Positions 1 to 64,000 of a stretch of 64,000 bases of DNA are shown here, in pieces. The translations under genes and the position numbers were made by a program. How positions within the stretch are numbered: the first letter of the stretch is position 1; each line of letters starts with the position of its first letter. The notes under the pieces were generated by a model. It saw only the letters and a program-made list of their open reading frames with translations. It had not been told where the DNA came from and made no database searches. The DNA comes from Lachnospiraceae bacterium. GTDB taxonomy: Bacteria; Bacillota; Clostridia; Lachnospirales; Lachnospiraceae. The stretch lies in the NCBI GenBank assembly GCA_015056945.1, contig SVFH01000012.1:1-64000 (forward strand). Reading direction: 5' to 3'.

Positions 1-133
1 TCCACATCACATATTTTAATAATACAAAGATACAATACCGTAATCAACCACGGATAAAAGGTTGATAGAAAGGAGAAGGTATATCTGTAAATGACCGTTA
101 GATGAGTCAATTACAATATACCAGGAAGAAAAA

Positions 134-586
134 ATGAAAATTATGAGTAGTAAAAAAATTGTTTCCGGTTTCTTGTGTATGATGCTGATTGCAGTGATGA
201 TATTCGCATGTGTCGGCTGCAGTACAAACCAGCAGAATGCGGAAGGGCAGGCAGTAGCACAAACACAGGAAAGTGAAAAGACTGTTCTTGGTGAAGGTAG
301 CAAAGTGTTTGATTTTATCGTTGTTGATAAAGACGGCGCAGAGGCTTGTTTTGAGATTCATACTGATGCAGAGGTGGTTGGTGATGCACTTCTTGCATTA
401 GACCTGATCAGTGGCGATGTGGGAGAATATGGTTTATATGTAAAAAGCGTTAACGGAATAACTGCAGACTACGATGTTGATCAGACTTATTGGGCATTTT
501 ATGTGAATGGTGAATATGCTACCGCCGGCGTTGATACAACTGTTATTGAAGAGGGGACCACATACTCTTTTAAAGTGGAAAAATAA
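134..586 (+). CDS. DUF4430-type lipoprotein, candidate substrate binder for an ECF transporter
   Basis: A 150-residue secreted lipoprotein. Residues 1-29 form a signal peptide with a basic start, a hydrophobic core and a lipobox ending CVGC, so the mature protein should start at that Cys and be anchored outside the membrane. The remainder matches the DUF4430 (transcobalamin C-terminal-like) family by its VGDALLALDLISGDVGEYG and TYWAFYVNGEY segments. The next gene, which begins on the base after this stop, is an ECF S-component, so the pair probably captures and imports a vitamin-like compound; cobalamin is the usual suggestion for DUF4430 and is inference here. An AGGAAG ribosome site lies 5 bases before the ATG. 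Just upstream, 78-84 and 116-122 form a 7-bp inverted repeat. Confidence 0.8.
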   Translation: MKIMSSKKIVSGFLCMMLIAVMIFACVGCSTNQQNAEGQAVAQTQESEKTVLGEGSKVFDFIVVDKDGAEACFEIHTDAEVVGDALLALDLISGDVGEYGLYVKSVNGITADYDVDQTYWAFYVNGEYATAGVDTTVIEEGTTYSFKVEK

Positions 587-1108
587 ATGAAACTTTCGAT
601 TAGAGAAATTGTAGTATTCGGAATGTTGGGCGCAATGATGTTTGCTTCTAAACTGATTATGGAGCTTGCGCCTAACATCCATTTATTGGGAGTGTTTACA
701 ATAGTTTTTACTGTGGTATACCGGCAGAAAGCACTCTATCCCATTTATACGTATGTAATCTTAAACGGAATTTTTTGCGGATTTGCCACATGGTGGATTC
801 CGTATTTATATGTATGGACTGTACTTTGGGGTGTGACGATGTTGATTCCGAAGCAAATGCCGAAATGGGCAAAGCCGATTGTTTATATGGCTGTAAATGC
901 ATGTCATGGCTTTGCTTTCGGAATCCTGTATGCGCCGACACAGGCGATTATATTCGGATTGGATTTTAAGGGAATGCTTGCCTGGATTGCGGCAGGATTC
1001 CCATTTGACTGTATTCACGGTGTGAGCAATTTTTTCTGCGGAATATTAATTGTACCATTGATTCTTTTGTTCAAAAAAGTAGAAAAAATCGGAAGCATAA
1101 ATGAATAA
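587..1108 (+). CDS. ECF transporter S-component
   Basis: A 173-residue hydrophobic protein with about five or six membrane segments and very few charged residues outside its ends, the size and shape of an ECF-type S-component. The opening IREIVVFGMLGAMMFASK and the aromatic loops around GFATWWIPYLYVWTVLW fit that class. S-components bind the substrate in the membrane and dock on a shared energising module (EcfT plus two ATPases), which is not in this window. The start codon directly follows the stop of the DUF4430 lipoprotein, so the two are almost certainly co-translated. The substrate cannot be read from the sequence; cobalamin or another cobamide is the leading guess because of the partner. 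Confidence 0.75.
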   Translation: MKLSIREIVVFGMLGAMMFASKLIMELAPNIHLLGVFTIVFTVVYRQKALYPIYTYVILNGIFCGFATWWIPYLYVWTVLWGVTMLIPKQMPKWAKPIVYMAVNACHGFAFGILYAPTQAIIFGLDFKGMLAWIAAGFPFDCIHGVSNFFCGILIVPLILLFKKVEKIGSINE

Positions 1109-1179
1109 AAACGGTTCATGTTTTGGGACCAAAGTGAAACAATAAAAGCAGATGCTTTATCATCACAGATGTCTCTAAT

Positions 1180-2619
1180 TTATTGTATTGAAACAGAATA
1201 ATCTTTTTTGAAACCGTGCGAACCAAAAATCTGCCATTGTCCGACCCCGAGACGTTGCAGAATGGCTTTACGTTCTTCAGCACAAAGTTTCGCATCTGTA
1301 TCGACAGAGGTCATAAGAATTGGTGCGTATTGATTGTAAGCGGCCTGTTCCGGAGTGAGTCCGTGCAGGTTGATATAGATATCACCGGTAAGTGCGATAT
1401 GTTTCGCGTAATCAATTAATACAATCTCACCCGGCAGATGTCCGCCTTTTCCTTCATATACTTCAAAATGGAATTCTTCAAAATCAAAGAAGCCTATTTG
1501 AGTGAGTGGCTCTGTCAGGACTTCAATATCATCCCATGGCACAACAAATTTGTCGGGGTCAGCGGCCTGATAGGATGTAAGTTTTTTACAAATGTTGATA
1601 TATGGTTTGTGAAGCGGATTTTTTTCTCGATATCCGTCATTTCCGAGATATTCATTTTTCAGGCATGCGGCTGTTTTGGAGCTGGTAATGATTTCGTCAA
1701 ATAACGGAAGTAATCCGCAGTGATCCACATCTGCATGCGTAATAAGAATACTTTTTTTTCTGTTCTTGAAGTCAGGTATGAGTCTTTCGTAGATTTCAAG
1801 CATTTCGTCCCGGTAGCAGGCATAACCGCAATCTACAAACAGAAGATTTTGATTGCTGTTAATGATGATTGTGTTGCTGCCGCAAGGCGGCTCGATTAGG
1901 GTGATTTCTGTATTTGATGAAATTCTGTGTGTACTGATTCGCGGTTCAAATGCGCTTCCTTTGGAGGCGCCCAGTAACTCTGCAAATTTGCTGATGCTGT
2001 CAAAGGTTCTGTAGGGAGAAAGTCCCTGTTCATCTAAGGTTTGCATGGCAAGATTTACATGCACCAAAAGTTCTTTTCGCTCATTTTCTGAAAGTCCCAT
2101 TGTCTGAGAAAGACCTGCAACATAAGTATTGTAAAAGATACTGTTATCATATACTTTTTCGGAGCTGTTGTAGTCGATGATGCGTACTTTACAAAGCTTC
2201 TCTGCTTCTTTTAAAAAGTCAGCAATTCTGTCAAATTCTTCAACATACAGCCCCATTTTAAAGTACTGATATTCACTTCCGTTTTCCTGTGAACTGATGT
2301 AGGAAATATTGAAATTGAAATCATGAATTAAGGTTAATATATTCGTTACACTTCCGGGAATATCAGGCAGACGGAATTCGAGTAGGACAATGCTTGTTTT
2401 CGGAAGATTGTTTTGTAAATATCCGATTTTTTCAAGTTCTGCATCAGCTTTTTCTAATTGTTCAGGAGTACCCTCTGCATCAAGAAATAACGTATGGGAA
2501 TCGACAGCTTTGTTATAACTTACACGTGTGATATTGATTCCCAGCGCAGAGAAACATTTACTGGCTTTTAAGAAAGAGCCGATATGATTTGGCATGGATG
2601 TTACATAAGTTTTTTTCAT
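1180..2619 (-). CDS. ACT-ACT-metallo-beta-lactamase fold hydrolase
   Basis: A 479-residue fusion. Residues 1-75 and about 76-150 read as two ACT domains (YVTSMPNHIGSFLKASKCFS and VLLEFRLPDIPGSVTNIL), which usually bind amino acids and regulate. After a linker, residues about 230-430 form a metallo-beta-lactamase fold with the metal-binding ITHADVDHCGLLP motif (HxDxDHxG), a later GGHLPGE histidine and the ALTGD aspartate. The substrate is unknown. The gene is divergent from the Phe-type T-box operon that also encodes an ACT protein, which suggests a shared aromatic amino acid signal; that is inference. A strong GGGGGGAAA-type ribosome site precedes the ATG on the reverse strand. Confidence 0.8.
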   Translation of the reverse strand: MKKTYVTSMPNHIGSFLKASKCFSALGINITRVSYNKAVDSHTLFLDAEGTPEQLEKADAELEKIGYLQNNLPKTSIVLLEFRLPDIPGSVTNILTLIHDFNFNISYISSQENGSEYQYFKMGLYVEEFDRIADFLKEAEKLCKVRIIDYNSSEKVYDNSIFYNTYVAGLSQTMGLSENERKELLVHVNLAMQTLDEQGLSPYRTFDSISKFAELLGASKGSAFEPRISTHRISSNTEITLIEPPCGSNTIIINSNQNLLFVDCGYACYRDEMLEIYERLIPDFKNRKKSILITHADVDHCGLLPLFDEIITSSKTAACLKNEYLGNDGYREKNPLHKPYINICKKLTSYQAADPDKFVVPWDDIEVLTEPLTQIGFFDFEEFHFEVYEGKGGHLPGEIVLIDYAKHIALTGDIYINLHGLTPEQAAYNQYAPILMTSVDTDAKLCAEERKAILQRLGVGQWQIFGSHGFKKDYSVSIQ

Positions 2620-2770
2620 GGGTTTCCCCCCTTGCTCTATTTGTAAATGTAAAATAAAATTTGCTATGGATTCTACTCTTCTGAAGGAAGCATGTCAAGT
2701 TTTTTATTACTAAGATATAACATAAGAGAATTGAGGGTAATTTAATGTGATAAAGTAATAAAATAAAGTA

Positions 2771-2799
2771 TTGACTTTTAAAAAAAGGAGTGCTAAAAT
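2771..2799 (+). promoter_or_regulatory. Promoter of the T-box operon
   Basis: TTGACT at 2771-2776 and TAAAAT at 2794-2799 are separated by exactly 17 bases, with a TG at 2791-2792 forming an extended -10. Transcription would start near 2806, just before the T-box leader. Confidence 0.75.
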
Positions 2800-2807
2800 C
2801 AGTTCTA

Positions 2808-3106
2808 TCAAATGAATAGTGTTACGAAATGCGATGAGCAGAAACCAGTAGGTTGGAAAGAACCTTGAGAGAGTTGCCGGGCGGTGCGAGGCAATGGGGG
2901 CGTCCTTCACGAATTCATTCTGTTAGCAGTGCGCTGAACGAGAGAAATCTCCAGTAGGATGCAACGGGAGTTCCCGTCACAGAACTAGGGTATGTTAGTA
3001 CTCGACGAGGTTGTCATTGTGAGATGACGACGAACTGAGGTGGTACCACGAGACACAAGATATCTCGTCCTCTGTATTCCGAATCGGAGTGCAGGGGATT
3101 TTTTTG
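2808..3106 (+). promoter_or_regulatory. T-box leader, specifier reads UUC (Phe)
   Basis: A tRNA-sensing leader of about 300 nt. Stem I elements are visible: the AGTA bulge near 2858, the AGAGAG/GCGAGGC apical region at 2867-2892, and a specifier loop at 2911-2917 reading GAA-TTC-A, so the codon at 2914-2916 is UUC, phenylalanine. The T-box motif GAGGTGGTACCACG lies at 3037-3050 and pairs into an antiterminator with 3064-3072. The competing terminator is listed separately. By the known mechanism, uncharged tRNA-Phe would stabilise the antiterminator and switch on the downstream genes. The T-box class is clear; the Phe reading is my alignment by eye. Confidence 0.88.
3069..3105 (+). terminator. 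T-box regulated intrinsic terminator
   Basis: CCTCTG (3069-3074) and CAGGGG (3092-3097) close an inner CCG/CGG stem, followed by a run of T from 3099. It is the off-state structure of the T-box leader. Confidence 0.8.
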
Positions 3107-3146
3107 TTGCAGAAGGCATTTAAGAGATACTTTCACTGCTCATTCC

Positions 3147-3174
3147 GATTAAAAGGTGTTTTGATACCGTAATC
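3147..3174 (+). repeat. Small hairpin repeat ahead of paaK (copy 1)
   Basis: GATTA and TAATC arms flank GGTGTTTTGATACC. Nearly the same 28-base sequence, followed by a similar AGAAAGGA stretch, occurs at 8191-8218 ahead of thiG. In both cases it sits directly before a ribosome binding site, so it could act as an RNA stability or translation element. Confidence 0.45.
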
Positions 3175-3197
3175 TCAAAAAAGAAAGGATGAAGAAA

Positions 3198-4505
3198 ATG
3201 GCACAGAATTACTATCAGCAGGAAATTGAAACCATGCCTGTGGAAGAACTGAAAGAAATGCAGTCTGAGAAAATTGTAAAGCAGGTAAAACATGTATATG
3301 AGAATGTAGAATACTACAGAAATCTCATGGATGAGAAGGGAGTAAAACCCGAAGATATTAAGGGAATTGAGGACTTACATAAGCTTCCGTTCCTCTCCAA
3401 GGCGGATTTAAGAGATGCATATCCGTACGGTCTTTTGGCGAAACCGCTTGAGGATTGTGTACGTATTCAGTCCACTTCCGGAACGACAGGCCGCCGTGTG
3501 GTTGCATTCTATACACAGAATGACGTAGACCTTTGGGAAGATTGTTGCGCACGTGCGATTGTAGCGGCAGGCGGAACGAAGAAAGATGTATGTCAGGTTG
3601 CTTACGGATACGGATTGTTTACCGGAGGAGCAGGGCTTCACGGCGGTTCCCATAAGGTTGGATGTTTGACACTTCCGATGTCTTCCGGTAATACGGAACG
3701 TCAGATTCAGTTCATGATGGATTTGCAGTCAAGCATCATCTGTTGTACACCGTCTTATGCGGCATACATTGGCGAAACATTAAAAGAACAGGGTTACAAG
3801 CCGGAGGATATTCCCTTAAAGGCCGGAATCTTCGGTGCAGAGCCTTGGACGGAAGAGATGAGAAAAGGTATTGAGGCAACGCTTGGTATCAAGGCATATG
3901 ATATTTACGGCCTGACCGAAACCTCAGGTCCGGGTGTTGCATTCGAGTGCTGTGAACAAAGCGGCATGCATGTAAACGAAGACCATTTCTATCCGGAAAT
4001 CATTGACCCGGAAACAGGTGAAGTGCTTCCTGAGGGAGAGAAAGGTGAGCTTGTATTCACGGCTCTTGATAAAGAAGCATTCCCTCTGATGCGTTACCGC
4101 ACAAGAGACATCTGTGTGCTTTCCCGTAAAAAATGTTCTTGCGGCCGTACATTAATTAAGATGGCTAAGCCTATGGGAAGAACAGATGATATGCTTATTA
4201 TCAGAGGTGTAAACGTATTCCCCAGCCAGATTGAAACCGTTCTTTTGAACGAAGGATATCAGCCGAACTACCAGATTGTCGTAGGCAGGGTAAACAATAC
4301 GGATACCTTTGATGTCAATGTAGAAATGAATCCGGAGCAGTTTACCGATATTGTAAGTGAAGTGCTTGCAATGGAGAAATCCCTTGCGAACGCAATGAAG
4401 ACCATGCTTGGAATTAATCCTTCCGTACATCTTGTACCGCCTAAGAGCATTGCAAGAAGCGAAGGTAAAGCAGTCCGTGTCATTGATACCCGTAAGTTAG
4501 TGTAA
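3198..4505 (+). CDS. paaK: Phenylacetate-CoA ligase
   Basis: An adenylate-forming ligase of about 435 residues, the normal PaaK length. It would join arylacetates such as phenylacetate to CoA using ATP. The P-loop-like QSTSGTTGRRVVAF, the YGLTETSGPG motif and the C-terminal RTDDMLIIRGVNVFPSQIE hinge are all present. I prefer the ATG at 3198 because AAAGGA at 3184-3189 is 8 bases before it; the in-frame ATG at 3189 overlaps that ribosome site. Its control by a Phe-type T-box, together with an ACT protein and DAHP synthase, suggests a biosynthetic role, for example salvage of phenylacetate into phenylalanine through reductive carboxylation of the CoA ester, rather than aerobic phenylacetate breakdown. 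The family is secure; the pathway is inference. Confidence 0.9.
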   Translation: MAQNYYQQEIETMPVEELKEMQSEKIVKQVKHVYENVEYYRNLMDEKGVKPEDIKGIEDLHKLPFLSKADLRDAYPYGLLAKPLEDCVRIQSTSGTTGRRVVAFYTQNDVDLWEDCCARAIVAAGGTKKDVCQVAYGYGLFTGGAGLHGGSHKVGCLTLPMSSGNTERQIQFMMDLQSSIICCTPSYAAYIGETLKEQGYKPEDIPLKAGIFGAEPWTEEMRKGIEATLGIKAYDIYGLTETSGPGVAFECCEQSGMHVNEDHFYPEIIDPETGEVLPEGEKGELVFTALDKEAFPLMRYRTRDICVLSRKKCSCGRTLIKMAKPMGRTDDMLIIRGVNVFPSQIETVLLNEGYQPNYQIVVGRVNNTDTFDVNVEMNPEQFTDIVSEVLAMEKSLANAMKTMLGINPSVHLVPPKSIARSEGKAVRVIDTRKLV

Positions 4506-4526
4506 GAACGAAAGGAGAACAGAAGA

Positions 4527-4958
4527 ATGGCAATTAAACAGTTAACCGTTTTTGTAGAGAATAAAAAAGGAAGTATGGTTTCCATAACCGATATTTTATC
4601 AAAGAACAACGTAAACATTCGTGCATTATCCATTGCAGAAACACAGGATTTCGGTATTTTACGACTTATTGTCAATGACAATGAAACGGCGCTCAAAGCA
4701 CTGCAGGAGAATGATTATCTGGTAAAGAGTGTTGACGTGCTGGGTGTTAAAATCGGTGATGCACCGGGTAAGCTTACAACAGCATTGGATGTACTTGATA
4801 AAGCAAATATCAATGTAGAATATTTATATGCATTTATGTTACGTACAGAGAAGCATGCTTATGTGGTACTTCGTGTGGAAAACAACGAAGTGGCAGGTGC
4901 TGCACTTGAGAAAGCGGGATACCATCTGATTACAGAAGCAGATGTTTGCAAATTATAG
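4527..4958 (+). CDS. Tandem ACT-domain protein
   Basis: A 143-residue protein made of two ACT domains, about residues 1-70 (QLTVFVENKKGSMVSITDIL) and 71-143 (IGDAPGKLTTALDVLDKANI), with no catalytic domain. Stand-alone ACT pairs of this type are commonly found beside phenylacetate-CoA ligases in anaerobes and are thought to bind an amino acid and adjust a partner enzyme. The gene starts 21 bases after paaK with a GAAAGGAG ribosome site and lies in the same T-box operon. The ligand is probably an aromatic amino acid, which is inference. Confidence 0.85.
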   Translation: MAIKQLTVFVENKKGSMVSITDILSKNNVNIRALSIAETQDFGILRLIVNDNETALKALQENDYLVKSVDVLGVKIGDAPGKLTTALDVLDKANINVEYLYAFMLRTEKHAYVVLRVENNEVAGAALEKAGYHLITEADVCKL

Positions 4959-4972
4959 GATTCCGGTGAAAT

Positions 4973-5011
4973 AAAGAATGTGCTATGCACATTCTCCGCG
5001 CGTGAGCGGTG
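4973..5011 (-). repeat. Fragment of the dispersed palindromic repeat (copy D)
   Basis: These 39 bases are the exact reverse complement of 51654-51692, the 3' part of repeat copy C. They contain the GAATGTGC/GCACATTC palindrome and lie between the ACT gene and the DAHP synthase gene. The 5' half of the element with the GCATAGGA palindrome is absent here. Confidence 0.8.
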
Positions 5012-5070
5012 TGCAAGTAACACAAGAGTGCGGATTAATCTGATGAAATCGGGAAAAAGGAGTTATTATT

Positions 5071-6099
5071 ATGCAAATGACATTCCATAGAAAACTTCCT
5101 TCAGCAGGAGAAATCAAAGAAGAATACCCTTTGACTGAGAGAATGATACAGGTCAAAAAAGAGCGCGATGAGAGCATCAAGGCGGTTTTTGACGGGGAAT
5201 CGGATAAGTTTATTTTAATTATCGGTCCCTGTTCTGCAGATCACAGCGAGCCTGTGTTGGAATACATTTCAAGATTAAAAAGAATAGAGGAGCAGGTTTC
5301 CGATAAAATCATTCTGATTCCGAGAATTTATACCAATAAACCAAGAACCACCGGACAGGGCTACAAGGGAATGCTTCATCAGCCGGACCCGGATGCGAAA
5401 CCTGATATGTATAAAGGAATCGTAGCCATCAGGGAACTGCATCTGGCAGCGCTTCGCGACTATGGTTTCTCTTGCGCGGATGAAATGCTTTATCCGGAGA
5501 ATTACAGATATTTATCCGACCTTTTATCCTACGTTGCGGTAGGCGCCCGCTCGGTTGAAAATCAGCAGCACAGACTGACTGCGAGCGGAATCGGTGCACC
5601 GGTTGGCATGAAGAATCCTACGGGCGGAGATTTGACAGTCATGATGAATTCCGTTGTGGCAGCACAGTCAAGCCATACTTTTATCTACAGAGGATGGGAA
5701 GTGACAAGCGAAGGCAATCCGTATGCGCATGCGATTCTGCGTGGCTATATTGATTATGCGGGAAGAAATGTTTCGAATTACCACTACGAAGATTTGTTAA
5801 GAGTGGAGGAGTTATACGAAGAGCTGAACTTGAAGAATCCTTCCGTGATTGTGGATACGAATCATAACAATTCCGGTAAAAAATATCTGGAGCAGATCCG
5901 AATTTCCAAGGATATCGTGCACAGTCGTAACCAGAACAGTGATATCAAGAGACTGGTAAAAGGCCTCATGATTGAAAGCTATCTGGAAGACGGCGCGCAG
6001 GGCGTGGGAGAGCATGTATTCGGTAAGTCGATTACAGATCCCTGTCTTGGCTGGGAGAAGACGGAACAGTTAATCCTTGATATTGCAGAGAAGCTTTAA
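5071..6099 (+). CDS. aroF: 3-deoxy-7-phosphoheptulonate synthase (class I DAHP synthase)
   Basis: The first enzyme of the shikimate pathway, condensing phosphoenolpyruvate and erythrose 4-phosphate. At 342 residues it has the length of the AroF/AroG/AroH type, without a fused chorismate mutase or ACT domain. Visible signatures are GPCSADH, KPRTTGQGYKG, VGARSVENQQHR and VDTNHNNSGK, which hold the metal and substrate phosphates. An AAAAAGGAG ribosome site sits before the ATG. Its place behind a Phe-type T-box suggests this isozyme serves phenylalanine supply. Whether it is feedback-inhibited by Phe cannot be read from the sequence. The symbol aroF marks the family, not a proven orthologue. Confidence 0.92.
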   Translation: MQMTFHRKLPSAGEIKEEYPLTERMIQVKKERDESIKAVFDGESDKFILIIGPCSADHSEPVLEYISRLKRIEEQVSDKIILIPRIYTNKPRTTGQGYKGMLHQPDPDAKPDMYKGIVAIRELHLAALRDYGFSCADEMLYPENYRYLSDLLSYVAVGARSVENQQHRLTASGIGAPVGMKNPTGGDLTVMMNSVVAAQSSHTFIYRGWEVTSEGNPYAHAILRGYIDYAGRNVSNYHYEDLLRVEELYEELNLKNPSVIVDTNHNNSGKKYLEQIRISKDIVHSRNQNSDIKRLVKGLMIESYLEDGAQGVGEHVFGKSITDPCLGWEKTEQLILDIAEKL

Positions 6100-6110
6100 G
6101 GAGAAGTGAA

Positions 6111-6581
6111 ATGATCAGATATGCATGTGAAAAGGACATCGACAGAATAGAAGAGTTGCTTGCTCAGGTGGATTTAGTGCATCATAACGGCAGACCGGAT
6201 ATTTTTAAGATTGGTAAAAAGTATTCGGAGGAAGAATTGAAAGAGCTGTTAAAAGATGTGACAAGACCGATTCTTGTCTGTACAGATGAAGCAGATACCG
6301 TAATGGGATATTGTTTCTGCATGGAAAAACAGTATAAAGACCATTCCGTTATGACGGATATCAGAACACTCTATATTGATGATATCTGTGTGGATGAGAA
6401 GATGCGCGGGAAGCATATCGGAAAGCAACTTTTTGACGCGGCGGTAAAACTTGCCAAAGAGCGTGATTGCCACAATATCACACTGAATGTGTGGAGTTGC
6501 AATCCTACTGCAATGCGTTTCTATGAAGCCATGGGAATGCTTCCGCAAAAAATAGGAATGGAATTGTTGCTGGAGAAATAA
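6111..6581 (+). CDS. GNAT-family N-acetyltransferase
   Basis: A 156-residue single-domain acetyltransferase. The acetyl-CoA binding segment appears as DDICVDEKMRGKHIGKQLF (Q/RxxGxG/A type) and is followed by the typical NVWSCNPTAMRFYEAMGM alpha4 region. It begins 11 bases after DAHP synthase with a GGAGAAG ribosome site, so it is the last gene of the T-box operon. The acceptor is unknown; an amino acid or amine is possible given the neighbours, but there is no direct evidence. Confidence 0.8.
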   Translation: MIRYACEKDIDRIEELLAQVDLVHHNGRPDIFKIGKKYSEEELKELLKDVTRPILVCTDEADTVMGYCFCMEKQYKDHSVMTDIRTLYIDDICVDEKMRGKHIGKQLFDAAVKLAKERDCHNITLNVWSCNPTAMRFYEAMGMLPQKIGMELLLEK

Positions 6582-6594
6582 ATGAATTATCCTA

Positions 6595-6623
6595 TTGCAT
6601 TTATAGAAAAAATGGTATAGAAT
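6595..6623 (+). promoter_or_regulatory. Promoter of TPP leader 1
   Basis: TTGCAT at 6595-6600 and TAGAAT at 6618-6623 are spaced by 17 bases, about 20 bases before the first TPP riboswitch. Confidence 0.65.
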
Positions 6624-6639
6624 ACAAAACGAAATAAAT

Positions 6640-6728
6640 ACAGGGGAGCTTGTAAGAGCAGGCTGAGAGGAAGTCATCAAACTTCGACCCTATAACCTGA
6701 TCCGGGTAATGCCGGCGTAGGAAGTCAT
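6640..6728 (+). promoter_or_regulatory. TPP riboswitch 1
   Basis: A thiamine pyrophosphate aptamer: GGGGAGCTTG, GCAGGCTGAGAGG, the CTTCGACCC junction, then ACCTGATCCGGGTAATGCC and GCGTAGGAA. All conserved THI-box blocks are present in order. It is followed within 20 bases by an intrinsic terminator, so TPP binding should stop transcription. No gene lies directly behind it; the next structures are a repeat and a second TPP riboswitch. Confidence 0.93.
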
Positions 6729-6747
6729 GAACAAGGATTTTTTACAG

Positions 6748-6776
6748 AAGGCATTCCGTAGGGATGCCTTTTTTAT
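6748..6776 (+). terminator. Terminator of TPP leader 1
   Basis: AAGGCATTCC and GGATGCCTT form a stem with a GTAG loop and one bulged base, followed by six T. It is the expression platform of the first TPP riboswitch. Confidence 0.85.
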
Positions 6777-6898
6777 TGCATAGGAAATTCCTATGCAATA
6801 AAAAGCTCCGCTAAGGATGCACACTCGCGCGCAAAGAAGATGTTGCTGTCGCAACCGCGCTCGGCGCGAGAGTCCGCCTGCGGACTCTTTGTTCTCAC
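6775..6898 (+). repeat. Dispersed palindromic repeat, copy A
   Basis: It begins with a 25-base palindrome (two 12-base arms around one central base, 6775-6799), continues with AAAAAGCTCCGCTAAGGATG and ends with a GAGTCCGC/GCGGACTC hairpin. About 93% identical by eye to copy B at 59888-60008 and sharing its first half with copy C at 51574. It lies exactly behind a terminator and separates the two TPP riboswitches. Confidence 0.85.
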
Positions 6899-6947
6899 AT
6901 AGGAAATATCCGGGCAAAGAGTTTGGCGGGCCGGGAAAATAGTTGCG

Positions 6948-6976
6948 TTGCAACACCACGCATTTAATTTTATATA
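6948..6976 (+). promoter_or_regulatory. Promoter of TPP leader 2
   Basis: TTGCAA at 6948-6953 and TATATA at 6971-6976, spacer 17. It would start transcription at about 6983, at the edge of the second aptamer, so the second riboswitch probably does not depend on readthrough from the first. Confidence 0.5.
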
Positions 6977-6980
6977 GCAA

Positions 6981-7067
6981 ACGGGGAGCTCGTAGTACGG
7001 GCTGAGAGGAAGGTGTAACCTTCGACCCATATACCTGATTTGGATAATGCCAACGTAGGGATCTTTG
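6981..7067 (+). promoter_or_regulatory. TPP riboswitch 2
   Basis: A second complete TPP aptamer: GGGGAGCTCG, GGGCTGAGAGG, CTTCGACCC, ACCTGATTTGGATAATGCC and AACGTAGGGA. It is followed by its own terminator and then by the thi operon, so it is the one that directly controls thiS onward. Confidence 0.93.
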
Positions 7068-7075
7068 TAGTAATT

Positions 7076-7112
7076 ACGGGAAACTTCAAATCAGAGGTTT
7101 CCCGTTTTGTGT
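7076..7112 (+). terminator. Terminator of TPP leader 2
   Basis: ACGGGAAAC (7076-7084) pairs perfectly with GTTTCCCGT (7097-7105), then a T-rich tail. It is the expression platform of TPP riboswitch 2. Confidence 0.85.
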
Positions 7113-7140
7113 TTTAGATGGGAGGAGAGAATTCGGCTGT

Positions 7141-7261
7141 GTAATCACGTAAATAGAAACGTCGAGCGTTAACAAACTAATTACCAGTAATAGACGAAAA
7201 GCTGTGGTCTGAGTCACCTCCGAACAGTCAAGGCTGTAGTAGTATAGGTACAGATCCACAG
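7141..7261 (+). ncRNA. Structured leader RNA of unknown class between TPP terminator 2 and thiS
   Basis: This non-coding stretch can fold into two ordered domains. The first is CGTC (7160-7163) with GACG (7193-7196), enclosing an ATTAC-CA-GTAAT hairpin at 7180-7191. The second is CTGTGG-TCTG (7202-7211) with CAGA-T-CCACAG (7251-7261), enclosing ACAG/CTGT at 7223-7236. It matches no RNA family I recognise. It would be present only in transcripts that pass the TPP terminator. Confidence 0.4.
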
Positions 7262-7320
7262 TGCTTTAAGTATTATAATGGAGTATTCAATATAACCCAA
7301 GTGATATGGGAGAAAGGAGA

Positions 7321-7357
7321 ATAATCCATTACCCTCAAAAGAGGATAATTGGATTAT
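7321..7357 (+). promoter_or_regulatory. Hairpin between a Shine-Dalgarno and the thiS start
   Basis: About 15 base pairs join 7321-7336 to 7341-7357 around an AAAA loop, with one bulge and one mismatch. A strong AAAGGAG lies directly before the hairpin (7313-7319) and the thiS ATG lies 11 bases after it (7369). Folding would bring the two together, so initiation at thiS may depend on this stem. Confidence 0.55.
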
Positions 7358-7368
7358 ACGTGAGAAAT

Positions 7369-7563
7369 ATGGTAAAAGTAAACGGCGAGAATGTAAACAT
7401 CGCAGGGAAGACGGTTGCAGAGTATCTTGCAACGACAGCGTATGATTCTAAGCGGATAGCAGTAGAACGGAATGGTGAGATTGTACCCAAATCACAGTAC
7501 GATTCCTGCATTCTGAATGAAGACGATGTGATAGAAGTTGTCAGCTTTGTGGGAGGTGGTTGA
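7369..7563 (+). CDS. thiS: Sulfur carrier protein ThiS
   Basis: A 64-residue ubiquitin-like protein that carries sulfur as a C-terminal thiocarboxylate for thiazole synthesis. The C-terminus is FVGGG, close to the expected Gly-Gly end that ThiF adenylates. I chose the ATG at 7369 because the product then begins MVKVNGE and has normal ThiS length; a longer reading from 7306 would run through the Shine-Dalgarno and the hairpin. The stop overlaps the thiF start region with no gap. First gene of the TPP-controlled operon. Confidence 0.9.
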   Translation: MVKVNGENVNIAGKTVAEYLATTAYDSKRIAVERNGEIVPKSQYDSCILNEDDVIEVVSFVGGG

Positions 7564-8196
7564 ATGATTCCGACACGGAAAGAATGGATGGAAGCGCTGG
7601 AGGAACGTCACGGGATAGCATTGCAGCAGAAGTTCTCGGGAGCGACAGTTGCTGTCTGTGGTTTGGGCGGTTTGGGATCTCATATTGCGACGACATTGGC
7701 AAGGGCAGGCGTGGGGACTTTAATTCTTATCGATTATGATCGTGTAGACATCACGAATCTGCACAGACAGCAATATAAGGCAGACCAGATCGGTAAATAC
7801 AAAACAGATGCCATGGCAGAAATCCTCAAGGAAATTGCCCCGTATACAGAGGTAAAACTGATGACGGGAAAGATAACAAGGAATAATTGTGCGGCTTTTT
7901 TAGCAGGCGCGGATGTCGTCTGCGAGGCCTTCGATCGGGCAGAGGAGAAGGCGATGCTGACAGACTGTGTCATGGAACTGCTCTCTGATTCTTATCTGGT
8001 TGCGGCATCCGGTATGGCAGGTATCGGGACGCCCAATTCCATTCGAACCAGAAGCGTTGCCAAGCGTTTCTATCTCTGCGGAGATGAAGAAAGTGATGTG
8101 GATGATGTCGGCAGCCTGATTGCACCGCGCGTTATGTTGTGTGCGGCCCATCAGGCGCTGACAACCCTGCGTATTCTTGCAGGTGAATTTGATTAA
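7564..8196 (+). CDS. thiF: ThiS adenylyltransferase ThiF
   Basis: A 210-residue E1-like enzyme that adenylates the C-terminus of ThiS before sulfur transfer. The nucleotide-binding glycine loop is [19 protein letters not shown], followed by [17 protein letters not shown]. It is shorter than E. coli ThiF and lacks an obvious C-terminal zinc-binding CxxC pair, which fits the compact form often found in clostridial thi operons. It follows thiS immediately. Its stop codon lies in the hairpin repeat that precedes thiG. Confidence 0.9.
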
Positions 8197-8218
8197 GAGG
8201 TGTTTTGACACCTTAATC
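8191..8218 (+). repeat. Small hairpin repeat ahead of thiG (copy 2)
   Basis: GATTAA and TTAATC arms around GGTGTTTTGACACC, overlapping the thiF stop. It is nearly identical to 3147-3174 before paaK. Its position between two operon genes suggests processing, stability or translational coupling. Confidence 0.45.
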
Positions 8219-8239
8219 TATAAGAAAGAAGGATTGATT

Positions 8240-9013
8240 ATGATGCAAAACGATAAACTGGTCATTGGTGGCCATGAATTCAATTCCCGTTTTATTTTAG
8301 GTTCCGGGAAGTATTCCATGAAACTGATTGAAGCGGCAGTGAACGATGCGGGGGCAGAGATGATTACACTGGCTGTCCGTCGCGCAAATACCAAAGAGAA
8401 TGAGAGTATTATGGACTATATTCCGCAAGGCGTCACGCTTCTGCCGAATACTTCCGGGGCAAGAAATGCAGAAGAGGCGGTTCGGATAGCCCGTCTTGCA
8501 AGGGAACTTGGCTGCGGAGATTTTGTGAAAGTAGAGATTATGCGTGATACCAAGTATCTGCTGCCTGACAATCAGGAAACAATTAAGGCGACAGAGATTC
8601 TTGCCAAAGAAGGATTTATTGTCATGCCGTATATGTATCCGGATTTGAATGCAGCAAGGGATATGGTAAATGCCGGTGCGGCTACGATTATGCCGCTTGC
8701 TTCGCCGATTGGCTCCAATAAAGGACTGGCGACAAAGGAATTCATTCAGATTCTGATTGATGAAATTGAACTTCCGATTATCGTGGATGCGGGTGTCGGA
8801 AGACCGTCACAGGCTTGTGAAGCGATGGAGATGGGGGCTGCTGCCATTATGGCAAATACAGCACTTGCAACCGCAGGGAATCTTCCTATGATGGCGCAGG
8901 CATTTCGTCAGGCAATAGAAGCTGGCAGGGAAGCATATTTAGCCGGACTCGGAAGAGTATTGACTCGCGGAGCTTCCGCGTCAGATCCATTGACCGGATT
9001 CCTGCGTGATTAA
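8240..9013 (+). CDS. thiG: Thiazole synthase ThiG
   Basis: A 257-residue TIM-barrel enzyme that makes the thiazole phosphate ring from deoxyxylulose phosphate, dehydroglycine and ThiS thiocarboxylate. Signatures are [16 protein letters not shown] near the start, the [16 protein letters not shown] block with the Schiff-base lysine region, [12 protein letters not shown] and [12 protein letters not shown] chose ATG 8240 because AAGAAGGA lies at the right distance before it; the longer frame from 8177 only overlaps thiF. The neighbours thiF and thiH supply its substrates. Confidence 0.93.
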
Positions 9014-9026
9014 GAGGTGATAAGGG

Positions 9027-10280
9027 ATGGAAAATCAATTTTTGGTGGATTCGGAATTTTTATCAAAAGAAGCATTGGAGAAGAAGCATCTTCTGGAAAC
9101 CGAACCGGCTTCCAGAAAGAACCATATGGAATATTTGCCTGGAATGGAAGTCATTGAATCGGAAGTATGCGGACAGGTAATGGCGCAGATGGAGTCGTTC
9201 AACCCGTTCACCTATACGGCAGCAGATGTCAGGGCTGCACTTGCACATGATACCTGTACGATTGAAGATTTCAAGGCATTACTTTCTCCGGCAGCAGAAC
9301 CGTTTCTGGAAGAACTGGCGCAGAAGGCGCGGATTGAGACCGGTAAACATTTCGGGAATACGGTATATCTTTTCACACCGTTATATATTGCCAATTATTG
9401 CGAGAATTATTGTGTGTATTGCGGTTTTAACTGCTATAACCACATTAACCGTATGAAACTCAATATGGAGCAGATTGAGCATGAGATGAAGGTTATTGCC
9501 GATTCCGGAATGGAAGAAATATTAATTCTTACCGGGGAAAGCCGTGCCAAAAGCGGTGTGGAATATATCGGAGAAGCATGTAAGCTGGCACGCAAATATT
9601 TTCGTATGGTAGGGCTTGAGATTTATCCGGTGAATACGGAGGAATATCGGTATCTACACGAATGCGGAGCGGATTATGTGACGGTATTTCAGGAGACCTA
9701 TGATACCGAAGCGTATGAGAAGCTTCATTTGTTTGGTCACAAACGTGTCTGGCCTTATCGCTTTGATGCACAGGAGCGTGCCCTTCGCGGCGGTATGCGC
9801 GGGGTTGCATTCTCTGCGTTACTCGGTCTGGCTGATTTCAGGAAGGATGCATTGGCAAGTGCCCTTCATGTGTACTATTTGCAACGCAAATATCCGCATG
9901 CGGAATTCTCCCTCTCCTGTCCGCGTCTGCGTCCGATTATCAATAATGACAGAATCAATCCGCTTGATGTGGGAGAGAAACAGCTTTGTCAGGTTCTTTG
10001 TGCTTACCGCATTTTTCTTCCTTTTGTCGGGATTACCGTATCCTCGCGTGAAAGTGAAGCTTTTAGGAACGGTATTGTAAAAATTGCCGCTACAAAGGTT
10101 TCCGCCGGGGTTTCGACGGGAATAGGGGATCACGAGAGTAAATATTCGGGGAAACAGGATGATGCAGCCAAGGGTGATGAGCAGTTTGAAATCAATGATG
10201 ACCGTAACTTTGAAACAATGTATCAGGATATGGCTGCCGAGGGTTTGCAGCCGGTGCTAAATGACTATGTATATGTGTGA
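9027..10280 (+). CDS. thiH: 2-iminoacetate synthase ThiH (radical SAM tyrosine lyase)
   Basis: A 417-residue radical SAM enzyme that cleaves tyrosine to dehydroglycine and p-cresol for ThiG. The iron-sulfur motif CX3CX2C is at Cys125, Cys129 and Cys132. It is followed by LILTGES and a C-terminal half ending in the usual STGIGDHESKYSG and FEINDDR segments. The oxygen-sensitive ThiH, in place of glycine oxidase ThiO, fits an anaerobe. A GAGGTGATAAGGG ribosome region follows thiG by a few bases. Its 3' end overlaps tenI by 20 bases. Confidence 0.94.
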   Translation: MENQFLVDSEFLSKEALEKKHLLETEPASRKNHMEYLPGMEVIESEVCGQVMAQMESFNPFTYTAADVRAALAHDTCTIEDFKALLSPAAEPFLEELAQKARIETGKHFGNTVYLFTPLYIANYCENYCVYCGFNCYNHINRMKLNMEQIEHEMKVIADSGMEEILILTGESRAKSGVEYIGEACKLARKYFRMVGLEIYPVNTEEYRYLHECGADYVTVFQETYDTEAYEKLHLFGHKRVWPYRFDAQERALRGGMRGVAFSALLGLADFRKDALASALHVYYLQRKYPHAEFSLSCPRLRPIINNDRINPLDVGEKQLCQVLCAYRIFLPFVGITVSSRESEAFRNGIVKIAATKVSAGVSTGIGDHESKYSGKQDDAAKGDEQFEINDDRNFETMYQDMAAEGLQPVLNDYVYV

Positions 10281-10878
10281 TGTATTTTGTGTTACCAATC
10301 GTAAATTATGCCGCGAGGATTTTTTGACACGCTTGGAGCGGATTGTATCCTGTCATCCGGCGGGGATTATTCTGCGGGAAAAGGATATGAGCGAAGAAGC
10401 GTATACGGAGCTTGCATCTGCTGTCATGGAGATTTGCAACCGCCACGGAGTGAAATGCATTCTTCATACTTTTGCGGATGTTGCAATTTCGCTTCATTGT
10501 GATGCACTTCATGTACCGTTAGCATTACTGCGGGAGATGCCTTCGGATAAAAGACAAAACTTTGCGGTCCTCGGAGCATCCTGTCACAGCACAGAGGATG
10601 CTTTGGAAGCGCAGGCATTGGGATGTACATACATCACAGCCGGCCATGTTTTTGAAACGGATTGTAAAAAAGGACTGCCGGGAAGGGGGCTTGCTTTTAT
10701 ACAAAAGGTATCTGCGGCAGTTGAGATTCCCGTGTATGCAATCGGTGGGATTGCACCGTCAAATGTTTCGCAGGTAAAAGCTGCCGGTGCCTCCGGCGTT
10801 TGCCTGATGAGCAGCCTTATGGTGAGTGAAGATGCAGGGGGCCTTATGAGAAGGATGGAGGAGCAGTATGAAGTTTGA
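10261..10878 (+). CDS. tenI: Thiazole tautomerase TenI
   Basis: A 205-residue TIM-barrel protein of the ThiE/TenI family. It lacks the clean ThiE phosphate and pyrimidine motifs (IILREKDMSEEAYTELAS only partly matches) but has the GHVFETDCKKGLPGRG segment typical of TenI, including the histidine that acts in aromatising the ThiG product. It overlaps thiH by 20 bases and the following, more conventional thiE by 11. Start codons at 10261, 10267 and 10273 are all possible; translation is probably coupled to thiH. A role as a second ThiE cannot be excluded. Confidence 0.82.
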   Translation: MTMYMCDVFCVTNRKLCREDFLTRLERIVSCHPAGIILREKDMSEEAYTELASAVMEICNRHGVKCILHTFADVAISLHCDALHVPLALLREMPSDKRQNFAVLGASCHSTEDALEAQALGCTYITAGHVFETDCKKGLPGRGLAFIQKVSAAVEIPVYAIGGIAPSNVSQVKAAGASGVCLMSSLMVSEDAGGLMRRMEEQYEV

Positions 10879-11557
10879 TAAAAAGATGTTGTTGCTGTAT
10901 GCAGTTACGGATCGAAAGTGGGTTGGAAGGCAGTCTTTTGCGGAACAGCTGGAAGAAGCTCTAAAAGGCGGAGTGACAATGGTTCAGCTTCGTGAAAAAG
11001 ATATGGGCAGAGAACAATTTATGGAGGAAGCAATGAAGGCGCGCAGGCTTTGTCATCAATACGGTGTTCCTTTTATCGTGAATGATGATGTTGAAGTTGC
11101 ATTGCAAAGCGGTGCGGACGGTGTTCACGTAGGTATTGAGGATGCACCGGTGGCAGAAATTCGTAAGCGGGTACCGAAAGATTTTATCATCGGTGCCACG
11201 TGTAAAACAGTAGAACAGGCAAAATTTGCGGAAGCATCCGGTGCAGATTATATGGGAGTCGGAGCCGTGTTTCCTTCACCGACTAAGAAGAATGCAGTCC
11301 GGATTACCAATGAGCAGTTGCGGGAAATAACGTCCTGTGTATCGATTCCTGCCGTGGCAATCGGCGGAATCACCTATGATAATGTCACGGCATTGAAAGG
11401 GAGTCAGATTGCGGGTGTGGCTGTTGTGTCTGCGGTTTTTGCGGAGCCTGATATTGTGAAAGCCACCGGACTTTTGAAGAAACGTGTAATGACTGTGATA
11501 GAAGAAAGGGAGTATTTACATGAAAATAAAAACGGCATTGAGCATTGCGGGGAGTGA
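10868..11557 (+). CDS. thiE: Thiamine-phosphate synthase ThiE
   Basis: A 229-residue TIM barrel that joins HMP pyrophosphate to thiazole phosphate. Canonical blocks are VQLREKDMGREQF, FIVNDDVEVALQSGADGVHVG, IGATCKTVEQAKFA and VGAVFPSPTKKNA. The reading frame overlaps tenI at its start (11 bases) and thiD at its end (38 bases), so the C-terminal tail from about residue 217 is coded in the region where thiD begins. AAGGATGGAGGAGC before the ATG provides the ribosome site. Confidence 0.93.
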   Translation: MKFDKKMLLLYAVTDRKWVGRQSFAEQLEEALKGGVTMVQLREKDMGREQFMEEAMKARRLCHQYGVPFIVNDDVEVALQSGADGVHVGIEDAPVAEIRKRVPKDFIIGATCKTVEQAKFAEASGADYMGVGAVFPSPTKKNAVRITNEQLREITSCVSIPAVAIGGITYDNVTALKGSQIAGVAVVSAVFAEPDIVKATGLLKKRVMTVIEEREYLHENKNGIEHCGE

Positions 11558-12314
11558 CTGCAGCGGTGGAGCAGGAATTCAGGCAGATATGAAAACGATG
11601 ACAATGAACGGTGTATATGCGATGAGTGTGATTACGGCACTGACTGCGCAGAATACGACCGGAGTACGGGCAATTCAGGAAACGACACCTAAGTTTCTGG
11701 CACAGCAGCTTGACGCTGTTTTTGAGGATATTTGGCCGGATGCGGTAAAGATTGGTATGGTGTCTTCACCGGAACTGATTGACGTTATTGCAGAGAAATT
11801 AAGAAGGTATCAGGCAACCAATATAGTGGTAGATCCCGTTATGGTATCGACCAGTGGTGCATCCCTGATGAAAGAGGATGCAATAGAGAAGCTTACCGGG
11901 ATGATTTTTCCCTTGGCAACGTTGGTGACACCGAATATCCCGGAGGCAGAAACGCTCACAGGGATGCAGATTCATAATAAAGCAGATATGGAGAAAGCAG
12001 CCGAAAGAATCAGTGCTGCCTATCAATGTGCCGTCCTGCTAAAAGGCGGTCACAGTGTATGTGATGCGGATGATTTGTTGTGTTCGAAACATACAATCCG
12101 GTGGTTTGCGGGGCGAAGAATTGAGAACACGAATACGCATGGTACAGGTTGTACATTATCCAGTGCCATTGCGGCGAATCTTGCCAAAGGTCATTCCTTA
12201 GAGGAGTCTGTCGGAAGGGCAAAAGAGTATATTTGCGGTGCACTGGCGGCGAACCTTGACTTGGGAAAAGGCGCAGGACCATTACTGCATTATTATGAGC
12301 TGTTTCGACCATGA
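11520..12314 (+). CDS. thiD: HMP/HMP-phosphate kinase ThiD
   Basis: A 264-residue ribokinase-fold enzyme that phosphorylates hydroxymethylpyrimidine twice. The start [20 protein letters not shown] and the MTALTAQNT-like segment are the family signature; [20 protein letters not shown] is the anion-hole and catalytic Asp region (here the usual HGTGC with its nearby acidic partner). It overlaps the 3' end of thiE. The ribosome site GAAAGGGAG lies 8-10 bases before the ATG. Confidence 0.93.
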
Positions 12315-12348
12315 GTCAGAAAGAATATGTTTGAAAGGAATCATAAAA

Positions 12349-13653
12349 ATGAGAAACTATACCACACAAATGGATGCTGCCAGACGCGGAATCATTACGC
12401 CGGAGATGAAGGCAGTTGCATTAAAGGAATACAGAACGGAAGAGGAAATCAGAGACCTGGTTGCGAGGGGTTCTGTGGTTATCTGTGCCAATAAGCTTCA
12501 TACCTGTATTGAGCCAAACGGTGTAGGCTCGATGCTTCGGACCAAAATCAATGTAAATCTCGGTGTTTCACGCGATTGTAAGGATTACGACATTGAGATG
12601 AAGAAAGTGATGGCTGCGGTTGATATGGGTGCAGAAGCCATTATGGACCTGTCAAGTCATGGAAATACACAGCCGTTTCGTCGTAAGCTTACGTCAGAAT
12701 GTCCGGCAATGATAGGCACGGTTCCGGTATATGACAGTGTGATCCACTATCAGAGAGATCTGGCAACGCTTACGGCCAAAGATTTCATTGATGTGATACG
12801 TCTGCATGCACAGGATGGTGTGGATTTTGTTACCATCCATTGCGGCATTACAAGAAAAACAATTGAGCAGATCAGACATCATAAAAGAAAAATGAATATT
12901 GTTTCCAGAGGCGGCTCTCTTGTTTATGCATGGATGAGTATGACCGGTGAAGAGAATCCGTTCTATGAGTATTATGATGAAATATTGGATATCTGCAGAG
13001 AATATGATGTCACCATTTCGCTTGGTGACGCATGCCGTCCGGGATGTCTTGCAGATGCAAGTGACGTGTGCCAGATTGAAGAGCTGGTCCGACTCGGAGA
13101 ATTAACCAAACGCGCATGGGCGAAAGACGTACAGGTCATGGTAGAAGGACCCGGTCATATGCCGATGGACCAGATTGCCGCGAATATGAAAATCCAGCAG
13201 ACGATTTGCATGGGGGCACCTTTTTATGTACTGGGTCCTATCGTTACGGATATAGCGCCGGGATATGACCACATTACATCTGCAATCGGTGGTGCAATCG
13301 CAGCTGCTTCCGGAGCGGCTTTTCTTTGTTATGTAACACCGGCAGAGCATTTGGCACTTCCGAATGTCGAGGATGTGAAGCAGGGAATTATTGCATCCAG
13401 AATTGCGGCACATGCGGCCGATATTGCCAAAAAAGTTCCGCATGCACAGGATGCAGATGATGCAATGGCCGATGCCAGAAGAACCTTCGATTGGGAGAAA
13501 CAGTGGGAATGCTCCATAGATCCCGAAACGGCGCGCGCCATTCGTGACAGCCGCGCACCGGAGCATGAAGACAGCTGCTCCATGTGCGGTAAATTTTGTG
13601 CTGTCAGAAGCATGAATAAAGCCTTGAATGGAGAATACATCGATATTCTGTAG
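12349..13653 (+). CDS. thiC: Phosphomethylpyrimidine synthase ThiC
   Basis: A 434-residue radical SAM enzyme that rearranges aminoimidazole ribotide to HMP phosphate. The C-terminal cluster motif is CSMCGKFC (Cys410, Cys413, Cys417), one residue shorter than the CX2CX4C of E. coli ThiC, as I recall for clostridial and archaeal forms. Other marks are [26 protein letters not shown] and [14 protein letters not shown]. The ATG at 12349 has GAAAGGA before it; the longer frame from 12238 lies inside thiD. It ends the operon, followed by a strong terminator. Confidence 0.94.
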
Positions 13654-13662
13654 AAGAATGGA

Positions 13663-13690
13663 AAGGTGGTCTTTGCGGACCACCTTTTTT
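13663..13690. terminator. Terminator between thiC and the SDR gene
   Basis: AAGGTGGTC and GACCACCTT form a perfect 9-bp stem followed by TTTTTT. The reverse-strand SDR gene ends at its edge, and the A-rich 5' flank makes it weakly bidirectional. Confidence 0.9.
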
Positions 13691-14486
13691 ATCTTCGCTG
13701 CATTTTATCGGCCAAATCTCCGTAAACGGGGGTGGCAAGTCCGAAACCGCCGGAAACTGTGAGGATTTGCCCTGTGGTGTAGGCTGATTCATCGGAGGCA
13801 AAATGTACAACTGCAGCAGCAATTTCTTCAGGCAATCCCATTCTTTTAAGCGGGATATGACGCAGAAACAGGTTGCGAAATTCTTCAGATAGATTATTCT
13901 CGACGGCTTCCGTGGCAGTCATACCCGGTAAAACAGCATTGCAGCGAATATTGTGTGAAGCTTCATGAACGGCAATCAGTTTGGTCAGATAATTGATTGC
14001 CGCTTTGCTTGTTCCGTAGGCGACCTGAGAAATATCAGGAACTAAGCCACCGACGGAAGAGATGTTGATGATGCTTCCGCCGCCGTGTGCAGCCATATGT
14101 TTTACGGCTGCTTGACTTGCCATATAAACACTTCTCAGATTTAAAGTTACGATATTAAGATAGTCTGAAATTTCCGTGTGTAAGAAATCCAAATCTTTTC
14201 GCGGGTCGGATGTTCCGAAATTATTTACAAGCACATCCAGTCTTCCCTCAGCTTGAACGACGTCTTCTATCATTGTGAGAAAAGATTCCGGTTTGCTTGC
14301 GTCATTATAAACAGACTTCACCTGGTAGCCTTGCTGATTCAATTCATTCGCGATTCTGTCTGCTGCATCAATGTTGCGTGCGGCCATATAGCAAACAGCC
14401 CCCTCCTTTGCACATGCTTTGACACAGGCAAGACCGATTCCTCTGGTCGAAGCGGTTATCAGTATTATTTTGTTTTTGAGTCTCAT
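13689..14486 (-). CDS. Short-chain dehydrogenase/reductase
   Basis: A 265-residue SDR with the NAD(P) motif ITASTRGIGLA (TGxxxGIG variant), the NNFGTSDPR segment, the catalytic SSVGG Ser, YGTSK (YxxxK) and a C-terminal TGQILTVSGGFG. The ATG at 14486 is preferred because AAGGAG lies 8 bases before it; the in-frame ATG at 14507 has no such site. The gene lies 17 bases after the MFS gene on the same strand, so the two form an operon. The substrate is unknown. Confidence 0.88.
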   Translation of the reverse strand: MRLKNKIILITASTRGIGLACVKACAKEGAVCYMAARNIDAADRIANELNQQGYQVKSVYNDASKPESFLTMIEDVVQAEGRLDVLVNNFGTSDPRKDLDFLHTEISDYLNIVTLNLRSVYMASQAAVKHMAAHGGGSIINISSVGGLVPDISQVAYGTSKAAINYLTKLIAVHEASHNIRCNAVLPGMTATEAVENNLSEEFRNLFLRHIPLKRMGLPEEIAAAVVHFASDESAYTTGQILTVSGGFGLATPVYGDLADKMQRR

Positions 14487-14503
14487 ATCGGTATCTCCTT
14501 TTA

Positions 14504-15916
14504 TCATGATTTTTTATATATCTTTGGCAGGAACTGAACAATCAGAACACTTATGACAATACAAATCAGTTCAATAAAAGCCAGTTGCTGTATGGCTCCT
14601 ACTGCTGCCTCGGCAGAAGTGACTGTTTCGTTCATGGTTGAAATCCTGCGAGTGACTTCGTTCGTAAAAAAAGGAACGAAGACGGCGACTCCAAATGGGG
14701 CGGCAAGGTCCCGAAAAAGTCCGTAAATGCCGGTGCCGGCTCCGGCTGTGTGAGGCGGAATGTCGGCAAGTACAATTTTCATAAAAATGGTGGCATTTGC
14801 ACCGAGTCCGAATCCCAGAAAGCCTAGAGAGGATGCAAGCAGTCCGAAGGGGGTAGCGGTGGAAAAGAATATCATTAGTCCGCATCCGATTCCGGTAAGA
14901 ATGAGCGAGAAGGTCAGAATCCGTTTGGGTTCATAGCGGTCTGCAACAGGTCCTAAAAGGATGGCACCCAGAGACATCCCAAGGTACAGAATGGAGATGG
15001 CATAACCGGACAGAACATTTTGACCGGGTTGCGTATAATTGACGAAAACGATGGTATTGGTCATGTTCGCCTGCATTAACCCTTGGGTGAGAAACAGAAT
15101 CAGAACCGGAAGGATGAAGGATTTACGCAACATAAATCTGCCGGAAAGGATTGGGTTGGCAGCTCTTTTTTCCACCAGAAACAGAGCAATCAGTGCAATT
15201 ACTGCAAGAATAAGTACGATGATAAAATTTGCAGACAACCATCCAAAATTCTGCCCGAAGGAAGGGATACAGAGTAAAAGGCTGAAAAAGAGGATGATAA
15301 AAGCTGCTCCCCATCCGTCAAATGAGGTTAGCTTAACATCGACAGTTTCTTTTTTGGGAAGTGTTATGAGGCACAATAAAAGAAAAAAGAAACATATGCC
15401 GCTTGAGAGCCACATGAGAATTCTCCAATCTGAAACTTGCAGAATGACTCCGCCAAACCCCGGTCCAAAGATGACGGCACTACTGGAGATTAGCATATAG
15501 AGAGAGAACCCTTTGCCGATTTGTTGCGGCGGAAATTCCGTAATGATATAGGAGATAACCGTCGGTGCAACAGCTGCAGTTCCGACACCGACAATGAATC
15601 TCGCCAGAAGCATAAAGGGGAGGGAAGGAGCCAGTGCACTCATGATATTTCCAAACAGATAAATTGAGAGCCCGATTAATAATGTTTTTCGTCTGCCGAA
15701 AATATCCCCCCATTTACCAAGGATTGGGGCACAGGATGCCGTAGATATGGCTTGGGATAAAGCCGTCCAGGTGGTGTTATTGTAGGGAAGATTCATATCC
15801 TGTACAAAAGATGGTCCAAGAACAGTACTTATGCCGCCTATGATTCCTATCAGAAAAGCAGCTAAACCATATGGAAGAAAACCTCTCATGTAAGAGATTG
15901 ATTTTTCTTGATTCAT
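14504..15916 (-). CDS. MFS transporter, drug/proton antiporter type
   Basis: A 470-residue membrane protein of the major facilitator superfamily with about 12-14 membrane segments. The loop 2-3 motif GKWGDIFGRRKTLLIG (GxxxDxxGRRxxL) and an RFIVGVGTAAVAP segment place it near the EmrB/QacA-like drug efflux groups. GAGGTAAT before the second Met decides the start at 15916. It is followed by the SDR gene. The substrate is unknown; export of a toxic compound that the SDR also handles is possible. Confidence 0.85.
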   Translation of the reverse strand: MNQEKSISYMRGFLPYGLAAFLIGIIGGISTVLGPSFVQDMNLPYNNTTWTALSQAISTASCAPILGKWGDIFGRRKTLLIGLSIYLFGNIMSALAPSLPFMLLARFIVGVGTAAVAPTVISYIITEFPPQQIGKGFSLYMLISSSAVIFGPGFGGVILQVSDWRILMWLSSGICFFFLLLCLITLPKKETVDVKLTSFDGWGAAFIILFFSLLLCIPSFGQNFGWLSANFIIVLILAVIALIALFLVEKRAANPILSGRFMLRKSFILPVLILFLTQGLMQANMTNTIVFVNYTQPGQNVLSGYAISILYLGMSLGAILLGPVADRYEPKRILTFSLILTGIGCGLMIFFSTATPFGLLASSLGFLGFGLGANATIFMKIVLADIPPHTAGAGTGIYGLFRDLAAPFGVAVFVPFFTNEVTRRISTMNETVTSAEAAVGAIQQLAFIELICIVISVLIVQFLPKIYKKS

Positions 15917-16037
15917 TATCATTACCTCGTTTCATTTTTCTTCAGATAGCATTTACTTTTTCACAAAAAATATGTGTATTCTCCGGTGTGTTGGACAAAA
16001 TAATATTGAAAAATGAATGTAAGAAAGGATAAATATT

Positions 16038-16601
16038 ATGTCAATGATTAACAAAACGATTTCGGATTTTAAAACGTACGCTTTTCATGAACATGATTTT
16101 AAAACGGTATCAAAGGAAGATATTTTGGGAAAATGGAATGTATTCTTTTTCTATCCGGCAGATTTTACTTTTGTATGCCCGACTGAATTAGAAGATTTGG
16201 CGGAGAAGTATGAAAAATTTCGTGAAATAGGCTGTGAGATTTACTCTGTTTCCACAGATACGCACTTTGTACACAAAGCGTGGCATGATGCATCAGAACG
16301 GATTCGAAAAATCAATTACCCGATGCTTGCGGACCCAACTCACAGCATATCGAAAGATTTCGAAGTGTTGATTGAGGCAGACGGTTTGGCAGAAAGAGGA
16401 ACGTTTATCATCAATCCGGAAGGAAAGATTGTAGGATACGAGGTGGCTGCGGGAAATGTAGGACGGAATGCGGAGGAACTGCTTCGTAAGGTTCAGGCAT
16501 GTCAGTTTGTTTATGCACACGGAGACCAGGTATGTCCCGCGAACTGGAAGCCGGGTGAAGAAACGTTAAAACCGAGTCTGGATCTGGTGGGACAATTATA
16601 A
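16038..16601 (+). CDS. ahpC: Alkyl hydroperoxide reductase AhpC (typical 2-Cys peroxiredoxin)
   Basis: A 187-residue peroxiredoxin that reduces peroxides with a reactive Cys. The peroxidatic cysteine is in DFTFVCPTELEDLA and the resolving cysteine in GDQVCPANW near the C-terminus. Length and both motifs match AhpC. AAGAAAGGA precedes the ATG. Its stop codon TAA shares its last base with the start of the downstream flavoenzyme, so the two are co-translated. Peroxide control is expected, but I could not support a PerR box. Confidence 0.95.
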   Translation: MSMINKTISDFKTYAFHEHDFKTVSKEDILGKWNVFFFYPADFTFVCPTELEDLAEKYEKFREIGCEIYSVSTDTHFVHKAWHDASERIRKINYPMLADPTHSISKDFEVLIEADGLAERGTFIINPEGKIVGYEVAAGNVGRNAEELLRKVQACQFVYAHGDQVCPANWKPGEETLKPSLDLVGQL

Positions 16602-18229
16602 TGGCTGATACAGAGCGTTTCTACGATGTGATTATTATAGGAGGCGGACCGGCAGGATTATCTGCCGCCATTTATCTGTGTCGTGCAAAGTACCGGGTAC
16701 TGGTGTTGGAAAAAGAGTCCTTTGGCGGTCAGATTACCATTACGCATGAGGTCGTGAATTACCCGGGTGTGGGTCTGTGCAGCGGCAAAGAATTAACAGA
16801 TACCATGTATAAGCAGGCGTCGTATTTCGGTGCGGACTTTCTGATTGCTGAGGCCACCGGTCTTCAATTGGAAGGGGATGTAAAAATTGTCCGTACGAAT
16901 CGGGGAGAGTATCGGTGCCTTGGCGTTTTGCTTGCAACCGGTGCACATCCGCGTACAGTGGGATTCAAGGGAGAAGAAGAGTATAAGGGACGCGGCGTTG
17001 CATATTGTGCAACTTGTGACGGAGAGTTTTTTACGGGAAAAGAAGTATTTGTTATCGGCGGCGGATTCGCAGCGGCAGAGGAGAGTGTTTTCCTTACCAA
17101 ATTTGCCAAACATGTTACGATTCTGATTCGCGGTGAAGATTTTTCCTGTGCCGCTGCAGTTGCAGATGAAGCAAGAAATCACGAAAAGATTGATGTGATT
17201 ACAAACACGGAAGTCGAGGAAGTCTCCGGGGAAAATGTGATAGCATATATCCGATACAGGAACCTTTTAACCGGAGAAATAACGGAGTACCGTGCAGCAC
17301 AAGGAGATCGTTTCGGCGTATTTGTATTTGTGGGTTATGCGCCTGAGACAGATCTTGTAAAAGGTATCGCTGATTTGAATGAACAGGGATATGTGATTAC
17401 GGATAAAACACAAAAGACGAATGTAGATGGATTATATGCTGCGGGTGACATCTGTGTGAAGCCTTTGCGACAGGTTGTTACAGCAACAAGTGACGGAGCA
17501 CTGGCGGCAACGGAATTGGAGAAATACGTGGCAAAAGTACAGGAAAGGACAGGACTTAAGGCGCAGGAGCCGTCAATAAGGGAGAAAGTACCACAGAAGA
17601 AGGAGACAGAGGAAGAGCAGTCAGGATTGTTGACGGCAGCAATGAAGGAGCAGTTAGAAACAGTATTTGCCAAAATGGAGAAGCCTCTGGTGTTGAAAGT
17701 GTATCCGGATCAGCGAAGCATTTCGGATGAATTGCAGAAATATGTGGAAGAACTGATAGCAATGACGGATAAGCTGAGTATGGAAATTGTAAAAGAAAAT
17801 ACGGAAGAATATGCACCGTGCGTCAGGCTGTTTCGTGAAGATGATTCTTATACGGGACTTGCTTTCCATGGTGTGCCGGGCGGACATGAATTCACTTCGT
17901 TTGTACTGGGATTATACAATGCAGCAGGACCGGGTCAGATGCTGGATGATGAAATAAAGCTACGGATTCGATCCCTGAAAAAACCTGTAGATATTAAAGT
18001 TCTGGTTTCACTCTCATGTACCATGTGTCCTGACCTGGTTGTAGCGACGCAACATCTTGCCGCGTTAGGAGATAAAGTTGTTTCAGAAGTATTTGACATT
18101 TCGCATTTTGAGAGTCTGAAAAATAAGTACAATGTAATGAGCGTTCCCTGTATGGTAATAGATGATGACCAGGTATACTTTGGGAAGAAAGAGATACAAC
18201 AGGTGTTGGAACTGATAGAAAAACAGTGA
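16601..18229 (+). CDS. AhpF-like peroxiredoxin reductase with permuted domain order
   Basis: A 542-residue flavoprotein that should reduce AhpC. In E. coli AhpF the tandem thioredoxin-fold domain is N-terminal; here the thioredoxin-reductase part comes first (residues 1-310, FAD motif IIGGGPAGLSAA, redox pair CATC at 136-139, NADPH loop VIGGGFAAAEESV) and the thioredoxin-fold part follows (about 340-542, redox pair CTMC at 473-476, then VPCMVI with a cis-Pro-like position). The linker is rich in Lys, Glu and Gln. It overlaps ahpC by one base. The permuted form occurs in other clostridia as far as I know. Confidence 0.88.
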   Translation: MADTERFYDVIIIGGGPAGLSAAIYLCRAKYRVLVLEKESFGGQITITHEVVNYPGVGLCSGKELTDTMYKQASYFGADFLIAEATGLQLEGDVKIVRTNRGEYRCLGVLLATGAHPRTVGFKGEEEYKGRGVAYCATCDGEFFTGKEVFVIGGGFAAAEESVFLTKFAKHVTILIRGEDFSCAAAVADEARNHEKIDVITNTEVEEVSGENVIAYIRYRNLLTGEITEYRAAQGDRFGVFVFVGYAPETDLVKGIADLNEQGYVITDKTQKTNVDGLYAAGDICVKPLRQVVTATSDGALAATELEKYVAKVQERTGLKAQEPSIREKVPQKKETEEEQSGLLTAAMKEQLETVFAKMEKPLVLKVYPDQRSISDELQKYVEELIAMTDKLSMEIVKENTEEYAPCVRLFREDDSYTGLAFHGVPGGHEFTSFVLGLYNAAGPGQMLDDEIKLRIRSLKKPVDIKVLVSLSCTMCPDLVVATQHLAALGDKVVSEVFDISHFESLKNKYNVMSVPCMVIDDDQVYFGKKEIQQVLELIEKQ

Positions 18230-18245
18230 TGGATGGAAAAAGGGA

Positions 18246-18274
18246 TTGACAAACACATTCGCCAATTGTAGAAT
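18246..18274 (+). promoter_or_regulatory. Promoter of BlaI/M56 operon 1
   Basis: TTGACA (18246-18251) and TAGAAT (18269-18274) with a 17-base spacer: a near-consensus promoter whose -10 element lies inside the operator. Confidence 0.85.
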
Positions 18275-18302
18275 GAAGGCGTATTCTACAATTGGCGAAT
18301 GT
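18255..18302 (+). promoter_or_regulatory. Operator: 20-bp perfect inverted repeat
   Basis: The arms 18255-18274 and 18283-18302 are perfect 20-base inverted repeats around an 8-base spacer. Each contains ATTGTAGAAT or its complement. It covers the -10 box and start of transcription, so binding of the BlaI-type repressor encoded next would block the operon. Confidence 0.85.
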
Positions 18303-18326
18303 TATTTAGAAAGAGAGAATGAGAAC

Positions 18327-18701
18327 ATGAAAAGATTACCTGATTCGGAGTTAGAGATTATGATGATTATTTGGGAATTCAACAGACCGGTTACAAGGTT
18401 TGAAATTGAAGCGGAAATGGGAGAAGGGCGGACAATTACGTCAACAACACTTTTGACGTTCCTGGCAAGGTTGCAGGAGAAAGGATTTCTTGCGGTAGAA
18501 AAGATGGGAAAGAACAATTTATATTCTCCGTTGGTTGAACAGGAAGTGTATATGCAGAAGGAGAGCAAAAATATATTGAAACGCCTGTATCGTAATTCTG
18601 CAAGGAATTTTCTTGCGGCATTGTACGATGGCAATAATCTGTCACAGGATGACTTGAAAGAATTGGAAGAATATATTCGTATGAAACGGGAAGAGGAATA
18701 G
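18327..18701 (+). CDS. BlaI/MecI-family transcriptional repressor 1
   Basis: A 124-residue winged-helix repressor (RLPDSELEIMMIIWEFNRPV, then the recognition region TITSTTLLTFLARLQEKGFL) with the acidic C-terminal helix of the family. In the known bla/mec systems it is inactivated when a membrane M56 peptidase senses a signal. I prefer the ATG at 18327; a longer frame from 18246 would translate the promoter and operator. It is followed by an M56 peptidase gene and preceded by a 20-bp dyad operator. The inducer is unknown and need not be a beta-lactam. Confidence 0.9.
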   Translation: MKRLPDSELEIMMIIWEFNRPVTRFEIEAEMGEGRTITSTTLLTFLARLQEKGFLAVEKMGKNNLYSPLVEQEVYMQKESKNILKRLYRNSARNFLAALYDGNNLSQDDLKELEEYIRMKREEE

Positions 18702-18729
18702 TACATACTTGGAAAGTGGGGATGAAACA

Positions 18730-20688
18730 GTGAGCGGATCATTAAAGAAAATAATCTGGCTGATTCTGATGGCAGAGTTTGTGATAATACATGCTACCGT
18801 ACTTATTAAGTTGTTTTTATATGACTATTATTTGTCGGTGTTCATTCTGGTTCTCGGAAGTCTGATTATGGCAGCTGTACAATATTTGAGTTACAGATTT
18901 TTTGTAAAAAGCTGTGCCTTAAATGTCAGCAGGTTTACTGATGAAGAACTGGAGATTATTACAAGTGAGGTATTTCGTGAAACGAAGTGTAATAAAGAAA
19001 AAGTGAGAGTATATGAAAACAGTAAGACGGTAACACCATTCGTAATGGGAGTTTTTAAGCAAAGTATCATTTTGCCACGGGAATGCAGAAGACTTCCCAA
19101 TTTGAAATTAATTCTGTTACATGAATGTTTTCATGTGAAAAGGAGAGATACATTATATAAGTATTTTATGATGATTGCTAACTGTTTTCTTTGGTTCCAT
19201 CCTTTGGCATATATGGTTCGTTATCTTAGTTATCAGGATATCGAGATTTCCTGCGATGAAGCTGTTGTTAAAGGAAAAAGCAAAGAAGAGCGTTTGCAAT
19301 ACGGAGAATTTCTGATTGCATCCGCCCGGAATATGAAAGAGGGAAGTGAGGTATTCAATGCCTATTGGAACAGCAGTAAAAGTATTTTGAAACACAGGAT
19401 CGAAGCCGTGATTGATGAAAACAGGAAATGGGATACGTTTGCAAAGGCAGCAATTGTTGTTATGGTTGCGGTTTCAGTTGTTTTCTGTGTTCTACTGTCT
19501 AAAGACTTACAGGAGGATTATGCGAAAGTGACGGCACCACCGAATGAATATGCCGGTGTGGTTGCACCGCCGCTGTATACCGATGAAGCTATACAGCAGA
19601 TGCTTTTGTTGGAGCCGATGGAACAAGAAGGATATCATTATTATTTCTTTTCAAAATATGATGCGAAATATCCGCCTAAAGAATTCGAAGAAATAGAGGC
19701 CGAAGCTTTAAATCCATGGCAGATGAAAATAAAATCGCCAGGACATTTTCGCGATGCGGCAGATGTGGCGATACAAAGGTTGTATTATTATTTGGAGAAT
19801 CAAACTGCTTTTGACAGCGATGCTTATGAACAATCCATACAGAACCGGTCGTATGAATTGGTCTATTCGACATTACTTGCAGGTGATATTGATAATTCCG
19901 TGTGGGGATATATCTGGAAAGTATATTGCAGTGATGTATCGACTTCGGAAAGTTTGCAAAACGGGTATGCGTTTGTGAAAGAAGGAGAGGATAACTGGTT
20001 GTATTATACGACTGCCGTGCAGATTAGAATGACAGAACCCTATTTATTTGAAGTGGTTGGTTTTGCGGATTTATATGATGTGAAAGAGGCCTATGAACAG
20101 AAATATGAAACGGAGATTCTATCCTATATTCCCCGGATTATTACCGCCAAGGCAAGCTCAGAAACAATGACGGTACTCGACTCTCAGAAGCAACTGGCCG
20201 ATGCATTTGCCGCAGAAAACGGAATTTCTGATGTGCGTATTTCGTTTCCTGATAATGCATTGGAAGGATATTTGCTGGGTATCATTGACCGCGCAGCGCT
20301 GCAGGTTATGTGTGTACTTTACAGAACGGAGGATGGAGGACACACTTGGAAACCTGTCAAGATGGATACTGTGGGAGCAGAGCATTCCGTGACGTACGAT
20401 TTTGCTTTCTTAAGCCGTGAGGAAGGCTATATGGCAATACACTCATTTTTTGACCAGGAGCCGGAACTGCTTCGAACGGAAGACGGCGGGATGACGTGGA
20501 CGAAGGTTCAATTTTCAGAAGAGATTACAGATTTTTGTCAGGCATTTTGTCCTGTATACTACAATGGAGAATATGTTGTATATGTCGGAAAAGAAGGAAG
20601 CGGTAAAGAGGAAGGAGAAAAGGCTTGTTATGAATCAGCAGACGGAGGGAAAACGTGGATTTATACAGGGCAAATCACATTTGACTGA
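18730..20688 (+). CDS. M56 (BlaR1-like) peptidase with C-terminal Asp-box repeats
   Basis: A membrane metallopeptidase of about 650 residues. Membrane segments occur near the N-terminus and again around FAKAAIVVMVAVSVVFCVLL, with the zinc motif HECFH (about residues 131-135) and SCDEAVV in the cytoplasmic part. The external C-terminal half is not a penicillin-binding domain: it carries three Asp-box motifs (TEDGGHTW, TEDGGMTW, SADGGKTW) typical of beta-propellers that bind glycans or other ligands. The start is uncertain: TTG at 18709 or GTG at 18730; GGGGA before the GTG favours the latter. It overlaps the next gene by 59 bases. Confidence 0.85.
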   Translation: MSGSLKKIIWLILMAEFVIIHATVLIKLFLYDYYLSVFILVLGSLIMAAVQYLSYRFFVKSCALNVSRFTDEELEIITSEVFRETKCNKEKVRVYENSKTVTPFVMGVFKQSIILPRECRRLPNLKLILLHECFHVKRRDTLYKYFMMIANCFLWFHPLAYMVRYLSYQDIEISCDEAVVKGKSKEERLQYGEFLIASARNMKEGSEVFNAYWNSSKSILKHRIEAVIDENRKWDTFAKAAIVVMVAVSVVFCVLLSKDLQEDYAKVTAPPNEYAGVVAPPLYTDEAIQQMLLLEPMEQEGYHYYFFSKYDAKYPPKEFEEIEAEALNPWQMKIKSPGHFRDAADVAIQRLYYYLENQTAFDSDAYEQSIQNRSYELVYSTLLAGDIDNSVWGYIWKVYCSDVSTSESLQNGYAFVKEGEDNWLYYTTAVQIRMTEPYLFEVVGFADLYDVKEAYEQKYETEILSYIPRIITAKASSETMTVLDSQKQLADAFAAENGISDVRISFPDNALEGYLLGIIDRAALQVMCVLYRTEDGGHTWKPVKMDTVGAEHSVTYDFAFLSREEGYMAIHSFFDQEPELLRTEDGGMTWTKVQFSEEITDFCQAFCPVYYNGEYVVYVGKEGSGKEEGEKACYESADGGKTWIYTGQITFD

Positions 20689-21892
20689 ATTGGCGCGAAA
20701 AATAGTATTTCTGAAAATGCTGAGCAATCCGGTTTTTATTTTGGTTTACTGGTATTTTTGCAGAACACTGTATTTATTCTGTATGTTCGGCGGAGTGAAG
20801 AAAAGAGTCCCTTTGTTAGTTCTGTGTACAGCTTTTTTTGTGATGTATCTGATACTGTATTGTATCAGGATTCGCAGAATGAAAGTTGCAGAAGCAATAC
20901 CGGAACAGATGGGCACGGTGAAATGGTATGGTTGTACGAAAGATTGGTTTTACCGATTTGAAAAGGGAAATACATTCTGCGCAAAGAAGTGTGACGGAGA
21001 AGAAAAAGATTATCTTTATTTGAAGTATTCTGCATTGCCTGTGTATAAGAATTTTTTCTGGAAAATTCCGGCATGTTTGATTCTTTGTTTGATTACAGGG
21101 ATGACGGTTTGGGGCGTGATAAAGAGCGGGACAAATCTGAATGGTAAATTGGCATGGAAACTGTTTGAATGGAAGCAACAGGTAGCGATGAATCAAGAAC
21201 AGGAAGACAGTACGATTGCGCTACCGGAAAGTGAGAAAGAGAATATTGCGGAACCTGCGGATGGATTACGGAAAGAGGAGGATGCGGAAAACAAAGAAAC
21301 TGACACCCTACAATATCCCGATGATGAATTGTACGGAAGAACGGAATTGGCAGAGCGATACTATGAGAATGAAAATGGTGAAACAGAATACCATTACGAG
21401 GTGTATCAATATTACTTGTCCGATGTTAAATTTCAGAAGGTAAATGAAACATTACAAAGCATTTATTCTGCAAAAGCGCTGGAGTACGAAACTTATTATG
21501 AGACAAAGGCATCGAAAGGCGGCTTTGTATATCCTGAATCTGAAATGATTCCGCAAGGGGAGTATGAAGAAAAAACATGGTATTTGGCTTGTGTAACATA
21601 TGTGGGAGAAGACTACGTCAGTATTCTTTTTAATGAGGTAACATATTGGCCGGGCGCGGCGCATCCGAATTCTTATTTTTCACCGGTGACAATAAAGGTT
21701 GAGAGCGGTGAGGTGATGCAGGCAGAAGAAATACTGGGGCGTACGCAGGCAGAGGTTTCAAGGGAAATCTATGGTGATGAACGGTTGAGTACAAAGGACT
21801 ATGGTTTCTATCTGTATGGAGAGGAAGTACATTTCATATACAGGTTTAACCGATTTGTAGAGGAAGTTATAGTTCCAAGAGAAGTAGAATAA
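20630..21892 (+). CDS. Membrane protein with RsiV-like DUF3298 extracellular domain
   Basis: A protein of 420 residues whose start (ATG 20630) follows GAAGGAG and overlaps the end of the M56 gene. Two or three membrane segments lie in the first 180 residues (FILVYWYFCRTLYLFCMFGG, LLVLCTAFFVMYLILYC, ACLILCLITGMTVWGVI). A Glu-rich linker leads to an external domain with YVGEDYVSILFNEVTYWPGA and AAHPNSYF, the core of the DUF3298/PdaC fold seen in the lysozyme-binding anti-sigma factor RsiV. With the M56 peptidase it may form a sensing unit for a wall-directed agent; the ligand is inference. Confidence 0.7.
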   Translation: MNQQTEGKRGFIQGKSHLTELARKIVFLKMLSNPVFILVYWYFCRTLYLFCMFGGVKKRVPLLVLCTAFFVMYLILYCIRIRRMKVAEAIPEQMGTVKWYGCTKDWFYRFEKGNTFCAKKCDGEEKDYLYLKYSALPVYKNFFWKIPACLILCLITGMTVWGVIKSGTNLNGKLAWKLFEWKQQVAMNQEQEDSTIALPESEKENIAEPADGLRKEEDAENKETDTLQYPDDELYGRTELAERYYENENGETEYHYEVYQYYLSDVKFQKVNETLQSIYSAKALEYETYYETKASKGGFVYPESEMIPQGEYEEKTWYLACVTYVGEDYVSILFNEVTYWPGAAHPNSYFSPVTIKVESGEVMQAEEILGRTQAEVSREIYGDERLSTKDYGFYLYGEEVHFIYRFNRFVEEVIVPREVE

Positions 21893-21952
21893 GATGGTAG
21901 ACACAATGTTACAAGCATATGCAAAAAAGAAGGAATGCTAAATAAATAGGTA

Positions 21953-21981
21953 TTGAAAGTATTTCGGTATGCCGATATAAT
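21953..21981 (+). promoter_or_regulatory. Promoter and probable operator of the HTH/HipA-like pair
   Basis: TTGAAA (21953-21958) and TATAAT (21976-21981), spacer 17. TCGG/CCGA at 21964-21975 forms a small dyad between the two boxes, a likely autoregulation site for the HTH protein. Confidence 0.7.
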
Positions 21982-22002
21982 ATAAACTGGAGGGTATGCA
22001 AT

Positions 22003-22422
22003 ATGATAATAGACAATTTGCTTGTGAAACGTGGATTGACAAAATATAGATTAGCGGTTAAGGCAGAGATTCCACATGCGACGTTAAACGATATATGTAG
22101 CGGGAAAACCCGGATTGAAAAATGTTCTGCTGAAACGGTGTATAAATTGGCAAAGGTTTTGGAGGTGCCGATGGAATTGCTGACAGAAGATGGAATCTAT
22201 CAGTCAAAGCGTGAAAAAGCATATGAGTATGGTTTGCCGGAATATTTACAACATGATTTGGATGCATATAAAGAGGGACTAAAAAATAAGAGTACACTTT
22301 TGGATTGTTTATGGTCTGAACTTTATGGAAGTATCAATTTGGCACAGATTAGTGATGGTATAATTACATCGGAGCATGCCGACTATCTTAGGAATAAATA
22401 CTTGTTTGGAGGGGAAAAATGA
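22003..22422 (+). CDS. XRE-family HTH protein (HipB-like partner)
   Basis: A 139-residue protein with an N-terminal helix-turn-helix (residues about 5-60: VKRGLTKYRLAVKAEIPHAT, then NDICSGKTRI) and a helical C-terminal part of unknown fold. It overlaps the next gene by 4 bases (ATGA), so the two are translated together. The arrangement resembles HipB-HipA, in which the HTH protein binds and restrains the kinase and represses the operon. A GGAGGG ribosome site precedes the ATG. Confidence 0.8.
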   Translation: MIIDNLLVKRGLTKYRLAVKAEIPHATLNDICSGKTRIEKCSAETVYKLAKVLEVPMELLTEDGIYQSKREKAYEYGLPEYLQHDLDAYKEGLKNKSTLLDCLWSELYGSINLAQISDGIITSEHADYLRNKYLFGGEK

Positions 22423-23318
22423 TTGATTTTACGAATTGCAGGGTGGTTCCGGGAAGGGCATACAATGGTGCCAACGGAAGTAAAATAGCAGTTGAGTACA
22501 ATGGCGAAGTGTATATGTTGAAGTTCCCGCCTTCAGGAGAAAAGAAACCTACGGAATTATCTTATACAAACAGCTGTATAAGTGAGCATATTGCAAGTAG
22601 TATATTTAATTTGATTGGAATCAGAGCACAGGAAACATTACTTGGGACGTATACAGTGAAAGCGAAAACAAAAATCGTATGTGCATGTAAAGATTTTACA
22701 GTTGATGGAAAGCGATTGTTCGATTTTTGTGCGATTAAGAATACAATTATTGATTCGGATAGTAATGGTAGTGGAACGGAACTGGAAGATATCATGGATA
22801 CTATTGAGAGACAAAAGTATGTTGCACCGCATATTTTGCGAGAACACTTTTGGGATGTATTTGTGACAGACGCTCTGCTGGGAAATTTTGACAGGCATAA
22901 TGGAAATTGGGGATTTCTCTATGATGACAGCAGATGTGAGGCAGAAATAGCTCCTATTTATGATTGTGGAAGCTGTTTGTTGCCACAGGCAGATGATAAA
23001 ATAATGCAGAGAATTCTTCTGAACGAAGAAGAGTTGTATGCAAGAATATATCAATTCCCGACTTCGGCGATAAAGCAAAATAATCGAAAAATTAACTATT
23101 GGGATTTTATGAGTAAAGCTGAAAATGAAGATTGTAATAAGGCATTAATCAGAATTGTGCAAAGGTTGGATATAGGTAAAATTGAGAATTTGATTGATAC
23201 TACTTTGTATATTTCAGATTTGCAGAAAGAGTTTTATAAGATGTATCTTAGAAAAAGGTTTGAATTAATTATCAGACCTGCATATGAACGAGCTAAATTG
23301 AAAAGTAAAAACAATTGA
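22419..23318 (+). CDS. HipA-like/CtkA-like Ser/Thr kinase
   Basis: A 299-residue kinase of the HipA superfamily. The catalytic loop reads GNFDRHNGNWGF with Asp158 and Asn163, and the metal-binding aspartate is in APIYDCGS (Asp182). It lacks the N-terminal subdomain of E. coli HipA, so its length and layout are closer to the stand-alone CtkA-type kinases. With the upstream HTH gene it could form a toxin-antitoxin pair or a regulatory kinase; the target is unknown. The coding sequence is visibly more A+T-rich than the M56 genes on either side, which hints at separate acquisition. Confidence 0.8.
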   Translation: MIDFTNCRVVPGRAYNGANGSKIAVEYNGEVYMLKFPPSGEKKPTELSYTNSCISEHIASSIFNLIGIRAQETLLGTYTVKAKTKIVCACKDFTVDGKRLFDFCAIKNTIIDSDSNGSGTELEDIMDTIERQKYVAPHILREHFWDVFVTDALLGNFDRHNGNWGFLYDDSRCEAEIAPIYDCGSCLLPQADDKIMQRILLNEEELYARIYQFPTSAIKQNNRKINYWDFMSKAENEDCNKALIRIVQRLDIGKIENLIDTTLYISDLQKEFYKMYLRKRFELIIRPAYERAKLKSKNN

Positions 23319-23371
23319 CAAACGAGGTCGAATGCGTTAGACTAAGTAAAAAGGTTTAATGTATTCGACCT
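23315..23371 (+). promoter_or_regulatory. Promoter and operator of BlaI/M56 operon 2
   Basis: TTGACA (23315-23320, overlapping the stop of the HipA-like gene) and TAGACT (23338-23343) with a 17-base spacer. AGGTCGAAT (23325-23333) and ATTCGACCT (23363-23371) are perfect 9-base arms that bracket the -10 box and start site, a likely operator for the BlaI-type protein that follows. Confidence 0.75.
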
Positions 23372-23397
23372 TTTGCTTTTGGAAAGGACTGATGAAA

Positions 23398-23760
23398 ATG
23401 GAAACACCGAAGATTTTTGAAAGTGAATATCGTTTCTGCCTGATTCTGTGGGAGCATGAACCTGTAAAAAGTACCGAATTGGTGAAGCTTTGTCAGGAAG
23501 AACTGGGCTGGAAAAAGGCCACAACGTATACGGTTATTAAGCGTCTTGCAGAGCGCGGCGTACTAAAAAGTGAGGATGCGATAGTAACGTCTTTGATTTC
23601 AAGAGAAGAAGCGCAGACGGCAGAGCTGGATGAATTGGTAGAGAAGACTTTTGGCGGTTCATTGCCGGCGTTTATTGCAGCCTTTGGAAGACGGCAGAAA
23701 TTATCGGACGCACAGTTAAGTGAGTTGCAGGAATTGATAGATTCTTATAAGGGGGAATAA
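23398..23760 (+). CDS. BlaI/MecI-family transcriptional repressor 2
   Basis: A 120-residue winged-helix repressor (FESEYRFCLILWEHEPVKST and WKKATTYTVIKRLAERGVL) of the BlaI/CopY type. The start at 23398 has AAAGGA 9 bases before it; ATG 23392 is also possible. It is followed after 3 bases by a second M56 peptidase gene. It is divergent in sequence from repressor 1 and has a different operator, so the two operons should respond independently. Confidence 0.88.
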   Translation: METPKIFESEYRFCLILWEHEPVKSTELVKLCQEELGWKKATTYTVIKRLAERGVLKSEDAIVTSLISREEAQTAELDELVEKTFGGSLPAFIAAFGRRQKLSDAQLSELQELIDSYKGE

Positions 23761-23763
23761 CAG

Positions 23764-26028
23764 ATGAATGGTTTTATGACAGAATTTTTTTATATGTCTT
23801 TGACAGCATCGTATCTGGTTATAATCATTCTTTTATTAAGATTATTTCTGGACAAAGCCCCTAAGTGGATTCGCGTAATCCTGTGGGGTATGGTCGGAAT
23901 CAGGCTTCTGCTTCCGATTCGGCTGGAAAGCGCTTTCAGCCTGATTCCGCGCGTGATGACACCGCGTACGGCAGATATTGCAGGAGGTTCTGCGGATACA
24001 ATGAATCAGGTAGCACAAGTGCAGGCGCCGGTTTTACCGAACCTTGATGCGGGTGCCGGGTTCGTATCTTCCGGCACAGAGGCGATGGTACAACAGACAC
24101 CGGGAATTTCGTGGATGACCATTCTTTTTATCGTATGGGCAGCAGGAGTTACGTTGATGCTTGCATACTGCATTGCAAGCTATGTACGTTTGTCTGTCCG
24201 CATGCGGGAAGCGGTAAAATATGCCGGGAACGGATCCTTGATTTATCAAAGTGAACGGGTAGATTCTCCTTTTGTGCTCGGCATCCGGAACCCCTGTATT
24301 TATATTCCTTTTTCGTTAAAAGGCGAAGAACTTGAATGTGTTATCGCACATGAAAAAGCGCATATTGCAAGAAAAGACCATCTCGTCAAACCGTTTGCAT
24401 TTCTTTTATTGGCATTGCATTGGTTTAATCCTTTTATCTGGATTGCATATATTTCACTCTGTCGGGATATAGAGCTTGCCTGTGATGAGAAGGCAATCCG
24501 TACGCTCGGGGAAGGACGGAAAGGCGCATATTCACAGGCATTACTGAAATGTAGCGTATCGCGTCGAAGCATTGCAGCCTGCCCGGTTGCATTCGGGGAG
24601 ACAGGCATAAAGGGTCGTATTAAAAATGTGTTATATTACAAAAAGCCGGCGTTTTGGATTATAGTTGTTTCTCTTTTATTATGTGTCGCAGTCGGTGTTT
24701 GTTTTCTGACGAATCCTCGTCAGGAGGGAGAGAGGGAAGTTGTAAGTGAAGTTACGAATGAGGGAGAGGGACAGAATGAGCAGTCTGTGAAGGAAGAGCA
24801 GGAATCCCCGACGCATATGGAGGAGCAAGAACCGCCGAAACCTCCGGTCCTGCTTTTGCAGAATGCATTGTCAAGTAAGCTTGACTATGTTGAAGTTGGA
24901 GCTGAAACCTATCAGTGGGGGGAACTACGGGCCAATACTGGCACGGAAATGTGGGAAGCTTTAGATAGTGAGAATTCGTCCATGGCGTATTATGAGGAAG
25001 AAGGCTTATTTCCGACAGCTGCAGTGAAAGGACAGGAATGGATAACATTGTCGGGGGAGGAAGGAACTCCCTATATGATGAGCTATACCAATATGGAGTC
25101 TGCGAGCACAACAGGGAGATATGGTGGAGAATTGCCGGATAAAGTTACGATTCGCGAGTATGATCTTTTGAGTCTGGCAGATGTTTATGCGCAACCAATC
25201 AGCGAAGTGACAAGTGATGCCGATATCCCCTTCATTATGTATCCCGGTCGCATTTATGAAGTTGTCGCAGAATGGAATCTGGGGCAGTACGGATATCGTG
25301 GATTCTATGGTAGTGTAAGCTACTGCTTTGCGACTTCAGATATGACAGGGGATGCTTCGCAGACAGAAGATACCGTAGTGTTTGATGCAGTAATCAAAGA
25401 AATGATGGTGGATACCAAAGACTGTATCTGTATCTCATCCGAAAGTGACGAATATCCCGGTGCATTTGTTTTGAAAATTCCGGAAACATTGATGGATAAA
25501 AATAAGCTTTATGCGGGTGGGTTGTTACAAATCACTGCACGGGAAACAGGTGAGATGCATAACAATATGAAGGTGCTGGAGGCGATAGAAATCAGAATGC
25601 ATCCGATTAATAATGACCCGGGCGGAGCATTTGAACCGGCAGTGGGAAGCAAGGTAGAGTATGAGGTAAATACGCTACCTGATGTCAAGCTTTCCATGAA
25701 TAAATACAAATCATGGGAAGGAGAAGTATCACTTCGCAACAATGCGGAAGAATCCTATACGTACGGCGAATGGTTTGAAATTCAATATAAGTACGGAGAA
25801 GAATGGCACCGCGTGCCGTACATAAGCGAGTTTGGTTATTATGATATTGCCTATGCACTTCCTGCCGGTAAAAGTGAGGCAATTCACATAAACTGGTCAA
25901 AAATCTACGGGGAACTGCCCGTTGGTACCTACCGCATTGTAAAGGACGTCACTGATTACCGCTCACCGGGAGATTATGATAAACATTATCTGGCAGCAGA
26001 ATTTGAGATTATGCCATCGGAAGAGTAA
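23764..26028 (+). CDS. M56 (BlaR1-like) peptidase with Ig-like C-terminal domain
   Basis: A 754-residue membrane peptidase. Membrane segments are at about 10-28, 36-52, 117-137 and 297-316; the zinc motif HEKAH is at 196-200 with LACDEKAIR downstream. After the last membrane segment comes an acidic, Glu/Gln-rich linker and an external part of about 420 residues. Its end (WFEIQYKYGEEWHRVPY, then LPAGKSEAIHINW and YGELPVGTYRIVK) resembles an immunoglobulin-like domain family of Firmicute surface proteins. No penicillin-binding domain is visible, so the signal is unknown. It should cleave or inactivate repressor 2. Confidence 0.85.
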   Translation: MNGFMTEFFYMSLTASYLVIIILLLRLFLDKAPKWIRVILWGMVGIRLLLPIRLESAFSLIPRVMTPRTADIAGGSADTMNQVAQVQAPVLPNLDAGAGFVSSGTEAMVQQTPGISWMTILFIVWAAGVTLMLAYCIASYVRLSVRMREAVKYAGNGSLIYQSERVDSPFVLGIRNPCIYIPFSLKGEELECVIAHEKAHIARKDHLVKPFAFLLLALHWFNPFIWIAYISLCRDIELACDEKAIRTLGEGRKGAYSQALLKCSVSRRSIAACPVAFGETGIKGRIKNVLYYKKPAFWIIVVSLLLCVAVGVCFLTNPRQEGEREVVSEVTNEGEGQNEQSVKEEQESPTHMEEQEPPKPPVLLLQNALSSKLDYVEVGAETYQWGELRANTGTEMWEALDSENSSMAYYEEEGLFPTAAVKGQEWITLSGEEGTPYMMSYTNMESASTTGRYGGELPDKVTIREYDLLSLADVYAQPISEVTSDADIPFIMYPGRIYEVVAEWNLGQYGYRGFYGSVSYCFATSDMTGDASQTEDTVVFDAVIKEMMVDTKDCICISSESDEYPGAFVLKIPETLMDKNKLYAGGLLQITARETGEMHNNMKVLEAIEIRMHPINNDPGGAFEPAVGSKVEYEVNTLPDVKLSMNKYKSWEGEVSLRNNAEESYTYGEWFEIQYKYGEEWHRVPYISEFGYYDIAYALPAGKSEAIHINWSKIYGELPVGTYRIVKDVTDYRSPGDYDKHYLAAEFEIMPSEE

Positions 26029-26052
26029 GAAATAATCACATTTGCAATTGTC

Positions 26053-26107
26053 ATTTCCTTACATTTTATATATACTGGGTATATGTCAAATGTAAGGAAA
26101 TTTTTTT
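26053..26107 (+). terminator. Strong terminator after M56 operon 2
   Basis: Perfect 14-base arms at 26053-26066 and 26088-26101, with an inner ATATAC/GTATAT stem, followed by seven T. Confidence 0.88.
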
Positions 26108-26146
26108 GGCTGTTAACGACAGGGGATATATTGAGGAGGGTGTAAC

Positions 26147-26437
26147 ATGAGACAAATCGGAGATAACATTTATATCATTGATGAGGAGAGTCTTTTTGTA
26201 AGAAAATTGAGGATACTGGAGATTAATGGGGATGTGTATCGTTGTCAAAATAGAAGAACAGACCGCATTCTTGAGGTTTCTGAATCTGAAACGACCATTT
26301 ATGATACAAAAGAAGAAGCAAGGGCGGTCATTCGAAAGAAAAAAAACAAAAAGAATTTCATAATAGTACTTGTTTTTCTGTTCATTCTGGTGTCTTTCCT
26401 TGGGCTCATAGCGGTAACTGTATTGGCTGGGATGTGA
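26147..26437 (+). CDS. Small membrane protein of unknown function
   Basis: A 96-residue protein I do not recognise. Residues 1-60 are polar and look like a small beta-rich domain (QIGDNIYIIDEESLFVRKL). A basic stretch RKKKNKKN is followed by one C-terminal membrane segment (IIVLVFLFILVSFLGLIAVT), so the polar part should face the cytoplasm. GAGGAGGGTG before the ATG is a good ribosome site. It lies between the M56 operon terminator and the promoter of the pseudokinase cassette. Confidence 0.6.
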   Translation: MRQIGDNIYIIDEESLFVRKLRILEINGDVYRCQNRRTDRILEVSESETTIYDTKEEARAVIRKKKNKKNFIIVLVFLFILVSFLGLIAVTVLAGM

Positions 26438-26465
26438 TGGTAACGCCGTAAATATATATTATATA

Positions 26466-26494
26466 TTGCATTTTACAGGACAACATGGTAAAAT
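26466..26494 (+). promoter_or_regulatory. Promoter of the pseudokinase-VWA-PurA-like cassette
   Basis: TTGCAT (26466-26471) and TAAAAT (26489-26494), spacer 17, about 35 bases before the first gene of the cassette. Confidence 0.65.
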
Positions 26495-26530
26495 AATATC
26501 AAAAGGATAACAACAAGAAAGGGATGCAAG

Positions 26531-27424
26531 ATGTTAAGTTTTACGTGTACGAACTGCGGTGCGGAAATGTCAATCAGCAGAATCGGAATGCTGGCATGTC
26601 CGTATTGTAATGCAAAGAAGTTTTTTGACGATAATGAGTTGAATGAATACAGGGCTTTTCGCAAAAGGATGCTGGAATTTATCAGTGCATCAGCTCAAGG
26701 CGAAGAGAAAGCGATGCATGCGCAACGTTTGTGGACGGATTCTGAGAATATCCGATTCGTGGATGCAAACGGTAATGATATTTCAATAGAATATATTTAC
26801 TGTAATGTCGAGGACGGGATGACAGTATATACTGCAAGGCGGAATGTGATTTATCATATTCCAAAAGAAAAGAATTCTTATGCGGAGGTTATCTTACATA
26901 ATCTTATGAAACTTTCATATCCACAGGCGGATATGAAAGGACTCAGCAAATGTTTTCCGAAACTGGCAGGACGTTTTGCATTGCAGGATGGTGCACTTTT
27001 GCTTATTTTTGAGAAAAATGAGAATTTCTATCCGGCGGCCCTGTTCGGGGAATTATCGGCAAAACATGTAGAGTGGATTATTTCACGAATGGAGAATATT
27101 GCATGTGTTCTGGCTTACAGTGAACTGGTGCATGGCGGTATTACGCCGGATGCTGTTTATATTAATCCATGGACACATGAGGCGGCTTTGTTCGGAAGCT
27201 GGCATAAAGCCGGGCACGCTTTGCCGGCGGATGTTTCAGATTTGGAAGGAATCAGAAGTACGGCCAAAATGCTTCTTGGCGGCGGTATCGCGGCAGCGCC
27301 TGCACCGTTATTGGAATTTATTGATGGGAAACCGGCTGCGGATGCTTATGAGGATTTTGCCTGCTGGGATGAAGTGATTGAGAAGAAGCTTGGTGGAAGA
27401 CATTTTACGAAGTTTGAATTGTAA
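26531..27424 (+). CDS. Zinc-ribbon pseudokinase
   Basis: A 297-residue protein. Residues 6-26 form a zinc ribbon (Cys6, Cys9, Cys23, Cys26). The rest reads as a protein-kinase fold with a broken active site: the HRD-like loop is HGGITPDAVYINP (201-213), with Gly in place of the catalytic Asp and Ala in place of the metal-binding Asn, and the DFG-like site is LFG (220-222), with Leu for Asp. It should therefore bind rather than phosphorylate. The next gene encodes a VWA protein, 25 bases downstream, and the third a PurA paralogue. I know no characterised system with this set. The kinase fold is my reading by motif and needs a structure prediction. Confidence 0.65.
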   Translation: MLSFTCTNCGAEMSISRIGMLACPYCNAKKFFDDNELNEYRAFRKRMLEFISASAQGEEKAMHAQRLWTDSENIRFVDANGNDISIEYIYCNVEDGMTVYTARRNVIYHIPKEKNSYAEVILHNLMKLSYPQADMKGLSKCFPKLAGRFALQDGALLLIFEKNENFYPAALFGELSAKHVEWIISRMENIACVLAYSELVHGGITPDAVYINPWTHEAALFGSWHKAGHALPADVSDLEGIRSTAKMLLGGGIAAAPAPLLEFIDGKPAADAYEDFACWDEVIEKKLGGRHFTKFEL

Positions 27425-27449
27425 AAGCGATTGAAAGGAGAGTTCGCGA

Positions 27450-28346
27450 ATGGGAAGAGGAAGTTATACCAGTGCTGATTGGAGCAAATTAAAAAAGAGT
27501 TCAAAAATCACGGAAGGTTCTACTGCGTCGCAGATTTTTGCGGCAAGAAAGATGGAGGAGCGATTCAATCCGCTCTATATCAATGTGAGGGAAGCAAGAG
27601 ATTCAGAGGACCATCCGAATTCGACCCCGATTATTATCGGATTGGATACAACAGGATCCATGGGTTACTTATCAGAAGAGATTGCGAAGAACGGTTTGCA
27701 TGAAACAATGATGAAGATTTATGCAACGAATCCGGTAGAAGACCCGCAGATGATGTTTGCGGCAATCGGTGACGTGGTTGACCAGGCGCCGCTTCAGGTA
27801 ACGCAGTTTGAATCAGACATCCGTATTGCAGAGCAGCTTCTGGCATTGTGGTTAGAAGGCGCCGGCGGGGATTCACCGGAAGACTTTGAATTGTTGTGGT
27901 ATTTTGCGGCAAATCATATCATAACGGATGCATTTGAGAAACGTAGTCAGAAAGGATATCTCTTTACAATCGGAGATGCGGACTGTCACATGAAACTTTC
28001 CAAAGAGAGCATCAAGAGAATTTTTGGAGATACTGCCCAAGAATTAACATCTGCGCAACTGGTGAAAATGGCAGAGAAGAAGTTTGAATTATTCCATATT
28101 CATATCCAATCGGCTTCTGATGGGATACCGACGGGATTCTCACAGCTTTTACCGGGCAAAGTTCTTACAATTCCCAGAACATCCGTGAAATATATTCCGG
28201 AATTAATTATCAGTACAATGGAGCTGATGAACGGAAAAGATATGGAAGAGGTTATTTCACAGTGGTCTGAGCTTTCACAGCCTATTGTACGTAACAGTGT
28301 TAAGAATCTGGTTGTGAAAAAAGGAAAGAAAGGATTCTTTTTTTGA
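27450..28346 (+). CDS. VWA-domain protein
   Basis: A 298-residue cytoplasmic von Willebrand A protein without signal peptide or membrane segment. The metal site (MIDAS) starts at Asp66 in IIGLDTTGSMG, and FAAIGDV and GAGGDSPEDFELL supply the later metal ligands. VWA domains bind partners through a bound metal, often together with AAA ATPases, kinases or phosphatases. Here the neighbours are a zinc-ribbon pseudokinase and a PurA-like enzyme. Its stop overlaps the start of the PurA-like gene, so the two are co-translated. AAAGGAGAG precedes the ATG. Confidence 0.8.
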   Translation: MGRGSYTSADWSKLKKSSKITEGSTASQIFAARKMEERFNPLYINVREARDSEDHPNSTPIIIGLDTTGSMGYLSEEIAKNGLHETMMKIYATNPVEDPQMMFAAIGDVVDQAPLQVTQFESDIRIAEQLLALWLEGAGGDSPEDFELLWYFAANHIITDAFEKRSQKGYLFTIGDADCHMKLSKESIKRIFGDTAQELTSAQLVKMAEKKFELFHIHIQSASDGIPTGFSQLLPGKVLTIPRTSVKYIPELIISTMELMNGKDMEEVISQWSELSQPIVRNSVKNLVVKKGKKGFFF

Positions 28347-29566
28347 AAAAAGTTAAGTATAACGTAGTAATTGGTAAAAATTTCGGAGACGAAGGAAAAG
28401 GCATGGCGGTTGACATGCTTTCAACCGATGCGGGCCGTACCGTTGTGATACGTCATAACGGAGGTTCGCAGTCGGGGCATACGGTAGAAAAAGATGATAT
28501 CAGATTTGTGTTTCATGCACTGGGTTCCGGTTCGTTATGCGGTGCGGATACATTTTGGGCAGATACATTTTTTCCGGACTTATATAAGCTGGGAGAGGAG
28601 TGTTCTGCCTTTTGGGCATTAACAGGGTTTGTACCACGGATTTATGCCATGCCTGATGCTCAAATCACGCTGATTGATGATGTACTCTTAAATATGGCGG
28701 CAGAGGTTGCGCGCGGGGCAGACCGTCACGGTAGTTGTGGCATGGGAATCTACGAAGCATATTGCAGAAGTGAAGCAGGATTTGCTGTTACAGTTGAAGA
28801 GTTGGTTCATATGAATTCTGAACAACTGGTGATGCGTATGGCGGAAATAAGAAGGCAATACGTTCCGGTCAGATTGGCGGCATTGGGATTTGGAGATAAA
28901 TATGCGCTGCCGGAAGAATATGCGGAGTTGTTGGAAAATAGTGCAGTTCTTGAAAATGCGGCAGAGAGTATATTGGCTAATCTGAAATATGTACAAATCA
29001 TTACAGACGTTAAAGCATTTTTGGATTCGTATGATACTGTCATTTTTGAAAACGGGCAGGGATTGCTTCTGGATTCTGAGAATACGGAATTTGCGCCGCA
29101 TGTGACGGCTTCAAGAACGGGGCTTCATAATCCGGTTGCTTTTCTTTCCCGATTCGGATTTGTGCCCGAACGGGTTGTTTATGTGACACGCAGTTATGTT
29201 ACAAGACACGGAGCAGGACCGTTACCTTTTGAATGTAAAAGGGAACATTTAGGGATAGAAGGAAGCGATTTGACGAATATTCCGAATCCGTGGCAGGAAT
29301 CACTTCGTTATGCGTCGCATGGCACCATAACGGATTTCATCAAACCGGTTGCGAAAGATTTGTCTTTGCTTCCTGAAAGAGGCAATAAATGTGAATGTTT
29401 GCTCCTTATTACGCATCTAAATGAAACAGATGGCAAAATTCTTTTGAAAGAGGAAGCGCTTGATGCAGAAGGGCTTGGCTGTAGATTGGAATGTGAAACT
29501 GTATTTGACAGCATTGCAGAATCCTATACGCGTTTTTCGAAAGATATTATTGTAAAAGATTTTTGA
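28343..29566 (+). CDS. Adenylosuccinate synthetase paralogue (PurA-like)
   Basis: A 407-residue enzyme of the PurA family, which joins IMP and aspartate using GTP. The glycine loop GDEGKG (15-20) with the catalytic Asp, the catalytic His46 in SQSGHT, FENGQGLLLDSE and SYVTRHGAGPLPFE are preserved. Differences from housekeeping PurA are the shorter length, an altered ADRHGSCGMGIYEAY segment, and THLN at 357-360 where PurA has the guanine-binding TKLD. The nucleotide or substrate may thus differ. Translation starts with TTG at 28343, overlapping the VWA stop, with AAAGGA before it. It is probably not the cell's main PurA, because it sits in an accessory cassette. Confidence 0.82.
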   Translation: MKKVKYNVVIGKNFGDEGKGMAVDMLSTDAGRTVVIRHNGGSQSGHTVEKDDIRFVFHALGSGSLCGADTFWADTFFPDLYKLGEECSAFWALTGFVPRIYAMPDAQITLIDDVLLNMAAEVARGADRHGSCGMGIYEAYCRSEAGFAVTVEELVHMNSEQLVMRMAEIRRQYVPVRLAALGFGDKYALPEEYAELLENSAVLENAAESILANLKYVQIITDVKAFLDSYDTVIFENGQGLLLDSENTEFAPHVTASRTGLHNPVAFLSRFGFVPERVVYVTRSYVTRHGAGPLPFECKREHLGIEGSDLTNIPNPWQESLRYASHGTITDFIKPVAKDLSLLPERGNKCECLLLITHLNETDGKILLKEEALDAEGLGCRLECETVFDSIAESYTRFSKDIIVKDF

Positions 29567-29581
29567 TTTTACGGTATTATC

Positions 29582-29634
29582 TTGACAGTAAAAGCGTAAC
29601 ATGATAACATACATTTAACAATTAGGTTAAATGT
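29582..29634 (+). promoter_or_regulatory. Promoter and operator of the SdpR/SdpI-type operon
   Basis: TTGACA (29582-29587) and TAACAT (29605-29610), spacer 17, followed at the start site by a perfect dyad ACATTTAAC (29611-29619) and GTTAAATGT (29626-29634). The ArsR-type regulator encoded next is the likely ligand, giving autorepression. Confidence 0.75.
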
Positions 29635-29655
29635 TAAATGATGGGGAGGGACATT

Positions 29656-29937
29656 ATGGCCTTGCAAAACACACTGAAGGCGCTGTCGGACCCGATACGA
29701 CGGGAAATACTGAATATGCTCAAAGGCGGTAAGATGTCAGCCGGCGAAATAGTGGAGAAATTTCCGGTAACGGGAGCCAGTATTTCCAGACACTTATCGG
29801 TGCTTAAGGATGCCGATCTGATAAGGGATACAAGAGAAGGGAAGTATATATACTATGAGTTGAATGCCTCCGTACTGGAAGAAATTATGCTGTGGATTAG
29901 CGACCTGAAAGGAGTAGACGGAAATGAAGGATTATAA
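29656..29937 (+). CDS. ArsR-family autorepressor (SdpR-like)
   Basis: A 93-residue winged-helix regulator (LKALSDPIRREILNMLKGGK, then VTGASISRHLSVLKDADLI). It has no metal-binding Cys cluster, and its partner is an SdpI-family membrane protein, as in the SdpR-SdpI system, where SdpI binds the repressor at the membrane and relieves it. The ATG at 29656 has GGGGAGGG before it and is preferred to 29638. It overlaps the next gene by 14 bases. Confidence 0.88.
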   Translation: MALQNTLKALSDPIRREILNMLKGGKMSAGEIVEKFPVTGASISRHLSVLKDADLIRDTREGKYIYYELNASVLEEIMLWISDLKGVDGNEGL

Positions 29938-30577
29938 AGGACAGATTATTTTATCATCACTTATGACACTATCACCTATATTAATTGGATTGCTTCTTTG
30001 GAACCGTCTTCCGGAGCAAATTGTGACGCATTGGGATATGAAAGGCACACCGGATGGTTCCATGGGGAAGGCGCTTGCTGTATTTCTGCCTCCGTTGCTT
30101 TGTCTGATACTTCATTTGTTCTGCGCGTTTATTACTACGCGTGATTCGGAGAATAAGAGTCAAAATCGTAAAATTGTAAGCCTGTGTCTTTGGATTACGC
30201 CGGTGACTGTTCTGTTGACAAACTGCTGGGTATTTGCTTGTGCCTTAGGAACAGAGTTTAATCTTACCATGATGCTGTTTGTGGTTATCGGAATTGCTTT
30301 TATCCTGATTGGAAATTATATGCCGAAATGCAGGCAGAATTATTTCATAGGAATTAAAATCACCTGGACACTTCATAGTGAAGAGAACTGGAACAGAACG
30401 CATCGTTTGGCAGGTAAAATCTGGGTGCTTGGCGGGTTCCTCTTTTTACTTGCAAGTGCATTGCCGGGAGTGGCAGCAGCTGTGGTTATGTCCACTGCCG
30501 GAGTGCTGATGGTTCTGGTACCTGTGATTTACTCCTATCTCTTTTACCGCAAACAGTTGAAAGAAGGGAAAATTTGA
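29924..30577 (+). CDS. SdpI-family membrane protein
   Basis: A 217-residue integral membrane protein with about six segments. The N-terminal DUF1648 signature is RLPEQIVTHWDMKGTPDG and the SdpI part has NYFIGIKITWTLHSEENWNRTHRLAGK. Family members act as immunity proteins against the SdpC killing peptide or as signal relays for SdpR; no sdpC-like gene is visible here, so immunity is not shown. It is followed directly by the remains of a PH-like gene. Confidence 0.9.
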   Translation: MKDYKGQIILSSLMTLSPILIGLLLWNRLPEQIVTHWDMKGTPDGSMGKALAVFLPPLLCLILHLFCAFITTRDSENKSQNRKIVSLCLWITPVTVLLTNCWVFACALGTEFNLTMMLFVVIGIAFILIGNYMPKCRQNYFIGIKITWTLHSEENWNRTHRLAGKIWVLGGFLFLLASALPGVAAAVVMSTAGVLMVLVPVIYSYLFYRKQLKEGKI

Positions 30578-30786
30578 TGTTAAGGTCAGTGATGAAGCTT
30601 TGCATATCGATGCTTCCGGCTGGAGTGACGTATCACTTCCGTTTGCTGAGATAGACAGAATTGAATTCATTGAGAACGGTTCTTCCGTTTCACTTCAAAG
30701 AGAGATTGGATACGGAGCAATGAATGTGACGATGGGCGATTGCATAGAGCTGAAACGCGGACGTGTAAGTGCATGGACAAAGTAGT
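30577..30786 (+). pseudogene. Broken PH-like domain gene
   Basis: After the sdpI-like stop, the reading frame LHIDASGWSDVSLPFAEIDR continues to GYGAMNVTMG and then ends in an unrelated tail. The next frame from about 30740 reads LHRAETRTCKCMDKVVINN, which looks like the missing second half. A single frameshift near 30738 would explain both. Complete relatives are small bacterial PH-like proteins often found behind SdpI genes. No clear start codon or ribosome site is present. It may be decayed or a sequencing error. Confidence 0.45.
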
Positions 30787-30814
30787 TATCAATAATTCTG
30801 AAGGAGGAAACAGT

Positions 30815-31690
30815 ATGGTTAGCGGAGCTTCTTTTGCAGCAATGATTACAACGTTATTATTATCGATGGTTTTGCCCGTGGCAATCCTGATTGTGTTTGC
30901 TTTAGTGCGTCGTAAAAAAGGTGTCGTACCGGCATGGTTACTTGGCGCGGCAGGGTTCTTTGTGATGCAGGTAATTCTCAGATTGCCGATTATCAGTATG
31001 CTTTCGGCGATTCCCGGTTTTGCGGTGTTTGTGGAGAATTTCTATATTGTGTATATATTCGTTCTTGCATTAACGGCAGCTCTTTTTGAAGTCGTGGCGC
31101 GTTTCGGTGTAGCCAAAATTTTGCAGAAGAATATGAATCCCGAGAAGGGGCTTGCAGCAGGTCTCGGACATGGCGGAATTGAGGCAATTTTTTTAATCGG
31201 TATGACTTATGTGAGCAATCTGTTGATTGCGGTGATGATTAATACAGGTACATTTACGGAAATTATGGCGGCTATGGCCGGAACCGGAGCGGATTCTTCC
31301 GTGATGACACAGGTGGCGGATATAAGAACCCAGATGATTACAACCGCACCGTCGCTCTTTTTACTTGCAGGTTATGAGCGCGTTCTGACAATGATTTTTC
31401 ATGCAGCAATGAGTCTGCTTGTCTGCTATTTGGTGTATAAAAGAAAAGCAGTCATCGGTGTTTTGATTGCATTTTTGTCTCATTTTGCAGTAGATTTTAT
31501 CTCGCCGGTTATACAGGGAATGGCAACTCCTTATCTGGGCAATGTGATGACAGAGAGTACATCGCTGGCAATCATTTATACGTTTCTGACAATAGTTACA
31601 CTTGCATCTTTGGCAGTCATTGTGGTAATAATGATTAAGTGGAAAAAAGAAGAAAAGAAAAGGATTGAAGCAGATGAACAGACAGCATGA
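30815..31690 (+). CDS. YhfC-family intramembrane protein
   Basis: A 291-residue protein with about seven or eight membrane segments. GLGHGGIEAIFLIG contains the conserved HGGIE signature, and YERVLTMIFHAAMSLLVC and LSHFAVDFISP carry the other conserved Glu and His residues of the YhfC family, which is classed as a putative glutamic or metal-dependent intramembrane protease. ATG 30815 follows AAGGAGGAAA. It overlaps the HAD gene by 17 bases. The substrate is unknown; a role with the SdpI module is possible. Confidence 0.82.
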   Translation: MVSGASFAAMITTLLLSMVLPVAILIVFALVRRKKGVVPAWLLGAAGFFVMQVILRLPIISMLSAIPGFAVFVENFYIVYIFVLALTAALFEVVARFGVAKILQKNMNPEKGLAAGLGHGGIEAIFLIGMTYVSNLLIAVMINTGTFTEIMAAMAGTGADSSVMTQVADIRTQMITTAPSLFLLAGYERVLTMIFHAAMSLLVCYLVYKRKAVIGVLIAFLSHFAVDFISPVIQGMATPYLGNVMTESTSLAIIYTFLTIVTLASLAVIVVIMIKWKKEEKKRIEADEQTA

Positions 31691-32366
31691 GATGGCAGTG
31701 ATTTTTGATATGGACGGTGTGATTTTTGACTCGGAACGTCTTGTTGTGGAGACCTGGGTGGAAGTCGCAAAGAAATACGGAATTGAAGGAATTGAGGAAG
31801 CTTGTGCGGCCTGTGTCGGCATCAATGCGCAGGCAACAGAGCTTAAGATGAAAGAGATTTACGGAGAAGAGTTCCCCTATCAGGAGTATAAAAAAGAAGC
31901 TTCCGCACTTTACCATGAACGCTATGACGACGGACGCCTTCCGACGAAGCCGGGAATCAGGGAATTACTTGAATTCCTCCATGCGAATAATATCAGAACC
32001 GCAGTGGCGTCTTCGACCAGAAGAGCGGTTGTGGAACAGGAAATCAGGGATGCGGGGCTTGCACCGTTTTTTCAAAAAATTATCTGCGGAGATATGGTGG
32101 AAAGAAGCAAACCGGCACCTGATATTTTTTTGAAAGCGGCAGAAGAGCTTGGAGTCAATCCGGAAGTATGCTATGTGATTGAAGATTCTTACAATGGAAT
32201 ACGCGGAGCTCATACGGCGGGTATGCATCCGATTATGGTGCCTGATATGTTACCGCCTACGGATGAAATGGAGAAACTGGCAGAACAGATTTTTCCGTCC
32301 CTTTTTGAGGTGAAAGATTTTATAGGGAATAAAAAGAGATTGCAATATCCACATTTTTTGTTATAA
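31674..32366 (+). CDS. HAD-family phosphatase, beta-phosphoglucomutase-like
   Basis: A 230-residue HAD enzyme. Motif I is IFDMDGVIFDSE (nucleophile Asp12, partner Asp14), motif II AVASST, motif III KPAPDIF, and motif IV VIEDSYNGIRGA. The helical cap after motif I puts it with the beta-phosphoglucomutase/phosphatase subfamily. ATG 31674 with AAAAGG before it is preferred over the TTG at 31665. The substrate cannot be named. The gene is the last of the sdpR-like operon and is followed by a terminator. Confidence 0.88.
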   Translation: MNRQHEMAVIFDMDGVIFDSERLVVETWVEVAKKYGIEGIEEACAACVGINAQATELKMKEIYGEEFPYQEYKKEASALYHERYDDGRLPTKPGIRELLEFLHANNIRTAVASSTRRAVVEQEIRDAGLAPFFQKIICGDMVERSKPAPDIFLKAAEELGVNPEVCYVIEDSYNGIRGAHTAGMHPIMVPDMLPPTDEMEKLAEQIFPSLFEVKDFIGNKKRLQYPHFLL

Positions 32367-32419
32367 TATAAATAGAAAAAGGCAATCGCCACAGAGTGGT
32401 TGACCATGTTTAAGAGAAC

Positions 32420-32460
32420 AAAAACCTTCCCGCACAGGTCAATGTACAGGGGAGGTTTTT
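32420..32460 (+). terminator. Terminator after the HAD gene
   Basis: AAAAACCTTCCC (32420-32431) pairs with GGGGAGGTTTTT (32449-32460) with one wobble pair; the 3' arm supplies the T run. Confidence 0.8.
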
Positions 32461-32799
32461 GCTATATTAATGACAAATCAAAAAAATGAATGTCAGTAGT
32501 GCTAAAAGGAACATTCCGAAAGGCTACCAAAGATATTTTATCACAATATGCACCAGAACACAAGTTTGAAAATGCTTTTCCTTATGCTGGATACTCAAAC
32601 GGTTCTTCCGGTTGACAGTTGGGAGAATCGGGAGACCATTGACATCCGTCACCATACACCTATGATGAGTAAAATAGTAAAATTACGTGAGAAATATGAT
32701 TTGCATATGATGGTGGCACGGTATATTTTGGACGAACTGACAAAGAAAGATAGAGAATACATAAAGGACCGGGATGATAAAAAAAGTGAAAATTTTGTG
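32461..32799. other. Region without a convincing gene
   Basis: Short frames are present (for example 32497-32616 and 32548-32811, the latter ending in a charged KYDLHMMVARYILDELTKKD stretch), but none has a ribosome binding site and I recognise no family. The region may hold the remains of a decayed gene. Confidence 0.4.
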
Positions 32800-32828
32800 T
32801 TGACAAAGTGAAATATGTCTGATAATAT
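32800..32828 (+). promoter_or_regulatory. Promoter of the Mn riboswitch/ABC exporter operon
   Basis: TTGACA (32800-32805) and TAATAT (32823-32828) with a 17-base spacer, about 30 bases before the aptamer. Confidence 0.8.
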
Positions 32829-32855
32829 ACGAGAAACAAAACAATTTCATATTTC

Positions 32856-33051
32856 AAATGAGGGAGTAGTGGCGCTTTGGCGTGACAGGTCAACATCACG
32901 GCTTTGAAGAAAAGTCTGGCTTGCCTTAAATAACGAGACTCATGTATTGCTGTATTGCCATACATAGGGTTTGTCTGTTTGTCAGGTGCTTCGCCGCATC
33001 GTTACTTTTGAGTATCCAACGGGTATTGCAATACAGCAATATCCGTTTTTT
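32856..33051 (+). promoter_or_regulatory. yybP-ykoY (Mn2+) riboswitch with antiterminator and terminator
   Basis: The aptamer runs 32856-32944: ATGAGGGAGTAG at the start, GGTCAACATCACGGC and GTCTGGCTTGCC inside, and ACGAGACTCAT at the end, whose CTCAT pairs with the initial ATGAG. The expression platform has a terminator (33020-33029 with 33036-33045, then six T). Bases 32946-32958 are perfectly complementary to 33028-33040, a 13-bp antiterminator. ATGTAT/ATACAT (32942-32947 with 32960-32965) could hold the antiterminator strand when the aptamer is empty, which fits the known on-switch logic. The class is secure by motif; the logic is inferred. Confidence 0.85.
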
Positions 33052-33181
33052 GATTTGTAGGATTCCAGTGTCAAAAGGTCATAAACCACATGTGCTTGCA
33101 CATAAGTGGTTTTATGAATTTGGTACACGCCACAACATGAGCATAAAAGCGGGGCGTAAGCTCCGCGATATGCGAATGGTG

Positions 33182-33340
33182 TGTAGGATTGCGGGAGTGC
33201 GAAGCACGGAGCAATCCGAAGAATCCGTATTAGACGAAAGTCGAAAACGGTGTAGGATTGCGGGAGTGCGAAGCACGGAGCAATCCGAAGAATCCGTATT
33301 AGACGAAAGTCGAAAACAGAGAAGGATTGCGAGAGTGCAG
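33182..33340 (+). repeat. 69-bp tandem repeat of paired hairpins
   Basis: Two near-perfect units start at 33182 and 33251 and a degenerate third starts at 33320. Each unit folds into two hairpins: GGATTGC/GCAATCC with an inner GTGC-GAA-GCAC, then CCGT/ACGG with an inner GAC-GAAA-GTC. They lie in the untranslated leader between the Mn riboswitch terminator and the ABC ATPase gene. The unit length is a multiple of three, which creates a misleading open frame. Confidence 0.85.
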
Positions 33341-33367
33341 AAAGGTAAAACAAAGGAGGAAAAAAGT

Positions 33368-34066
33368 ATGTTTTTGGAAATCAAAGGGATTCACAGAAGT
33401 TTCGGTGCAGGTGAAAACAGGGTCGAAGTATTGAAAGGTATTGATGTGGAAATGGAGCGCGGCGAGTTGTGTGTATTGCTCGGTCCGTCAGGCTCAGGCA
33501 AATCTACTCTTCTTAATATCATCGGCGGAATTGACAGTGCAGACAGCGGTTACATCTCCATCGCAGGAGAGAAAACAGCAGACATGAGCGAGAAGGCACT
33601 TACCGCATACCGCAGAAAACATCTTGGTTATATTTTTCAGCAATACAATCTGATTCCAAATCTGACAGTCCGTGAAAACATTGAAGTGGGTGCATATCTG
33701 AGCGAGAAACCACTGAATACGGACGAAATTCTTGAAGTATTAGGTCTTACCCAACATCAGCATAAAATGCCCAATCAGCTTTCCGGCGGACAGCAGCAAA
33801 GAACAGCCATCGGTCGGGCCGTGATTAAGAATCCGGATATTCTTCTTTGCGACGAACCGACAGGTGCGCTTGATTATAACACTTCCAAAGATATCCTGAA
33901 ACTGATATCCGATGTCAATGAGAAATACGGTTGTACGGTTCTTATGGTAACGCACAATGATGCGATTCAGAATATGGCCGACAGAGTGATTAAGTTACAT
34001 GACGGCACCATCAGAAGCAACATCGTAAACGCTGATAAGACAGACGCAGCACTTCTTGAATGGTAG
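33368..34066 (+). CDS. ABC transporter ATP-binding protein, MacB/LolD type
   Basis: A 232-residue ATPase with Walker A GPSGSGKST, Q-loop YIFQQYNLIP, signature LSGGQQQR, Walker B ILLCDEPTGALD and the switch histidine in VTHND. The sequence is of the kind that works with FtsX-fold permeases such as the one encoded 11 bases downstream. ATG 33368 follows AAAGGAGG; the longer open frame from 32942 runs through the riboswitch, terminator and tandem repeats and is not real. Expression should depend on the upstream Mn2+ riboswitch. Confidence 0.93.
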   Translation: MFLEIKGIHRSFGAGENRVEVLKGIDVEMERGELCVLLGPSGSGKSTLLNIIGGIDSADSGYISIAGEKTADMSEKALTAYRRKHLGYIFQQYNLIPNLTVRENIEVGAYLSEKPLNTDEILEVLGLTQHQHKMPNQLSGGQQQRTAIGRAVIKNPDILLCDEPTGALDYNTSKDILKLISDVNEKYGCTVLMVTHNDAIQNMADRVIKLHDGTIRSNIVNADKTDAALLEW

Positions 34067-34077
34067 GAGGGATACAG

Positions 34078-36330
34078 ATGAAGAATCCGTTAAATAAAAG
34101 ACTCCTTAGGGAATTGAAACGTGATGTGGCCAAATATATTGTTATTTTTCTTTTCATGATTCTGATGATCGGATTCGTTTCCGGCTTCATGATCTCCGTG
34201 GAAAGCATGCGTGTTTCTTATGTGGAAGGGTTTGAGAAGCTTCACGTGGAGCACGGTAATTTTGAACTTGCACAACCGATTGAGGATGCGTTGATAAAGC
34301 ATCTGGAAGACGAGAATATCACGGTTTTTGAAAATCATTATTTTGAAGAAGAAACCGTGGATTTTGACAGTAAGCTTCGTGTATATCATACACGCGACGG
34401 CATCGACGAAGTCAGTGTCATAGAGGGTGTTATGCCAAAGGCTTCTGATGAGATTGCAATCGACAGAATGTATGCGGACAACAACGGACTTCACGTGGGT
34501 GATACGTTAAGACTCGGGGAACATACCTTACAAATCACCGCGCTTGTGGCGCTGGCAGATTATACTTCCCTCTATGAGAAACCGACTGACATGATGTTTG
34601 ATGCCAAGAAATTCGGCGTTGCCGTTATGACGAATGAAGGTTTTGATGCGATGGAGAGTTCCCATCTGCACTACGTGTATTCCTGGTTATATGACGAAAT
34701 GCCGGCTGATGAAGCGGCTGAGAAAGAACGCGGAGAAGAGGTGCTTAACATTCTGGCGCAGCATGCGCAGGTGACCGGATTCATTCCGCAGTATGCGAAC
34801 CTTGGTATTAAAATGGCAGGAGAGGACCTTGGTAAGGATGGTAAAATTGTAGAGTTCTTCCTCTACATCGTGGTTATGATTATTGCTTTTATTTTTGCAA
34901 TTACAACGTCTAACACCATCCGTCAGGAGTCAGGCGTTATCGGAACCCTGCGCGCGTCCGGATATTCCCGTGCGGAAATCGTGATTCACTACCTGTGTAC
35001 ACCGGTATGTGTTACCCTCGTTTCCGCATTGATTGGAAATATTCTGGGATATACACTTTTTAAGGAAGTGGCAGCCGCCATGTATTACGGAAGCTACAGC
35101 CTTCCGAAAATGGTAACGCTTTGGAATATGGATGCATTTGTGAAAACAACAGTTATTCCCGTAATCTTAATGTTCCTGATTAATTTTGTGATTATTGTAT
35201 CCAAGATGCGCTTCACGCCGCTTCAGTTTATCCGTCGTGATTTAAGCAGCCGCAAGAATAAGAACGGACTTCGTCTTCCGGTTAAATTCCCGGTTATGGG
35301 ACGGTTCCGTCTCAGAATTATTCTGCAGAATCTTCCGAATTACATTACGATGGTGGCAGGTATCTTTTTTGCCAATATCATTCTTTTATTAGGTCTTGCG
35401 CTTCCTGCAATCATATATCACAATCAGGAAACGATTACCGATAATATGCTGGCAGAATACCAGTATCTGCTTAAGGCACCCGTACCCGTGGAAGCCGAAG
35501 GGGCAGAGGCCTTCTATCTGACACAGTTAAAAACACCGGAAGGGAAATTGCCTGCAGAAAGCATTCAGATCTACGGTATCCGAGATGACAGCGCATACGT
35601 TGATATTGAATTCCCCGACGAAGGCGTGTATGTATCCACTGCTTTCTATGAGAAACACGGTTTGGAAACCGGAGCGGAAATTACCTTGAAAGAGGCATAC
35701 GGCGAGGAGGAATATACCTTTGAAGTTGCCGGCGTGTATGATTATCCTGCGATGCTCTGCGTTTTTATGAGCGAAGAGATGTATCAGGATGTTTTTGAAG
35801 CAGAAGACGGTGCGTTTAACGGTTATTTCTCAAGAGAAGCATTGGATGAAATTGACGATACCTACCTTGCGGGTAAAATTACGGAGGATGATTTGACCAA
35901 ACTTGCAAGACAGATGGATGTTTCCTTCGGAAAACTGATTCATCTGATTACACTTCTCGGTGTTGTTATGTTTATGTTGATTATTTTCCTTCTGTCTAAA
36001 CTGATTATCGAGAAGAATGCCAACTGCATCTCTATGTGCAAGATTCTCGGATACAAAGACAGTGAGATTGCAAGCCTTTACATTCTCTCTACGGGACTGG
36101 TGGTTGTGGTATCTTTAATTGCGACGATTCCTATCGTGAACGCGCTGATGGAAACGGTTTGTGTAAACCTTCTTTCGTCATTCCCGGGCTGGCTTCCGTA
36201 TTATGTACCGTTTGATACGTTTATCAAAATGGTCGTTCTCGGTATCGGTTCATACGCCCTGATTATATTCTTCCAGTTTGGCAGCGTGAAAAAAATACCG
36301 CTTGGTATTGCGCTGAAAAATGTAGAGTAG
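34078..36330 (+). CDS. FtsX-like ABC transporter permease
   Basis: A 750-residue permease. A first membrane segment at about 20-38 (YIVIFLFMILMIGFVSGFMI) is followed by an external domain of about 200 residues, three membrane segments (about 265-370), a second external domain (about 470-610) and a final set of membrane segments near the C-terminus. This duplicated FtsX layout is typical of exporters of peptides or lipids, or of mechanotransmitters. GTAGGAGGG precedes ATG 34078. The link to manganese through the leader is unusual; whether the system moves Mn2+ or responds to Mn2+ stress is unknown. Confidence 0.9.
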   Translation: MKNPLNKRLLRELKRDVAKYIVIFLFMILMIGFVSGFMISVESMRVSYVEGFEKLHVEHGNFELAQPIEDALIKHLEDENITVFENHYFEEETVDFDSKLRVYHTRDGIDEVSVIEGVMPKASDEIAIDRMYADNNGLHVGDTLRLGEHTLQITALVALADYTSLYEKPTDMMFDAKKFGVAVMTNEGFDAMESSHLHYVYSWLYDEMPADEAAEKERGEEVLNILAQHAQVTGFIPQYANLGIKMAGEDLGKDGKIVEFFLYIVVMIIAFIFAITTSNTIRQESGVIGTLRASGYSRAEIVIHYLCTPVCVTLVSALIGNILGYTLFKEVAAAMYYGSYSLPKMVTLWNMDAFVKTTVIPVILMFLINFVIIVSKMRFTPLQFIRRDLSSRKNKNGLRLPVKFPVMGRFRLRIILQNLPNYITMVAGIFFANIILLLGLALPAIIYHNQETITDNMLAEYQYLLKAPVPVEAEGAEAFYLTQLKTPEGKLPAESIQIYGIRDDSAYVDIEFPDEGVYVSTAFYEKHGLETGAEITLKEAYGEEEYTFEVAGVYDYPAMLCVFMSEEMYQDVFEAEDGAFNGYFSREALDEIDDTYLAGKITEDDLTKLARQMDVSFGKLIHLITLLGVVMFMLIIFLLSKLIIEKNANCISMCKILGYKDSEIASLYILSTGLVVVVSLIATIPIVNALMETVCVNLLSSFPGWLPYYVPFDTFIKMVVLGIGSYALIIFFQFGSVKKIPLGIALKNVE

Positions 36331-36356
36331 TAATATATAGGATATACAACGATAAA

Positions 36357-36389
36357 GTGCCCGGTGTTTCATTGCCGGGCATTTTATTT
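36357..36389 (+). terminator. Terminator after the ABC exporter
   Basis: GTGCCCGG and CCGGGCAT form the stem, followed by TTTTATTT. Confidence 0.85.
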
Positions 36390-36436
36390 AGGAAAGACTG
36401 TTAATAATTTTACTTTTTATAATGAGGAGAGAGGCT

Positions 36437-36997
36437 ATGAAATGGATGATTGCGTCTGATATACACGGCAGTGCATATTATTGCAGAAAACTGCTGGAAC
36501 GTTTTGAAGCGGAAGGAGCAGAGCGACTTTTACTGCTGGGAGACATTCTTTATCACGGACCGCGTAACGATTTACCACAAGAGTATTCCCCGAAGAAAGT
36601 GATTGCGATGTTGAATCCCCTGAAAGATAAAATTGTCTGTGTGCGCGGAAACTGCGATGCGGAAGTGGACCAGATGGTATTGGAGTTCCCGATTATGGAT
36701 GAGAGAAAAGACCTTTACATGGATACGATTCCTGTGATTGCAGTACACGGTCATCATTTGGAGAATTTGCCGGTGCAGGAGCTTAATAAGGGAACCGTGG
36801 TGATAAGCGGACATACACATATTCCGTGTATCAGGGAGGAGAAGGGGGTTGTATTCCTAAATCCCGGTTCGGTTTCCATTCCGAAAGAAGAGAGTGCACA
36901 TGGGTATATCATTTATGATAACACAACATTCCGTTTTATGGATTTGGAAGGCAGAGAATACATGAAATTTACACAAAAAATACAATTTGTGAAATAA
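36437..36997 (+). CDS. YfcE-type metallophosphoesterase
   Basis: A 186-residue calcineurin-like phosphoesterase. Metal motifs are SDIHG (near residue 7), LLLGDILYHGP, VRGNCD, VHGH and SGHTHIP in order, and the length is that of YfcE. Substrates in vivo are uncertain for the family (phosphodiesters in vitro). GAGGAGAGAG before ATG 36437 decides the start. The stop codon sits in the loop of a 10-bp inverted repeat (36984-37007). Confidence 0.9.
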   Translation: MKWMIASDIHGSAYYCRKLLERFEAEGAERLLLLGDILYHGPRNDLPQEYSPKKVIAMLNPLKDKIVCVRGNCDAEVDQMVLEFPIMDERKDLYMDTIPVIAVHGHHLENLPVQELNKGTVVISGHTHIPCIREEKGVVFLNPGSVSIPKEESAHGYIIYDNTTFRFMDLEGREYMKFTQKIQFVK

Positions 36998-37007
36998 TTC
37001 ACAAATT
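36984..37007 (+). terminator. Inverted repeat over the phosphoesterase stop codon
   Basis: AATTTGTGAA and TTCACAAATT are perfect 10-base arms around ATAA. There is no clean T run, so termination or 3'-end protection are both possible. Confidence 0.45.
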
Positions 37008-37148
37008 ACTCAAATAAAACTTTGTTTCTTTGTAACATTTTAGCATTGCAAACCTTTTTCGTATGTTCTATATTTTTATGTGATAAGAAAGTGGGTGGCT
37101 TATGCCTTTCGCTTTTATATAAATCAATAAGAAAAGAAGGGTTGTAAA

Positions 37149-38489
37149 ATGAGTTTATTTGGTGGTGTGATTTCCGTAAGCGGAATCAGTTTCTTGATGT
37201 TTTCAGTCATGGTAATAGCTGTAGTCGGTTATGCACTTGGCAGAATTACAATCAAGGGAATTAACTTAGGTTCAGCAGGTGTGTTTGTCATTGCATTGTT
37301 GTTCGGAGCATTTTTCGGTGATGCATTAAGTGCTTCTGTTGTGCAGTCTGTAGACGGTCAGGCAGTTGACATCAGTGCGAATGCATTGAAGATGGTTGAG
37401 AATCTTGGATTGATTCTGTTCGTTGCGGCAGTTGGTTTTATTGCCGGCCCCAATTTCTTTAAGAATTTGAAGAAGAACTTCAAATCATACATTTTACTTG
37501 GACTTGTGATTATTTTATCAGGTGGTTTGGCTTGTGCGGCATGCTTCTTTATAGGAAGAGGCATGGAAACTGATATGAGTGAGTTTGTGGCATTGCTTGT
37601 TGGTTTGCTTGCGGGAGCCCTGACTTCTACGCCTGCATTCTCAGCAGCGAAAGCAACTGTTGCGCCTGAATATGAAAGTGCTGTTGTTGTTGGATACGGA
37701 ATTGCATATTTGTTCGGTGTAATCGGTGTTGTATTGTTTGTACAGTTGATTCCGAAGCTTTTGAAGGCAGATATGGACAAAGAAAGAGCATTAATCAGTG
37801 TTGTAGATACCGGTAAAGGTGAAGCAGACAAAGATAAGAAAAAACTCCTCGAGATGGATGGTTTCGGATTCTTTGCATTTGCACTTGCAGCAGTAATCGG
37901 TGTTCTGGTAGGAGCAATCAAGATTCCCCTTTCATCACAGGGATTGAGCGGAACAACATTCTCACTGACCACAACAGGCGGTGTATTGCTGACAACCCTT
38001 GTATTCGGTCACCTTGGTAAAATCGGACCGGTAAGCCTTAAGATTGAAAAGAAAATTCTGGAAGTATTCCGTGAGTTCGGTTTGATGCTGTTCTTAACCG
38101 GTGCAGGTGTTGCCGGTGGTTCTAAATTCGTTGAATATTTCAAACCGGTTTACTTCCTTTACGGAGTAATCATTACAATTCTTCCGATGGTAATCGGTTT
38201 CCTGTTTGCGAAGTATGTTTTGAAACTGAGCCTGTTCAACAATCTCGGTTCCGTATGCGGCGGTATGACAAGTACACCGGCTCTCGGTACTTTGATTAAC
38301 GTAACAAAGACAGATGATGTTGCAAGCGCATATGCTGCTACATATCCCATTGCGTTGATTGCGGTTGTACTTGTGGCACAGCTTCTGATTATTGGCCTGA
38401 CTTCCGTATTTGGCGGCGCGCCGGCAGCAGATGCACAGGCGGCTTGCGCAGATACACTGTTGGCGGTTATTTCCTCGGTTCAGATATAA
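37149..38489 (+). CDS. AspT/YidE/YbjL-family transporter
   Basis: A 446-residue membrane protein made of two similar halves, each with about five segments and a GG/AxTSTPAxxxA signature: GALTSTPAFSAAKAT in the first half and CGGMTSTPALGTLIN in the second. This duplication is typical of the aspartate:alanine exchanger family. The cytoplasmic TrkA-C domains found in many members are missing; only a short charged loop (DTGKGEADKDKKK) separates the halves. The substrate, probably a carboxylate or amino acid, is not known. AAGAAGGG is the ribosome site. Confidence 0.85.
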   Translation: MSLFGGVISVSGISFLMFSVMVIAVVGYALGRITIKGINLGSAGVFVIALLFGAFFGDALSASVVQSVDGQAVDISANALKMVENLGLILFVAAVGFIAGPNFFKNLKKNFKSYILLGLVIILSGGLACAACFFIGRGMETDMSEFVALLVGLLAGALTSTPAFSAAKATVAPEYESAVVVGYGIAYLFGVIGVVLFVQLIPKLLKADMDKERALISVVDTGKGEADKDKKKLLEMDGFGFFAFALAAVIGVLVGAIKIPLSSQGLSGTTFSLTTTGGVLLTTLVFGHLGKIGPVSLKIEKKILEVFREFGLMLFLTGAGVAGGSKFVEYFKPVYFLYGVIITILPMVIGFLFAKYVLKLSLFNNLGSVCGGMTSTPALGTLINVTKTDDVASAYAATYPIALIAVVLVAQLLIIGLTSVFGGAPAADAQAACADTLLAVISSVQI

Positions 38490-38669
38490 GATGAATCCGG
38501 TGAATGAAGACCGGAAAAAAGTTGAATAGAAATATAAATGAAAGAATATTTGTTTTAATTTTGTGAAAATGCAAAATAAAAGCAGATATTCTTTTTATTT
38601 TTGTATGGTAATTTAGATAATTATCCTATATAATGTGAATATATTCAAAATAAAAGGAGGATTTTTAAA

Positions 38670-40193
38670 ATGGAAGGATTGGCATGTATTGCTATCGGAA
38701 TTTTAATAGCCATTATCGCTATTATCATTATTTTTGCAAGCGGTTATGTGAAAGCTCCGCCCGATATGGCATTTATTATTTCCGGTATTAAGAAGAAACC
38801 CAGATTTGCGATTGCGAAAGCAACAATTAAGATTCCGTTCTTCGAAAGATTGGATAAGTTGACACTTAAGTTGATTCCAATTGATGTTAAGACAAGTAAC
38901 GCAGTACCTACAGCAGACTACATCAATATTAATGTAGATGCAACGGTAAACGTTAAAGTTAGTAGCGAGCCTGATAAACTTCAGCTTGCAGCAGAGAACT
39001 TTTTGAACAGACCGACCGAATACATTGCAGGTGTTGCAAGAGAAGTATTGGAAGGTAATGTTCGTGAAATCGTTGGTAAGATGAAGTTGGAAGAAATGGT
39101 TTCCGATCGTCAGAAATTTGCGAATCTTGTAAAAGAAAATGCAGAACCTGACCTTGCAGCGATGGGTCTTGATATCATCAGTTTCAACGTTCAGAACTTT
39201 GTTGACGGTAACGAAGTTATCGAGAACCTCGGTATCGATAACATCGTAAAGATTAAGAAAGCAGCTGCTATTGCAAGAGCTGAAAGTGAAAGAGATATTA
39301 AGGTTGCACAGGCAGCAGCAGACAAAGAGTCCAACGATGCTAAGGTTGCAGCTGAAACAGAAATTGCTAAGAAGCAGAATGAATTGGCAATTAAGAAATC
39401 CGAACTCCAGATGGAAGCAGATACCAAGAAGGCTATGGCTGATGCTGCTTACGACATCCAGCGTGAGGAACAGCGTAAGTCTATCGAAATTTCAACAGCG
39501 AACGCTGATATCGCAAGACAGGAACGTGAAATCGAATTGAAGCAGAAAGAGGTTGCTGTTAAAGAGCAGGCTTTGGAAGCAGAGATTAAGAAACAGGCTG
39601 AAGCTGACAAATATGCAGCTCAGCAGAAGGCAGATGCCGCATTGTACCAGCGTCAGAAAGAAGCGGAAGCGAAGCAGTTCGAAGCACAGCGTGAAGCAGA
39701 AGCTCGTAAGGCACAGGCAGAAGCTGATCGTTTCGCTAAAGAGCAGGAAGCTGCCGGTATCCGTGCAGTCGGTGAAGCGGAAGCGTCTGCAATTGCTGCA
39801 AAAGGTCTTGCAGAAGCGGAAGCAATGGAGAAGAAAGCAGAAGCTTACTCCAAGTACAACAAGGCTGCTGTGGCTGAAATGATGATCAAAGTTCTTCCTG
39901 ATATTGCAGGTAAGGTTGCAGAACCTCTCGGACAGATCGACAAGATTACCATTATTGGTGGCGACGGCGGAAACAATGGCGTAGAGCAGGTTGCAGGCAA
40001 TGTGCCCGTTGTTATGGCTAAGGTGTTTGAAAGCATGAAGCAGGCAACAGGTATTGACATGGCTAACATCATCAACGCTGAATCTTACGATGCTAAGGTT
40101 AACCGCAATGTTAATCTTACAGGATTGGATGATATCAATCTCGTTGTGAAAGAGGCTCCCAAGGCGGATGCACCTTCCACACCGGCAGAATAA
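38670..40193 (+). CDS. Flotillin-like SPFH protein
   Basis: A 507-residue membrane scaffold. An N-terminal hydrophobic segment (residues about 4-25, IAIGILIAIIAIIIIFASG) anchors it, followed by the SPFH domain (about 30-200) and a long Ala/Glu/Lys/Gln-rich coiled coil (about 205-400) with EAEA repeats, then a tail rich in Gly and Pro. Flotillins organise membrane microdomains. AAAGGAGG lies ahead of the ATG. It stands alone between a promoter-like region and a strong terminator. A second SPFH protein with zinc ribbons lies at 62588-63982. Confidence 0.92.
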   Translation: MEGLACIAIGILIAIIAIIIIFASGYVKAPPDMAFIISGIKKKPRFAIAKATIKIPFFERLDKLTLKLIPIDVKTSNAVPTADYININVDATVNVKVSSEPDKLQLAAENFLNRPTEYIAGVAREVLEGNVREIVGKMKLEEMVSDRQKFANLVKENAEPDLAAMGLDIISFNVQNFVDGNEVIENLGIDNIVKIKKAAAIARAESERDIKVAQAAADKESNDAKVAAETEIAKKQNELAIKKSELQMEADTKKAMADAAYDIQREEQRKSIEISTANADIARQEREIELKQKEVAVKEQALEAEIKKQAEADKYAAQQKADAALYQRQKEAEAKQFEAQREAEARKAQAEADRFAKEQEAAGIRAVGEAEASAIAAKGLAEAEAMEKKAEAYSKYNKAAVAEMMIKVLPDIAGKVAEPLGQIDKITIIGGDGGNNGVEQVAGNVPVVMAKVFESMKQATGIDMANIINAESYDAKVNRNVNLTGLDDINLVVKEAPKADAPSTPAE

Positions 40194-40221
40194 GAAGAGT
40201 TGAATAAGTAAAATAAACACT

Positions 40222-40262
40222 AAGAGGAGCAGTGATGAAATGCATCATTGCTCCTCTTTTTA
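40222..40262 (+). terminator. Terminator after the flotillin gene
   Basis: The 16-base arms 40222-40237 and 40243-40258 pair with one wobble and end in five T. Confidence 0.92.
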
Positions 40263-40390
40263 AGAAGAAAGGGTTATGGAGTATAAGTGTATTTCTTTTA
40301 TTTGCAATATATTCATAAAAGAAAACGCTTAATATGTGTTTATAATAAAAGATAAGTGTGTTTTTAGTGTGTTTTTTCTGAGAATTTTTT

Positions 40391-40418
40391 TTGCATTCTT
40401 TCAAAAATATGATAGAAT
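40391..40418 (+). promoter_or_regulatory. Promoter of the copper ATPase gene
   Basis: TTGCAT (40391-40396) and TAGAAT (40413-40418) with a 16-base spacer. I see no obvious CopY or CsoR operator. Confidence 0.55.
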
Positions 40419-40481
40419 ATAGACGGATTCATAACAGAACTGAAGAGCGAAAATGGGGGGATTTCGCGAAACGGAGGAAAA

Positions 40482-42980
40482 ATGGACTTTATAGTAAAAG
40501 GAATGAGTTGTGCTGCATGCAGTGCACGTGTGGAAAAGGCGGTCTCCTCCCTTGATGGAGTTTCGGACGTTACAGTCAGTCTTTTGACAAATTCCATGAA
40601 GGTAGATGGGACGGTTACACCGGATAGTGTAATTGCTGCTGTAGAGAAAGCCGGCTACCAGGCGTTTGTTTCTTCAGGGAAGCGAGCTTCTTCTTACGTG
40701 AATCAAACTGAATCGGAAGCTGTTCTGAAAGATACCGAAACAAAGATGCTGCGGAATCGCTTGATTTCTTCGCTGATTCTGTTAATTCCCCTGATGTATA
40801 TTTCTATGGGGCACGGAATGTTTGGATTTCCGTTACCGGAAGTCCTGGCAGATAATACATTAGCGAATGCAATTACGCAAATGTTGGTTGCAGCCATGGT
40901 TATGGTTATAAATAAGCAGTTTTTCGTGAATGGTGTAAAAGGTCTTTTGCATCGTGCACCTAATATGGACACGCTTGTTTCGCTTGGGTCTTTTGCCGCA
41001 TTCGGATACAGTGTTTTTGTTTTATATCGAATGACGGTGCTGGCTTGGAATGGTGAGCAGGCAGAAGCAGTATTGCTTGGTCATGATTTATACTTTGAAG
41101 CTGCAGCGATGATATTAACATTGATTACGGTCGGTAAAATGTTAGAAGCCCGTTCGAAAGGCCGGACAACAGATGCGATTCGGGGATTGATGCAGTTGGC
41201 CCCGAAAATGGCGTTGGTTCGTAAGGGAGATGAATGGGTAGAGATTCCCGTGGAAGAAGTGCAAATTGGTGACCGATTTGTTGTCTATGCGGGTGATGCT
41301 GTTGCCGTTGACGGTATTGTGGTGCAAGGGCATGCAACTATTGATGAGTCAGCTCTTACGGGAGAAAGCATTCCGGTAGAAAAAAAAGAGGGCGAGACTG
41401 TTTTTCAGGCGACAACAAGTTGTACAGGATATATAGAATGTGAGGCAGTACGTGTCGGGGAAGATACAACACTATCGCAAATCATCATGACTGTAAAAGA
41501 AACTGCGGCAGGGAAAGCACCGATTGCCAAACTGGCGGACCGGGTATCCGGGGTTTTTGTTCCGGTTGTAATGGGCATCGCATTTGTTACCATGATAGTC
41601 TGGCTTTTATGCGGAGAGTCAGCCGGCTTTGCGATTGCAAGAGGTATTTCCGTATTGGTAATCAGTTGTCCGTGCGCACTTGGTTTGGCTACGCCGGTTG
41701 CAATTATGGTCGGAAGCGGTGTCGGAGCCCGAAGCGGAATTCTTTTTAAGAGTGCTGTTTCGCTGGAAGAAACGGGAAGAGTTCGCATTCTTGCATTGGA
41801 TAAGACCGGAACCATAACCCGTGGTGAGCCGCAGGTTACGGATGTTGTTCCTTTTGATGGTGTCAGTGAAGAGAAATTACTTGCGTATGCATATGCGTTG
41901 GAGAGTTGCAGTGAGCATCCGTTAGGAGCAGCCATTGTACAATATGCGTCAGAAAAGAAAATAGAAAAAAAAGACATAACGGAGTTTGAAACGCTTCCCG
42001 GGAACGGAATCAGAGGTGTTTGTGGAGGCATTGCTTTATACGGAGGAAGTCGTTCTTATATTGAATCCCTGATGAAGCAAAAGGATGCATGGAAAGAAAA
42101 AGCAGATGCTTATGCCATGCAAGGAAAAACACCATTATTTTTTGCTGATGATGCCGGTATGCTCGGAATGATTATGGTTGCCGATGTTTTGAAGGATGAC
42201 AGTGTTATGGCAATCAAAGAAGCCAAAGCAAATGGGTATAAAACAATTATGCTCACGGGAGATAACGCCCTGACTGCTGAAGCGATTGCGAAAGAAGCCG
42301 GTATTGATGAAGTAATGGCTGATTTGTTGCCACAGGGGAAAGTTCTGGCAATACGTGATTTGAAGCAAAAAGGCAAGGTCGCAATGGTGGGGGATGGTAT
42401 TAACGATGCGCCTGCATTGACAGAGGCAGATGTAGGTATAGCAATCGGAACCGGAGCTGATATCGCAATTGATGCTGCGGATGTCGTATTGATGAATAAC
42501 AGATTGACCGATGCTGTAAATGCTGTGAATATAGGACATAAAACATTAGCTGTCATCAAAGGAAATCTTTTTTGGGCATTCTTTTATAATTGTATCGGTA
42601 TTCCGATTGCCGCCGGTGTGTTGGCAGAACCGTTCGGAATAACGCTGAATCCGATGCTGGCAGCAGCAGCGATGAGTTTATCAAGTTTTTGTGTGGTTAC
42701 AAATGCGTTGCGTTTGAATTTGATGATAAAAGATAAAAGACAGAGTAAGCCTTACAAGGAGGAAAAAATAATGACAAAAACAATGGAAATTAAAGGAATG
42801 ATGTGTACACACTGTTCAGGCAGAGTGAAGTCTGTGCTTGAAGAATTGGAACAGGTGGCTTCGGCAGAGGTTAGTCATGAAACCGGACTTGCACAGATTA
42901 CTTTGAAAGAAGATATTTCAGATGATGTTTTGAAAGAAACAGTAATCAAACAGGGCTATGAGGTTGTGTCTATCAAGTAA
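40482..42980 (+). CDS. copA: Copper-exporting P1B-type ATPase with C-terminal CopZ domain
   Basis: An 832-residue heavy-metal ATPase. The N-terminal HMA domain has MSCAACSARV (Cys10, Cys13). The membrane CPC ion motif is at 396-398, the phosphorylated Asp440 is in DKTGT, ESCSEHPLG holds the SEHP motif, and MVGDGINDAPAL closes the ATP domain. After the last membrane segment a basic linker leads to a second HMA domain (764-832, MMCTHCSGRV, Cys775 and Cys778). Having an HMA domain at the C-terminus is unusual. An internal ribosome site precedes Met764, so the same gene may also make a free chaperone. It exports Cu+ from the cytoplasm. Confidence 0.94.
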   Translation: MDFIVKGMSCAACSARVEKAVSSLDGVSDVTVSLLTNSMKVDGTVTPDSVIAAVEKAGYQAFVSSGKRASSYVNQTESEAVLKDTETKMLRNRLISSLILLIPLMYISMGHGMFGFPLPEVLADNTLANAITQMLVAAMVMVINKQFFVNGVKGLLHRAPNMDTLVSLGSFAAFGYSVFVLYRMTVLAWNGEQAEAVLLGHDLYFEAAAMILTLITVGKMLEARSKGRTTDAIRGLMQLAPKMALVRKGDEWVEIPVEEVQIGDRFVVYAGDAVAVDGIVVQGHATIDESALTGESIPVEKKEGETVFQATTSCTGYIECEAVRVGEDTTLSQIIMTVKETAAGKAPIAKLADRVSGVFVPVVMGIAFVTMIVWLLCGESAGFAIARGISVLVISCPCALGLATPVAIMVGSGVGARSGILFKSAVSLEETGRVRILALDKTGTITRGEPQVTDVVPFDGVSEEKLLAYAYALESCSEHPLGAAIVQYASEKKIEKKDITEFETLPGNGIRGVCGGIALYGGSRSYIESLMKQKDAWKEKADAYAMQGKTPLFFADDAGMLGMIMVADVLKDDSVMAIKEAKANGYKTIMLTGDNALTAEAIAKEAGIDEVMADLLPQGKVLAIRDLKQKGKVAMVGDGINDAPALTEADVGIAIGTGADIAIDAADVVLMNNRLTDAVNAVNIGHKTLAVIKGNLFWAFFYNCIGIPIAAGVLAEPFGITLNPMLAAAAMSLSSFCVVTNALRLNLMIKDKRQSKPYKEEKIMTKTMEIKGMMCTHCSGRVKSVLEELEQVASAEVSHETGLAQITLKEDISDDVLKETVIKQGYEVVSIK
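42771..42980 (+). CDS. copZ: Possible free CopZ chaperone from an internal in-frame start
   Basis: AAGGAGG at 42756-42762 lies 8 bases before an in-frame ATG at 42771, an ideal ribosome site inside the copA frame. Translation from there would give a 69-residue HMA protein with CTHC, exactly the size of CopZ. There is no stop codon between the ATPase and this domain, so the full ORF encodes a fusion. Either the fusion is read whole, or both forms are made, or an ancestral stop was lost. The signals are seen; the dual product is inference. Confidence 0.55.
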   Translation: MTKTMEIKGMMCTHCSGRVKSVLEELEQVASAEVSHETGLAQITLKEDISDDVLKETVIKQGYEVVSIK

Positions 42981-42995
42981 AAGAAAGGAAATCTT

Positions 42996-44516
42996 ATGTT
43001 AAAGAAGTTATTGCAGTATAATCCGATTACAATTCAGTGTCATGATAATCCGGATGCGGATGCGCTTGCTTCCGGTTATGCATTATATCGATTTTTTGAA
43101 AAGAATGGCAAGGATGTTTCTTTTATTTACAGCGGATTTAATAAAATACAAAAATCAAATCTGGTGTTGATGCAGCAGGAATTACAGATTCCGATTAAGT
43201 ATTATGAGAAGGAACAGCAGGGAATTCATTTCCCGGGGCTTCTTTTGACTGTGGATTGTCAGTATGGTGCAGGAAATGTGACAGAATTCTTTGCGGATGA
43301 ATATGCGATTATCGATCATCACAGAATAGAGTGTGATAATGTGGATATGAGTCTGATTCAGCCGGCACTCGGAAGTTGTTCTACGCTTGTTTGGAATCTT
43401 CTGGAACGGGAAGGCTTTCATGTAACGGACGATGAAGGAGTCGGAACTGCATTGTATTATGGACTTTTCACGGATACAAACCAGTTCTCTGAGTTGAGTA
43501 ATCCGCTTGACAGAGACGCAATGGATTTGTTGCCGCACAATCAGAGTCTGATTACGCTGTTTAAGAATTCCAATATCTCTTTCAGCGAACTTGACGTGGC
43601 CAGTACCGCAATGAGAGGATATCACTATGAAAGAACCAATAAGTATGCAATTATTCGTTCTCAGCCTTGTGATCCTAACATTCTGGGACTGATTAGCGAT
43701 TTCTTCTTACAGGTTGACGGCGTTGACAGCTGTGTTGTATTCAACGAAAACGGCGGAGGATATAAGTTGTCCGTAAGAAGCTGTGTGAAAGAAATCAATG
43801 CAAGTGATTTAGTTGCTTTTCTATGTAATGAGGTTGGATCCGGTGGCGGTCACTATGAAAAGGCCGGTGGATTTATCAGCAAAAAGTTGCTGGCTGAAAA
43901 AATGGGAGATGTTGTAATAGAGGAATTCATCGGTAAAAAAATGGAAACCTATTTTGCAACGTATGAGATAATCTATGCATCTTCCTATGAAGCAGATATC
44001 ACCACCATGAAAAAGTACAGCAAAAAACAGATTCCGTTCGGTTATGTTAAGGCAGATGAGATTTTACCTCTCGGCACACCGATTACCGTGCGTACCCTTG
44101 AGGGGGATTTTGACTTTAGTGTAGAACAGGATTTGTATATTATAATCGGTATCAAGGGAGAGGTCTACACCAATAAGAAGGCGAAGTTTGAAGCTGCGTA
44201 TGAGAAAGAAGATATTCCGTATGTCTTTGAGGAATGCGTTATTTCGCCTGATTACGTTCCGCAGATTAAGAACAGGATTGACGGAACTACATTGGTTTTG
44301 ACTGATTATGCCAAACGTTGCAGAACAACAGGCGTTGTCAGCATTTATGTGAAGCAGCTTGAAAAAAGTGTTAAGGTATTTCCGATTTGGGATAAAGAAC
44401 GTTACATGACCGGAAAACCGGGCGATTATCTTGCTGTAAGAAGTGATGATTTGCACGATGTTTATATCATTGAAAATAAGATCTTTCAATGTAGTTATGA
44501 GGAAACGGAATCATAA
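42996..44516 (+). CDS. DHH-family phosphoesterase (NrnA-like, extended)
   Basis: A 506-residue enzyme. The DHH part (1-320) has CHDNPDADALASG, LTVDCQYG, the IIDHHR motif and GSGGGHYEKAGGF of the DHHA1 region, as in oligoribonuclease/pAp phosphatase NrnA. It continues into about 180 further residues of unknown fold, rich in beta strands, which NrnA lacks (segments PLGTPITVRTLEGDFDFSVE and KPGDYLAVRSDD). A role in degrading short RNA or cyclic dinucleotide products is plausible. It follows copA by 15 bases but seems functionally separate. Its end overlaps the reverse-strand AraC gene by 6 bases. Confidence 0.85.
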   Translation: MLKKLLQYNPITIQCHDNPDADALASGYALYRFFEKNGKDVSFIYSGFNKIQKSNLVLMQQELQIPIKYYEKEQQGIHFPGLLLTVDCQYGAGNVTEFFADEYAIIDHHRIECDNVDMSLIQPALGSCSTLVWNLLEREGFHVTDDEGVGTALYYGLFTDTNQFSELSNPLDRDAMDLLPHNQSLITLFKNSNISFSELDVASTAMRGYHYERTNKYAIIRSQPCDPNILGLISDFFLQVDGVDSCVVFNENGGGYKLSVRSCVKEINASDLVAFLCNEVGSGGGHYEKAGGFISKKLLAEKMGDVVIEEFIGKKMETYFATYEIIYASSYEADITTMKKYSKKQIPFGYVKADEILPLGTPITVRTLEGDFDFSVEQDLYIIIGIKGEVYTNKKAKFEAAYEKEDIPYVFEECVISPDYVPQIKNRIDGTTLVLTDYAKRCRTTGVVSIYVKQLEKSVKVFPIWDKERYMTGKPGDYLAVRSDDLHDVYIIENKIFQCSYEETES

Positions 44517-45383
44517 GGTTTTGTTTCGCGAAATAAATTCTGTGGGAGTACAGCCTGTGTGCTTTTTGAAAGCTTTAAGAAAGGTGCTGTATTCTCGAAA
44601 ACCGCATACAGAAAGACTTTCCGCGATGTTGTGTCCTTTTATGAGACGGTTTTGCATCAGGCTTATTTTTCTGGCATTGATGTAATTATTAAGAGTGATT
44701 CCTGTATGATTTTTAAAAATACGGTATAGATGCGATTCACTAACGTAAAAGGCTTTGCAGAAGAAGTCATGCGTTACATTTTGGGTGAAATGTGCATCAA
44801 TGCAGGATAGAATCGTTTCGAAGGGCAGGCTTGAAATATTATGTTCTGCATAGAATTGTTCCGGGTGGATTTCGGTTTCGGGAGAAGTTCTAAAGGACAG
44901 GCAGAGCGATAACAGGAATTCGAGACAGGCATGATTTGTATAAAAACCCGAACCGAATTCATGCGTTGAATTCACCTGCTCATACAAATGTTTCAGACTT
45001 GATACGGTTGCCGCGGAAGGGAAGCGTAAATGCAGAAAATCCTGTTCCGGATGAATGCAGGCATTCCAGTTGTTATGGTATTGTAAAAGATTGTTCAGAT
45101 ATGCAGGATGAACAAACATTAAAAAGCCGCTGATTTGCCGGTTACAGGGATGCGGATGTACGTATTCAAAGGGTCTGATAATGAGGATTGTGCCTTGCGT
45201 GATACGATATATGTGATTGTGTATCAGCATATTGAATGGGGCAGAGTCAGAATAAAAAACAGTATAGACATCTGAGGGAAAAAAGGGCTCAGACAGAGGA
45301 TGCTCTTTGAGTCGGATAAAAGAAAATGATTTAGATGAGAGACAATGCTCAAAGGCATCCGGAACGGATGCGAAGATATGCAT
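44511..45383 (-). CDS. AraC-family transcriptional regulator
   Basis: A 290-residue regulator. The C-terminal DNA-binding domain contains FFCKAFYVSESHLYRIFKNH and ISLMQNRLIKGHNIAESLS then CGFREYSTFLKAFKKHTG, the two helix-turn-helix units. The N-terminal half is a cupin-like ligand domain. The start at 45383 is chosen because GGAGG lies 9 bases before it on the reverse strand; the longer frame to 45512 would overlap the lgt leader. It is divergent from lgt. The ligand and targets are unknown. Confidence 0.88.
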   Translation of the reverse strand: MHIFASVPDAFEHCLSSKSFSFIRLKEHPLSEPFFPSDVYTVFYSDSAPFNMLIHNHIYRITQGTILIIRPFEYVHPHPCNRQISGFLMFVHPAYLNNLLQYHNNWNACIHPEQDFLHLRFPSAATVSSLKHLYEQVNSTHEFGSGFYTNHACLEFLLSLCLSFRTSPETEIHPEQFYAEHNISSLPFETILSCIDAHFTQNVTHDFFCKAFYVSESHLYRIFKNHTGITLNNYINARKISLMQNRLIKGHNIAESLSVCGFREYSTFLKAFKKHTGCTPTEFISRNKTL

Positions 45384-45477
45384 GGAAAAAAACCTCCTTT
45401 GGATGGAGTATACTGAAAACAGAAATAAAGTGCAAGCTTTTTTTAATAAAAAAGAGAAAAGCGCAGAAGGAGTATTT

Positions 45478-46233
45478 ATGTATAACGATTGGCTTACAAT
45501 AGGAAATTTCACTATTCACGGATATGGAGTGATGATTGCGCTCGGATTTATTTCAGCCTTACTTATTTCGTATCATCGTGCCAAGGTGAATGATATGAAA
45601 CCGGATGCAATTCTTGATTTGGCACTCTGGTGTGTAATCAGCGGATTTGTGGGAGCAAAAGGATTATATCTGATTGTGGAATGGAAGTCATTCATTGCTA
45701 ATCCGATCCATTTTATCAGCGGATCCGGCTTTGTCGTATATGGAGGTATTGTGACGGGAATATTAGTCGGACTCGGATATTGCAAGGTAAAGAAAATCAA
45801 TTTTTTTGAATATTTGAATCTGATTGTGCCGCAGATTGCGCTTGCGCAGGGAATCGGACGCTTCGGCTGCTTCTTTGCCGGTTGTTGTTACGGTGCGCCT
45901 ACAGAATCCTTTTTGGGAATTGTGTTTCCGGAAGGAAGTATTGCGCCGGCAGGTGTGAAACTTTGGCCGACACAGCTTATAATGGCCTTTGGTGATTTGG
46001 CAATTGCAGGAGTGCTTTTGTTACTATGGAAGAATGAGAAACTGCGTAAATTTACCGGAGAGAGTTATATGCTTTTATACGGAATCGGCCGTTTCCTGAT
46101 TGAATTTTTGAGAAATGATAACAGAGGCAGTGTAGGAGCACTTTCTACATCACAGTTTATTTCGATTTTTATTGTTGCGCTTGCAATTATTTTGATTTCT
46201 GTCCGTCTTTTTTGGCAAAAAAAGAAAGGGTAA
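45478..46233 (+). CDS. lgt: Prolipoprotein diacylglyceryl transferase
   Basis: A 251-residue membrane enzyme with about seven segments that attaches diacylglycerol to lipobox cysteines, as on the three lipoproteins in this window. The signature QGIGRFGCFFAGCCYG, the YGGI segment and RFLIEFLRND near the end match Lgt. GAAGGAG is 5 bases before ATG 45478; the longer frame from 45307 lies in the leader and overlaps the AraC gene. The family contains paralogues, so it need not be the only Lgt of the cell. Confidence 0.92.
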   Translation: MYNDWLTIGNFTIHGYGVMIALGFISALLISYHRAKVNDMKPDAILDLALWCVISGFVGAKGLYLIVEWKSFIANPIHFISGSGFVVYGGIVTGILVGLGYCKVKKINFFEYLNLIVPQIALAQGIGRFGCFFAGCCYGAPTESFLGIVFPEGSIAPAGVKLWPTQLIMAFGDLAIAGVLLLLWKNEKLRKFTGESYMLLYGIGRFLIEFLRNDNRGSVGALSTSQFISIFIVALAIILISVRLFWQKKKG

Positions 46234-46298
46234 ACATGTTTCATTTGCCGGTGGGATGAATAACATAATAGAGAAAGCCGAATATATCGGAGGAAAGA

Positions 46299-46781
46299 AT
46301 GAGAATGATTCGCTATTATGGTATGGAACAGGAACGTGAGATGCCGGTGATTCCTTTGCCGAATCCCGGAGAAGGAGGTCCTGTTTATGACGGTACGGAA
46401 GAAACTCCTGATAACAATGAACCCGTAATGCCGCCGGTTGAAACTCCGCAGATGCCGCAACTTCCGCAGTTTCCACAGTTTCCGCAGAAACCAGCCAGAC
46501 CAATGATTCAGGTTCGCTTTGTCAATGCGGCAAACGGATATGAACCTTTTACGGTGTACTGGAATAACCGCAAGTTCGTAAATGGGCTTGCATTTAGAGA
46601 AACAAGCGGATATGAACCTGTAATGAAAGGGGATGGCATCATTACCCTGGCAGGTCCTGACGGATACATCTATTACCAAAGACCGTATAGATTGGAAGGT
46701 TGCAGAGATTTGACAGTTGTTATTGTAAATACGGGAAGCAATCTGGAATTGGTCGAATTGCCTGAATACAATTGTAAATAA
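46299..46781 (+). CDS. Proline-rich protein with a DUF4397-like domain
   Basis: A 160-residue protein without a signal peptide. Residues 20-68 are rich in Pro, Glu and Gln with a short MPQLPQFPQFPQKP repeat. Residues 70-155 (VRFVNAANGYEPFTVYWNN, then FRETSGYEPV and LTVVIVNTG) resemble DUF4397, an Ig-like fold often found in wall, spore-coat or surface proteins. Localisation is unknown. It lies between lgt and the zinc importer, with a GGAGGAAAG ribosome site. Confidence 0.65.
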   Translation: MRMIRYYGMEQEREMPVIPLPNPGEGGPVYDGTEETPDNNEPVMPPVETPQMPQLPQFPQFPQKPARPMIQVRFVNAANGYEPFTVYWNNRKFVNGLAFRETSGYEPVMKGDGIITLAGPDGYIYYQRPYRLEGCRDLTVVIVNTGSNLELVELPEYNCK

Positions 46782-46799
46782 TTTGTAGATGCAAATCTA

Positions 46800-46852
46800 T
46801 TGACAAGAAATGAAAAGCGAGTATACTAATATGAGAATTATTCTCAAATTAG
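46800..46852 (+). promoter_or_regulatory. Promoter with Zur/Fur box of the zinc operon
   Basis: TTGACA (46800-46805) and TATACT (46822-46827), spacer 16. The dyad CTAAT-A-TGAGAAT-T-ATTCTCA-A-ATTAG (46826-46852) overlaps the -10 box and start site and has the shape of a Fur-family operator. The Fur-type gene at the end of this operon is the likely repressor. Confidence 0.88.
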
Positions 46853-46893
46853 TGTGCCCGCTTTTTTGGCGGATGAAAGGCAGATAATAACAG

Positions 46894-47880
46894 ATGATGA
46901 TAAAGAAATTGGCAGTGGGTGCTGTTATCATGCTTGCATGTGTGATGGCAGCCTGCAATACACAGAGTGTAACAAAAGAAGATAAGGTTTCGGTTGTATG
47001 TACGGTATTTGCCGCTTATGACTGGACGCGGGCTCTTTTGACAGATCAGGCGGAAGCGGTAGATGTGGAATATCTTTTTGATGATGGCGCGGATGTTCAC
47101 AGTTTTCAGCCCGGCGCTGATGATTATGTGAAAATTGCAGAAAGCGATATCTTTATTTATATCGGCGGTCCCGGTACGGAATGGATCGAGGATGCATTAA
47201 ATAACAGCCCAAAGAAGGAGCGCATTGTCATTGATTTAAGTCAGGCAGCGGGCGTGGAGTTGATCGAGAATACTGCGGATACACAATGGCACAGTGACGA
47301 TGAGGATGAGCCGCATTCGCACGAGGATCATGAACATGCCGGTGGATTTGATGAGCATATCTGGATGTCTGTAACAAATGCAGAAAGTTGTGTTTATGAA
47401 ATTGCAGATGCCTTATGTGAGAAGATGCCGCGCATCAAAAAACAGATTAACGCAAATTGTGATGCATATGTATTGAAACTTGAAGAGTTAGACGAGAAGT
47501 ATAGAGATGAAATAGAGTCATATTATACTAAATATATTGTTGTTGCGGACCGTTTTCCGTTCCGTTATCTGACACAGGAATACGGTATTTCGTATGATGC
47601 TGCTTTTGCAGGCTGTCAGACGGAAGCAGAGGCGGACTTTGATATGATTATCCGTATGGCGAATGCAGTTGATGAAAGTGATGTTCCGGCTATTGTTGTT
47701 ACGGAAGTATCTGATCAAAAGCTTGCAGAAACTATCTTAGAGAATACAGAGGATGATTACAAAATCATTCTGGTGCTTGATTCTATGCAGGCAGTAACAG
47801 CCGGAAATGTCAGGGACGGAGTTACTTATCTTGGAGTAATGGAACAGAACTTGGAAACATTGCAGAAAGCATTTCCTTAA
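46894..47880 (+). CDS. znuA: Zinc ABC transporter substrate-binding lipoprotein
   Basis: A 328-residue cluster A-I solute-binding lipoprotein with lipobox MAAC. DVHSFQPGADD carries the first metal histidine, then an Asp/Glu/His-rich loop (WHSDDEDEPHSHEDHEHAGG) that usually collects zinc, and DEHIWMSV with the second histidine. Together with the ATPase, permease and Fur-type regulator that follow and the dyad before it, this points to zinc rather than manganese. It binds Zn2+ outside the cell and delivers it to ZnuB. Confidence 0.92.
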   Translation: MMIKKLAVGAVIMLACVMAACNTQSVTKEDKVSVVCTVFAAYDWTRALLTDQAEAVDVEYLFDDGADVHSFQPGADDYVKIAESDIFIYIGGPGTEWIEDALNNSPKKERIVIDLSQAAGVELIENTADTQWHSDDEDEPHSHEDHEHAGGFDEHIWMSVTNAESCVYEIADALCEKMPRIKKQINANCDAYVLKLEELDEKYRDEIESYYTKYIVVADRFPFRYLTQEYGISYDAAFAGCQTEAEADFDMIIRMANAVDESDVPAIVVTEVSDQKLAETILENTEDDYKIILVLDSMQAVTAGNVRDGVTYLGVMEQNLETLQKAFP

Positions 47881-47911
47881 TAGATTTAATATGATGAAAA
47901 CGGAGGAACAT

Positions 47912-48622
47912 ATGTCACAAATTGCATGTGAGAATCTGATATTGGGATATGAGAGAAAAGCGGTTGCAGCACCGCTTTCTTTTCGCGTTGAGGAAGGGGA
48001 TTATCTTTATATCGTCGGAGACAACGGTTCCGGTAAATCCACGCTGGTGAAGACCCTGCTTGGCTTGTGTAAGCCATTGGGCGGAAGCATTCAGTATGGA
48101 GATGAACTTCGCCAGAATGAAATCGGATATATGCCGCAGCAGACAATTGTACAGCGTGATTTTCCGGCCTGTGTGGAAGAAATTGTTTTATCAGGTTGTT
48201 TGAACGGAATGGGATTACGTCCTTTCTATACGTCCAAAGAAAAGAAGCGTGTTACACAGATGTTGGAAAAAATGGAAATTACGAATCTCCGTCAGAGAAG
48301 TTATCGCGAACTTTCCGGTGGGCAGCAACAAAGAGTTTTACTTGCAAGAGCACTTTGTGCGACAAAGAAAATGCTTCTGCTTGATGAACCGGTATCAGGG
48401 TTGGATCCGGTAGTAACACAGGAGTTTTACGATGTGATTCATAAATTAAACAGAGAGGATCATATTACTGTGATTACTGTTTCGCATGACATTGCATCTG
48501 CGATGAAATATGCAACGCATATTTTGCAGATTGGCGAAAAAGAACCTTTTTTCGGAACGGCAGAAGCGTATAAAAATAACATGGCAGACTCGAAATATGC
48601 AGAGCTTGCTAAAGAAGGGTAA
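47912..48622 (+). CDS. znuC: Zinc ABC transporter ATP-binding protein
   Basis: A 236-residue ATPase with Walker A VGDNGSGKST, Q-loop GYMPQQT, signature LSGGQQQR, Walker B LLLDEPVSGLD and switch histidine in VSHD. ATG 47912 with CGGAGG 5 bases upstream is preferred over 47891. It energises the permease encoded next. The gene lies 31 bases after znuA. Confidence 0.92.
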   Translation: MSQIACENLILGYERKAVAAPLSFRVEEGDYLYIVGDNGSGKSTLVKTLLGLCKPLGGSIQYGDELRQNEIGYMPQQTIVQRDFPACVEEIVLSGCLNGMGLRPFYTSKEKKRVTQMLEKMEITNLRQRSYRELSGGQQQRVLLARALCATKKMLLLDEPVSGLDPVVTQEFYDVIHKLNREDHITVITVSHDIASAMKYATHILQIGEKEPFFGTAEAYKNNMADSKYAELAKEG

Positions 48623-48631
48623 GGTAAGAAT

Positions 48632-49477
48632 ATGATTATGAAAATAGTAGATTATTTACAATACCCGTTTGTGCAGTATGCGTTTATTGTCAGCATACTG
48701 ATTGCGTTATGTGCGTCTTTGCTGGGAGTAATTCTTGTGTTGAAAAGATTATCTTTTATCGGAGACGGCCTTTCGCATGTGGCATTCGGAACGATGGCGG
48801 TATCAATGGTGCTTGGTTTTACGAATGAAATGATAATTGTTCTTCCGGGAACCATGCTGGTGGCGATTCTACTGCTTTGCTCCGGAAAGAATGCAAAGGT
48901 CAAAGGGGATGCTGCGATTGCGATGTTATCTGTAGGAGCTTTAGCGGTAGGTTACCTGATTATGAACCTCTTTCCGGCAGATGCTTCCGGTGGGAATATT
49001 GCCGGTGATGTTTGCAGTACTTTGTTCGGAAGTACTTCTCTTTTGTCTATTTCCGGCAAGGATGTATGGCTTTGCATCGGATTGTCTGTGCTTGTCCTTC
49101 TTTTGTATATTTTCTTTTATCATCGTATTTTTGCAAATACATTTGATGAGAATTTTGCGGAAGCAACAGGAGGAAAGGTGCGTTTCTATAATCTTTTGAT
49201 TGCAGTGATTACTTCGATTGTTATCGTGCTTGCAATGAACCTTGTAGGCTCGCTTCTGATTTCTGCTTTAATTGTATTTCCGACTGTTTCTGCAATGCGT
49301 TTGTTTAAGAGCTTTAAAGGTGTTGTTATCGCATCTTCTTTGATATCCGTGCTTTGTGCGGTTGCAGGAATTTTATGCTCTATTTTATTCTCAACGCCGG
49401 TAGGTGCTACAATTGTTGTTGCGGATATCCTTGTTTTTATCTGCTTTGCAATTTTTGGTGTTGTAGTAAAGAAGTAA
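48632..49477 (+). CDS. znuB: Zinc ABC transporter permease
   Basis: A 281-residue permease of the ABC-3 family with about eight membrane segments and the LKRLSFIGDGLSHVAFG motif that contacts the ATPase. It forms the channel of the zinc importer and starts 9 bases after znuC, with AAGGTAAG as ribosome site. Confidence 0.92.
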   Translation: MIMKIVDYLQYPFVQYAFIVSILIALCASLLGVILVLKRLSFIGDGLSHVAFGTMAVSMVLGFTNEMIIVLPGTMLVAILLLCSGKNAKVKGDAAIAMLSVGALAVGYLIMNLFPADASGGNIAGDVCSTLFGSTSLLSISGKDVWLCIGLSVLVLLLYIFFYHRIFANTFDENFAEATGGKVRFYNLLIAVITSIVIVLAMNLVGSLLISALIVFPTVSAMRLFKSFKGVVIASSLISVLCAVAGILCSILFSTPVGATIVVADILVFICFAIFGVVVKK

Positions 49478-49504
49478 AGAAAGTCGAATGAAGGGAGTAG
49501 AAAA

Positions 49505-49915
49505 ATGCGAGCCGCATATCAGACACAACAGAGAAAAATACTGATTGATTATTTACAACATCATAAAGACAGACATTTTACGGTTGAAGAGTTGATGATT
49601 GAAATGCAGGAGGCTGTACCTTTAAGTTCCCTGTATCGTCTGATGAAGAAGCTTTCGGAAGAAGGTATTGTGCGTAAAAGTGTCCGGCCGGGCGAACGAC
49701 AGTATGAATATCAGATTGCGGAAAATAAGACCTGTCATTCGCATTTGCACCTGCAGTGCACAGGTTGCGGTAAGGTGATGCATGTAAGTGATGAAACATC
49801 GCAAAAGGCACAGCAGTTAATGCAAGGAGTGGACGGCTTTGAACTTGATTATGAGAAGACTTTGCTTTACGGTACCTGTACGGAATGTAAATTATTAAAG
49901 ACGGAAAAAAAATAA
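49505..49915 (+). CDS. zur: Fur-family regulator, probably Zur
   Basis: A 136-residue Fur-type repressor: an N-terminal winged helix (FTVEELMIEMQEAVPLSSLYR) and a C-terminal metal domain with the HSHLHLQCTGCGKV histidines and two CxxC pairs (CTGC, CTEC). Its place at the end of the zinc importer operon and the dyad ahead of znuA support Zur rather than Fur or PerR. With zinc bound it should repress the operon, including itself. Confidence 0.87.
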   Translation: MRAAYQTQQRKILIDYLQHHKDRHFTVEELMIEMQEAVPLSSLYRLMKKLSEEGIVRKSVRPGERQYEYQIAENKTCHSHLHLQCTGCGKVMHVSDETSQKAQQLMQGVDGFELDYEKTLLYGTCTECKLLKTEKK

Positions 49916-50013
49916 AATTAATTCAGATACATCCCTTTTGCTAGACAAAAGCAATTTGAATATGTTAGACTTGAAAAGTAGTGTTTATACGAATAGACAA
50001 AGAGAGGGTTATT

Positions 50014-51525
50014 ATGAACAATTCAATTACTTTTATTATCATTTTTGCAGCGTATTTGCTGCTTATGGTCGGAATCGGTCTGTATTTCTTTTTTAAGAAT
50101 AAGAACGTTTCGGATTATGTACTTGGCGGAAGAAGCTTAAATCCGTGGGTTGCGGCAATGTCTGCGCAGGCATCCGATATGTCAGGGTGGTTATTGTTAG
50201 GACTTCCCGGTACGGCATATGTTCTGTTTGGCGGTACGACAGAGGCAATCTGGACAGCAGTAGGTTTGGCTGTCGGAACTTATTTGAACTGGCTGATTGT
50301 GGGGAAACGTCTTCGCCAGTATACAAAGGTATCCGGCGATGCGATTACGCTTCCGGAATTTTTCCAGAATCGCTTCCGCGATAAAAGTGGTGTAATCAAA
50401 GCGATTTCAGCTATTTTTATTGTTATTTTCTTCTTGTTTTATACAGCATCCATGTTTTCGGCGAGTGCGAAACTGTTCAAAACAGTATTTGGCTTGCCGT
50501 ATATCTGGGCATTAATCATTGGTGTTGTGATTATTATTTTGTATACGTTCCTGGGCGGTTTCCTTGCTGTTTGCTGGACTGATATGATTCAGGGTATTCT
50601 GATGTTTGTTGCGCTGATTGTGACACCGTTTGTGTGTATCGCACGTCTTGGTGGTTTTGATGCTGTGTCTGTGATGTTTAGTGAAGTACCGGAAACATTT
50701 TCACTGCTTCCGTATCAGGAAAACGGAGCAATAAATATTGCGCTTCTTGTTTCTTCTTTGGCATGGGGAATCGGATATTTTGGTCAGCCTCATATTTTGC
50801 CTCGATTCATGGCAATCAGAAGTGCAAAAGAAATTCGCCCTGCACGTGTTATTGCAACCATCTGGGTAGTCATTACACTTAGTGCAGCAGTAGTTATTGG
50901 TGTGTTAGGTAAACTCTTATTACCCGATTTGGCAGACCCCGAATCAGTATTTATGACAATGACAACAACCTTATATCCCGCAATTCTTGCCGGTATCATG
51001 TTAACTGCTGTACTGGCTGCTATTATGAGTACTGCAGACAGTCAGTTACTTGTTACTTCATCCAGTATTACAACAGATATTTATCGCGGAATTATTAATA
51101 AGAATGCAAATGAGAAAACAGTTCTTTGGGTTAGCCGTATTGCGGTAATGGTAGTATCTGTGATTGCGGCATTGATTGTTTGCGTTGAGAATCCTACGGA
51201 AGGCACGTTGCTTGCAAAGATTAATGAATCTGTATTTAAACTTGTTGCGTTTGCATGGGCCGGTTTTGGTGCGGCATTCGGACCGACAGTATTACTTTCC
51301 TTGTTCTGGAAACGTATGACCAAATGGGGCGCTTTGGCAGGCATTTTGGTCGGAGGTATTACGGCTTGTATCTGGTGGCTCCTTGAAGGCGGTATCTTTG
51401 ATTTGTATGAAATCATTCCGGGATTTGTATTCTCACTTATTGCAATTGTGATTGTGAGTTTATTGACAAAAGTGGATGATGATATTGTAAAAGAGTTTGA
51501 ATCAGTTAAATCTTGTGAAATTTAA
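50014..51525 (+). CDS. putP: Sodium/proline symporter
   Basis: A 503-residue member of the solute:sodium symporter family with about 13 membrane segments. The FKNKNVSDYVLGGRSLNPWVAAMSAQASDMSGWL block and the AAIMSTADSQLLVTSS region are PutP signatures (both shortened where quoted by position 30-65 and 345-360). It imports proline with Na+. AGAGAGGG lies 5 bases before ATG 50014; the frame from 49981 has no such site. It is monocistronic and ends at a terminator. Confidence 0.92.
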   Translation: MNNSITFIIIFAAYLLLMVGIGLYFFFKNKNVSDYVLGGRSLNPWVAAMSAQASDMSGWLLLGLPGTAYVLFGGTTEAIWTAVGLAVGTYLNWLIVGKRLRQYTKVSGDAITLPEFFQNRFRDKSGVIKAISAIFIVIFFLFYTASMFSASAKLFKTVFGLPYIWALIIGVVIIILYTFLGGFLAVCWTDMIQGILMFVALIVTPFVCIARLGGFDAVSVMFSEVPETFSLLPYQENGAINIALLVSSLAWGIGYFGQPHILPRFMAIRSAKEIRPARVIATIWVVITLSAAVVIGVLGKLLLPDLADPESVFMTMTTTLYPAILAGIMLTAVLAAIMSTADSQLLVTSSSITTDIYRGIINKNANEKTVLWVSRIAVMVVSVIAALIVCVENPTEGTLLAKINESVFKLVAFAWAGFGAAFGPTVLLSLFWKRMTKWGALAGILVGGITACIWWLLEGGIFDLYEIIPGFVFSLIAIVIVSLLTKVDDDIVKEFESVKSCEI

Positions 51526-51540
51526 TCTTTTTGAATTATT

Positions 51541-51573
51541 AAGAGAGGTATCAGTATTGATGCCTCTTTTTTC
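51541..51573 (+). terminator. Terminator after putP
   Basis: AAGAGAGGTATCA and TGATGCCTCTT pair with one bulge, followed by a T run at 51567-51572. Repeat copy C starts at its end. Confidence 0.85.
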
Positions 51574-51693
51574 GTTGCATAGGAAATTCCTATGCAATAA
51601 AAAGCTCCGCTAAGGATGCGCAGTTCGCGGCAAGGAATTTTGTTGCCGAGCAACACCGCTCACGCGCGGAGAATGTGCTATGCACATTCTTTA
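51574..51693 (+). repeat. Dispersed palindromic repeat, copy C
   Basis: It begins with the same 24-25 base GCATAGGA palindrome and AAAAAGCTCCGCTAAGGATG as copies A and B but diverges after that and ends with the GAATGTGC/GCACATTC hairpin, which is also the sequence of copy D. It lies directly behind the putP terminator. Confidence 0.85.
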
Positions 51694-51862
51694 TTTTTCA
51701 TAATATTCTCCGATACTGACAAAAAATTGGAAAAAAATGTAAAAAAAGTGTGAAATAGACCAAAGTTTTAATATTTCGTTTATATTTGTATGATAAAATA
51801 AATACATAAGAATCAATTAGATGCACAATCTAAAATAAGAAAGTCTGTAAAATGGTGGGAAA

Positions 51863-53416
51863 ATGAAAAAGGGAAAATTACGCGAAAAACGAGGTGCAAG
51901 AAGCTATACCAAATCCATAATACGCTATAGTTGCATTATTTTACTCTTGCTGGTTGATTTGATATTAATCTGCCTTGCGGCATATTATTTGAATCAGTTT
52001 GCTGTTGTTGTATATGTTATTTTTGTACTATTAAGCTTTTTTATTGCAATTCCTTTAATTGCACAGGAGAGAAATGCTGCATATAAGCTATATTGGTTAG
52101 GGGTATTGCTGATTTTCCCGATTATTGGGCATATTATGTATCTGTTGTGGGGCGGTATGCTTTTAAACAAGAGTACGCACATGAAAATACAGTCGCATAT
52201 CGATCGTGCAAATGAATATCAGATACGCAATGAAGATATTCTTGCAGAGTTAAAAATGCGGAATGCAGAGAATGGTAAAATATCCAATTTTTTATTACGT
52301 CAGGGATTTCCGGCCTACGATAATACGCAGGTTAAGTATTTTGAAATAGGTGAGAAAGCAATCGAAGATATGATTCAGCAGATGGAAGCAGCGCAGTCTC
52401 ACATTTTCATGAGCTTTTTCATCATTGCGGACGGAGAAATCTGGGATCGGATGAGCGAAATTCTGGAACGAAAAAAGCGACAGGGAGTAAGGGTTTGTAT
52501 CATGTATGATGATGCAGGCAGTGTATTGCAGTTATCCGACAGCACTGTGTTGCACCTGAAAGAAATCGGAATTGAAATTAGAAATTTTAATCCGGTGGAA
52601 CGCAATTATCAAAGGCTGTTTTTGAATTTCAGGAACCATCAGAAAATGTTGATTATTGACGGAAAACATGCGTATACAGGGGGAATTAATATCAGCGATA
52701 AATATGCGAATCTTGTTTCGCCGTTTGGTCATTGGAAAGATACCGGAATTCGCATGAGCGGAGATGCAGTATACAGTATGCAGCTTTTATTCATTGGGAT
52801 GTGGAATGCGGCAGGTGGAAATATTGCGCCGGCTGAATATCCTTTTGTGCGGGAAGAAATTGTAAAAGGAATTTGCTGTCAGCCTTTTTCAGATGGTCCT
52901 TCCAATAATCCTAACAATCCGGCGATGGATATGTTTATGCATGTCATTATGAGTGCTAAGGAACGTGTGAATATCATGACACCGTATTTGATTATTGATG
53001 ATGCAGTTCGTGAAATTCTGATGCTTGCTGCCAAGAGTGGCATCGAAGTGCGCGTGATTACGCCGGGAATTGCAGATAAAAAGACGGTGAAGCTGATGAC
53101 GGAAAGCCATTACGGTCCACTTCTCGCTGCAGGTGTCCGGATTTATGAATATACACCGGGATTTGTCCATGCAAAATTGTGTTCTAATGAGTTTTGTGCA
53201 GTAATCGGTACGATAAATATGGATTTCAGAAGCTTTTTTCTTCATTACGAAAATGGTGTCTTTCTTCCGGAGGGAGAGGTTTTAAACGACATTTCCATGG
53301 ATTTTGAAGCGACCTTATTACAGTGTAGGGAAGTCACATATGAAGAGTGGAAAAAATGTCCTTTTTTCAAAAAAGTGATTCAGGAATTGCTTTATTTGGT
53401 AAAATGTCAATTTTAG
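51863..53416 (+). CDS. cls: Cardiolipin synthase
   Basis: A 517-residue phospholipase D-family enzyme with two or three N-terminal membrane segments (residues about 20-95) and two HKD sites. It joins two phosphatidylglycerol molecules into cardiolipin. Site 1 is NHQKMLIIDGKHAYTGGIN (canonical). Site 2 reads VHAKLCSNEFCAVIGTIN, with Glu where the family has Asp; His and Lys remain. GTGGGAA is a weak ribosome site before the ATG. The gene is monocistronic. Confidence 0.92.
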   Translation: MKKGKLREKRGARSYTKSIIRYSCIILLLLVDLILICLAAYYLNQFAVVVYVIFVLLSFFIAIPLIAQERNAAYKLYWLGVLLIFPIIGHIMYLLWGGMLLNKSTHMKIQSHIDRANEYQIRNEDILAELKMRNAENGKISNFLLRQGFPAYDNTQVKYFEIGEKAIEDMIQQMEAAQSHIFMSFFIIADGEIWDRMSEILERKKRQGVRVCIMYDDAGSVLQLSDSTVLHLKEIGIEIRNFNPVERNYQRLFLNFRNHQKMLIIDGKHAYTGGINISDKYANLVSPFGHWKDTGIRMSGDAVYSMQLLFIGMWNAAGGNIAPAEYPFVREEIVKGICCQPFSDGPSNNPNNPAMDMFMHVIMSAKERVNIMTPYLIIDDAVREILMLAAKSGIEVRVITPGIADKKTVKLMTESHYGPLLAAGVRIYEYTPGFVHAKLCSNEFCAVIGTINMDFRSFFLHYENGVFLPEGEVLNDISMDFEATLLQCREVTYEEWKKCPFFKKVIQELLYLVKCQF

Positions 53417-53579
53417 TTTATCATTACAGAAAAACTTTTGCTTTTTACAAAAAATCCATGAAAATTGCATAAATTTTAATGGTAAAATGTCAGAATATCG
53501 AGTATAATAATATAGGGGTAAAAGTAATTTGTGTTACTGACTCCTATAATGATAAAAAGGGAATGGAGAAATCGTATTA

Positions 53580-55457
53580 ATGTTAGCATCAGAAATCAAG
53601 AAAATGTGCTTGTGCTGTATGCATATGAGTAAAGAGGATCTTTTTTGTCCCGTTTGCGGTAAAGATAAACGTGGAGGAAAGAGTTACGGGCGTGCATTAG
53701 AGCCGGGAACGATTCTCAACGGAAAAATTTTAATTGGTAACATTCTCGGTATGGGTAATTTCGGTATTACTTATATCGGTTTTGACATGTTATTGGAATG
53801 CCGCGTGGCGGTAAAAGAGTTCTTTCCGGATGAAATGGTGGAACGAGAAGAGGACGGAAGCTTAAGGGTTGCAAGCGGAACGACAGAGGAAGAATATAAA
53901 GAAGAGCTTGCGGCATACCAAAGGGAAGCGAGAATTCTTGCGCAGTTTTCAAAGCATCCCGGTATTGTTTCAATTAAGGAACTTTTTTACGAAAATAATA
54001 CAGCATATATGGTAATGGAATATCTTGAGGGTGGTACCCTTAGAAGATATATTGATAATCATGGGGGAAGTTTGTCAGTTGAGCATACACTTTCATTGAT
54101 GGAACCGGTTATTTCATCCATGGAAGAAATTCACAAAATGGGATTGATTCATCGCGATATCAGTCCTGAGAATATTATGCTTGATACAGACGGCAGTATT
54201 AAAGTAATTGACTTTGGAGCAACTAAGAAATTAAGTAATAAAACAGCCCAGGTTTATTTCGGAAAGTTTGGATATGCACCGCTTGAACAGATGATGGGCG
54301 AGGGACAGGGAGCTTGGACGGATGTCTATGGTATTTGTGCAACCATGTATTGTATGATTACCGGTGATATTCCTACCGATGCTTACCAGAGAAGTCTGAA
54401 TGAACCTTTGATTCCGATTTCCGATTATGCAATTGAAATCGAAAAGAGAGTTGCAGATGCAATTATGAAGGGGCTTTCCATGGATTGCAATGACAGACAG
54501 CAGGACATGGGTCAGTTGAAAAAGAATCTTTATGGTGTGAAAATCAATGCAGAAGTGCAGCAAAGTTATGCTATTGAGAATCCGCACAATGAAGACCTGA
54601 TGCTTTATGATAAGAAACACCGTCGTGTTTGGTTTGGACATTATCCGATGAACGAAGTGACCGGACCGGATCTGACAACAGATATCATCTATGCAAATTA
54701 TGACGGATATGACAGAGCGGTGGTTGCAGACCGCAAATATAAACGCTTTTCCGTGCAAAATTCACTGATGTCCAAAGAGTTTCGCTTGGCAAATAAACAG
54801 GCGATTAAAGATGCAAGCAGAATGGATCGTATTTTTGAATTTACTGACATTCCGTGGGTTATTTTGCATCAAAACGGAAATAAGATGATTTTGCAGACGG
54901 AATATATCATTGATTTCGGATTGTTTAATGAGAAGAACTATATCGACTATTCGGAACGTGAAATTTCCAAAATCAGAACGGGAATTAATTGGGAAACAAG
55001 TAAAATCAGAGAATGGTTGAATCGTGATTTCTTCCGTGAGGCATTTACGAAAGAAGAACAGAAGAAAATTCTGATTACCGAAGTAGTGACGCCGATATCC
55101 ACTTTTTCAGATCAGGTGACTTACGACAGAGTTTTTCTTCCTTCCGTGGAAGAAGTTATTTCCGGATATGATTACAGAACAGTACGATGCGGAAATACAA
55201 TTAAAACTCCTGAGAATCAGAATCAGGTCTTTTATTCTCAATATGCGGCCGTGAAGAGATTTGATGAAAGCATGTCGATGGGCTCTGCATTGAGAACCCG
55301 CGGTACAATTAATTTCGCAAACGGAACATTGACATACGGTGAAAGCTGTGAAGGTCATTGCATTCAGGACGGAATGCTGGTTTGCTGGAAATTAAACATG
55401 CCGATGGGAATTCGTCCGGTAATTCAAGTGGACGTAACAGATATTGTGGAAGTGTAG
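53580..55457 (+). CDS. Ser/Thr protein kinase with zinc ribbon and DUF6273-like C-terminus
   Basis: A 625-residue protein. A zinc ribbon (Cys10, Cys13, Cys23, Cys26) precedes a complete Hanks-type kinase domain (about 45-310): GMGNFGITYIG glycine loop, Lys79 in VAVKEFF, HRDISPENIM (191-200), and DFG at 211-213. From about 340 a second domain runs to the end (VWFGHYPMNE, then WETSKIREWLNRDFF and MGIRPVIQV), resembling DUF6273, a fold related to sulfatase-modifying enzymes. There is no membrane segment, unlike PrkC. A PPP-type phosphatase follows 12 bases later, so the two may write and erase the same phosphorylation. Confidence 0.87.
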   Translation: MLASEIKKMCLCCMHMSKEDLFCPVCGKDKRGGKSYGRALEPGTILNGKILIGNILGMGNFGITYIGFDMLLECRVAVKEFFPDEMVEREEDGSLRVASGTTEEEYKEELAAYQREARILAQFSKHPGIVSIKELFYENNTAYMVMEYLEGGTLRRYIDNHGGSLSVEHTLSLMEPVISSMEEIHKMGLIHRDISPENIMLDTDGSIKVIDFGATKKLSNKTAQVYFGKFGYAPLEQMMGEGQGAWTDVYGICATMYCMITGDIPTDAYQRSLNEPLIPISDYAIEIEKRVADAIMKGLSMDCNDRQQDMGQLKKNLYGVKINAEVQQSYAIENPHNEDLMLYDKKHRRVWFGHYPMNEVTGPDLTTDIIYANYDGYDRAVVADRKYKRFSVQNSLMSKEFRLANKQAIKDASRMDRIFEFTDIPWVILHQNGNKMILQTEYIIDFGLFNEKNYIDYSEREISKIRTGINWETSKIREWLNRDFFREAFTKEEQKKILITEVVTPISTFSDQVTYDRVFLPSVEEVISGYDYRTVRCGNTIKTPENQNQVFYSQYAAVKRFDESMSMGSALRTRGTINFANGTLTYGESCEGHCIQDGMLVCWKLNMPMGIRPVIQVDVTDIVEV

Positions 55458-55469
55458 AGGGACAGTGGA

Positions 55470-56255
55470 ATGAGTAATTATGTGATTAGTGATATCCACG
55501 GTCAGTACAAAAGCTACAAAAGAATGTTACGTGCCATTCAATTACAGCCCGAAGACACTTTATATGTTCTTGGTGATGTGATTGACAGGGGGCCGGATGG
55601 AATCAAGATTTTGAATGATATGATGAAGCGTGAGAATGTAATCATGTTTATGGGAAATCATGAACTTATGATGCTGGATGCTTTAAAGAATTTGCAGGAA
55701 TATCGCTCACATGATCGTGAGGATACAGATGATTTAGACCTGTGGCTGGATCCTTGCAATGGCGGAAAGCGTACGTTTGAAGCGTTTCAGGAATTATCTC
55801 CCGCAAAGAAAAAACAGATTATACAATACCTTGAAAGCTCTTATGTTATCAAGCGTATTACGATTAATAAGAAGAAATATCATCTTTCGCACGCATATAT
55901 TTGCGACAAGAAAGGGGATAGTATTAAGTATAGTGATGTTCGCCATCGTCAGGTTTGGGATTCCGTATGGATTAATATTTATGACCGCGCATTTTTGAGC
56001 AAAAATGAAGCCCATATTTTCCCAAATAAAAAGACGATTTACATAGCCGGACATACATTTACACAGCGTCTGGACTGTATGGACGAGCTTGGAAGAGGCG
56101 TGGTTTATCATAATGATAATTATCATGGCTATCATGTCTATAATATTGATTGCGGCATGGCTCTGAAGAATAAATCCAGTCAGCTTGGTTGCCTTCGTAT
56201 TGAAGATGGTATGGAATTTTATGTTCCGCTTGAGGAAAATAATATTCTTAAATAA
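55470..56255 (+). CDS. PPP-family Ser/Thr phosphatase or Ap4A-type hydrolase
   Basis: A 261-residue metallophosphatase. Metal and phosphate motifs are VISDIHGQYKS, LGDVIDRGPDG, MGNHELM and AGHTFTQ, typical of bacterial PrpA/PrpE-like enzymes and of diadenosine tetraphosphatases. An insertion of about 60 residues (NLQEYRSHDREDTDDLD to CNGGKRTF) separates the motifs. Because it follows a Ser/Thr kinase gene after 12 bases, dephosphorylation of proteins is the likelier role. Confidence 0.85.
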   Translation: MSNYVISDIHGQYKSYKRMLRAIQLQPEDTLYVLGDVIDRGPDGIKILNDMMKRENVIMFMGNHELMMLDALKNLQEYRSHDREDTDDLDLWLDPCNGGKRTFEAFQELSPAKKKQIIQYLESSYVIKRITINKKKYHLSHAYICDKKGDSIKYSDVRHRQVWDSVWINIYDRAFLSKNEAHIFPNKKTIYIAGHTFTQRLDCMDELGRGVVYHNDNYHGYHVYNIDCGMALKNKSSQLGCLRIEDGMEFYVPLEENNILK

Positions 56256-56262
56256 GAATAGA

Positions 56263-56312
56263 AGCCTTCTTTTCGATAACACTAATAATAGTGAAGAAAA
56301 GGAGGCTTTTTC
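56263..56312 (+). terminator. Terminator after the kinase-phosphatase operon
   Basis: AAGCCTTCTTTTC and GAAAAGGAGGCTT form a 13-bp stem with one wobble, with an inner CACTA/TAGTG stem and a short T run. Its 3' arm contains the ribosome site of the small lipoprotein gene. Confidence 0.8.
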
Positions 56313-56313
56313 T

Positions 56314-56478
56314 ATGCGTGTTAAATTATGGACAGTGTTTTTTGTAATTCTGGCAATTCTATGTTTGTATGGTTGTGAAGAAAAAGAACGATCACAGGAT
56401 GAAATGGTATTAAATCCAGGCCCCGTCAATCGTAACAATCTGACCTGTGAAGTAAGCAGGCATTTCTATAATATGTAG
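56314..56478 (+). CDS. Possible small lipoprotein
   Basis: A 54-residue frame beginning MRVKLWTVFFVILAILC with a lipobox-like LYGC, so the mature peptide would be about 34 residues, acidic at first and then polar. GGAGG lies 8 bases before the ATG, but within the 3' arm of a terminator, so it would be masked when that hairpin forms. Its last 69 bases overlap the end of the convergent SDR gene. I do not recognise the family; it may be a truncated gene. Confidence 0.4.
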   Translation: MRVKLWTVFFVILAILCLYGCEEKERSQDEMVLNPGPVNRNNLTCEVSRHFYNM

Positions 56479-57132
56479 GGCGGCCTGAGCAACTTCCTGC
56501 GGTGCTGCAGGACGTCCCAAAGGAATTTCTTCGAATAATGCGTTGCGTTCTTCTTGTGAGAAACAGGCATTCATTTCGGTATCAACGAAACCGCATGCAA
56601 GTGCGTTGACGGTAATGCCGCTTGGGCCGACTTCTTTGGCAAGCGCTTTGGTAAAGGTATTTAGTCCTCCCTTGGAAGCAGAATAGGCGACTTCCATGGA
56701 AGCGCCAACTGTTCCCCAGACGGAAGAGATATTGAGAATTCGTCCAAATCCATTTCGTAACATGTGAGGTAAACCGTATTTGCTTGTATAGAATGCGGAA
56801 GAAAGATTTACGGACAGAATTTCATCCCATTCAGATATTTCCATATCCTGCAATAAACCGACGTGAGAAATGCCGGCGTTGTTAATAATAATATCAGGAG
56901 CGGGAATTTCACTAAAAAGTGCTTCTACGCAAACCGCATCTCCCATATTACAACATTTGGAAATGACATGAATATGGTATGTTTCAGAAAGCCTGGCGGC
57001 TTCTTTTATTAAAGTATCATAAGAATTTCTGCAGGTTAGAATCAAGTTGTAGCCTTTTTCGGCAAATGCTTCTGCAATATATGCACCGATACCGCGTGAT
57101 GCACCGGTAATTAATACGTAAGAATTCATCAC
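56410..57132 (-). CDS. SDR, probable EF-P 5-aminopentanone reductase (YmfI-like)
   Basis: A 240-residue short-chain dehydrogenase with TGASRGIGAYIAEAF, NNAGISHVGLLQDM, the catalytic Ser in SSVWGTVGAS, YSASK (YxxxK) and TGQIVTIDGAWI. The SSVWGTVGASMEVAYSASK block resembles YmfI, which reduces the 5-aminopentanone group on elongation factor P; plain FabG enzymes look different there. That assignment is by memory of the family. The gene is alone on the reverse strand, and no efp is in the window. Confidence 0.75.
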   Translation of the reverse strand: MMNSYVLITGASRGIGAYIAEAFAEKGYNLILTCRNSYDTLIKEAARLSETYHIHVISKCCNMGDAVCVEALFSEIPAPDIIINNAGISHVGLLQDMEISEWDEILSVNLSSAFYTSKYGLPHMLRNGFGRILNISSVWGTVGASMEVAYSASKGGLNTFTKALAKEVGPSGITVNALACGFVDTEMNACFSQEERNALFEEIPLGRPAAPQEVAQAALHIIEMPAYFTGQIVTIDGAWI

Positions 57133-57354
57133 AATGCTCCTTGGTTTGAATTAATCAGTAAGGATTGGTGTGTCAGCATATTGTATATGAATGCACAGGG
57201 GGCTTGCACACGAAATCCTCTAGGTTAAGTATAGTGTATGGGAGAGAACTTTTCAATTCATTTTATCTGGTCTAAATAGTAGAGAAATGAAAAAAGATGT
57301 GGTAAAATAGAGGTGAAAATTTCAGAGAGAAGTCATTGATAAAGGAGAATGGAC

Positions 57355-58263
57355 ATGCGTGATTTGGTAATTATCGGCTCCGGGCCGGCCGGGCTGGCGG
57401 CAGCAATTTATGCAGCCCGTGCAAAAATAGATGCTGTTATGCTTGAAAAAGCAGGATTTGGAGGCGGTGCGGTTTTAAATACGTACGAGGTAGACAACTA
57501 TCCCGGATTGCCCGGTGAAAGCGGATTCTCGCTTGCGGAAAAGTTTGAGAATCATGCAAAAAAGGTTGGGGCAACGATTGAGACGGCAGAAGTGCAACGC
57601 TTGGAGAAAACAGACAATGGTTATCGTGTTCTGTGCGAAGAAGGCAGTTATGAAGCCAAAAGCATTATCTTGGCAACCGGTGCAAAACATGCGAAATTAG
57701 GTGTTCCGGGAGAAGAAGAGCTTGCGGGTATGGGGGTGTCCTATTGTGCCACCTGTGACGGTGCTTTTTTTGCTGACCGTGAAGTTGCTGTTGTCGGAGG
57801 CGGTGATGTGGCGGTAGAGGACGCTATTTTCCTTGCCAGAACCTGCAAAAAAGTATATTTGATTCATCGAAGAGATTCTCTTCGCGCTGCACAGGTATTG
57901 CAGGACGCATTGTTTGCCTGCGAGAATGTGGAAGTGATTTGGGACAGTGTTGTAGAAGAAATTTGCGGTAACGACTGCGTAGAGGAACTTCGTATTCGCA
58001 ATGTTCAAACCGGTGCAGAACACAGACTGGCTGTGCAGGGCGTTTTTGTTGCAGTAGGTATCCTTCCGAATTCGGAAGCGTTTAAGGATTTCGTTAAATG
58101 TGATGAGAAGGGTTATGTTATTGCCGGAGAAGACGGAAGAACTTCTTTGCCGCTTGTTTATGCAGTGGGAGATGTCAGAACCAAAGAATTGCGCCAGATT
58201 ATTACTGCGGTTGCAGATGGTGCAAATGCTATTACCTCTTTGCAAAAAGATATTCTGATTTAA
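57355..58263 (+). CDS. trxB: Thioredoxin reductase
   Basis: A 302-residue FAD/NADPH enzyme. The FAD motif is IIGSGPAGLAAA, the redox-active pair CATC is at 131-134, the NADPH loop is VVGGGDVAVED with HRRDSLRA following, and VYAVGDVR closes the FAD site. It reduces thioredoxin or a thioredoxin-like partner. ATG 57355, 7 bases after GGAG, is preferred over 57349. No thioredoxin gene is adjacent, and a few residues differ from common TrxB (GFGGGAVLNTYEV), so the partner could be a special thioredoxin. Confidence 0.9.
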   Translation: MRDLVIIGSGPAGLAAAIYAARAKIDAVMLEKAGFGGGAVLNTYEVDNYPGLPGESGFSLAEKFENHAKKVGATIETAEVQRLEKTDNGYRVLCEEGSYEAKSIILATGAKHAKLGVPGEEELAGMGVSYCATCDGAFFADREVAVVGGGDVAVEDAIFLARTCKKVYLIHRRDSLRAAQVLQDALFACENVEVIWDSVVEEICGNDCVEELRIRNVQTGAEHRLAVQGVFVAVGILPNSEAFKDFVKCDEKGYVIAGEDGRTSLPLVYAVGDVRTKELRQIITAVADGANAITSLQKDILI

Positions 58264-58296
58264 ATAGATGTAGAAAATATAAGCAAAATGTTACGA

Positions 58297-58330
58297 AAAG
58301 ATTTCGGACTTATGTCCGGAATCTTTGTTT
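58297..58330 (+). terminator. Terminator after trxB
   Basis: AAAGATTTCGGAC (58297-58309) and GTCCGGAATCTTT (58314-58326) form a 13-bp stem with one wobble and a TTAT loop, followed by GTTTGTT. Confidence 0.75.
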
Positions 58331-58361
58331 GTTCATGGGAAGTACGACGTTGGTTAAAAGA

Positions 58362-58390
58362 TTGACAAATGGGTAAAATAATGCTATATT
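58362..58390 (+). promoter_or_regulatory. Promoter of the NlpC/P60 gene
   Basis: TTGACA (58362-58367) and TATATT (58385-58390) with a 17-base spacer, about 70 bases before the start codon. Confidence 0.8.
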
Positions 58391-58461
58391 ATTAATTGAT
58401 GTAACAAATTCGTAACAAAACGTGACGAAAAATTAACATCTTAATTTAGAAAGGATCTTTT

Positions 58462-59838
58462 ATGAGACGCAAGAAACTGGTATATGGTATATGTGCTTCA
58501 GTGATAGCAACAGCAATAATCAGTGTTGCTAATCCCGCAGGTGCAATTGATTTCACAGAACTTCCGGCAGCCGGTGCAGCAGTGGCACTTGGCGAAGGTT
58601 CTTCTTATGAAGAAGTGCAGGGAACAATTGCTGCTTATGTAGAAGCGACCAAGGATACTACAGATAATAAAGAACTTCTTTTACTCGATTTAACAAATGA
58701 GACCGAAGTTGTTCGTGCAACAGAGGAGGAAACACAAGAGGTTTCAACACCGGTTGCGACAGAAGCGCTTCCTGAGGTAATTGTAGCAACAAGTGAGAAG
58801 GTTACCGAAGAGAAAGCAGAATGGACAGCTGATGCAGAAGAAGCTGTTTTGATTAAAGAAGATAACGAGTTGATTCCGGTTGAACTTTTAGACGTTCCGG
58901 GAGCTGATATTGCAGTAGAAGACCCGAATTCGGAGTTTTCCAAGCTTGTGATTGCACAGGTTGACAGATATGTAAATGTACGTGCAGAGGCAGATACAGA
59001 ATCAGAAGTAGTTGGTAAGTTATATGATAATTCTGTTGGTACTCTGATTGAAGAGAAAGATGGCTGGTATCAGATTGAATCCGGCAAGGTGAAAGGTTAT
59101 GTTAAGAGCGAGTTCTGTGTAACCGGTAAGGATGCTGTTGAGCTTGTGAAAGAGGTTGGAACCAGAGTTGCTACTGTGAAAACAGACGCATTAAAGGTTC
59201 GTACGGAAGCAAGTCTTGAAGCGCCTGTTCTTGGCCTTGTTCCCAATGAAGAGGATTTGACCGTTCTCGAGGAAACAGACGGTTGGGTTAAGGTATCCGT
59301 TGAAGAAGGTGACGGATATGTATCGGCAGACTTTGTAGAACTTCGTACGGATTTTGTACAGGCAGAATCAAGAGAAGATGAATTGAAGCGTCTGGAAGCT
59401 GAAGCAGCTGCAAGAAGAGAAGCTTTGCGTGCAGCACAGACAACGACAGCGCTGAAGAAGACAACAGTTGTTCCGGAAATTACCGGCGGTACTGAAATGG
59501 GTAGAGCAGTTGTGGAATATGCTTGCCAGTTTGTAGGAAATCCCTACGTATACGGCGGTACAAGCTTGACAAACGGAGCAGATTGTTCAGGCTTTGTAAT
59601 GAGTGTATATGCTAACTTTGGCGTATCCCTGCCTCATTCCTCTAAAGCGGATCGTACTGTAGGATATGCGGTAGACGGACTTGCAAATGCGCAGCCGGGT
59701 GATTTGATTTGTTATTCCGGTCATGTTGCACTTTACATTGGTAATAACCAGATCGTACATGCAAGTTCAAGCAAAACAGGTATAATTATTTCGAATGCAG
59801 ATTACAAGGCTGTATTGGCAGTAAGAAGAATTTTTTAA
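58462..59838 (+). CDS. Secreted SH3/NlpC-P60 peptidoglycan endopeptidase
   Basis: A 458-residue exported wall hydrolase. A signal peptide (1-28, cleavage near AGA) is followed by an acidic Glu/Thr/Ala-rich stretch (about 30-160) and two SH3b domains (about 168-225, VNVRAEADTESEVVGKLY; and 240-295, LKVRTEASLEAPVLGLV). An Ala/Arg/Glu helix leads to the NlpC/P60 domain (345-458) with catalytic Cys375 in GADCSGF, His421 in SGHVALYIG and a following HASS. It should cleave stem peptides or crossbridges in the cell wall. It is monocistronic, with GAAAGGA before the ATG. Confidence 0.92.
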   Translation: MRRKKLVYGICASVIATAIISVANPAGAIDFTELPAAGAAVALGEGSSYEEVQGTIAAYVEATKDTTDNKELLLLDLTNETEVVRATEEETQEVSTPVATEALPEVIVATSEKVTEEKAEWTADAEEAVLIKEDNELIPVELLDVPGADIAVEDPNSEFSKLVIAQVDRYVNVRAEADTESEVVGKLYDNSVGTLIEEKDGWYQIESGKVKGYVKSEFCVTGKDAVELVKEVGTRVATVKTDALKVRTEASLEAPVLGLVPNEEDLTVLEETDGWVKVSVEEGDGYVSADFVELRTDFVQAESREDELKRLEAEAAARREALRAAQTTTALKKTTVVPEITGGTEMGRAVVEYACQFVGNPYVYGGTSLTNGADCSGFVMSVYANFGVSLPHSSKADRTVGYAVDGLANAQPGDLICYSGHVALYIGNNQIVHASSSKTGIIISNADYKAVLAVRRIF

Positions 59839-59857
59839 TCCCATATAATTGAATCCC

Positions 59858-59887
59858 AAAAAGCATATGCATTGCATATGCTTTTTT
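59858..59887 (+). terminator. Terminator after the NlpC/P60 gene
   Basis: AAAAAGCATATGC and GCATATGCTTTTT are perfect arms with an ATT loop; the T run ends where repeat copy B begins. Confidence 0.9.
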
Positions 59888-60008
59888 ATTGCATAGGAAA
59901 TTCCTATGCAATAAAAAGCTTCGCTAAGGATGCACACTCGCGCGTAAGGAGGGTGTTGCTGTCGCAACCGCGCTCGGCGCGAGAGTCCGTTTGCGGACTC
60001 TTTGTTCT
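59888..60008 (+). repeat. Dispersed palindromic repeat, copy B
   Basis: Nearly the same as copy A (6775-6898): the leading 25-base palindrome, the GCTAAGGATGCACACTCGCG middle part and the GAGTCCG/CGGACTC terminal hairpin. It is directly attached to the preceding terminator. Confidence 0.88.
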
Positions 60009-60298
60009 TCATTGGGAATTCTGATGAAAAAACAATTCATGCAGAGTTCATCCGTAAACTTTTTGCAGAATGCGTAGAATGTGTGTTGCTTATTCTTTGC
60101 TACACACACATGCATCTCATTTTGTATAAAATAAGAAACTGACAAGTTTTATATATATATGGCGTAGTCAATTGCCAAACATACATTTTGTTCATTTTTG
60201 CTAAAAACAGTTGCCTGAAATTGTATCTCGTCAATTTGACTAAAAAAGCAAAAATCAATAGAGATTTGTAGAAATTTGTCGAAAAGTGCAAAAAAAAG

Positions 60299-60431
60299 TT
60301 ATCCACATAAAAAAACGCAAATAATCCCATAAAATCAATTTATACACTAAGTTATACACATTATCCACAGAATTATTGACCAAAAAAGTCGGATTTTTAC
60401 GTAAACCCTGTGAACAAGTGTTTTGTACACA
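60299..60431. other. Cluster of DnaA-box-like sites in an A+T-rich intergenic region
   Basis: TTATCCACA at 60299-60307 and 60361-60369, TTATACACA at 60352-60360 (directly adjoining the former), TTATACACT at 60340-60348, and near matches TTGTACACA at 60423-60431 and, inverted, at 60409-60417. The surrounding 60009-60540 is non-coding and very A+T-rich. The boxes match the DnaA consensus TTATNCACA. Because dnaA and dnaN are not here, this may be a secondary DnaA-binding cluster rather than the origin. Confidence 0.6.
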
Positions 60432-60540
60432 AAGTAGAAAATGAAATAAATATCGAAAAAAGTGGAAAAAGTATTGACTTTTGTACTGTCAAAAAAGTAG
60501 TGAACAATTTGTTAAATTTTATCTACAATTACAGAAAATA

Positions 60541-60569
60541 TTGCAAAAACGCATACAATATGATATAAT
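60541..60569 (+). promoter_or_regulatory. Promoter of hpf
   Basis: TTGCAA (60541-60546) and TATAAT (60564-60569), spacer 17, with TG at 60561-60562 forming an extended -10. It leaves a leader of about 90 bases before hpf. Confidence 0.85.
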
Positions 60570-60667
60570 GATTTCAAGCAAATGAAGAGAGTGTGAAAGG
60601 AGCGATTTGCTTGGAATCCAAATATAGAGAGGGATTCTTGAATATCGTATGAAAGGAATGATTTATA

Positions 60668-61195
60668 ATGAAATTTAATATCGTTGGAAAAAATATTGAT
60701 GTAACACCTGGACTTCGTTCTGCAGTTGAAGATAAGATTGGAAAGCTTGAAAAGTATTTCACAAAGGAAACAGAAATACAAGTTACGTTAAGCGTTGAGA
60801 AGGACAGACAGAAAATTGAAGTTACCATTCCTGTGAAGGGAAATATCATTCGTTCCGAGCAAGTGAGCAATGATATGTATGTATCAATTGATCTTGTAGA
60901 AGAGATTATCGAAAGACAGTTAAAGAAATATAAGAATAAGCTGGTAGACCGTAAGCACAGCAATGATTTCTTTAGTCAGGATTATATCGAGAAAGATTTC
61001 ATGGATGAAGAAGAGGTTCGTATCATCCGCTCAAAGAAGTTTGATATTAAGCCGATGTATCCGGAAGATGCATGTGTTCAGATGGAACTGCTTGGACATA
61101 ATTTCTTTGTATTCAACAATGCTGAAACAGATCAGATTTGTGTTGTATATAAGAGAAAAGGGAATACATACGGTATGATTGAACCGGATGTATAG
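60668..61195 (+). CDS. hpf: Ribosome hibernation promoting factor, long form
   Basis: A 175-residue factor that binds the small ribosomal subunit and pairs ribosomes into inactive 100S dimers. The N-terminal domain (1-100, FNIVGKNIDVTPGLRSAVED) is the Hpf/RaiA fold and the C-terminal domain (about 118-175, RIIRSKKFDIKPMYPEDACV and GHNFFVFNNAETDQICVVYK) is the dimerisation part found in the long form of Firmicutes. AAAGGAATG lies before the ATG. It is monocistronic. Confidence 0.95.
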   Translation: MKFNIVGKNIDVTPGLRSAVEDKIGKLEKYFTKETEIQVTLSVEKDRQKIEVTIPVKGNIIRSEQVSNDMYVSIDLVEEIIERQLKKYKNKLVDRKHSNDFFSQDYIEKDFMDEEEVRIIRSKKFDIKPMYPEDACVQMELLGHNFFVFNNAETDQICVVYKRKGNTYGMIEPDV

Positions 61196-61214
61196 AATTT
61201 AAGAAGTGAATAAA

Positions 61215-61247
61215 AAACCGCCCATTCTAATGGGCGGTTTATTTTTT
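61215..61247. terminator. Terminator between hpf and the zinc-ribbon gene
   Basis: AAACCGCCCAT and ATGGGCGGTTT are perfect arms with a TCTA loop, flanked by A and T runs on the two sides, so it can serve both converging genes. Confidence 0.9.
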
Positions 61248-61273
61248 CAAGGAAAGATATTACTACGCTAAAA

Positions 61274-62413
61274 TTAGCCGAAGATACTCTGGATTGTTTC
61301 CATGAGTCCTGCGCATCCGAAGATAAGCAATAAAACGGTGATTACAGCGAGAATCGTAAATAATACTTTCCAGAAGGAAATCGGTGTTTTGCCTGTTACT
61401 TTACCGGTTTGACCATTTACCATGAACTGGTATACCTTCCCATTATACTGGAAAGAAGAAATCCAAATGGGAAGCATCAGATATTTGTATGTAATATTGG
61501 TGTAAGATGTACTTAATCGCAAATTTCTGACGTGATCTGCGTTCTTTTCGTGTCTGATTTTTTTGTTGATTGCACTGCTTAAACGGGAGTGAATTGCGTT
61601 CTTGGCAAGTTCCCAGCCGTCCTTTAGACCGATGGAATAACGTTCAGCAAGGAAACCGGCTACGAATTCCGGTTTGTAGGTTTTGTTGTCGGCTGTGTTG
61701 AAGGGCTCTACACCCTTTAACATACTTGTATCGTGCCGTGTGGAAGCAAGGACGAGCTGGTCGTCAATAAACTCGCTGTATGTACCTTTGGTGCGATACC
61801 AGTCGGTTTCGATTTTGACATTGCCTTCTCTGTCTTTGACACGGCGGTCTTTACCGTAGGAAGCGCTGTAATGTGTATTGGTCTGTGCATCAAATGTCCA
61901 GTAAGGTAAATAAATGCCTTTAAAAGAGTCGGGACGGGCAGATTCTTTGGCCAGTTTGGGGCAGAAGAATTTTTGGCCAATCCATTTTTTAAAGTTTGCA
62001 GATGCTACATCAGAAGAAATTTGGAAAGGAACAACACCATTTGGAGCAAGCGTATCTTTGGCTTGAGCCTCCATAACCTGGTTGGAACCGCAGTAGGGAC
62101 ATTCGCTTGCGACATCCAGTGCGTCGTAAATGGTTTCGGCGCTACAGTTCTTACAAATAACGGTTTTCTTTTCTGCTCCCCAGTTACAATTTCCGGTTTG
62201 CTCGGCTTTGAAAAAGTCCAGTTCTTCTGCGCTGGGAGGAAGTTCCTCGTCCTGTGAAATTTCTTCTTCGTATCCGCAATAGGGACATACTGTTTTGCCG
62301 GTATCGGGGTCATAATTCATTGTACCGTCACATTGAGGACATTTGCGGTCGGTTTCTTCTTTCGTGTCAGTGATATTTGGCGCTATTTGATCCATTTCAT
62401 TGAAATCGCTCAT
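61274..62413 (-). CDS. Zinc-ribbon membrane protein (TFIIB-type ribbon)
   Basis: A 379-residue protein. CPQCDGTMNYDPDTGKTVCPYCG is a TFIIB-type zinc ribbon at about 23-47, and a second ribbon with CKNCSAETIYD and CPYCG follows near 80-110. The central part (about 120-330) has aromatic-rich segments such as YLPYWTFDAQTNTHYSAS, and one C-terminal membrane segment is at about 345-370 (FWKVLFTILAVITVLLLIFG). The function is unknown; relatives are often encoded next to SPFH/zinc-ribbon proteins, as here. The ATG at 62413 with AAAGGAG before it is preferred to 62509. Confidence 0.75.
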   Translation of the reverse strand: MSDFNEMDQIAPNITDTKEETDRKCPQCDGTMNYDPDTGKTVCPYCGYEEEISQDEELPPSAEELDFFKAEQTGNCNWGAEKKTVICKNCSAETIYDALDVASECPYCGSNQVMEAQAKDTLAPNGVVPFQISSDVASANFKKWIGQKFFCPKLAKESARPDSFKGIYLPYWTFDAQTNTHYSASYGKDRRVKDREGNVKIETDWYRTKGTYSEFIDDQLVLASTRHDTSMLKGVEPFNTADNKTYKPEFVAGFLAERYSIGLKDGWELAKNAIHSRLSSAINKKIRHEKNADHVRNLRLSTSYTNITYKYLMLPIWISSFQYNGKVYQFMVNGQTGKVTGKTPISFWKVLFTILAVITVLLLIFGCAGLMETIQSIFG

Positions 62414-62434
62414 ACGTATAACTCCTTTCTTCAA

Positions 62435-62473
62435 AAACAGCGGTTTATGCAAAAGTAGCATGAACCGCTGTTT
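62435..62473 (-). terminator. Intergenic hairpin between the SPFH and zinc-ribbon genes
   Basis: Arms 62435-62450 and 62458-62473 pair almost perfectly. Read on the reverse strand, the stem ends in a short T run, about 20 bases before the zinc-ribbon gene start, so it may reduce or shape readthrough between the two genes. Confidence 0.6.
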
Positions 62474-62587
62474 GTTCGACTCATAGGATTCACCTGCAAA
62501 TCGAAACACTTCATGTGAATGCGCTATTTGCGCACATTTTTAAGTTGCTGTCAGTAGAAACAAAGTTTCACTTTCAACACACATAAA

Positions 62588-63982
62588 TTACTGAATATCG
62601 CTTTCGTCAAAAACGTCACCGCATTCAGGACAGAACTTAGGCGGATTTGTAGGATCAGCAGGTTCCCAACCGCATTTATCGCATTTATAAAGTGGTGCGC
62701 CTGCGGGTTTCTTAGAACCGCATTCCTGACAGAACTTACCTTTGTTTACCGCACCACAGGAACAGGTCCATCCTGTTGCATCAGCGGGTTTTGCAGCGCC
62801 GCATTCACGACAGAATTTGCCGGAATTTCCGGAAGTTCCGCAAGCACAGGTCCATCCTGCATCAGCAGGAGCCATTGCTGCCGGAGCTGCCTGAGGAGCT
62901 GCAGCCTGTTGCTGCTGGCCCATTGCAAAGAGGTTTGCAGCATTCACACCGCTGCCGCCTCCGGCCATCTGTGCCATGTTCATACCTGCAAATGCCATCA
63001 TAGGACCTGCATTCTCGTTAGATGCTGCAGCTTCCATTGCGTTAGCCTGAGCAGTAACCATACGTGCAGCTGCCATATTAACGTTAGTGAATACAGCTGT
63101 ATCCTGGAAGGATTTGATTCTGTCTTCATCTTCCTTGGTTGCTTTCAAGGTGTTGAAAGTAACAGATACAACTTTTAAACCTCTAAGCTCGCCCCATTTC
63201 TTGGAGAGCTGTTCGTTCAATCTGTCTGTTAAGTCATCTGTAAGTGTAGTAATCTGGCTGTAACGAAGACCAACATCTGAGAAGGAACCGAGTGCCGGCT
63301 GAAGAGCGGTCATAAACTCGGAACGAAGGATGCTGTGAATCTCTTTTTTGTTGAATTCGCTTGTGAAGTTTGTACAAACAAAAGTATAGAAGCGAATCGG
63401 GTCACTGATCATGTAAGAGAATTCACCGTTACACATAAGGCTGATATCACCCTGGAAACCGGTTACTTTATCATGGATAAAGAACGGAATCGGGCTGGAA
63501 GTTCCCCATAAGTTGTTACGAACTTCCTTGATATTGATGAAATATACTCTTTGATCCTTGGGGATTTCTCCGCCGAAAGCGAAACGCTTACCAAGAGCAA
63601 TGAAAGAATTTTTGATGTTCTCACCTAAGTTTCCGTAAAAAATGGAAGGTTCTGTGGAACCATCGTAAATAAATTCACCCGGAGTAGCACAGATTTCAGT
63701 AACCTTACCCTGATCAACAAGGATCATACACTGACCTTCATTGACTGCGATTACAGAACCGTTGGAAATGATGTTGTCATTTCCTTTGTTCATTCCTTTT
63801 TGATTCTTATTCTTACCTTTTACAGCGAGAACGCCTTCGGGAAATGCGTCGCAGTAAAAATACTCACGATACTGATCGCTTACAACAGAACCAAGTGATG
63901 AAACAGCATTTCCAAGAATGTTGCCACCGGCTGTTTTAACCATACTTCCAAGTGTTTCTGCAGTTGCTTTAATTAAACCCAT
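62588..63982 (-). CDS. SPFH-domain protein with three C-terminal zinc ribbons (YdjI-like)
   Basis: A 464-residue protein. The SPFH-like part (about 40-330) contains FPEGVLAVKGKNKNQKG and FIYDGSTEPSIFYG. It is followed by Met/Ala-rich and Gln/Ala-rich stretches and three zinc ribbons: CACGTSGNSGKFCRECG, CSCGAVNKGKFCQECG, and CDKCG with CPECG near the end. It resembles the family called virion core protein/YdjI, whose members are linked to membrane stress. A very good GGGAGG lies before the ATG (reverse strand). It is followed on the same strand by the zinc-ribbon membrane protein. Any upstream gene lies outside the window. Confidence 0.87.
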   Translation of the reverse strand: MGLIKATAETLGSMVKTAGGNILGNAVSSLGSVVSDQYREYFYCDAFPEGVLAVKGKNKNQKGMNKGNDNIISNGSVIAVNEGQCMILVDQGKVTEICATPGEFIYDGSTEPSIFYGNLGENIKNSFIALGKRFAFGGEIPKDQRVYFINIKEVRNNLWGTSSPIPFFIHDKVTGFQGDISLMCNGEFSYMISDPIRFYTFVCTNFTSEFNKKEIHSILRSEFMTALQPALGSFSDVGLRYSQITTLTDDLTDRLNEQLSKKWGELRGLKVVSVTFNTLKATKEDEDRIKSFQDTAVFTNVNMAAARMVTAQANAMEAAASNENAGPMMAFAGMNMAQMAGGGSGVNAANLFAMGQQQQAAAPQAAPAAMAPADAGWTCACGTSGNSGKFCRECGAAKPADATGWTCSCGAVNKGKFCQECGSKKPAGAPLYKCDKCGWEPADPTNPPKFCPECGDVFDESDIQ

Positions 63983-64000
63983 TTGTTTTCCTCCCTAATG

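Follow-up and report, generated by a model that had tools for sequence, protein, structure and literature searches.

Described relatives and the K-V-A locus

The known branches of the PurA superfamily serve AMP synthesis and 2-aminoadenine synthesis. In PurZ, the branch that serves base-modified DNA, Ser replaces the catalytic Asp in 147 of 147 phage sequences (PMC12884076). A second relevant system, the TerY-P triad, combines a VWA protein, a kinase fold and a zinc ribbon (PMC11090510), and VWA proteins are frequently co-chaperones (PMC9503650). For Vi01-like phages, an adenylosuccinate synthase is tabulated, and so is a VWA protein (PMC10892097). A search of the open-licence literature yielded no description of a system linking a PurA homologue to a VWA protein.

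The window (the whole 64-kb stretch of DNA that was analysed, from a gut bacterium) contains at 26531-29566 a trio of co-directional genes on the plus strand, here called K, V and A. Their features are the following:

26472..26499, plus strand: candidate sigma-70 promoter TTTACA-16-TAATAT, upstream of K
26531..27424, plus strand: gene K, N-terminal zinc ribbon and pseudokinase, 297 aa
26546..26608, plus strand: zinc ribbon of K, Cys6/Cys9/Cys23/Cys26 (from sequence)
27131..27154, plus strand: degenerate catalytic loop of K, HGGITPDA, against HRDxxxxN of active kinases
27450..28346, plus strand: gene V, VWA-fold protein, 298 aa
27453..27455, plus strand: Gly2 of V, the N-terminal residue if Met is removed
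27645..27665, plus strand: MIDAS of V, DTTGSMG
28343..29566, plus strand: gene A, PurA-family ligase of a separate clade, 407 aa, TTG start
28373..28402, plus strand: nucleotide loop of A, GKNFGDEGKG, including catalytic Asp16 (28388-28390)
28478..28480, plus strand: catalytic His46 of A
28736..28738, plus strand: Cys132 of A, at the position of PurA Thr129
29204..29209, plus strand: Arg288-His289 of A, with Arg at the aspartate-loop (Arg303) position and His replacing Val
29411..29422, plus strand: THLN of A, equivalent of the guanine-contacting TKLD

The initial annotation had placed the three genes under one shared promoter, which our analysis does not support: sigma-70-like sites are not more frequent than expected by chance, and TTTACA-16-TAATAT is therefore a candidate only. 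None of the three proteins matched a family of the PADLOC-DB 2.0 models at E ≤ 1, and neither V nor K scored above the cut-offs of Pfam, NCBIfam or PADLOC.

Recurrence, partners and neighbours of V and A

The trio had been described as a cassette, and a neighbourhood search confirms that its genes recur together and that the unit is conserved across genome and viral loci. We kept the best 80 of 257 genome matches and the best 80 of 85 viral matches of A, without dereplicating the loci. A follows V in 69 of the 70 genome loci fetched by V. Of the viral loci with enough flanking sequence, 61 of the 65 fetched by V contain A, and 78 of the 79 fetched by A contain V. V is found without A at L091, L104, L106, L158 and L170, and at L182 A is present while V lies only on the opposite strand. 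The flanks vary among lineages of the genus while the unit is constant (4 of 10 relatives have common flanks).

The viral and plasmid copies, the swappable third gene and the NAD-salvage neighbours in phages lay beyond the reach of the initial annotation. The V-A pair was found in mycobacteriophages, Vibrio phages, Rhizobium phages and several plasmids, and the three-gene unit is present in cluster C phages infecting M. smegmatis, QBert among them. With tblastn on phage records (duplicates included), 206 records matched V and 212 matched A, the latter including a few low-coverage matches that possibly represent ordinary PurA. In named phage and plasmid records, these genes are annotated piecemeal: among the phage matches listed, V is labelled a hypothetical protein, and A carries the name of some adenylosuccinate synthetase, in part one of PurZ type. 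V-A is apparently a patchy, mobile module.

The third gene is exchangeable. It encodes a zinc-ribbon pseudokinase in genomes; in phages and plasmids, its place is taken by a J-domain-like pseudokinase or by either of two small proteins. Across 115 dereplicated viral loci, we counted K in 38, c4/c5 in 39, c3 in 25 and no recognised adaptor in 13 (5 of 68 in genome loci), and no viral locus combined two alternative adaptors (0/115).

Structures of K and V were predicted for each protein singly. K presents a kinase fold in which the Asp of HRD is lost (HGG in the window), together with a four-Cys ribbon, so that its initial description as a zinc-ribbon pseudokinase holds. The four Cys are invariant in eight sequences of the genus and the ribbon pattern was found in 77 of 79 genome-type K, but in none of the 35 viral/plasmid K. 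The catalytic Asp is missing in 99 of 114 K sequences; 13 of the 79 from genomes retain it, as do 2 of the 35 from viruses and plasmids. A single pattern applied to both groups detected an HPD-type motif in 31 of 35 viral/plasmid K against 5 of 79 genome K. The DnaJ profile PF00226 matched four of six scanned viral/plasmid K with E-values of 0.00017 to 0.025, all below the cut-off. K had no BLAST match in phages at E 0.01; phage K was reached with profiles built from the loci and, weakly, through PHROG 3043 (E = 0.0049). A sequence-profile search of the PDB returned only zinc ribbons and weak kinase matches for K, and no convincing relative for V.

V combines a VWA fold with a DxSxS-type MIDAS that is intact, as first proposed: D66 and S70 are conserved in 170 of 170 V sequences and T68 in 168. 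Gly2 is also conserved (167/170). VWA duplications are seen both in the cassette and in TerY-P systems.

We further analyzed the genes surrounding V-A. Among 18 phage contigs having a NAMPT/NAPRT gene (PF04095), 13 carry it within 6 kb of V-A, where 1.58 were expected (P = 2 × 10−11). The large subunit of ribonucleotide reductase (PF02867) served as control and presented no enrichment (1 of 16 contigs; 1.45 expected), although this control is not valid for every nucleotide gene: in both Vibrio phages examined, the two genes of an anaerobic ribonucleotide reductase lie no more than 5 kb from V. The NAD association was retained in 12 of 17 groups when contigs were grouped at 50% identity of A, but in only 3 of 5 groups at 40%. 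Of 50 viral contigs searched, 32 carry V-A and lack PF04095. In two contigs, the order is nicotinamidase-like gene, V, A, NAPRT and NAD synthase, with a few genes interspersed. TROVE (4/11; P = 0.008) and isochorismatase (4/10; P = 0.01) were also found near V-A, both weak signals given that four families were tested. Moreover, V-A may simply share a neighbourhood with NAD and RNA-repair genes, since these cluster together in phages. Two plasmid loci carry NrtR-type ADP-ribose regulators: an NrtR winged helix adjoins the A. vitis unit (E = 2 × 10−15), and the best NrtR match is on a Rhodovulum plasmid (E = 4 × 10−23), where V occurs without a detected A. No NAD gene adjoins the cassette in the window, and the gene clusters common to the examined genome loci include no obvious NAD gene, one locus excepted; the NAD link may therefore be confined to phages and plasmids.

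Active site and phylogenetic position of A

A belongs to the PurA family (PF00709, 116.1 bits for a gathering score of 27; the match stops at residue 301) but scores far under the purA equivalog cut-offs of TIGR00184 (76.8 against 395.55 bits) and PRK01117 (98.2 against 402). We take Asn38 and Thr129 to be the contacts of E. coli PurA with the 5'-phosphate of IMP, and His41 to be its catalytic His. The PurA residue numbers Asp13 and Arg303 come from published papers. The catalytic Asp, Lys and His are near-invariant across 184 A sequences, with Asp at position 16 in 182 and His at position 46 in all 184. In contrast, the position of Asn38 is Gln in 182 of 184, and that of Thr129 is Cys in 177, while Thr was found there in all eight PurA and all six PurZ/PurZ0 sampled. 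At the aspartate loop, Arg288 is Arg in 175 sequences and Lys in 9, and the following His is present in all 184. In the phylogenetic tree, the A sequences form a separate clade (ultrafast bootstrap of 100). These results agree with the earlier proposal of a PurA paralogue with a remodelled active site, the IMP-phosphate and aspartate positions being changed throughout the family. We had also considered THLN as the mark of an ATP-specific family. This candidate was dropped, as its last position is Asp or Asn about equally (97 and 79 of 184).

The initial annotation would have been contradicted if A were the organism's only PurA. This seems to be the case in the window's genome (88% complete), where A is the only PF00709 match, but purB was not detected either: none scored above the cut-off there or in the closest relative, G001. 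Among 12 genomes of the genus carrying A, nine also have a canonical PurA, although it is split in two of them: G004 has a stop within the gene, and in G023 the gene is divided between two contigs. The absence of purB may reflect draft gaps, since the well-covered drafts G020 and G023 have purA and yet no detected purB. In G021 (73% complete), however, A occurs with purB and without a canonical purA, which counts against the paralogue reading.

Alternative readings, proposed function and comparison with known systems

A might be an ordinary, diverged adenylosuccinate synthetase giving AMP, either for the host or for NAD and DNA synthesis in phages; V and K would then be its accessory regulators. 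The retained catalytic residues, nucleotide loop and Arg303 equivalent are consistent with this, as is the proximity of phage A to NAD synthesis genes, which require adenylate; G021, where as in the window's genome A is the sole PF00709 match, raises its probability slightly. We nevertheless consider it unlikely, given the IMP-phosphate contacts substituted throughout the family, the canonical enzyme present together with A in most genomes of the genus that carry A, the distance to the equivalog cut-offs and, draft gaps permitting, the undetected purB. That A is instead a PurZ-type 2-aminoadenylosuccinate synthetase is suggested by the name "2-aminooxy adenylosuccinate synthetase" on some phage records and PHROG 1211, and by the Asn found at the guanine-contact position in all three PurZ sampled, as in part of A. 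However, the catalytic Asp of A is Ser in 6 of 6 PurZ/PurZ0 sampled, as in the published phage sequences, the unrooted tree separates A and PurA from PurZ and PurZ0 (ultrafast bootstrap of 100), and V-A is also found in bacterial genome contigs. The catalytic Asp and the tree led us to reject this identity, which appears extremely improbable.

The cassette could also represent a variant TerY-P triad that senses metal and switches by phosphorylation, A being the output enzyme. It has the same set of VWA protein, kinase fold and zinc ribbon, V qualifies as the VWA protein with a MIDAS (judged on fold and motif), the duplications noted above occur in both, and PRTase_3 and HAD genes lie near one Rhizobium phage locus. 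The connection with Ter systems drawn initially is only indirect. The triad itself is not reproduced: no match to PP2C was obtained for K, V or A, a PurA homologue standing in place of the phosphatase, and K is not an active Ser/Thr kinase with a C-terminal zinc ribbon, its ribbon being N-terminal or, in viral and plasmid copies, absent. With the catalytic Asp so often missing, phosphorylation by K is unlikely in most cases, and we regard this reading as unlikely. Finally, A could be a catalytically idle nucleotide sensor within a chaperone-like protein assembly device made of a VWA protein and a J-like domain or pseudokinase. The co-chaperone role of many VWA proteins and the HPD-type motif of viral and plasmid K point in this direction, but an idle sensor would not need near-invariant catalytic residues, which makes it quite improbable.

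The reading that we prefer, and to which we give about an even chance, is that V and A act together as a ligase, joined by an exchangeable adaptor, and that this complex produces a modified purine nucleotide, probably as part of a conflict over NAD or ADP-ribose. The signal or defence metabolite proposed initially would be a hypothetical product. The fixed core would be the PurA-derived ligase and its dedicated VWA partner, which may work as a complex because their linkage is near-obligate. Since A retains the catalytic Asp, His and nucleotide loop, it would phosphorylate the purine 6-oxo group from an NTP, and an amine would then displace the phosphate, as in PurA. The conserved changes of Asn to Gln and Thr to Cys at the IMP-phosphate pocket suggest an acceptor other than free IMP. 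The adaptor, mostly devoid of catalytic residues of its own, would regulate or position the complex, and the likeliest setting would be a conflict of virus and host with NAD+, ADP-ribose or related adenine nucleotides at stake. More speculatively, and with a rather low probability, V-A might define a third branch of the PurA superfamily: a VWA-dependent ligase that aminates the purine of a larger adenine nucleotide (e.g., NAD+ or ADP-ribose whose adenylate half has been deaminated) or attaches the nucleotide to the near-invariant N-terminal Gly of V. Phages and bacteria alike would use this modification of a nucleotide or protein in NAD+ conflict. Should V-A prove to be a ligase acting on a new substrate, a type of nucleotide chemistry shared by phages and bacteria would be testable in a tractable host, M. 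smegmatis, through its cluster C phages, and NAD/ADP-ribose conflict would become connected with VWA scaffolds and the PurA superfamily. The swappable adaptor would offer an example of rewiring around a constant enzyme core.

In comparison with known systems, A belongs to the same family as PurA and has its nucleotide loop, its catalytic Asp and His and the Arg of the aspartate loop, but differs by its separate clade, the Gln, Cys and His substitutions and its fixed VWA partner. Like PurZ and PurZ0 of 2-aminoadenine phages, A is a phage-borne PurA paralogue under the same PHROG name, whereas it keeps the catalytic Asp and groups with PurA. K-V-A resembles the TerY-P triad in uniting its three components in one operon; it departs from it by the PurA homologue, the mostly dead kinase, the N-terminal ribbon and the swappable adaptor. 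The plasmid loci, with a NUDIX winged-helix regulator beside the VWA gene, recall the NrtR/NUDIX-regulated ADP-ribose conflict systems outlined in PMC9503650, but by annotation these stretches carry no ARG domain or phosphatase and their core enzyme is PurA-like. Finally, V-A frequently adjoins NAMPT/NAPRT as in the NAD salvage clusters of large phages, although it is itself no known NAD enzyme and many viral contigs carry it without PF04095.

Distribution of the cassette and gene order

Strong relatives of A, the PurA homologue, were found in 11 of 25 genomes of the genus (its own included) and in 12 of 31 genomes of a second genus set. The VWA-fold gene V lay immediately 5' of A in all ten fetched relatives, and the pseudokinase gene K was present in nine, the contig of the tenth starting at V. 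Four of the ten shared two V copies and one common set of flanks, and the flanks of the remaining relatives differ; because the flanks vary while K-V-A stays, it is the cassette that is conserved and not its neighbourhood. The window's own genome has a single V. Across the class, V was detected in 8 of 391 sampled genomes and in 3 of 223 genera, and the distribution of the cassette is patchy.

Searching the species genome collection with a V profile yielded 257 relatives, and the best 80 were analyzed as genome loci. By title, these 80 are mostly Lachnospiraceae and Ruminococcaceae/Oscillospiraceae, many of them rumen-derived, and they include one Myxococcales MAG and one Deltaproteobacteria MAG. 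Co-occurrence was scored by six-frame profile searches on loci that were not dereplicated. Among the V-first genome loci with enough flank (best 80 of 257), A was downstream of V in 69/70 and K was near V in 71/73. Viral contigs gave 69 V loci and 85 A loci, the best 80 of the latter being retained: A accompanied V in 61 of the 65 V-first loci with enough flank, and V accompanied A in 78/79 A-first loci (best 80 of 85). V occurred without A in loci L091, L104, L106, L158 and L170, and on the strand opposite to A in L182.

Phage records matched V in 206 cases and A in 212; plasmid records matched V in 21 and A in 27, the 27 including ordinary PurA. Plasmids of Acetobacter, Agrobacterium vitis, Rhodococcus and Tsukamurella carry a K-position gene followed by V and A, and V and A are both present in Vibrio phages Va1 and phiKT1024 and in Rhizobium phage RHph_Y65. 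Mycobacterium phage QBert has a consecutive 'serine/threonine kinase', hypothetical protein and 'PurA-like adenylosuccinate synthetase', which PHROG profiles link to the window's K (weakly, E = 0.0049), V (2e-33) and A (1.5e-49).

Other genes of the window, read by eye, are the following:
22003-23318: overlapping genes for an HTH regulator and a HipA-like kinase, resembling a toxin-antitoxin pair
32942-34066: ABC transporter ORF with, near its start, a stretch in two tandem copies encoding CRIAGVRSTEQSEESVLDESRK
53580-55457: second zinc-ribbon kinase gene, HRD and DFG motifs present
55470-56255: phosphoesterase-like gene after the zinc-ribbon kinase gene

An exchangeable third gene

The N-terminal zinc ribbon is found in 77/79 K proteins of genome loci and in 0/35 of viral and plasmid ones. 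With an identical pattern, a J-domain-type HPD motif was detected in 31/35 viral/plasmid K versus 5/79 genome K. Pfam DnaJ matches recurred in four of the six viral/plasmid K scanned, yet every one was below the cut-off, and we therefore term these proteins 'J-domain-like'. The kinase loop so rarely retains its catalytic Asp (13/79 genome K; 2/35 viral/plasmid K) that a dead kinase is the rule. The mycobacteriophage 'kinase' has HGA instead of HRD, yet its PF00069 score is above the cut-off. At L255:6709-7779, a mycobacteriophage 'serine/threonine kinase' with HGA for HRD and IDW for DFG resembles a J-domain-like pseudokinase.

Other viral lineages have a small protein in this slot, either the Met-rich c4/c5 or a different one, c3. 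Six-frame profile searches indicate that c4 and c5 are one family, and the two representatives scanned matched nothing in Pfam at E <= 0.01 or in PHROG at E <= 0.001. The 115 dereplicated viral loci comprise 38 with K, 39 with c4/c5, 25 with c3 and 13 with none, and two alternative third genes were found together in 0/115. This pattern looks like one adaptor displaced by another. In many large phages c4/c5 lies directly 5' of V-A (e.g., L176:4486-5109 and L110:5276-5989).

A as a branch of the PurA family

Residues of A were counted in 184 of 188 dereplicated sequences, four having been removed for length. The catalytic Asp is kept in 182/184, His46 in 184/184 and Lys19 in 182/184, and at the Arg303 equivalent 175 sequences have Arg and the other 9 Lys. 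Relative to PurA, A differs family-wide by Gln43 for Asn38 (182/184), Cys132 for Thr129 (177/184), His289 for Val (184/184), Asn312 (182/184) and Gln318 (182/184). In PurA, the Asn38 and Thr129 positions contact the IMP 5'-phosphate, and the Val position belongs to the aspartate loop. In canonical PurA of genus and order relatives (L260-L264), we observed EAQLG or EGQLG and KAYSTCVG, KAYSSAVG or KAYSTAVG; the positions of E. coli PurA Gln224 and Arg303 look shifted or lost there, and the Arg303 position is Cys or Ala in 5/8 sampled PurA.

An unrooted tree was computed by maximum likelihood from 64 sequences, of which 50 were A (the window's, four named ones and 45 chosen at random), 8 were PurA and 6 were PurZ/PurZ0, the paralogues of 2-aminoadenine phages. 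A formed its own clade, and A plus PurA were split from PurZ plus PurZ0 (ultrafast bootstrap 100 each). PMC12884076 describes Ser in place of the catalytic Asp in PurZ, and Ser was present in 6/6 sampled PurZ/PurZ0. Given Ser in PurZ versus Asp in A, together with the tree split, the name '2-aminooxy adenylosuccinate synthetase' covers two distinct enzymes and is likely a misannotation on A-branch phage records. Phage records so named under PHROG 1211 include that of phiVC8, a true PurZ, and some from mycobacteriophages, Rhizobium phages and Vibrio phages, which belong to the separate A branch.

Canonical PurA was found alongside A in 9 of 12 genus genomes with A, and is split in two of the nine. 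Neither canonical purA nor purB was above the cut-off in the window's genome (88% complete), in G001 (90%, the closest relative by A) or in G428 (97%, without the cassette). A and purB occur without canonical purA in G021 (73%), and purA occurs without purB above the cut-off in G020 and G023; these mixed patterns indicate that draft gaps matter. It is probable that purB is truly missing where it was not found, and adenylosuccinate would be a dead end wherever purB is missing. G000, G001 and G428 all show neither gene above the cut-off, and because G428 is 97% complete, adenylate auxotrophy may be real in a subclade.

NAD context, proposed function and known systems

Of the 115 dereplicated viral contigs, 50 were searched for NAMPT/NAPRT (PF04095): 18 carry it, and in 13 of these it lies within 6 kb of V-A, where position alone would predict 1.58 (P = 2e-11). 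The ribonucleotide reductase large subunit, taken as control, was near V-A in 1/16 versus 1.45 expected; anaerobic RNR genes lie <=5 kb from V in both Vibrio phages read. A nearby PF04095 copy was found in 12/17 groups at 50% identity of A and in 3/5 at 40%, and kinship does not account for the clustering at 50% identity. Nicotinamidase-type isochorismatase (4/10; P = 0.01) and TROVE (4/11; P = 0.008) near V-A agree weakly with an NAD context. In viral contigs L206 and L210 the order is isochorismatase, V, A, NAPRT and NAD synthase, with a few genes interspersed. A divergent gene encoding an NrtR-type NUDIX winged helix accompanies the A. vitis unit (E = 2e-15), and a Rhodovulum plasmid, on which V occurs without detected A, carries such a gene too (4e-23); in Tsukamurella and Rhodococcus a NUDIX gene lies downstream, its winged helix below the cut-off or missing. 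NrtR senses ADP-ribose, according to PMC9503650. A NADAR gene lies a few genes 5' in both Vibrio phages, and the window's cassette has no neighbour of NAD or ADP-ribose type.

The analysis shows linkage, folds, residue patterns, tree and NAD clustering. V and A may form a complex in which A would perform PurA-type ligase chemistry on a substrate other than IMP, with K as a putative adaptor. The weakest step leads from NAD clustering to a substrate derived from NAD or ADP-ribose. V starts with Met-Gly in nearly all sequences (Gly2 in 167/170), and this conserved Gly2, unusual ahead of a VWA fold, suggests a functional N-terminus.

PADLOC returned no match to the cassette, and the literature searched, with partial coverage, gave no description of the V-A pair. 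The kept catalytic Asp and the tree speak against A being PurZ, and the PurZ features checked were absent from it. PMC11090510 describes TerY-P as VWA, PP2C and a kinase bearing a C-terminal zinc ribbon; two of the TerY-P features checked were absent from the cassette. We rate the module as categorically new as a gene unit assembled from known folds.
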